24,712 nt of DNA from a virus. Location: IMG/VR virus record IMGVR_UViG_3300032069_000425, positions 1 to 24,712 of that record; one strand, written 5' to 3'. A program made the translations under genes and the position numbers. Below, piece by piece: positions 1-24,712 of the stretch. Under the pieces are notes generated by a model. That model did no database searches, was not told the origin of the DNA, and saw only the letters and a list, made by a program, of their open reading frames with translations. Each line of letters starts with the position of its first letter. Position 1 is the stretch's first letter.

Positions 1-140
1 CTTAGACTCTCTGCAGAATACATCCCTGGCACTCCTCGCTGCTCTTCGTTATGTTTCCTACCTCAACGATTACTCAGCGAGGCGTGCCTTCCTTCTCTTT
101 GCTACCTACAAATCCTGAATGCACCCCGCCAGTCTGCCTG

Positions 141-170
141 TTTGCTTTGGGCGGCGGTTTGTGGTAATAT
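141..170 (+). promoter_or_regulatory. possible ssrA promoter
   Basis: A TTTGCT at 141-146 followed after 18 bases by TAATAT at 165-170 could serve as -35 and -10 boxes for ssrA. A start near 177 would then leave a short leader for RNase P to remove at 191, as happens for other tmRNAs. A second -10 candidate, TATGAC, lies at 174-179 but has no good -35 partner. This is weak evidence from spacing and base identity only. The first 140 bases show no convincing gene end on either strand. Confidence 0.3.
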
Positions 171-190
171 ACCTATGACTTTGGAGCCGT

Positions 191-541
191 GGGGGCGATC
201 GGAGTCGACAGGGAAGTGGCGGGCTTTAGCTGCGCGCCGAGGCGCCGCTGGCCTCGTTAAAAGCGGCAAGCCTATAAACGGCACAACTAGCTACGCTCTC
301 GCTGCTTAAGTAAGCAGCGCATCCGCCTGGCCCACTCCGGCGGGGCCGGATTCGGGTGTCAAGACAGCCGGATTGCTCTTCCCGCAACGCTCGTAGCGGG
401 AAGGGGACACCAGACGAGCTGGCAGAGAGGAACCCTGCCTGTAGGGGTCCTCCGAGCGAGATATAAACTACAGGCTACGCGTCGTAGACGCTATTGTCGG
501 CCCTTCTTTGGACCCGGGTTCGAGTCCCGGCGCCTCCACCA
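191..541 (+). ncRNA. ssrA: transfer-messenger RNA (tmRNA)
   Basis: tmRNA rescues stalled ribosomes by acting first as alanyl-tRNA and then as a short mRNA. The 5' end GGGGGCG (191-197) pairs with CGCCTCC (531-537) as a 7-bp acceptor stem with one G-U pair. The T-arm (GGGTTCGAGTCCC, 515-527) precedes an encoded CCA end. An open reading frame from GGC 265 to the TAA at 307-309 encodes the tag GKPINGTTSYALAA. The tag ends in the YALAA proteolysis signal, and its GK start resembles the Bacillus tag. The stop codon lies in a perfect 8-bp hairpin (GCTGCTTA/TAAGCAGC, 301-318), the usual place for helix 5. It is the standard one-piece form of normal length. The 3' end of ssrA is a frequent integration target, which fits the phage genes that follow. 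Confidence 0.95.
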
Positions 542-570
542 AACAACCGAGTACAAAGATTCTCTCTAAC

Positions 571-603
571 GAAAGCGCCGGTGATGTGTGATCCGGCGCT
601 TTC
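571..603 (+). terminator. hairpin after tmRNA, probable terminator
   Basis: GAAAGCGCCGG (571-581) and CCGGCGCTTTC (593-603) form a perfect 11-bp stem with an 11-base loop, 30 bases after the tmRNA. The U-tract after it is poor, so it may terminate weakly, act in both directions, or protect the 3' end before trimming. Confidence 0.5.
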
Positions 604-1074
604 GGCGTTCTACGCGTGGATTTCGTGCTCAGTGGAGATGTCCCAGCGATCTCCAACAGGCCCGGCCTTTGGACTGGCTTCCCGGCCAAAAACACACATC
701 GAGGCCCTGTTTTCTCTCTTTGCCGCCCTTTTCTCTGTTGCCTTTGGACTTTTGCATTTAAGTCCAAAGGAGGTTTTGATCTCAGGTTTGGTACATTTCG
801 CAACCATTCCGCGCTCAAAAGACTGGAGTAGCGAGTGTTACTGCACGGCCATCAACACCGTCGCGAGCGCATGGACAGTCATCAGGTCCAGACGCAATCG
901 TGGGGATGTGTTCAGATGACGCGCAAGGTCTCTTTTCGCGGAAGAGTGAGTCTGGGGTTATGCCGCGATGGAGGTCGCTCGCAAGAGTCAGTAGCGGCTG
1001 CATATAGAGGGAAGAACAGAGGGAACTACGCGCGCTGGAATCGAGACCCAACCACAACGAAGTGATGCGATGGA
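604..1074. other. non-coding stretch, likely left end of the element
   Basis: No reading frame here has a good start site, a recognisable product or a conserved look. Several frames of 60-100 codons exist on both strands but give unremarkable, low-complexity translations. The stretch lies between the host tmRNA and the 3' end of the integration operon, where the left attachment junction of the prophage is expected. It holds the CCTTTGGACT repeat set listed separately. I could not identify the junction itself. Confidence 0.4.
666..770. repeat. CCTTTGGACT repeat set with an 11-bp hairpin
   Basis: The 10-mer CCTTTGGACT occurs at 666-675 and again at 741-750. Its exact reverse complement is at 761-770. 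The last two form a perfect 11-bp inverted repeat (CCTTTGGACTT 741-751, AAGTCCAAAGG 760-770) around the 8-base loop TTGCATTT. The hairpin is followed by AGGTTTTGAT, a poor terminator tail. Repeats of this sort near an integrase could be protein-binding sites or part of an attachment region; that is inference from position. Confidence 0.5.
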
Positions 1075-1485
1075 TCAGATCATCCCCAGTTCCGTGCGCT
1101 GGTCGGCCCACATTACCGGCAACTGTTTCGTCAGCTTCGTCAGCGACAACCCACTCGGCTCGTTGCCTATCAGTACGGCTTCGATGATGTCGGGCGCAAG
1201 AAGCGTCAGCCGTAGCAACCTGGCGGCGAATGAGACGTCCAGTCCTATCTCCCGCGCGAGGTCCGAGACCGAATCGAACTTACCCTCGTCAAGAAGCTTC
1301 TGCCACCTGTGCGCCCGGGCAATGGCTATGACGAGTGCTTCCTGATGAGAAGGACGCATGGGGCTTTCGGCCGCGAACGCCTGCGGCAGAATCACCTCCT
1401 TTCTGCCCCCTCGCTTCTTCAATGTGAGCGGCACGTTGACTACTATGCCGTTGTCATCATTCTGTAATGTGACTCCAGTCATCAT
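1075..1485 (-). CDS. ParB/KorB-like HTH protein linked to serine recombinase
   Basis: A 136-aa protein whose start overlaps the recombinase stop in ATGATGA, so the two are translationally coupled. AAAGGAG lies about nine bases upstream of the first ATG. An N-terminal stretch rich in Lys/Arg/Gly (KKRGGRK, residues ~24-30) precedes a helical region, residues ~45-120. That region contains a ParB/KorB-type helix-turn-helix signature (SVSDLAREIGLDVSFAARLL). From memory, the family is a small conserved protein found right after large serine recombinases together with a DUF2924 gene in many bacteria and prophages. Its biochemical role is not established as far as I know. DNA binding, perhaps helping or steering the recombinase, is inference. 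It is the last gene of the leftward operon. Confidence 0.8.
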   Translation of the reverse strand: MMTGVTLQNDDNGIVVNVPLTLKKRGGRKEVILPQAFAAESPMRPSHQEALVIAIARAHRWQKLLDEGKFDSVSDLAREIGLDVSFAARLLRLTLLAPDIIEAVLIGNEPSGLSLTKLTKQLPVMWADQRTELGMI

Positions 1486-3056
1486 TCGACGTGACTCCTT
1501 TCGTGTTGGTCCGCCGTGTTCCGTACCTCGCTGACCAGCGAGTGCAATCCGTTGCTGCGGATTCTGATGTTCATGCCGTCGACGTTTACGGTGACGCGCT
1601 CGACGAGCAACTGGACTATGCGCGACTGCTCCAGGGGGAAGAGTTCATCCCAGATCGGGTCGAGCCTGCGCAGAGATTCCGCGACGTCGCGCTCGCTTAC
1701 AAGCCGTGCCTGCATTCCATGTATCTCTTCGTCTATGTCTCGGAACCTGCGTTGAGTATCAACGAACTCCTCGTTGGTCCGGCGTATCTCGTCGGTCGTC
1801 TCGCTGTCCGATGCGCCGGAGTCCAACAGCCGGGATGCGGCCTGCTTGAGTTCGGCAAGCCGTGCTTCCAGTTCTGTTCTCTCTGAACGCAGTCGCTCAA
1901 GCTCTTCGGCCTCAAGCCCCCGAGTCGCCTGATAGGTCTGGGCTATCATCTCAGGCGACTTGAACATCGCGCGAAGCTGTTGGATGACGGCTCCTTCCAT
2001 GTCTCCGGCGGGGACCGACTTGACTGGGCAGTTGCTGTGCCCCGTCTTGGACGCCCTGCCGCATGTGTAGTAGCGGTAGTTTCTGTGGGCCGTTCCGGTG
2101 GACACGGGGCTCATTGCCGTGTCGCACGCTCCGCATCGGATGAGGCCCTTCAGAAGTGCGGGAGCTTTCGCGCGGACGTGCTGAGAGCGATGGCGCTTGT
2201 TATTCTCGATAACCGAATGCGCTCGTTCCCATAGGTCTATGGTGACAATCGCTTCGTGTTCTCCGGGGAAGGTCTTGTCCTTGTGGATCACCTCGCCGAG
2301 GTACGTCCGGTTGTACAGCACGCGGTAGATGTGCGTCTTGTTCCAGGGCTTGCCCTGCCGGAAGACGCCTTTCTTGGTCATCCAGGCTTTGGTGGTCACC
2401 CCCTTCCTGTTGAGTTCCTCCGCAACGGTCAGAGGGGACCCGATCTCCGCGAAGCGTTTGAAAATGTGGCGCACCAACTTCGCCTCTTCGGGGTTCACGA
2501 CCAGGCGCGTCTTTTCGGGGTCCACATCGTAGCCGAGCGGTGGTGTGCCGCCAGTGAACTTGCCCTTGCGTTTCGCCGCCGCGACCTTATCGCGGATACG
2601 TTCCCCGATGATCTCGCGCTCGAACTGAGCGAAACTCAGCAATATATTGAGCGTGAGCCTGCCCATGGATGTCGTCGTGGAAAACTGCTGCGTTACGCTA
2701 ACAAACGACACGCCGTTCCGGTCGAACGCCTCGATGATCTTGGCGAAGTCCAAGAGCGACCGGGAGAGTCGGTCCACCTTGTAGACGACCACGCAATCGA
2801 CTCGGTGGTTCTCCACATCGTCCAACAGTCGTTCAAGTGCCGGACGATCCATCGTTCCGCCCGAGAAGCCGCCGTCGTCGTAGCGCTGCGGCATGACGGC
2901 CCAACCTTCGTGCCGCTGGCTTATGATGAACGCTTCGGCGGCTTCGCGTTGGGCGTCCAGGCTGTTGAACTCCTGCTCCAAACCCTCCTCGGTGGATTTC
3001 CTGGTGTAGATTGCACAACGAACGCGCGGGGTGGTCGTGCTCTGTGTCTTGGTCAT
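1482..3056 (-). CDS. large serine recombinase (phage integrase)
   Basis: Site-specific DNA recombinase that would integrate and excise the element. The N-terminal resolvase domain (~residues 10-155) has the catalytic Ser in YTRKSTEEG and the conserved DRLSRSLLDFA arginines. The recombinase domain (PF07508 type, ~170-290) contains the GKPWNKTHIYRVLYNRTYLG signature. A zinc ribbon follows (~300-365) with CGAC and a later pair of cysteines, then a coiled coil rich in Glu/Leu/Arg (~385-465), usual for large serine integrases. About 524 aa is a normal length. I chose ATG 3056 because it overlaps the DUF2924 stop as ATGA; an in-frame GTG at 3065 is the alternative. It is intact, with no frameshift or missing catalytic residue seen. 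It lies in a three-gene module with DUF2924 upstream and a ParB-like protein downstream. Confidence 0.95.
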   Translation of the reverse strand: MTKTQSTTTPRVRCAIYTRKSTEEGLEQEFNSLDAQREAAEAFIISQRHEGWAVMPQRYDDGGFSGGTMDRPALERLLDDVENHRVDCVVVYKVDRLSRSLLDFAKIIEAFDRNGVSFVSVTQQFSTTTSMGRLTLNILLSFAQFEREIIGERIRDKVAAAKRKGKFTGGTPPLGYDVDPEKTRLVVNPEEAKLVRHIFKRFAEIGSPLTVAEELNRKGVTTKAWMTKKGVFRQGKPWNKTHIYRVLYNRTYLGEVIHKDKTFPGEHEAIVTIDLWERAHSVIENNKRHRSQHVRAKAPALLKGLIRCGACDTAMSPVSTGTAHRNYRYYTCGRASKTGHSNCPVKSVPAGDMEGAVIQQLRAMFKSPEMIAQTYQATRGLEAEELERLRSERTELEARLAELKQAASRLLDSGASDSETTDEIRRTNEEFVDTQRRFRDIDEEIHGMQARLVSERDVAESLRRLDPIWDELFPLEQSRIVQLLVERVTVNVDGMNIRIRSNGLHSLVSEVRNTADQHERSHVE

Positions 3057-3553
3057 TGGCCGCACCTGCCGTTGTTCTTGTGCGATTCCTTCAGGCCGAA
3101 GAAGGCCCGGCCGTTCCAGTGAGTGCCGGTAATCGCTGTGGCGATGGCGGTGAGTGACTTGTAGCGTCGTCCGTCATACTCGAACCCGCCGTAAACCACG
3201 GTCACCTCATACGTTCTGCCGTTCCACTCACGCACCAGCCGCGTGCCCGCGACCGGCACACCGACCTTGCGCTTCCTCTCGGTGCGCCTTCCATCGAGGC
3301 TACCTCCGTTTTCGTCGAAGCCTTGGGCATCAAGGATTTCATCCATGGTCGTGCGCGCCCTGTCGGAAAGGCCACCGTAGGCTATCTCCTGGATGCGGTA
3401 GGCCAGGCGCTTGATGAGATACGGCCGGTTGCATGCCATTGGCTCCTTGCCGTGGAGCGTTCGCCAGAGTTGGCAAAGTTCCTCGTGGCTCAGGCCGTCG
3501 AGATCCGCGATCTGCTTCAAGACCGAATCGCCGGTTCTGGTACTTGTCGTCAT
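3053..3553 (-). CDS. DUF2924 family protein
   Basis: A 166-aa protein matching DUF2924 by its typical blocks: an N-terminal LCQLWRTLHGKEP segment, then RPYLIKRLAYRIQEIAYGGLS (residues ~43-63), and a C-terminal GTRLVREWNGRTYEVTVVYG, RRYKSLTAIATAITGTHWNG and FFGLK. From memory, these genes almost always sit directly before large serine recombinases; their function is unknown and DNA binding is often suspected. A GGGGGT sequence precedes ATG 3553, and the stop overlaps the recombinase start by four bases. The C-terminal block resembles a small DNA-binding fold used in other recombination-linked proteins, but I cannot show that from the sequence. Confidence 0.9.
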   Translation of the reverse strand: MTTSTRTGDSVLKQIADLDGLSHEELCQLWRTLHGKEPMACNRPYLIKRLAYRIQEIAYGGLSDRARTTMDEILDAQGFDENGGSLDGRRTERKRKVGVPVAGTRLVREWNGRTYEVTVVYGGFEYDGRRYKSLTAIATAITGTHWNGRAFFGLKESHKNNGRCGQ

Positions 3554-3586
3554 TCATTACCCCCAGATAGCGCCTCCGAATGGGAA

Positions 3587-3994
3587 CTACCGCTTGCCTC
3601 TCGCGACAGTGCGCATCTGCGCCAGGGTCTTGCCTCTGGTCATCTGAACGTGCGGTCGGTCCCTGAACTTCTTCCAGTCACCGCCCCACTCCAGGCCGCA
3701 CTGTCTGGCGATACGTCCGAACGCATCCCACGGACCATTCCATGTGACCTTGCCGTCGATTATGAAGGCGTAGTCGGCGGCGAGGCCGAAGTTATGCCAA
3801 CTGTACCCGCCGCGCGCGTTGGTCACAACGCTTCCGGGTGCGGTACGGCCCTTGGCATACAATCCGTTCTGGCTTTCGATGGACCTGTAGCCCCAGGTCA
3901 GAACGACCTTGATGCCGTGGTCGGCAAGCTTCTTCTCGAAGAGGTTGAGCCTCTTGGCGAACTCCGGGTCAAGCCCGACCCTTGATGCGCTCAT
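3587..3994 (-). CDS. M15 family peptidase, phage endolysin type
   Basis: A 135-aa zinc peptidase of the L-alanyl-D-glutamate or D-Ala-D-Ala endopeptidase group (VanY/CwlK/T5 endolysin-like), expected to cut peptidoglycan cross-links or stems. Visible signatures are GYRSIESQNGLYAKGR, with the Arg/Ser/Gln block that shapes the active site, then SWHNFGLAADYAF (zinc-binding H and D in HxxxxxxD) and RPHVQM (third zinc-binding His). I chose ATG 3994 rather than the ATG at 4030 because GGAGAG lies just before it and it overlaps the upstream gene as ATGA. There is no signal peptide or membrane segment. The protein is a bare catalytic domain, so in a phage it would need a holin for export; none is visible here. 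Its place in the integrase operon, not in a late lysis cassette, is unusual. Confidence 0.88.
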   Translation of the reverse strand: MSASRVGLDPEFAKRLNLFEKKLADHGIKVVLTWGYRSIESQNGLYAKGRTAPGSVVTNARGGYSWHNFGLAADYAFIIDGKVTWNGPWDAFGRIARQCGLEWGGDWKKFRDRPHVQMTRGKTLAQMRTVARGKR

Positions 3995-4203
3995 CGGCTC
4001 TCTCCATTCGGAAGCGGTTTGTTGGTGCAATGAACGCTCTTTTCGACGAAAACATCAAGTCCTGGTTCGGAGAAAGAGCGGTCTTTCCTGATCCGGTTCA
4101 TCTCACGTTTCCTCCCGCGTAGTATTCCGGCGGCCAGAATCCCCGCCACCTCGATCATTCGTTCGTCGAATGTCAGCCAGTCAAGTGCTGTATTCACGTT
4201 CAT
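3991..4203 (-). CDS. small protein of unknown function
   Basis: A 70-aa protein, first gene of the leftward operon. ATG 4203 is chosen because AAAGGAGT lies seven bases upstream. The stop overlaps the peptidase start. The N-terminal half is helical with LTFDERMIEVAGILAAGILR, and the second half is charged. The hydrophobic patch is too short for a membrane span, so this is not an obvious holin. From memory, short proteins with an 'AAILAxGILRLR'-type helix occur near recombinase modules in other bacteria, with no known function. A small DNA-binding or excision factor is possible but unsupported. Confidence 0.65.
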   Translation of the reverse strand: MNVNTALDWLTFDERMIEVAGILAAGILRGRKREMNRIRKDRSFSEPGLDVFVEKSVHCTNKPLPNGESR

Positions 4204-4250
4204 CGGCACTCCTTTCCGCTGGTCTCGGTGCAAACACCCCACACTATGTA

Positions 4251-4279
4251 TTTACAGGTAAACTCGAAAAGGCGGGCAA
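4251..4279 (-). promoter_or_regulatory. candidate leftward promoter of the integration operon
   Basis: On the minus strand, TTGCCC (4279-4274) and TGTAAA (4256-4251) are 17 bases apart, each matching four of six consensus bases. They would start transcription near 4244, about 40 bases before the first gene. The -10 box lies within the 12-bp palindrome TTTACAGGTAAA (4251-4262), a possible operator. The evidence is moderate: spacing is ideal but the boxes are imperfect. Confidence 0.4.
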
Positions 4280-4304
4280 CTTCTATGGGGGAATGTGCCT
4301 AACG

Positions 4305-4321
4305 CCTGATCACCGATCAGG
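4305..4321. promoter_or_regulatory. 17-bp palindrome, operator-like
   Basis: CCTGATC (4305-4311) and GATCAGG (4315-4321) are perfect inverted arms around ACC. Size and symmetry suit a dimeric phage repressor. The site lies between the two divergent promoters and one base from the LexA-like box. It is unrelated in sequence to the inverted repeat over the rightward promoter, so a different protein may bind it. Confidence 0.45.
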
Positions 4322-4333
4322 GAACACTTGTTC
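4322..4333. promoter_or_regulatory. LexA/DinR-like SOS box
   Basis: GAACACTTGTTC fits the GAAC-N4-GTTC core of the Bacillus DinR/actinobacterial LexA box (CGAAC-N4-GTTCG); the right flanking G also matches. It lies in the control region of a prophage with an ImmA-type peptidase, where SOS control would make sense. A 10-base core has a modest chance of arising by luck, so the assignment is tentative. Confidence 0.4.
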
Positions 4334-4403
4334 GTTATGATGTGATTTGCCGTCCCCATTGCAACCGTGCGAGGGGCAAGGCGAAATATTCTTCAGGCTG
4401 GCG

Positions 4404-4432
4404 TTGACAATGTCTACGGACAGGCTTATAAT
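4404..4432 (+). promoter_or_regulatory. consensus sigma-70 promoter of the repressor operon
   Basis: TTGACA (4404-4409) and TATAAT (4427-4432) both match the consensus exactly and are 17 bases apart. Transcription should start near 4439-4440, giving a leader of about 30 bases before the XRE gene. Such a perfect promoter implies strong repression; the flanking inverted repeat is the obvious operator. Confidence 0.88.
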
Positions 4433-4448
4433 GACTGTAGACATTGTC
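4406..4448. promoter_or_regulatory. paired operators bracketing the repressor promoter
   Basis: GACAATGTCTAC (4406-4417) and GTAGACATTGTC (4437-4448) are perfect 12-bp inverted repeats. Each contains a near-palindrome of the form GACA-N-TGTC, so each arm could itself be a repressor dimer site. One overlaps the -35 box and the other covers the start point. Binding at either would block the promoter, so autoregulation by the XRE protein is the likely role (inference). Confidence 0.7.
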
Positions 4449-4470
4449 GACTCAAAGGAAGGTGTAAGCG

Positions 4471-4824
4471 ATGGGTTTTGGAAAAAGGTTCCGACAGCTC
4501 AGACTAGACCGGAACATGAGCGTTCGAGAGGTGGCGTCGAAGGCGGGGATGGACTTTACGCTGTTGTCCAAAATGGAGCTTGAGATGAGGCCACCGCCCG
4601 AGATTCATTTCATTTTCGCGCTAGTCGATGCCCTAGAGATCGAGGACGCAAAGAAGCTGGAGGAGATAATGGAGGAATTGGTGACTCTTGCCACCGAGTC
4701 TCACGAAAGCGCGGGTCAGAGGCTTACAGAGGAGCAGCTTCAGAAGTTCAGGTGCTCGGAGTCTGCCAGGGTATTCATGCGCTTGAAGCCTAAGGGCAAG
4801 CGCGAAGGAGGGAAGTCCAAGTGA
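4471..4824 (+). CDS. XRE-family transcriptional repressor
   Basis: A 117-aa protein with an N-terminal helix-turn-helix of the Cro/CI-XRE type (residues ~5-60): FGKRFRQLRLDRNMSVREVA, then KAGMDFTLLSKMELEMRPPP, then a hydrophobic helix. The C-terminal part is charged and ends in a Lys/Arg-rich tail. It lacks the LexA-like self-cleaving domain, consistent with inactivation by the metallopeptidase encoded next. ATG 4471 has GGAAGGTG upstream. It is transcribed from the consensus promoter at 4404-4432 and probably binds the GACA-N-TGTC sites there. It overlaps the next gene as GTGA. This XRE plus ImmA arrangement matches the ImmR/ImmA immunity pair of ICEBs1 and many prophages. Confidence 0.88.
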   Translation: MGFGKRFRQLRLDRNMSVREVASKAGMDFTLLSKMELEMRPPPEIHFIFALVDALEIEDAKKLEEIMEELVTLATESHESAGQRLTEEQLQKFRCSESARVFMRLKPKGKREGGKSK

Positions 4825-5705
4825 GAAATCCCTATTCGGGAAAGGACTGGTGGCGAAGGGTTCGACTGCCTCAGATCGAGGGACTGGCATCCGAACAGAT
4901 TATGCGCTACGAGTCCAGAGTGTGCAAGATAGACACGCCCTGGATACCGGTTGACAAGTTCGTGGAGAATCTCTGGAAGTACGAGCTGCTCTACGACGAT
5001 CCACAACGCCACGGGGCAGCCCCTGGAGCGTTAGCGGTACTCCGACCTGACCTCCAATTGGTAGTGGTAAGTGACCATCCTGCGGATCGGGCGCGGTTGG
5101 AGTGGAACGCTGCTCATGAAGGCGCACATATCGTGGTGCATGTGCCTCCTGCTAATGAACCGAGTCAGGGGAGCCTATCGTTTGGAAACGAAATCGAAGC
5201 TGGCACGGGGGAACGAGCCGTCTATTGCAGAGATAGAGCCTGTGGTTTCCTGGACGGCCCAGAGCAACCATACATGTATCGAGAAGCAGAGTATTTCGCC
5301 GGGTGCCTGCTCATGCCGAGGGAGCGATATGAGCCGCTCGCCAAGATGCGACTCATAGAAGCCTTAGAGGAGTGCATGAGTCGGGGAAGGATTGGCCTGC
5401 AAGATATTGAGTCGAGTGAAAGGCTTAGATCAGCCGTGTATACTCAGGCCGTTGAATTGGCTGTTGGCAGAATGGCAGAGGCCGACCTGAACGGCAGTGT
5501 GTCGAAGCAGGCGCAGAAGATCAGACTCTCCGGTGGCGAATTGGGCCTGATCCGTGAGACGGGCGAGACAGAACAGGCATCCGCATTCGGGGTCTACATG
5601 CGGAAGAGCTACGAGTTCAGCGGGCACCTGGTAGTTCTGGCATCTCGCGAACTGGATTTGGATTTCTCTCCCGAATGGCGGGGGACAGAGCTTACTTTGA
5701 GATAG
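4821..5705 (+). CDS. ImmA/IrrE-type zinc metallopeptidase
   Basis: A 294-aa protein with the gluzincin motif HEGAH (residues 99-103) within AAHEGAHIVVH, and the downstream REAEYFAGCLLMP block typical of ImmA/IrrE (usually E..ANxFAxxLLMP), which supplies the third zinc ligand. ImmA-type enzymes cleave their cognate XRE repressor after DNA damage or cell-cell signalling and so induce the element. The GTG start at 4821 overlaps the repressor stop, and GGAGGGAAG lies upstream. Between the HExxH and the Glu block is an insert with two cysteines (YCRDRACGF), not typical of the family and perhaps a metal or redox site. The C-terminal third (~residues 200-294) has no motif I recognise and may be the sensing part. 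Confidence 0.88.
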   Translation: MRNPYSGKDWWRRVRLPQIEGLASEQIMRYESRVCKIDTPWIPVDKFVENLWKYELLYDDPQRHGAAPGALAVLRPDLQLVVVSDHPADRARLEWNAAHEGAHIVVHVPPANEPSQGSLSFGNEIEAGTGERAVYCRDRACGFLDGPEQPYMYREAEYFAGCLLMPRERYEPLAKMRLIEALEECMSRGRIGLQDIESSERLRSAVYTQAVELAVGRMAEADLNGSVSKQAQKIRLSGGELGLIRETGETEQASAFGVYMRKSYEFSGHLVVLASRELDLDFSPEWRGTELTLR

Positions 5706-5717
5706 GGAGGCAGTTAT

Positions 5718-5900
5718 TTGGACGAAAGTAAAAAACAGACGACCTGCGAGCTCACTCGCGATGAGATGGCAGTGATTGCGAAGATCAGGGAAGCCGAGCA
5801 CGGCACTGTAGAGGTGCAAGTCAAGAAAAGCGCGATAGTCAACATATCTATGCGCAGGACGTTCCTGCCTCCGAGCCTGGAGGAAACTCGGCAGAATTAG
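5718..5900 (+). CDS. small DUF2292/YezD-like protein
   Basis: A 60-aa protein starting at TTG 5718, chosen because GGGAGG lies eight bases upstream and no other start fits. The core VIAKIREAEHGTVEVQVKKS resembles DUF2292 (YezD), whose pattern is a helix followed by FGxVxIxIxDGxVVxI and a basic end. Here the DG turn is replaced by KKSAI. The function of the family is not known to me. It lies 12 bases after the peptidase gene and probably shares its transcript, followed by a structured leader. It is short, but the ribosome site, conserved-looking core and operon position support it. Confidence 0.6.
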   Translation: MDESKKQTTCELTRDEMAVIAKIREAEHGTVEVQVKKSAIVNISMRRTFLPPSLEETRQN

Positions 5901-5904
5901 CGTG

Positions 5905-6054
5905 ACAACCAGGTAACCACTCGTCGAAGGGAAGAACCCAGGCGAGCCGTCAAAAGGCATTCCAGAGTCCACGTATCTGACCAGAGGGAAGAACCCTCGG
6001 CAGCCCGACAAGAGGACTCCAGGGAATGTGTTTTGAGGGCTCGCCTCTTTTTTT
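5905..6054 (+). promoter_or_regulatory. structured leader RNA with tandem GGGAAGAACCC hairpins
   Basis: Two related segments, 5926-5967 and 5983-6023, each start with the hairpin GGG-AAGAA-CCC (5929-5939; 5986-5996, stem extended to GAGGG/CCCTC in the second). They continue with similar blocks (GGC-AGCC, CAA-AGG, TCCAG). The first hairpin is enclosed by CTCG/CGAG (5920-5923 with 5943-5946). AGGCGAGCC (5940-5948) is exactly complementary to GGCTCGCCT (6038-6046), which directly precedes seven Ts. The 5' domain can therefore pair either within itself or with the terminator arm. This looks like an attenuator or tandem aptamer. I do not recognise it as a known riboswitch class. Confidence 0.55.
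6035..6054 (+). terminator. U-tract terminator of the tandem-hairpin leader
   Basis: GAGG (6035-6038) and CCTC (6044-6047) make a short stem followed by T7 (6048-6054). The stronger alternative is the 9-bp pairing of 6038-6046 with 5940-5948, which also ends one base before the T-tract. It lies 10 bases upstream of the next start codon, a typical place for transcription attenuation. Confidence 0.55.
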
Positions 6055-6064
6055 GGAGCGCGGG

Positions 6065-6421
6065 ATGACGGTCGGGCAGACACTCAAGTTGCAGACAAAC
6101 AAGTCAGAAAGAATGATTACAGATGCAGAGTCCACGCTCATCCGCCTTATCCAGGAGATGCGCTTCGGCCGTATAGAGAATTTCCGGTTGGTCGATGGTG
6201 AGCCGATACTAGGTTCCGAGACGGAACTATGCACCGAGTACAAGCTCTCCGGTGTCGAGCAGCCCAGGGAGGTGATAACTGATAGAGAATTCCTGAACAA
6301 GCCGCAGGTCCGCACCATGTTCGAGCAATTTGAGCAGGTGCAGCACGGCACCGTAGATTATCTGGATGTGCGCGATGGTCTACCGTTCAAGTTGATGGTG
6401 AGGCACAGAGCGCTCAGCTAG
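6065..6421 (+). CDS. two-unit DUF2292/YezD-like protein, function unknown
   Basis: A 118-aa protein. ATG 6065 is chosen for the GGAG six bases upstream; the in-frame ATG at 6026 would put the start inside the terminator hairpin. Two segments resemble the YezD/DUF2292 core: LIRLIQEMRFGRIENFRLVD (followed by GEPIL, residues ~33-57) and FEQVQHGTVDYLDVRDGLPF (~91-110). Each has a helix, a small-residue turn (FGRI/HGTV), a strand, a DG turn and another strand. The protein therefore looks like a duplicated version of the fold of the 60-aa protein just upstream. No catalytic residues are evident. A leader RNA that can terminate transcription precedes it. Function is unknown; RNA or nucleic-acid binding is only a guess. 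Confidence 0.65.
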   Translation: MTVGQTLKLQTNKSERMITDAESTLIRLIQEMRFGRIENFRLVDGEPILGSETELCTEYKLSGVEQPREVITDREFLNKPQVRTMFEQFEQVQHGTVDYLDVRDGLPFKLMVRHRALS

Positions 6422-6467
6422 ACCCAGAACAACCTAATACCAATTACACCGAGAATGACTGACCGCT

Positions 6468-6549
6468 AGGCGGAGGTCGTTGAGGGTGTCGCCTTGACAG
6501 GGATGATTCCAACCATCCCCGGCGATATCGCAACGCCTCCGCCTTTTTT
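6468..6549 (+). terminator. terminator with long GC stem before the sigma gene
   Basis: AGGCGGAGG (6468-6476) pairs perfectly with CCTCCGCCT (6536-6544), which runs into T6 (6544-6549). The enclosed part folds further: TCGCC pairs with GGCGA around a GGGATG/CATCCC hairpin (about 6499-6518). It looks like an intrinsic terminator between the two-unit DUF2292-like gene and the sigma factor gene, but its 5' arm can also pair elsewhere (next entry). Confidence 0.6.
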
Positions 6550-6598
6550 CGTGTCCGGCGTGTGTGTTCAGGGTGACACCCTCAACGACCTTCTCCGC
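6470..6598. repeat. 16-bp perfect inverted repeat interlocked with the terminator
   Basis: GGTCGTTGAGGGTGTC (6475-6490) is the exact reverse complement of 6575-6590. The match extends outward after a three-base bulge: GCGGAG 6470-6475 with CTCCGC 6593-6598. Because the terminator arms lie at 6468-6476 and 6536-6544, the order is A-B-A'-B': a pseudoknot or two exclusive folds. CTCCGC also lies seven bases before the GGAGG ribosome site of the sigma gene. Alternatively, the 129-bp block with ~20-bp terminal inverted repeats could be a miniature mobile element. The repeat is certain; the role is inference. Confidence 0.75.
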
Positions 6599-6615
6599 GG
6601 TCGAGGAGGAACAAG

Positions 6616-7209
6616 ATGGGATCACCGGACACTGATGCGAACTACGACCGATTTGCCAGGGGGCATGTCAGAGGCAGAGTTGCCAAACTCGTGAGAACGC
6701 TAGGCTTGCCAGAGAGCGACCGCGACGATCTGGAACAAGAGGTGCTGGTATTTGTCTACCAGCGTCTGCGGCAGTTCAACCCGAGCTGCGGCTCTATCGA
6801 GGCATTCACAAACAAAGTGGTGACCAGCAAGGTATGCAATCTTGTTGACCAGCTGACCGCCAAGAAGAGGGACTTCAGACTGATAGACTTCTCTTTCGAC
6901 GAAACAGTCCGGACTCTGGAGGGAGATTACGTCGACAGGAAAGAGCTGACAGACGCTCAGATTGTGATCCAGAACCGTGGAGACATCGAGAGCTATACAC
7001 GCGACCAGATCGAACGCAAGGTGGACATGGATAGAATCATTGACAAGCTGCCTGCTGAGCTGGCTGACGTCTGCAATGCCTTGAAACGTGGCAATGCCAC
7101 GGATGCGGCCAGGGAATTGGGCATCAGTCGTCGCGAGGTCACTAGGCGAATCAGCAAACTACGCAGCATCTTCGGGCAGTATTGGGCCGAGGCAGACCAC
7201 CCAGAGTGA
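6616..7209 (+). CDS. sigma-70 family (ECF-like) RNA polymerase sigma factor
   Basis: A 197-aa sigma factor. Region 2 (residues ~12-85) shows LGLPESDRDDLEQEVLVFVY and then a polar helix that would contact core polymerase and the -10 element. Region 4 (~140-188) shows LPAELADVCNALKRGNATDA and then REVTRRISKLRSIFG, a helix-turn-helix for -35 recognition. A linker of ~50 aa without region 3 is ECF-like. ATG 6616 has AGGAGG seven bases upstream. Here it probably redirects host polymerase to phage promoters, perhaps those of the replication or late genes. Expression may be limited by the terminator and inverted repeat in its 5' leader. No anti-sigma gene is adjacent. Confidence 0.85.
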   Translation: MGSPDTDANYDRFARGHVRGRVAKLVRTLGLPESDRDDLEQEVLVFVYQRLRQFNPSCGSIEAFTNKVVTSKVCNLVDQLTAKKRDFRLIDFSFDETVRTLEGDYVDRKELTDAQIVIQNRGDIESYTRDQIERKVDMDRIIDKLPAELADVCNALKRGNATDAARELGISRREVTRRISKLRSIFGQYWAEADHPE

Positions 7210-7321
7210 TTTGCCCACTTTTTGGCGTTTGTCTGTAAGAACAAAGTGTAAGGTCATCTTCTCAAAGAGGGATGATCCCACTGGCGCGCCGAAGCAAACC
7301 GATCAATGACTTGGAGGAACC

Positions 7322-7636
7322 ATGATTCGCACAGCATACAGGTTCAGCTTTGAACCCGAAGTCTCTATGGACGAGGTCGAAAAGGCCCTGGCATTGTCGA
7401 CCATCGCCGTCGAGTCGATCCACGGCGAGCAGGCAATGATGATAGACGGCAAGTTTGCCGTGCTCAAGCGAGCCAGAGCGTGCCTGATAGACGCTGAGAC
7501 CCAGCTCGGATGTGATCTCGCCAGAGTACTTGCCGGTTTCATGAGCACCAGTTCGGGCGGATGTTTCCGAACGGATATGGTCGAGTGCAAAGGGCAGCTC
7601 GGTGACATGCTTGATCTCTACGGAGCGTTCGTCTGA
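7322..7636 (+). CDS. conserved phage protein of unknown function
   Basis: A 104-aa protein with ATG 7322 preceded by TTGGAGG, ending in TGATG shared with the next gene. It has an N-terminal strand-rich start (IRTAYRFSFEPEVSMDEVEK), a helix, and a C-terminal block LGCDLARVLAGFMSTSSGGC. From memory, similar small proteins beginning 'MIRTxYRFxFEP' lie just before the nuclease and ATPase genes in other prophages; no function is known to me. The layout suggests a small alpha/beta partner of the downstream recombination genes. It is the first gene of the 7322-15949 operon, 112 bases after the sigma gene. Confidence 0.7.
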   Translation: MIRTAYRFSFEPEVSMDEVEKALALSTIAVESIHGEQAMMIDGKFAVLKRARACLIDAETQLGCDLARVLAGFMSTSSGGCFRTDMVECKGQLGDMLDLYGAFV

Positions 7637-8661
7637 TGGACCGCCTGCTTACCACCTACTCATTCTGGAACGCGTTCCGCAACTGCCGCAAAGCCTGCGA
7701 GTGGAGATATCTGAGGGAACTGGTCCCCATCGGTCGAGACCAGGCCCTCTTATTCGGGACGCTCATCCACACGTGCCTTGAGATGTGGCACGGCGGTGAC
7801 GGTCTGGATTCCGTGCTCGACTTCCTCGACAGATCACTGCCGAACCGGGCGCAGGACGAATCGCGGAAGTCCGACTGGCACTTGGCGAGAGCAATGATGA
7901 CCGGCTATGCCGCACGGTACGCAACTGAGGATTTCGATATCGTCGCTCTTGAGAAAACGTTCGAGGGCAAGATCATCAATCCCGCTACCGGAGCATGTTC
8001 CCGCAGCTTGACCATGGCCGGAAAGGTAGACGGCATAGTGCGGATGTGGGCAACTGGTGAGTACTACATCCTCGAGCACAAGACGGCCTCGCAAGTGGAC
8101 GCCGACTATCTGGAACGCCTATGGACTGATCTCCAGATCACCCTGTATTCGCGCTACATCGAGCAGACGCTCGGTATTCGCATCGCTGGCGTCATCTACA
8201 ACGTACTCGTAAAGGCCAAGCTCCAGCAGGGCAGGGGCGAGACCGAAGCCGAGTTCGAATCCCGCCGCGCGGATCTGCTGTCCAAATCCAAGACCGGCAA
8301 GTCTGCCGCCACGCGCAAGTTGCCGGAATCGGATGAGGCATTTCAGAACCGGCTCGCAGCCAAATACGCGGAGCCGGATATGTTCTGTCGAGAGGCGCTC
8401 TACGTCTCGCGCGACCAGTTCGACGCGATGAAGAGCGACATCTGGGAGCTTACACAGCAATTCCTGGACTGCAGACGGCGTGACGCGTTCTGCCGGAACA
8501 CATCCTACTGCTTGGCGAACCACCGGACGTGCGCATACTTCCCGCTGTGTCGCTCGAACGGCAGCGAGAACGTGATCGCCAACTTCTATGAGCCGAAACC
8601 GCCGCACGAAGAACTGCGGACGGATTCCGAGATATCAACCGCCCATAAGGAGGCATTCTGA
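7636..8661 (+). CDS. PD-(D/E)XK nuclease with Fe-S cluster cysteines (RecB/Cas4-like)
   Basis: A 341-aa nuclease of the PDDEXK_1 group. Visible are H45 in FGTLIH, D132 in AGKVDGIV, the E147-x-K149 pair in YILEHKTAS, and Q167 in DLQITLYSRYIEQ, which together make the RecB-family active site. Cysteines C17/C21 near the N-terminus and C286, C292, C299 and C305 near the C-terminus follow the split pattern that holds a 4Fe-4S cluster in AddB and Cas4 nucleases. Such enzymes resect or trim DNA ends, here most likely to feed the Sak4-like annealing system encoded next. A ~50-aa charged insert (about 200-250) lies between the active site and the cluster. Its ATG overlaps the previous stop by one base. 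Confidence 0.85.
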   Translation: MDRLLTTYSFWNAFRNCRKACEWRYLRELVPIGRDQALLFGTLIHTCLEMWHGGDGLDSVLDFLDRSLPNRAQDESRKSDWHLARAMMTGYAARYATEDFDIVALEKTFEGKIINPATGACSRSLTMAGKVDGIVRMWATGEYYILEHKTASQVDADYLERLWTDLQITLYSRYIEQTLGIRIAGVIYNVLVKAKLQQGRGETEAEFESRRADLLSKSKTGKSAATRKLPESDEAFQNRLAAKYAEPDMFCREALYVSRDQFDAMKSDIWELTQQFLDCRRRDAFCRNTSYCLANHRTCAYFPLCRSNGSENVIANFYEPKPPHEELRTDSEISTAHKEAF

Positions 8662-9395
8662 TGCTACTTCCAACCCAGAAGACACCGCCAAAGCCAAACC
8701 TGGCTGACCTGACTGTCCTGGTCTACGGCGCGACAAAGATAGGCAAATCGACTTGGTGCTCGAACGCGGACCGTGCGGTGTTCCTCTCGACCGAGCCCGG
8801 ACTGAACTCCCTGGAGGTATTCCAGGTTCCGATCCGGTCCTGGGACGAGCTGCTCGCGGCCTGCGGAGAGATAGCGGAGGGCAATCACGAGTTCAGGACC
8901 GTGATTCTCGACACCGTCGATAACGCCTATCGCATGTGCGCCGAGCACGTCTGCCGCAAGTTCAAGGTCGAGCACGAGTCCGATCTCGGCTACGGCAAGG
9001 GCTTCGCTCTCACCAACAACGAGTTCCAGCGCGTCCTGAACAAGCTTGCTTTCATGCCCTGCGGCCTGTATCTCATCTCCCATTCGCAGGAGGTAGAGAT
9101 AGAGACCCGCACCGGCAAGTACAACAAGACTGTGCCGACACTGCCGGAGAAGGCCAGAAAGATCGTCCTCGGCCTCGTCGACATGGTCCTCTACTGCGAT
9201 ATCGAAACGGCGACAGGGCCCGATGGCAAGACGGCGGCTCGCCGGGTCATGCGCACCAAACCCAGTCTGAACTATGACGCCGGTGACCGCACTGGCAAAC
9301 TCCCCGAAGTGATCGATCTCGACTACACCAAGTTCGTCGCGGCGTTCAACGCCACGGCGGACACCAAGAAAATACCCAAGGAGGCAACCCGATGA
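8661..9395 (+). CDS. Sak4-like RecA-fold ATPase (AAA_24)
   Basis: A 244-aa P-loop ATPase. The Walker A motif is GATKIGKST (residues 23-31) and Walker B is TVILDTVD (D84). The segment YLISHSQEVEIETRTGKYNK and the LDTVDNAY block are typical of phage nucleotide-binding proteins of the AAA_24 group, which includes Sak4 of phage ul36 relatives: short RecA-like proteins that promote single-strand annealing with an SSB partner. It has a strong AAGGAGG upstream and one-base overlap with the nuclease gene, and its stop overlaps the DUF669 gene as ATGA. The Sak4 plus DUF669 pairing supports a role in recombination-dependent replication and repair. Confidence 0.88.
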   Translation: MLLPTQKTPPKPNLADLTVLVYGATKIGKSTWCSNADRAVFLSTEPGLNSLEVFQVPIRSWDELLAACGEIAEGNHEFRTVILDTVDNAYRMCAEHVCRKFKVEHESDLGYGKGFALTNNEFQRVLNKLAFMPCGLYLISHSQEVEIETRTGKYNKTVPTLPEKARKIVLGLVDMVLYCDIETATGPDGKTAARRVMRTKPSLNYDAGDRTGKLPEVIDLDYTKFVAAFNATADTKKIPKEATR

Positions 9396-9856
9396 CCCAG
9401 GATTACGACACCACCGGCACGAGCGATCTTGATCTCGCTCAGTTTGACGACGACTTCGCCGAAGCGCCCGTCGAGGAGCGGGAGTTCGAGGACATACCGG
9501 ACGGCAAGTATCAGGTGAACGTGGAGAAGGTTGAACTCACCCGCGCCCAGTCTTCCGGCAATCCGATGCTGAAGTGGACGCTCAAGATTCTCGGCCCACG
9601 GTTCGCGGGGCGTTTGCTCTGGCGCAACAGCGTGATGGCTTCAAAGGAGAACTTGAAGTGGCTCAAGACCGACCTGCACACCTGCGGGCTGGACGTCGAG
9701 AAGCTCTCCGACCTCCCGGCCAGACTCGGCGATCTGCTCGATGTGAAGCTTGAGGTCACCAAGCGCACCAAGGGCGAGAGTGAGAACATCTACCTCAACC
9801 GGCGGATAGTGGTTGAGGACTTGGCTCCCGAGGACGACTCGCTCGCCCCGTTCTAG
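9392..9856 (+). CDS. DUF669 protein, SSB-like
   Basis: A 154-aa protein matching DUF669: an acidic N-terminus, then FEDIPDGKYQVNVEKVEL and a beta-rich core containing SSGNPMLKWTLKIL, the usual signature of this group. The C-terminus is acidic and ends EDDSLAPF, close to the DDxPF tip by which bacterial SSBs recruit replication and repair partners. This supports a single-strand DNA-binding role. It overlaps the Sak4-like gene by four bases and has AAGGAGG upstream, so the two are probably made in a fixed ratio and act together. No active-site residues are seen or expected. Confidence 0.82.
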   Translation: MTQDYDTTGTSDLDLAQFDDDFAEAPVEEREFEDIPDGKYQVNVEKVELTRAQSSGNPMLKWTLKILGPRFAGRLLWRNSVMASKENLKWLKTDLHTCGLDVEKLSDLPARLGDLLDVKLEVTKRTKGESENIYLNRRIVVEDLAPEDDSLAPF

Positions 9857-10387
9857 ATGGCTGAACTCGTCACAGTCGTAGTCGATACGCGCGAACAGGA
9901 GCCGTATTCGTTTCCTCCTCGGCGGTTCTTAGTTGAGCGGCGTGCTCTACCGGCGGGGGACTATTCCCTCGCCGGTCTGGAGCACGTAGTCGCTGTCGAG
10001 CGGAAGACGGCAGAGGACTTCGTCCACACGGTCATCCGCGACAGAGACCGGTTCCGCAGAGAGCTTCTGAAGCTTGCCGAATACGACCGCGCCTGCGTGG
10101 TAGTGGAAGCCGGGCTTGATGACTTGCTCAGCGGAGCCTATCGTTCCGGCGCGCATCCAAGTTCCGTCGTGGGAGCCGCGCTCTCGATCATCGTCGACTA
10201 CGGCGTCCCTGTCTATTTCTGCTCCGACCGGCAGTGCGCGCGCCGGTTCGTTGAAGAGTATCTGCTGCGCTACCATCGGAGGGCTCAGGATTCATGCCAA
10301 CAGCAACAACAGAACACACCCGACTCCGGGGAGAGGTCGAGCGGGTCTTCTTCTCATCCGCCAACTTCTCTGCCGGACGATTCATAA
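9857..10387 (+). CDS. ERCC4/XPF-family nuclease
   Basis: A 176-aa protein whose first 145 residues form an ERCC4 nuclease domain: VDTREQEPY (D10, R12), LPAGDYSLAGLE (D35) and VAVERKTAEDF (E48-R-K50 with D54), followed by RDRDRFRREL. XPF/Mus81 family enzymes cut branched or flap DNA next to a duplex junction. It would process recombination or replication intermediates. The start follows the DUF669 stop with no gap and no clear ribosome site, implying coupling. The last ~31 residues, beginning with a run of five glutamines and rich in Ser/Pro, overlap the RecD2 gene in another frame and look like an unstructured tail. There is no HhH2 domain, unlike eukaryotic XPF. Confidence 0.87.
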   Translation: MAELVTVVVDTREQEPYSFPPRRFLVERRALPAGDYSLAGLEHVVAVERKTAEDFVHTVIRDRDRFRRELLKLAEYDRACVVVEAGLDDLLSGAYRSGAHPSSVVGAALSIIVDYGVPVYFCSDRQCARRFVEEYLLRYHRRAQDSCQQQQQNTPDSGERSSGSSSHPPTSLPDDS

Positions 10388-12507
10388 CAGAGCGCGGCGA
10401 CAGAATTCAGTTTGCAGGGAATGTCGTGGTGAGCGAAAACCAGCCGTTGGTGCTCCACGGCAAGTTCATCAAGCACCCCAAGTACGGCTTCCAGTTTGAG
10501 GTCGCGAGTATGGAGTTCGACCGGCAGATGGACGCCCGCGGGCTTGCCAACTACCTTGCGAACAACCCCGACATCAAGGGTATCGGCCCGGCAAAGGCCA
10601 GGGTCATCGCCGAGAGGTTCGGCAGTGACTTCGAGCGCAGTCTCACCGAGGAGCCGGAGAGGATTGCCGAGGTCGCCAAGGTGCCGCTCTCGGTCATCGA
10701 GTCGCTGCGAGATCACTGGCTCGAAACGAGCCATGTGAACCAGGCCATGACTTCGCTCTCGGCGTACGGGCTTACTCATCATCAGGTAACCAAGCTGGTG
10801 AAGAAGCTCGGCAACAACGCTGTCGGGATCATCGAACGCGATCCGTATGTCATCGTCGGGGAGATCGAAGGCTTCGGCTTCAAGCGGATCGACAAGATCG
10901 CTCGTCAAGTAGGCATCGCGAAGGATGAGCCAAGCCGCGTTCGCGCTGGAATTGTGTTCTGCGTCGATGATGCCCTGGATCAGGGCGACTGCTGGGTGGA
11001 ATATGAGGACCTGCTCGGCCGGGCAAACGAGCTGCTCGTGATGGACAGCTTGGACAGCCGAGAGCAAATCGAGAAGCACCTGGACAATCTGATCGACGAG
11101 AAAGCCCTGACCTGCTATTCCGCTGATAGCCGCTTCCTCGTGGCAAAGCCGTTCATCCGGAGGATGGAAGAGGACCTGGCGCGCGTGTTTGCCAGTGGCG
11201 TGAAGCCCAACCCGTGTCTTGGTGACAAGTCCGACCTGCAGACCGAGGTGAAGCGTATTGCGCCGCGCCTCAATCCCAAACAGCTTGACGCGGCCGTTAG
11301 CGCCGCCGCGTGTTCCATATCACTGATCTCCGGCGGTGCCGGATCCGGCAAGACATTCACCGTTGCCGCCATTACTCGGCTATGTGACGAGCATGACCTT
11401 CGCGTTGTTCTCTGCGCGCCGACCGGCAAGGCCGCAAAGCGAATGGAAGAGGCCACCGGGCGAGAAGCGTCAACGATCCATAGGCTGCTTGGTTTCAACG
11501 GCAAGACCTATGCGCGCGACTCGGAGAATCCTATCTCCGCCGACATGCTCATTGTCGACGAGGTCTCGATGGTTGATGTGGTTCTCGCTTGGCATCTCTT
11601 CCAGGCAATCGATCTTGACCGCACGGCCGTTGTACTCGTTGGCGACCACAATCAGCTTCCGCCTGTCGGCCCGGGCAACATCCTTCGAGACCTGATCGAG
11701 TCCAGAGTACTGCCGACAACAGTCCTCGACGATATAGTCAGACAGGCCGGTATCCTCAAAGAAAACAGTATCGCCATTCTGAGGGGCGAAGTGCCGAAGA
11801 CCCCGCAGCGGGATACCTCAGCGCGGGGGGCGTGGTACGTCACCGACCAGCATACCGACGCGGAACGCGTCCAGCGGTTCGTCCTCGACCTGTTCGAGCA
11901 CACGCTCAATGAGAAACTGGGCTTTGACATCCTGCGGGACGTGCAGCTTCTGACTCCAACGCACAAGGGCCCGCTCGGCACAGTCGAACTGAACACCAAG
12001 CTTCAGCGCCTCATCCAGCGGAAGCTGTGGAACTACGACGCGCCGCCCGTTCAGACAGGCAGACGTCCTAAGCTGCTCGTCAATGACAAGGTCATCCAGA
12101 CGCGGAACAACTATGACCTCGGAGTGATGAACGGCGCGATGGGGATTGTCCGCAGTGTTGGTATCGACCGGTCGCTCAGCATCGAGTTCGAAGACAAGAT
12201 GGTCCACCTCGAAGCGGGATCGCCGCATCGTGGTGACATCCAGCTTGCCTACGCGCTCACCATTCACAAGTCCCAGGGGTCGGAGTTTCCCTGTTCGGTG
12301 GTCATCGCACACAAGTCGCACTCGTTCATGCACCATCGGAACCTGCTCTACACCGGCGTCACGCGCGCTTCCCGGACCGCCATCATCGTTGGCGACCACT
12401 GGGGGATCGCCAACTGCGCCAAGCGCGTGCAGGTGGATGCGCGAAAGACGTTCCTATCACTCCTGTTGCCGCAACATGCTTTCACTCTCCCAGGAGGTGC
12501 GCATTGA
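10294..12507 (+). CDS. RecD2-like SF1B helicase
   Basis: A 737-aa DNA helicase. It has an N-terminal OB-like segment (~10-75), helix-hairpin-helix repeats (~85-230, including IKGIGPAKARVIAERFG), and then the helicase core with Walker A GGAGSGKT (347-354) and Walker B LIVDEVSMVD (D422-E423). A QLPPVGPGNIL motif III and a C-terminal TIHKSQGSEFP plus TGVTRAS block (motifs V and VI) complete the core. RecD2 moves 5' to 3' on single strands and unwinds duplexes. Length and order match RecD2. ATG 10294 has GGAGG ~12 bases upstream and lies 94 bases inside the ERCC4 gene. The N-terminal domain begins in the overlap, so the overlap is real. The stop overlaps the primase start. Confidence 0.92.
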   Translation: MPTATTEHTRLRGEVERVFFSSANFSAGRFITERGDRIQFAGNVVVSENQPLVLHGKFIKHPKYGFQFEVASMEFDRQMDARGLANYLANNPDIKGIGPAKARVIAERFGSDFERSLTEEPERIAEVAKVPLSVIESLRDHWLETSHVNQAMTSLSAYGLTHHQVTKLVKKLGNNAVGIIERDPYVIVGEIEGFGFKRIDKIARQVGIAKDEPSRVRAGIVFCVDDALDQGDCWVEYEDLLGRANELLVMDSLDSREQIEKHLDNLIDEKALTCYSADSRFLVAKPFIRRMEEDLARVFASGVKPNPCLGDKSDLQTEVKRIAPRLNPKQLDAAVSAAACSISLISGGAGSGKTFTVAAITRLCDEHDLRVVLCAPTGKAAKRMEEATGREASTIHRLLGFNGKTYARDSENPISADMLIVDEVSMVDVVLAWHLFQAIDLDRTAVVLVGDHNQLPPVGPGNILRDLIESRVLPTTVLDDIVRQAGILKENSIAILRGEVPKTPQRDTSARGAWYVTDQHTDAERVQRFVLDLFEHTLNEKLGFDILRDVQLLTPTHKGPLGTVELNTKLQRLIQRKLWNYDAPPVQTGRRPKLLVNDKVIQTRNNYDLGVMNGAMGIVRSVGIDRSLSIEFEDKMVHLEAGSPHRGDIQLAYALTIHKSQGSEFPCSVVIAHKSHSFMHHRNLLYTGVTRASRTAIIVGDHWGIANCAKRVQVDARKTFLSLLLPQHAFTLPGGAH

Positions 12508-15029
12508 CCTTCGAGCAGATACTTGAGCGACTGCCGGATCGCAAGTCTACGTCGAACGGCTGGCAAGCGAAATGTCCGGCGCACGATGATCGCAAGGCGT
12601 CGCTGTGCATTCACCAGGAGCCGGACGGCAAGGTTCTCATGATGTGCCAGGCCGGATGTGAAACCAAGGACATTCTCGCGGCTCTCGGTCTGACTTGGAA
12701 CGATCTGTTCCCGGAGAAGAGCCAGTCAGCGCCATCACAGCCGGGGCAAAGAAAGAAGAGGAACCGAAGCTTCGCCGGGGACCGCCGAGTCGTGGCGACC
12801 TATGACTACGTTAACGAAGACGGCGAACTGCTATACCAGGTCCAGCGGACCGACACCAAGGAGTTCATCCAGCGCAGGCGCGTCATACGAGACAACGTCG
12901 CCAAGTGGGAGTACAACATCAAGGGCGTAACCCGCGTGCTCTACCGCTTGCCACAGATCAGGTCGGCAATCACGGAAGGCAGGCCCATCTACCTGGTCGA
13001 GGGAGAGAAAGACGTCCATACCCTTGAGTCCTGGGGGCTGACGGCGACCACCAACTCGGGTGGCGCGATGTCCAAGTGGCTGGACAGCTTCTCGCGCACT
13101 CTTGCTGGAGCAGATGTAATCATTCTGCCGGACAACGACATTCCCGGCAAGAAACACGCCGAGGACATGGGCCGCAGCCTGCAGGCAACCGCTGGGCGCG
13201 TGCGTGTTATCTGTCTCCCAGACATCAAGGAGCATGGCGACGTTACGGATTGGGCCGCCGCTGGGGGGACGCTTGAGAAGCTGATCGCATTGCAGGAGGC
13301 CGTGCCGGATTTCCGACCAGGGAGCGTCCACCAGGAATATGTCACGCCGGATGACATCATCCGCATAGACATCAAGAATCAGCCGCTTCGCCTCACAGGT
13401 CAGGCGGCAATCAATGCGCTCAGGGCCAAGAACAAACCCCCATATCTGTTCCTGCAATACGGCAGCGTGGTTCGGTTCCGAGAGACCGAGACAGGGATTC
13501 CCCTCATCGAGCAAGTGGGCGACGCGATCATGACCGCCCGCCTTGCCGATATCTGCGACTTCACGAGCGACACCAACGACGGCATTCGCTACCATAACCC
13601 GCCACGGGAGGTAGTTCGCTATGTCCTTTCGTCGGACAGTCTACCGTTCCCGAAGCTCGTGGGCGTGACGGAGTCACCGCTGCTGCGGCCGGACGGCACT
13701 ATTCTCCAGAAGCCGGGATACGACCCAGAAACCGGATATCTATATAAGCCGTCCGAGGGGTTCGAGATGCCGGAAGTGCCGCTCAATCCGACCAAGGAAA
13801 AGATCGAGGACGCGGTGGACCTGGTCAAAGAAGTGTTCTGTGACTTTCCGTTCGTGGATGAAGCGAGCAGGGCCAATACAATCGCGCTGATGCTGACGCC
13901 GCTTCTGAAGACCATCATCCCCAAGATACCGCTTGCCATGATCGACGCCACCAAATGGGGCACTGGCAAGAGTCTGCTGGCGGAAGTGTGCGCCACAATC
14001 TCCGCCGGCGCGTATAGCCTCACCACGGCTCCACTCGACGCCGAGGAATGGCGCAAGAAGATCACGTCGCTTCTCGCGGACGGCAAACCATATATCATCC
14101 TCGACAACCTCAAACAGGTGCTCAATTCAGAGAGCTTGGCGGCGCTTCTCACATCCACGACCTGGACTGACCGCGTGCTCGGCAACAGCCAGACCACGAG
14201 CATCACCAACAACGCCGTATGGGTCGTCACCGGCAACAACGTCCAGACCAATGGCGAGATTGCCCGCCGCAGCTACCTGGTCCAGATAGACGCGCAGACG
14301 AGCGCGCCTCACGAACGGGACGTGAGCAAGTTCCGACATCCTGACCTGATGCAATGGGTGACGTGCAATCGGGGGCCGATACTGGCTGCGCTGTTCACCA
14401 TCATCCGGGCTTGGATATCGGCCAGCAGGCCGCTGTTCGATACGCCCAAGATGGGAAGCTTCGAGACCTGGGTGAAGACCATCGGAAGCATTCTGGCGTT
14501 TGTCGAGGTCGCGGAGTTCCTGGGAAACAGAGCCATCTTGATGAGCGACGCCGACACAGAGTCGGTGCAGTGGGAGGCGTTTCTGGCACGATGGGTGGAG
14601 CTTTACGAGCACTATCCGAAGACAGTCTCTCAGATCAAGGATGCCCTGACATCCTCGGATGGTTTCGAGGGCGTGCTGCCGGAGACGATCTCCTATGCCG
14701 TCAAGGGAGACACAGTCAACACTCACAAGGTCGGGAAAGCCTTCAAGGCCAAGGAGGGCACTCGGTTCGGCAGGTGTTGCTATCGTCTGCAGCGTGCCGG
14801 GGACTACAAGCGCGCGACTCTATGGGTCGTCACAAGCGATGGTTCCACGGACAAGGGCGGTGAGTTTGGTGAGTCTGGTGAGTTTCTCCCATACCCCCCT
14901 ACGCGGGAAATTGAAGTAGGTAATGATAGTACACACGCATGTAATGAAGTAGAGCAAACTCACCAAACTCGTAATACTCACCAATCACCGGATGTCTCGT
15001 CGTCTGCATCGGGTTACGAGGAGTTCTGA
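12504..15029 (+). CDS. primase-helicase fusion (zinc finger, TOPRIM, P-loop)
   Basis: An 841-aa replication protein starting at TTG 12504, with AGGAGG six bases upstream and overlap with the RecD2 stop (TTGA). The zinc-binding primase N-terminus has C24, H27, C48 and C52. The TOPRIM domain shows YLVEGEKDVHTL (E166) and IILPDNDIPGKKHA (D210, D212), the metal-binding residues for primer synthesis. The second half carries a P-loop ATPase with WGTGKS (486-490) and YIILDNL (D534), and an ITNNAVWVVTGNN sensor-like segment, as in phage and mobile-element helicases. It should make primers and unwind at the element's origin. The last ~60 codons contain three GGTGAGTTT-type repeats and their inverted copies, encoding GEFGESGEF. 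This tail is low in conserved features and may be shaped by DNA function. Confidence 0.88.
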   Translation: MTFEQILERLPDRKSTSNGWQAKCPAHDDRKASLCIHQEPDGKVLMMCQAGCETKDILAALGLTWNDLFPEKSQSAPSQPGQRKKRNRSFAGDRRVVATYDYVNEDGELLYQVQRTDTKEFIQRRRVIRDNVAKWEYNIKGVTRVLYRLPQIRSAITEGRPIYLVEGEKDVHTLESWGLTATTNSGGAMSKWLDSFSRTLAGADVIILPDNDIPGKKHAEDMGRSLQATAGRVRVICLPDIKEHGDVTDWAAAGGTLEKLIALQEAVPDFRPGSVHQEYVTPDDIIRIDIKNQPLRLTGQAAINALRAKNKPPYLFLQYGSVVRFRETETGIPLIEQVGDAIMTARLADICDFTSDTNDGIRYHNPPREVVRYVLSSDSLPFPKLVGVTESPLLRPDGTILQKPGYDPETGYLYKPSEGFEMPEVPLNPTKEKIEDAVDLVKEVFCDFPFVDEASRANTIALMLTPLLKTIIPKIPLAMIDATKWGTGKSLLAEVCATISAGAYSLTTAPLDAEEWRKKITSLLADGKPYIILDNLKQVLNSESLAALLTSTTWTDRVLGNSQTTSITNNAVWVVTGNNVQTNGEIARRSYLVQIDAQTSAPHERDVSKFRHPDLMQWVTCNRGPILAALFTIIRAWISASRPLFDTPKMGSFETWVKTIGSILAFVEVAEFLGNRAILMSDADTESVQWEAFLARWVELYEHYPKTVSQIKDALTSSDGFEGVLPETISYAVKGDTVNTHKVGKAFKAKEGTRFGRCCYRLQRAGDYKRATLWVVTSDGSTDKGGEFGESGEFLPYPPTREIEVGNDSTHACNEVEQTHQTRNTHQSPDVSSSASGYEEF
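14859..14982. repeat. iteron-like inverted 9-bp repeat array in the primase gene
   Basis: Three tandem 9-mers, GGTGAGTTT, GGTGAGTCT, GGTGAGTTT (14859-14885), face three inverted units AAACTCACC, AAACTCGTA, ATACTCACC (14956-14982). The two 27-bp arms are complementary at 22 of 27 positions. The 70 bases between are richer in A+T than the surroundings. Arrays inside a replication gene are common at phage and plasmid origins, so an origin is the leading idea (inference). An RNA hairpin or attenuator is the alternative. Confidence 0.6.
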
Positions 15030-15949
15030 TGGCACACCTCGAGTCACTTACAAGACGCGCCCTCAGGGCAAGCATACAGCCGGACGGCAAGATCAGGCTG
15101 GAACCGGACTGGCTCATCACGGATAGCATCCGACAGATAGTCCGCGAGCACCGTGAGGAGCTTATCCGGGAGATCACGGAGAACGCGGCACCCGGTGATC
15201 CGTCCGTGGAGGTCGTGCCGGATTACCACCTTCTGTGGGTCGCGACCGACCTGGACTCGTTCGAGGAATACGATCCCAGGTTCGGTTACGAGCTGAGCTG
15301 CGATCCCGTTTACCGGATGCTGGATGCGTCATACTACTCCTGGCTCAGGCATCGGATGGAGAATGTCCGGAGGTCATACGACGCCAGCCGTCTGGACGAT
15401 GCGGCTTTCAACACCTTGCGCGAGCGGTTCAACATCATTCATACCTGGGCCATCCGGCACATCGGTGAGGATGCTCTTCGCCGGGCAATCAGGACGACGA
15501 ACGTGAAGTCCTACGTTCCGCCGTCAGAGCAGACTCTTGCCGCCTATCGGAAGACCTGGGATGATGCCTGGGACGCACATCAGCGACGTCAGGCGGCACA
15601 TAGCCGGTCAGACCAATCCGAGCAGGCCAGCAGACTTCAGCATTTGCTGGATACCCAGGGATACGCCGGTATTCGGTCATCCATCATCGATGACGTCGTG
15701 GTATTCGTGCGCGATGAAACGGTCGTTGTGCCTGCCAAGTGGTCCGGCAAGGTCTGGTTCACTATGGACGAGTTGTCCCTGATGATTGGCTCATCGCCCG
15801 AAGCCGTGAAGCAAATCCATGAGGTCAAGCGGATGTTCGGCGGCAGGGTCGTACCCACGGACGAGTCTGACGGCAAGCTGTTTGTAGAGCAGAAACGGAG
15901 CGTCACACCTCTAAGTGCCCCGCAGCTTGCGTTGGAGTGCGCGGTCTAG
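15029..15949 (+). CDS. unknown protein with TubC-like N-terminal docking segment
   Basis: A 306-aa protein whose start overlaps the primase stop by one base (TGATG). Residues ~5-48, with ALRASIQPDGKIRLEP and then helices ending REHREELIREI, resemble the TubC N-terminal docking fold (helix, beta hairpin, two helices), also seen at the start of some mobile-element replication proteins. The middle (about 60-165) is rich in Trp, Tyr and Arg and has no motif I know. The C-terminal ~100 residues contain VVVFVRDETVVVPAKW and a TMDELSLMIGSSPEAVKQI segment that could be a helix-turn-helix, then a basic end. The last gene of the replication operon; a helper of the primase is possible but unproven. Confidence 0.6.
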   Translation: MAHLESLTRRALRASIQPDGKIRLEPDWLITDSIRQIVREHREELIREITENAAPGDPSVEVVPDYHLLWVATDLDSFEEYDPRFGYELSCDPVYRMLDASYYSWLRHRMENVRRSYDASRLDDAAFNTLRERFNIIHTWAIRHIGEDALRRAIRTTNVKSYVPPSEQTLAAYRKTWDDAWDAHQRRQAAHSRSDQSEQASRLQHLLDTQGYAGIRSSIIDDVVVFVRDETVVVPAKWSGKVWFTMDELSLMIGSSPEAVKQIHEVKRMFGGRVVPTDESDGKLFVEQKRSVTPLSAPQLALECAV

Positions 15950-16122
15950 GGACTGTTTAGATCAATCTGAAGGCGATTTTGCGCAAAAACCCAGGTGTTG
16001 GCTGCTTTTTTCGGTCAAGTTACCTGTCAAATCTCGGCTTGAGAACCGGAAGCTGAGCGTGGAACAGGCGCGAACCGCCTTCTCCGCCCATCTCGGAAAC
16101 ATAAGGTCAACTGGTGAGAAGA
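15950..16122. other. gap between replication and packaging genes
   Basis: About 170 bases without a supported gene. It holds a perfect 12-bp palindrome TTTTGCGCAAAA (15977-15988) and a T6 run (16006-16011) after a weak CCA/TGG hairpin, so it may contain a terminator or a late-gene control site. No consensus promoter is seen; late transcription could use the phage sigma factor, whose target sequence is unknown. Confidence 0.35.
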
Positions 16123-16656
16123 ATGAATGAGAAGAACACATCAGAGCAAGAGAGGCAGCCGTTCCGCGAAAACGAGCGCCAGGACGTCGAGCATTTCCGG
16201 CGCATCACATCGGATCAGCGCGGTCCTGGTGGCGCTCCCGAGAAGAACACGAATAACCTCCAGCACGGCGCGTATGCGAACAGGTTTCTGAGCGATGAGG
16301 AGCGGCAGCTATTCGATGCGCTGATAGCCAAGCTGCGCGCGGACTTCAAGTTCAACGAAAGCTCCGACTTCATACAGGTCGAGCTTGTGGCTATCTACTT
16401 CCTCAAGCTGGGACGGGCACAGGAAGCTGGCGATTGGGAGGTTGCTCAGAAGATAGACCAGATGCTGCGCTGCCATCTCAAAGACCTCAAGGCTACCAAG
16501 ATTGCCCGCGAGGGAGAGGAACCGCGAGGACCTGAGACGACACCCGCCGAGTGGGCAAGCGCTCTGCTGCGGCGATGGACTGAGTCACAGAAGCCAAAGC
16601 GACGACGCAAGCCGAAAAACGCGGAAACGATTTCGGATAACACGGTGGAGGACTGA
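16123..16656 (+). CDS. putative terminase small subunit
   Basis: A 177-aa protein just upstream of the packaging genes. The N-terminus has GAPEKNTNNLQHGAYA, the glycine/asparagine-rich 'GAPxxNxNxxKHGxY' motif common at the start of phage small terminase subunits and related proteins. A helical core rich in Glu, Leu and Lys follows (~55-125), then a basic tail (QKPKRRRKPK). Small terminases bind the packaging start site and regulate the large subunit. Start choice is uncertain: ATG 16123 or the in-frame GTG at 16114, which has AAGG seven bases upstream. The large subunit is not adjacent, because an oppositely oriented recombinase cassette separates them. Assignment rests on the motif, size and position. 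Confidence 0.65.
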   Translation: MNEKNTSEQERQPFRENERQDVEHFRRITSDQRGPGGAPEKNTNNLQHGAYANRFLSDEERQLFDALIAKLRADFKFNESSDFIQVELVAIYFLKLGRAQEAGDWEVAQKIDQMLRCHLKDLKATKIAREGEEPRGPETTPAEWASALLRRWTESQKPKRRRKPKNAETISDNTVED

Positions 16657-16703
16657 GCGATGGAGCGAGTTTCACGCGTGGATTTCGGAGGCGGTGTGGC
16701 GGT

Positions 16704-16733
16704 GAGTTCCGATAAGACGTATTCTCGGAACTC
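16704..16733. repeat. 9-bp inverted repeat, possible recombination site
   Basis: GAGTTCCGA (16704-16712) and TCGGAACTC (16725-16733) are perfect inverted arms around a 12-base spacer. Tyrosine recombinases act on paired inverted arms with a 6-12 base spacer, and this one lies just past the 3' end of the recombinase cassette. A transcript hairpin is the alternative, but no U-tract follows. Role is inference from position and symmetry. Confidence 0.45.
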
Positions 16734-16782
16734 CTCGCAGGCTTGTAGCGCCCTGGCAGAACAATGCCTGTGGGAAATGGAG

Positions 16783-16818
16783 GCTGGGGAAAGATCAGTA
16801 AGTGTTCCTCTCCCCAGC
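16783..16818 (-). terminator. hairpin after the tyrosine recombinase gene
   Basis: GCTGGGGA (16783-16790) and TCCCCAGC (16811-16818) form a perfect 8-bp stem with a 20-base loop, starting 12 bases after the recombinase stop on the minus strand. There is no U-tract on either side, so it is a terminator or mRNA-end structure only by position. Confidence 0.4.
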
Positions 16819-16830
16819 AAAGGCGGCACG

Positions 16831-17727
16831 TCAGATTCGTTCGAGTGCATCCTCCAGAGTCTCGTCAGCAAGGTGGGTGTAAATCTCGGTCGTGGAGATG
16901 TCGCGGTGGCCGAGGGCGCGCTTGACGAGCAGCAGGTCGGAGGTTCTGGCGTAGAGGTGAGTCGCGAATGTGTGCCGGAGTCCGTGCGGGGAGACATGCT
17001 TCGCGATCCCGGCCGCGTGGAGCCAGTGTTTGAGACGCTGCGCGACCTGCCTGTCACAGAGCCGTGTGCCCCTTGCCGTGACAAAGAGCGCCCTGCATTC
17101 GCCGGTCACCGCTCTCCGGCGTTCCTGGAGATAGCTCTTCAAGAGCGTCCGAAGCGTAGACTTCAGGAACTTGACTTGCGGAACGTCACCCTTGCCGGTA
17201 ATGCGGATGTGCTTGCCGTCGAGGTCGACGTCGTCAATCTCAAGGCTCACCAGTTCCGCGATGCGAATGCCCGTGCCGAGGAACAGTTCGAAGATGACCC
17301 GATCACGGCGGGCCAGTGGATTCGCGCGGTCATGAAGCTCCTTGAGGAGTCTGCGCTTTTCTGTCTCGGTCAGGAACTCCGGCGGTGTTCTCGACAGGCG
17401 CTTCGTGGCTACGTGCTTCGCCGGATTGGTCTCGGAGAGTCCGCTTTCGGAGGCCCAGGCAAAGAACGAGCGGATGACGGCCTTCAGTCGATGCATTGTC
17501 GCGGCAGACTTGGGCGCGTCGTTCTCAGAAAATGCGACTGCGGGATCGGTGAGTGCTGCATCGATCAGCGCGGGTGTGATGCTGCCGACATCGACCGCAG
17601 GCAGCACCCGGGCAAAGCATCGCAGGTCGCGCAGATAGGCGGAGATGGTATGCTCCGAGCGACCCTGCGCCCGGAGCCTTACCGCGAAATCGTCTATCGA
17701 CCGTTCGAGGTTGTCAGTCGGCTGCAT
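16831..17727 (-). CDS. tyrosine recombinase (XerC/D-like)
   Basis: A 298-aa site-specific recombinase of Xer length. The N-terminal SAM-like core-binding domain (~8-105) is followed by a catalytic domain with every expected residue: R155 in GTGIRIAELVSL, K179 in ITGKGD, H248-x-x-R251 in SPHGLRHTFATH, H274 in ALGHRDIS and nucleophile Y283 in EIYTH. It should therefore be active. Its ATG lies 14 bases inside the upstream 131-aa gene, so the two are co-translated. The cassette is on the strand opposite to the terminase genes and lies between them. The element already has a serine integrase, so this enzyme probably has another job, such as moving its own cassette, resolving multimers or a DNA switch. 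Confidence 0.93.
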   Translation of the reverse strand: MQPTDNLERSIDDFAVRLRAQGRSEHTISAYLRDLRCFARVLPAVDVGSITPALIDAALTDPAVAFSENDAPKSAATMHRLKAVIRSFFAWASESGLSETNPAKHVATKRLSRTPPEFLTETEKRRLLKELHDRANPLARRDRVIFELFLGTGIRIAELVSLEIDDVDLDGKHIRITGKGDVPQVKFLKSTLRTLLKSYLQERRRAVTGECRALFVTARGTRLCDRQVAQRLKHWLHAAGIAKHVSPHGLRHTFATHLYARTSDLLLVKRALGHRDISTTEIYTHLADETLEDALERI

Positions 17728-18109
17728 CAGCCGGATCGGACTCGGTATTATCTACCTCCGACGTGGTCTTCAGGCTGCGGCCCGTTGGAACGTCCTTCGG
17801 CAGAGGGAGCTTGTCGATGTAATCCTGCTCCTTCGCCCAGACCAGGAATGTGCGGAAGACGCGGACGGTCTTCTTGACTGTGATCTCCGAGCGGTCCTTG
17901 TCGCCGCGCATCTTGATAAGCGCATCCGACTTAAGGAAGCCCGATACGTGCGGAATCAGGATCGCGGACAGTTTCTTGCCGGGGCCGAAGAACGCCTCGA
18001 CCTGATCGAGGTCTTTGGCATACGTATAGAGCGTCCGCTCGCTCTTGCCCTGGCCCTTGAGATACTCAAGGTGCTCTTGGACAGCTTCGTGAAGTGTCTT
18101 TTCCGTCAT
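17714..18109 (-). CDS. stand-alone core-binding-domain partner of the tyrosine recombinase
   Basis: A 131-aa protein with only the N-terminal half of a tyrosine recombinase. Residues ~1-98 form a SAM-like core-binding domain: LHEAVQEHLEYLKGQGKSER, TLYTYAKDLDQVEAFFGPGK, and EITVKKTVRVFRTFLVWAKE. It then ends in a Ser/Thr/Asp-rich acidic tail. The catalytic domain is absent, not lost by frameshift: the next gene is a complete recombinase with its own core-binding domain. ATG 18109 has a perfect AGGAGGT, so it is a real, well-translated gene. It might bind the same DNA arms as a regulator, directionality factor or heteromeric partner. The N-terminus of the following recombinase is clearly similar in pattern (QGRSEHTISAYLRDL compared with QGKSERTLYTYAKDL), so a partial duplication is likely. 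Confidence 0.85.
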   Translation of the reverse strand: MTEKTLHEAVQEHLEYLKGQGKSERTLYTYAKDLDQVEAFFGPGKKLSAILIPHVSGFLKSDALIKMRGDKDRSEITVKKTVRVFRTFLVWAKEQDYIDKLPLPKDVPTGRSLKTTSEVDNTESDPADAAD

Positions 18110-18218
18110 TTCACTACCTCCTCGTGAGTTTGGTGCTGTTCACATTCACGCTTGGACTGTGCCTGAAAGTCAAGGGGAATGTGCTCAGCAAACATCCGGG
18201 GATTCATTGGAGGAAGCA

Positions 18219-19745
18219 GTGGCCAGATTCAGCGCCAAAGACAAACGCATGATTCGCATACTATCGAACCCCGTGTTCTGGGGGCAGCACTACCTGAGGA
18301 ACCGCGACGGATCGCCGCGCAAGTACTGGCCGCATCAGGTCGAGGATCTGGAGTGCCGGGAGAGCAACGTTATCCATCTCGACGGACGAGACACCGGAAA
18401 GAGCGTAGTGCTCTCGACGGATGCCCTGCATTTCGCCTTCACCAACTATGGAGTTCAAGGGCTCATAGCCGCTCCGCACCAGGGACACCTGGACACGATC
18501 ATCGAGGAGATAGAGTTCCAACTTGAGGTCAACGCCGAACTCATGGCCAGCATCGGGATCACGAAGTACGGCAAGCCCAAGATAATCAGGAAGCCGTATT
18601 TCCGGCTGGAGTTCACTAACGGCTCCATACTCTACTTCCGACCAGCAGGTGCTTATGGTGACGCGTTTCGTTCGCTGCACGTGGAGCGCGTCTGGGTCGA
18701 TGAGGGTGCGTGGCTGACGGAGAAGGCGTGGAACGCGCTTCGCCAATGCCTCAAGGCGGGAGGGACGCTTCGCATATACTCAACTCCCAACGGACTCAGG
18801 AACACGACTTATTACCGGCTGACGAGTTCGGATCAGTTCAAGGTATTCCGCTGGCCCTCGTGGCTTAACCCGGATTGGAACAGTGATCGCAAGCGCGAGC
18901 TGCTTGAGTTCTACGGCGGCAAAGACACGGCCGGCTGGCAACACGAGGTCGCCGGTGAACACGGTAAGCCGTCATACGGAGCATTCAACATCGAGTCCCT
19001 GAACCTCTGCAGGCAAGAGGTGGCCGAATACCGCAAGATCACTATCCAGGGCGACGACGTGAGTTCATGCGAGTCCGAGGACGACTCGCTCGACCGCCTG
19101 GAGATACTGCTGAACCTCATGCCCCAAACCGGGGCGTTCTGGATAGGCGGGGACCTGGGCTACACCAACGATCCCACGGAGATCGTCGTGTTCCGCGAGG
19201 ACGAGTTCGGGGACAGGCGGGTGATGACGCTGGTGTTGCGAGTTCACATGGAGCATGTCTCGTACCCGCACATCGCCCAGGTGATATCGCTGCTGGAACG
19301 CTACTATACCCCGGTCGGCATCGGAATAGATAACGGTGGAAACGGCCTGGCCGTCGTCCAGGAACTCCTGACACTCGACAAATACAAGCAGCTACAGCTT
19401 CAAGGCAGGCTTCGTGGATATGACTTCGGCGGGATGACCACGCTTGATGTTCGCGACGGTCGCGAGATACGCAAGCGTACCAAGGAGACGATGACCACAC
19501 TCATCAACGGCGCGCTGCTAAGACGTCAGCTTATCTTGCCTGCCGATGACTCGGAAGTGGAGGATCAGTTTACGACGCAGACCTACACGCTCTCCGGCGG
19601 CAACATCATCTATTCGAAGGGCAACGACCACATAGTCGATGCTGTCCGCTGCGCGATGCTTGCCCACGAACAAGGCGCGCTTGAGTCGGTGAGAGAGGAG
19701 ACTGTCTGCGTGATGCCGCTGCTTACGGACCCCATTTTCATCTGA
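18219..19745 (+). CDS. terminase large subunit (packaging ATPase/nuclease)
   Basis: A 508-aa packaging motor protein. The ATPase domain has Walker A GRDTGKS (residues 56-62) and Walker B RVWVDEG (D161-E162), then TLRIYSTPNG as the coupling motif. The RNase H-like nuclease domain has GGDLGYTNDPTE (D312), GIGIDNGGNG (D371) and DHIVDAVRCAM (D474), the three acidic metal ligands. It pumps DNA into the prohead and cuts it at the ends. I chose GTG 18219 because GGAGGA lies five bases upstream; an in-frame GTG at 18159 would add 20 residues but has no ribosome site. It is complete and has all key residues. The opposite-strand recombinase cassette ends 109 bases upstream. Confidence 0.93.
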   Translation: MARFSAKDKRMIRILSNPVFWGQHYLRNRDGSPRKYWPHQVEDLECRESNVIHLDGRDTGKSVVLSTDALHFAFTNYGVQGLIAAPHQGHLDTIIEEIEFQLEVNAELMASIGITKYGKPKIIRKPYFRLEFTNGSILYFRPAGAYGDAFRSLHVERVWVDEGAWLTEKAWNALRQCLKAGGTLRIYSTPNGLRNTTYYRLTSSDQFKVFRWPSWLNPDWNSDRKRELLEFYGGKDTAGWQHEVAGEHGKPSYGAFNIESLNLCRQEVAEYRKITIQGDDVSSCESEDDSLDRLEILLNLMPQTGAFWIGGDLGYTNDPTEIVVFREDEFGDRRVMTLVLRVHMEHVSYPHIAQVISLLERYYTPVGIGIDNGGNGLAVVQELLTLDKYKQLQLQGRLRGYDFGGMTTLDVRDGREIRKRTKETMTTLINGALLRRQLILPADDSEVEDQFTTQTYTLSGGNIIYSKGNDHIVDAVRCAMLAHEQGALESVREETVCVMPLLTDPIFI

Positions 19746-19896
19746 AAGAGAATTGCCTATAGAGCCAGACCGTGATTGCCGTTATCTTGCCGATAATTGC
19801 CCGGTCGGCTCATCTATCGCACTCTGGCGCACTCGCGCTACGTTGCGCGACCTGGCGCGAAGAAACGCTAACCGCGTGCCATCACGGAGGGAGACT
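19746..19896. other. 150-base gap between terminase and portal
   Basis: The portal reading frame is open upstream to 19753, but ribosome site and codon content favour a start at 19897, leaving this gap. It has several GCGC-rich short repeats (CTCGCGCTACGTTGCGCGACCTGGCGCG, as three GCGC/GCGCG blocks around 19830-19860) and no clear promoter or terminator. Confidence 0.3.
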
Positions 19897-21270
19897 ATGA
19901 ACAACGAAGATACTCTGGACAAGACCGTGGAGACTGGGACCGACAATAACGCGGCCGATGGCTGGGTTCTCACTCCCCTTGCCACAATCGCCGCTCTGGA
20001 TTCATCCACCTTTAGCGCGGTCAATGCAACGGACGCCATCCCCGCGACGTGGGAAGAGCGCGCCAGAAAAGCCTGGGAGTACTACACCGAAGAGCCGCTG
20101 GTCAAGAACTGCGTGAACTCGTGGCGGACGTTTGCCGTGGGTGATGAGATACGGATTGCCAGTGACGATGATGCCGTCAAGACGGAGGCAAACGATCTCG
20201 CCGCCCGGCTGCGCGTATCCCGATTCGTGAAGGACATGATCCTCCAGCTTCTCGTCAAAGGCGACGCGGTCGGGTTCAAGCGATACACCAAGGACGGCAA
20301 GGACATCGAGCAGATCACGTGCGTGAACCCCATCTCCATCAAGGTGAAGTATTCGCAAGGCGAGCTTATCGAGGTTCAGCAGTTCCCCGACGACAAGCCA
20401 AGCGCGGGAGCCGGGATAGATTTGCCGGTCGAGCAGACTCTGCATCTGAAGTGGGACGCGCCCGAGTTCTCTCCGCGCGGCAACTCCATTGTGCTTCCGG
20501 CGTTCCAGTCCATCGAGCTGCTACGCCACTACAGACACGCCGAAGAGGCCATAGCCAAACGCTGGGCGACTCCGCTCAGGATCATCAAGGTCGAGGACAA
20601 GGTCAAGGAGGTCAAGGAAGACATCGTGGTCGCGCTCGGGCTGTCACGGTCACTGGTATCGGGTGACGGTCCCAACTTCGCGACCGCGTCCGTGAGCATG
20701 CGCAAGATGGTGGTGATGATCCGGGAGATAACACAAGCGGCGCGAACGATACTCGACTGGATATACGACGATTGGTTGGAGCTTGCTGGGCATGAGGGCA
20801 AGGGCATCCACTTCCTTTTCAATGACCTCGACCCGACGGACGCCGTCGACTTCAAGAAGCTGCTCATCGAGCTTTATGACCGTAAGCTAATCAGCCGGTC
20901 GTCCCTGCAGATGAAGATGGACCTCGACCCGGAGATTGAAGAAGGCAACCGCCAGAATGAAAGCAAGTCGGCAGACCTGCTGGATGAGAAGCAGGTGAAG
21001 CCCATCGTTGACATGGTGGTCGCCGGGATAATGAGTATTGAGAGCGCGCAGCAGATGCTGGGGTTGGACCCGGCGAAGAACCCCGTGGGCTCCGGCGCTG
21101 CAGCAGACTGGGCAGGTCTATTCACGCAGGCCAACTTCTCGGACAAGCTCTGCGACGACTGCGGGTACTTCGGTGAGGACAACAACCGCTGCGGCGTTAC
21201 ATCGGCGGAGGTCACGTTTGACACGTCGGCCTGCCGTTTCCTGCGACCCAAGAAGAAGGCTATTCAGTGA
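19897..21270 (+). CDS. phage portal protein with a C-terminal four-cysteine motif
   Basis: A 457-aa portal, the dodecameric ring through which DNA enters the head. Evidence is its place directly after the large terminase and before a MuF head protein, plus typical portal content: ARKAWEYYTEEPLVKNCVNS near the N-terminus, a long acidic/basic alpha-helical stem region (EDKVKEVKEDIVVALG), and a conserved-looking MVVMIREITQAARTILDWIY segment. ATG 19897 has GGAGGGAGA eight bases upstream; the longer frame from 19753 gives a poor, Arg-rich leader. The C-terminus carries C419, C422, C432 and C446 in CDDCGYF...RCGV...ACRF, a zinc- or Fe-S-binding pattern unusual for portals. Confidence 0.82.
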   Translation: MNNEDTLDKTVETGTDNNAADGWVLTPLATIAALDSSTFSAVNATDAIPATWEERARKAWEYYTEEPLVKNCVNSWRTFAVGDEIRIASDDDAVKTEANDLAARLRVSRFVKDMILQLLVKGDAVGFKRYTKDGKDIEQITCVNPISIKVKYSQGELIEVQQFPDDKPSAGAGIDLPVEQTLHLKWDAPEFSPRGNSIVLPAFQSIELLRHYRHAEEAIAKRWATPLRIIKVEDKVKEVKEDIVVALGLSRSLVSGDGPNFATASVSMRKMVVMIREITQAARTILDWIYDDWLELAGHEGKGIHFLFNDLDPTDAVDFKKLLIELYDRKLISRSSLQMKMDLDPEIEEGNRQNESKSADLLDEKQVKPIVDMVVAGIMSIESAQQMLGLDPAKNPVGSGAAADWAGLFTQANFSDKLCDDCGYFGEDNNRCGVTSAEVTFDTSACRFLRPKKKAIQ

Positions 21271-24200
21271 GAGTGCCCCAGCCCACAATGTGCGCTGTCG
21301 CGGATACGACCTGGCAGGCCAAAGCGATCCGCGAGGCGGCTGGCAAGAGCCTCATGGCTCGCGATATGTACGCGAATCAGGTGGTGACCGAGCTTACGCA
21401 GTCGCTTGTTTCCGCGCGCAAACAGGTTCACGCGGCGATGCTTGGTTTTGGGAACCTGGGGTCACTGCCTGATAACAAGCTCGCCGCCAAGCAGGGTCTG
21501 GACAAGCTCGACTCCGAGATTGGGGATGTGCTCAAGTCGCTGGAGAGAGACCAGACTCTGATGTTCAAGCGCTCCGGCAAGGCGGCGTTCCGCTCGGGTG
21601 TGTATCGCGGCATAGAAGAGTTCGCCACGGCTCAGATGCCATTCTACAAAGACCTGACGCCGGATGGGATCGACAAGCTCACCACATCTGTGTTCACCCT
21701 TATCGACACCGACGCTCTGGACTTCATGGCCAACTACAACCTCGTGCTTGTGGGCGATGTGCACCGGGAGCTTGCCGACGGCATCCGGAAGACCATCTTC
21801 TCCGGCGTCGCCACGGGCAAGAGCGCCAGAGACATAGTCCGAGACATGGGTAGCGTCATTGAAGACAAGGAATCGTTCCGCCGCGCCGGGAGCAAGGTGT
21901 TCTCCAAAGCGCAGTACCGGATGGAGATGATAGCTCGCACCGAGGTCCTGCGCGCGCACAACCAGGGGCGAATCAAGTTCCACCAGCAGGTGGGGGTTAC
22001 AAAGCTCGAATGGATGACCATGGAGGACGAGCGGATGTGCCCGGTCTGCGGCGAGCTTGACGGTAAACAGTTCGACATAGACAAGATTCCCAGTCAGCCT
22101 CGGCATCCAGATTGCCGTTGCAGCAGTATCGTCGCGTGGCCTCTTGTGATCTGCGGCGGGGAACTCGGTGCGACAGCCGCTACGGGTCAGAGCGCATGCA
22201 TCCTCCCGCCGCAGGCAATACACGACCAGGCAAAGCAGCAGACCGAGGAAGAGAAGAAACTCAAGGGCGCATTTGAATCCGGTCAGATCGCGGACCTGTC
22301 GGGGCTGACGGTAAAGCAGCTACAGACTCTTGCCAAAGGTAACGGCATTGGTGTCGCTCGCACAAAACCCGACTTCATCAAGCTCCTCGACGCGTCAGAG
22401 CCGGGGATCGGCCATGCGGACCTCTCCGGCGCGGCGCTGCAGGCAAAGATCAAGCAATATAACATCGCCGCACTGCGTAGTAAAGACGATCTCGCGAAAC
22501 TGCTCGCCGAGAAGCAGGCCATCATCAAGCAGGCGAAAGCCCTGGAGGAAGCCGCGAAGAACGCCGCACCTCAGACCGATCTTTCGGGTCTTACCGTGGC
22601 TCAGCTCAAGGACATGGCCAAGCAGCACGGCGTGTCTCTGAACCTCACTAAGTCCGATGTCATCGAGATGCTGGACGGCCTTGAGCCGCACATAGACCAT
22701 TACAACTACTCCGGCAAGACCCTGATCGCCGCCAAGCAGAAATTCGGCATCCCCCCGCTCAAGAACAAAGAGCAGCTCGTGAAAGCCCTGGAGAAAACTG
22801 CGGGCAAGCAGATGGCGGATCAGGCCAAGCAGCAGGCTCTTGATGTGGCGAAGACCGAGGCACTGAAGAAAGCCGAGCAGTCTCTCAAGGATGCCGCCGC
22901 GCAGATAGTAATGCCGTCCTCTCCCGCGCAGTATTCATCGTTCCTGGACTCAGTGACGGTCGCTGAAGCAGAACTCGCGAAAGTCTCCGAGCTGCCCGCT
23001 GCCGTCATAGAACAGCACGCCAAGGAAGTGGCGCTGAAGAAGCTCACGTTCCAGCAGCAGGTCTCGGCGATGAAGTCCGGCGAACTGAAAGACCTCGCGA
23101 AGCAGACGAAGGTCACGCACTGGCAGTGGGCCACGAAAGATGAACTGACAACACTGTTCAGCGAAACCGATCCTGGAAAGATCGGGGCAGCCAAAGCAGG
23201 CATCGAGGCAAAGCATGCCAAGTGGGCCGAAAAGCACTTGGGTAAGTCCGGCAAGCCCGTGCCGAAGCAGCCGAGCCCACCGCCGACCCATCCCACGGTT
23301 GAACACACAACACCAGCCGTGCCCGCATTCACCAAGAAAGGCTCGGAGTTTGACAGCGCCGATACCGCCTGGGCAGAGCACGGCAAGCCTGAGAAGTTTA
23401 AGTATGACGGCAACGCCAAAGTCGGAGGCGCTCACGAGAAGGAGTTCTGGCTCGATGAGAACGGCAACAAGTGGCTCTTCAAGCCGGTCGGCAGAGCATC
23501 GGATGACTTCATTGCCGAGGGTGAGGAGGTCGCATACAAGTTAGGCAGGCTCATCGACCCCGATGCAGTGGAGGTCAGAACCATTCGGTTGAAGGACCGC
23601 ACCGGGTCGATCCAGAAGTGGCGCAATGATCTGGCTGCCAAGTACGACTTCTCCAGTTTTGATGTAGCCGATCTCACTGCTGAAGAGATAGCGCAGGTAC
23701 AGCGTGAACACGTCCTTGACTGGCTTATCTCAAACCACGACGGCCACTCCAAGCAGTTCCTCCGGGCGAAGAATGGCAAGGTCTACGGTATCGACAAGGG
23801 ACAGCTATTCAAGTTCCTGGGATCGGACAAGCTCTCCGTTGACTATCACCCCAATGGCGTCTGCGGGGAACAGGAGCCGTTCTACAACACGCTCTTCCGC
23901 GCGGCGAAGCAAGGCAAGGTGACGGTCGACCCGTCCACCACTCTGCGCTACATTCGCGAAGTGGAGCGCATATCGGACGACGATTACCTCGGTCTGCTGC
24001 GGCCTTACGTCGAAGGCAGGTTCGGCAGCGATGAGGCCGGTAAGCGGGCGTTCTACGAACTGGCGCTGGCTCGAAAGCACAACCTGCGTCGGGACTTCGA
24101 AGGGTTCTATTCGGATGTCCTCGGAAAGAAGAAGTTCGCATTCGACGAGGCGGCAGACATCCCCGTCAAAGGTCGTATCGGGAAGGCCGAAGAGAAGATC

Positions 24201-24712
24201 ATCGAAGATGCCCAGCGTCTCGGCTGGCAGGGCAAGGCGCTCCCGATAGACGAGGACGACATAGAGGACCAGAACGCGCTCATCTTCACCGAGACGGCGA
24301 AAGGCCAGCAGCGCACCGTCATCAAGCTCAAGGTCAGGCCGGAGGCGGAATCGAAGATACTGGCCAAGCTCCGCAAAGCCACAAAGCAAGTCAGCAAGGT
24401 CGGGGAGAGCCTGCCGGAAGACGACTTCTCTGCTGATATTCTCGACGCGGTAAAGAGTGTGAACCACCACTCGGGTGATGGCAAGTACAACCAGGCCAAG
24501 ATTGATAAGGCCGCCGGACACATCAAGGCTCTGAGGCAGCTTGCGAAATCCGATGATCCCGACATCCGTGAGATGGCCGAGACCTACATCGACTGGGTGG
24601 ACAGAGTCCAGCAGGCCGCGATTCAAGGTAAGTCCATACCTGAGCGCTTCGAGGGTTATCTGAAGAAGGTCGTTACCAAGGCCAAGAAGACCGACTCGGA
24701 CTTCACGGTTCG
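21267..24712 (+). CDS. giant MuF head protein with SAP-like repeats and a kinase-like domain (partial, runs off end)
   Basis: At least 1,148 codons in one open frame. GTG 21267 overlaps the portal stop as GTGA, with AGAAGG seven bases upstream. Order: an N-terminal helical region; a phage Mu gpF/SPP1 gp7 head-morphogenesis domain (~120-290) with ARTEVLRAHN (223-232) and cysteines C258, C261, C283, C285 in CPVC and HPDCRC; five SAP/HeH/Rho-N-like helical units of ~33 aa starting near 343, 385, 438, 480 and 602, most with D/N-x-SG-x-T and a basic loop; a Pro-rich linker (~660-700); a kinase-like domain (~700-960) with K739 in WLFKP, NHDGHSKQF (D825, H827) and VYGIDKGQLF (D843), as in PI3/4-kinase and HipA folds; then a helical, charged tail. 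MuF proteins are packed in the capsid, so the kinase would be delivered into the host. This is inference. Confidence 0.85.
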   Translation, partial: MRVPQPTMCAVADTTWQAKAIREAAGKSLMARDMYANQVVTELTQSLVSARKQVHAAMLGFGNLGSLPDNKLAAKQGLDKLDSEIGDVLKSLERDQTLMFKRSGKAAFRSGVYRGIEEFATAQMPFYKDLTPDGIDKLTTSVFTLIDTDALDFMANYNLVLVGDVHRELADGIRKTIFSGVATGKSARDIVRDMGSVIEDKESFRRAGSKVFSKAQYRMEMIARTEVLRAHNQGRIKFHQQVGVTKLEWMTMEDERMCPVCGELDGKQFDIDKIPSQPRHPDCRCSSIVAWPLVICGGELGATAATGQSACILPPQAIHDQAKQQTEEEKKLKGAFESGQIADLSGLTVKQLQTLAKGNGIGVARTKPDFIKLLDASEPGIGHADLSGAALQAKIKQYNIAALRSKDDLAKLLAEKQAIIKQAKALEEAAKNAAPQTDLSGLTVAQLKDMAKQHGVSLNLTKSDVIEMLDGLEPHIDHYNYSGKTLIAAKQKFGIPPLKNKEQLVKALEKTAGKQMADQAKQQALDVAKTEALKKAEQSLKDAAAQIVMPSSPAQYSSFLDSVTVAEAELAKVSELPAAVIEQHAKEVALKKLTFQQQVSAMKSGELKDLAKQTKVTHWQWATKDELTTLFSETDPGKIGAAKAGIEAKHAKWAEKHLGKSGKPVPKQPSPPPTHPTVEHTTPAVPAFTKKGSEFDSADTAWAEHGKPEKFKYDGNAKVGGAHEKEFWLDENGNKWLFKPVGRASDDFIAEGEEVAYKLGRLIDPDAVEVRTIRLKDRTGSIQKWRNDLAAKYDFSSFDVADLTAEEIAQVQREHVLDWLISNHDGHSKQFLRAKNGKVYGIDKGQLFKFLGSDKLSVDYHPNGVCGEQEPFYNTLFRAAKQGKVTVDPSTTLRYIREVERISDDDYLGLLRPYVEGRFGSDEAGKRAFYELALARKHNLRRDFEGFYSDVLGKKKFAFDEAADIPVKGRIGKAEEKIIEDAQRLGWQGKALPIDEDDIEDQNALIFTETAKGQQRTVIKLKVRPEAESKILAKLRKATKQVSKVGESLPEDDFSADILDAVKSVNHHSGDGKYNQAKIDKAAGHIKALRQLAKSDDPDIREMAETYIDWVDRVQQAAIQGKSIPERFEGYLKKVVTKAKKTDSDFTV

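Follow-up and report, generated by a model that had tools for sequence, protein, structure and literature searches.

A conserved leader RNA (leader 2, positions 6432–6623) appears, judging from its sequence and those of its relatives, to control the phage sigma-factor gene S in front of which it lies. The window analysed here is the whole 24,712-nt stretch of the virus record IMGVR_UViG_3300032069_000425, in which a further structured leader (leader 1, 5905–6064) lies in front of gene X. The explanation that we favour, with moderate confidence, is that leader 1 is an attenuator private to this phage, and that leader 2 is a conserved switch of S in which one segment exchanges partners under the influence of a trans-acting signal. 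If leader 2 works as its structure implies, it represents a widespread and so far unrecorded family of cis-regulatory RNA, carried by phages of little-studied phyla and acting on a sigma factor. Leader 1 alone is of little importance.

A conserved candidate RNA switch precedes a phage sigma-factor-like gene

A fold scan of the window placed strong structure at 6451–6600 (z about −10.6). This region lies within leader 2, a predicted RNA switch on the + strand (covariance model R1, 83.6 bits), the 5′ part of which forms a receptor domain (6443–6495; covariance model R2, 50 bits). The receptor contains segment A (6454–6466, AAUGAC..CCGC) and segment B (6470–6493, GCGGAGGUCGUUGAGGGUGUCGCC); A is the partner of the 5′ half of B, with which it forms hairpin P0, and B can also pair with the downstream segments C and D. 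Segment C (6521–6543) is followed by a U6 run (6544–6549). Segment D (6575–6598, GACACCCUCAACGACCUUCUCCGC) can pair either with B or with segment E (6603–6618), which holds the Shine-Dalgarno sequence GAGGAGG and the ATG of S. Gene S itself (6616–7209, + strand) is phage sigma-factor-like (phrog_1740, Sigma70_r2). Gene X (6065–6421, + strand), which codes for a weakly DUF2292-like protein of 118 aa, immediately precedes leader 2 and S in almost every relative.

A sequence pattern derived from leader 2 retrieved 102 distinct leaders from viral and genome contigs, with X upstream in 97 of them and S matched in 101. Since the pattern fixes much of B, the invariance of B among these 102 loci is partly by construction; hits made by the covariance model only are free of this, and such hits were also found upstream of S. 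The layout of leader 2 precedes the sigma-like gene in L006, L008, L010 and L012. According to the records, the hosts include three Desulfosarcina species, Planctomycetota, Armatimonadota, Verrucomicrobia and Brocadiaceae. Searched against the genomes of three phyla, model R1 was found in 15 of 392, 13 of 395 and 4 of 291 genomes, and in the last phylum the four genomes with a hit are also those that carry X. Leader 2 is not universal for the sigma family of S, because it is absent from the S relatives L205, L011, L013, L014 and L007. A search of Rfam 15 with leader 1, leader 2 and their relatives gave nothing at or above the gathering threshold, and we found no description of the leader 2 family in the literature searched, which is weak evidence, as the coverage was partial.

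Some individual loci deserve mention. The S relative in L205 (1250–1560; 38% identical) is preceded by a leader without the receptor, with hairpins of its own and a terminator upstream. MAG contigs assigned to five different phyla or classes (L120, L134, L188, L189 and L190) are identical over 230 nt around leader 2, which would reflect either a very mobile element or a binning error. The S frame is short (77–126 aa) behind six leaders (L118, L037, L093, L149, L156 and L179); these are perhaps decayed copies, or frames with mis-set starts.

The partners of segment B change together

We analysed the pairing of B in the leader 2 alignment, whose cells share ancestry and are not independent. Paired cells amounted to 91.4% for A:B, 89.1% for B:C and 90.5% for B:D, the last between partners about 100 nt apart. 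When the partners were slid by 1–3 columns, A:B fell to 23–62% and B:D to 38–54%. For D:E, 58–76% of cells per helix were paired, in a part of the alignment that is noisy, partly from varying lengths. In P0, compared across 51 sequences, both sides had changed in 9 of 13 pairs, and double-change cells numbered 44, compared with a mean of 13.0 in shuffles; one pair (35:43, GC/AU) changed four times or more along the S tree and was broken in none of 40. B and its partners also change together in sequences found without the pattern (L234, L224, L228, L230 and L233). These compensatory changes support the predicted A:B, B:C and B:D helices. Leader 2 thus shows, as riboswitches do, a receptor structure conserved with covariation, and, as far as structure tells, a mutually exclusive platform that touches the Shine-Dalgarno sequence or a terminator.

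Inverted repeats can covary in DNA too, and the conserved block precedes two phage genes, one of which is a sigma factor. It could, therefore, be a DNA dyad, either an operator or a sigma-factor promoter, rather than an RNA element. However, G–U cells are far more frequent than A–C cells in all three helices (87:15 in B:D, 193:47 in B:C and 59:19 in P0), which argues for selection on RNA. In addition, B has three partners, of which one is distant, and a change in B is accompanied by changes in its partners in four of the pattern-free sequences (L234, L224, L228 and L230). We regard a DNA dyad as highly improbable, and rejected it on the counts of G–U and A–C cells.

We also considered that B might be read as the start of a leader peptide (GGAGG-5-GUG GGU GUC GCC). 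As a general reading this was rejected, given that the window has GAG for GUG, with a matching change in D, and that the length of the loop between B and C varies by non-multiples of three.

Predicted switch logic of leader 2

The structure suggests the following mechanism. With B paired to A or to C, D would fold onto the Shine-Dalgarno sequence and start of S, and translation of S would be OFF. Capture of D by B would free the start region, and S would be ON. OFF is probably the default state, as far as calculated energies indicate: the combination of B:C and D:E was lowest in 56 of 58 loci, with B:D higher by a median of 13 kcal/mol. In the window the two states are nearly equal (−72.0 kcal/mol for B:D versus −70.9 kcal/mol for B:C with D:E), and the default-OFF reading is, therefore, weakest here. 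A run of at least five U comes after C in 13 of 99 leaders, this phage included, and in such members formation of B:C may lead to termination of transcription too. The state of P0 would most likely be set by a trans-acting signal, which may be a protein, an RNA or a metabolite.

Leader 2 has in common with riboswitches and protein-responsive leaders that a conserved 5′ receptor is followed by a variable expression platform, which hides or frees the Shine-Dalgarno sequence. It differs from them in that it matches no Rfam 15 family, is carried by phages, and has a receptor common to a sigma-factor gene and one small gene.

The start region of lambda cIII mRNA has two alternative structures. Leader 2 resembles it as a phage gene start region that would switch between two mRNA folds, but has three competing partners for one segment, and a receptor that is reused upstream of a second gene. 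By analogy with cIII, leader 2 might act free of any ligand, as a static or kinetic brake on translation, through slow refolding, temperature or processing by RNase III, for which its long double-stranded arms would be suitable. We consider such a brake possible though rather unlikely: conservation of the 5′ receptor does not depend on what lies downstream of it, and before the second gene the receptor is joined to other platforms. This reuse with different downstream parts suggests that the receptor is recognized by something.

Second copies of the receptor precede another small phage gene

Using model R2, we found second copies of the receptor in 14 of 96 loci, and in most of the prophage-bearing genomes tested. 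Of the 37 second copies examined, 29 precede small proteins with the motif ‘EIAxILAxGxLRxR’, the rest being weak hits or unclear. The second copies often lie in the same prophage as leader 2, on the opposite strand, and their downstream parts differ from that of leader 2. In a short platform class (L235, L101 and L018, read by eye), B pairs directly with the Shine-Dalgarno sequence and start codon. The window has a small-protein gene with the motif ‘EVAGILAAGILR’ (3991–4203, − strand), relatives of which carry the second receptor copy in other prophages. Here the gene has no receptor, the sole site in the R2 scan of the window being that of leader 2 (6443–6495).

The occurrence of one receptor in separate transcripts, which often run in opposite directions, implies a signal that acts in trans, and the second gene makes this signal directly searchable. 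We tentatively propose, while thinking it less than probable, that phages of Planctomycetota, Desulfobacterota, Armatimonadota and other phyla possess a new ligand- or protein-sensing RNA, in which one receptor would switch a sigma factor and a small gene of the same prophage, in opposite directions wherever the second gene has the short platform, and would so form an RNA-based developmental switch.

Leader 1 is a terminator-type hairpin found in a single phage

The initial annotation had read 5905–6064 as a riboswitch-like attenuator with a competing terminator, in the layout of tandem aptamers or protein-binding antitermination sites. The features it described are real but were misread. The AAGAA-loop hairpin is indeed repeated, GGGAAGAACCC being present at 5929–5939 (copy 1, a 3-bp hairpin) and at 5986–5996. 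The two imperfect copies of the motif are 27/44 identical in register and share a 12-nt exact repeat, which was matched in 0 of 300 dinucleotide shuffles. The exact 9-base complementarity between 5940–5948 (AGGCGAGCC) and 6038–6046 and the U7 run at 6048–6054 were also confirmed. The 9-base pairing, however, does not compete with a terminator. It is the foot of a pair of 24-nt arms (5940–5963 and 6023–6046) and, since this foot ends one base before U7, the pairing forms the stem of the predicted terminator; we thus rejected it as an antiterminator. For a tandem aptamer, the aptamer pairing would have to exclude the terminator stem, whereas here it builds the stem.

The arms were found as an inverted repeat (88%, or 21/24, complementary; the best among 120 shuffles was 17) and by folding, and the region folds far beyond chance (z −5.45). 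Folded up to U7, leader 1 is a single rod, with the second copy of the hairpin, the 15-nt GAGGGAAGAACCCTC (5984–5998), near its tip. Like an intrinsic terminator, it has a GC-rich stem followed directly by a U-run. The energy is −65.8 kcal/mol, and −41.7 kcal/mol when long-range pairing is penalised, at a cost of about 24 kcal/mol. The sole local alternative terminator hairpin has 4 bp (GAGG 6035–6038 with CCTC 6044–6047, −5.5 kcal/mol), and no alternative antiterminator was found. Segments complementary to the X start codon (5946–5952 and 6003–6009) reach 7 bp, about the chance level, and were not used.

The Shine-Dalgarno sequence of X, GGAG (6055–6058), begins directly 3′ of U7, so that a regulated stop at U7 would act on X. 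Leader 1 may thus be an attenuator of the intrinsic-terminator type placed just before the ribosome site of X, with expression of X depending on readthrough, and attenuation of X (6065–6421) is plausible on this model. It resembles known attenuators of this type in that a gene is directly preceded by a GC-rich stem and its adjoining U-run, and differs from them in that its arms are unusually long, its tip measures 59 nt and no alternative antiterminator was found. It is also quite conceivable, though we put it at somewhat under an even chance, that leader 1 is a constitutive terminator of the upstream genes without any regulation, X being transcribed by readthrough or from a promoter of its own. 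The foot of the rod one base before U7 and the lack of a comparably stable alternative (−41.7 versus −65.8 kcal/mol) would agree with this. However, the 3′ end of leader 1 touches the Shine-Dalgarno sequence of X, which leaves no room for a promoter between them, and a promoter scan listed none on the + strand between the terminator and X. Moreover, related phages have, in the same place, leaders with a terminator and Shine-Dalgarno pairing.

We compared leader 1 with other viral contigs. Outside this virus, the two-copy motif was found only in two near-identical contigs, besides one unrelated simple tandem repeat. The two contigs have zero base differences in 5905–6064, and their SNPs, tried as a source of covariation evidence, offered none inside the leader. 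The nearest X homologs (L024, L087, L010, L158 and L255–L257), the closest of which (L024 and L087) are 47–51% identical to X, have leaders without the motif, and searches through the upstream 60-aa ORF or the M78 peptidase led to the same two contigs only. Conservation and covariation of both copies in homologs, expected of a tandem aptamer, were thus not found for leader 1. By the refutation test that the initial annotation itself proposed, this counts against the motif, with the reservation that even the closest X homologs share no more than 47–51% identity. By its sequence, the hairpin is private to this phage, and its function is read from one sequence, because it has no independent homolog.

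A 12-nt exact repeat beyond chance and a pentaloop hairpin of boxB-like size (5984–5998) could still be thought to form tandem sites, either aptamers or protein-binding antitermination sites such as nut/boxB-like 15-nt hairpins with A-rich pentaloops. Lambda and P22 nut boxB hairpins and HK022 put RNA are likewise short phage hairpins near early terminators. A lambda-type nut site is marked by a 15-nt hairpin with a GNRA-like purine pentaloop, along with boxA and an arginine-rich N-like protein. The boxB loop of lambda is GAAGA or GAAAA, unlike the AAGAA of leader 1, and leader 2, for its part, would work on a start region. As the copies are just 27/44 identical, pairing with copy 1 builds the terminator stem, and the motif was found in no virus beyond the two near-identical contigs, we think that tandem sites are highly improbable; a tandem aptamer, being without a homolog, was rejected. 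What survives of the initial reading is that the leader is structured and has its terminator immediately ahead of a DUF2292-like gene. The riboswitch-like idea does not fit 5905–6064, but fits the next leader of the operon (6432–6623).

Gene X and its other leaders

Fifteen diverse X leaders, including L120:1068–1226, have a common design at the position of leader 1, which differs from leader 1 itself. In this group (A7), an upstream segment a, a terminator-type hairpin with segment b (CGCCGGACC) and a Shine-Dalgarno region c (GGAGGTCCGGC) are found. The a:b pairing is present in 91.2% of cells, with both sides changed in 5 of 10 pairs, and b:c in 77.4% of cells; in L121, the three segments change together. 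A7 is thus a second structured leader family before X, combining a terminator hairpin with a three-way competition for the Shine-Dalgarno sequence. It supports attenuation or Shine-Dalgarno control of X as a probable theme, and not the leader 1 motif.

X consists of two helix-plus-beta-hairpin repeats (AlphaFold model, mean pLDDT 87.4), and the model had no PDB match at E≤0.001. The 60-aa ORF upstream of leader 1 (5718–5900, + strand), taken from the ORF list, has no Pfam match; part of it resembles the second half of X, and the repeat AGCACGGCACYGTAGA is common to both.

Other features of the window

The virus record opens with a tmRNA gene (tag GTTSYALAA), and a serine recombinase is encoded nearby (191–541, 1482–3065). 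The tmRNA is 84–85% identical, over its full length, to those of two genomes of the phylum of L158 (Armatimonadota), a likeness that suggests Armatimonadota as the host group. Upstream of an HTH gene (4471–4824), a perfect sigma-70 promoter, TTGACA-17-TATAAT, lies on the + strand within 4404–4448. It is overlapped by 12-nt inverted arms (4406–4417 and 4437–4448), which look like a putative operator.
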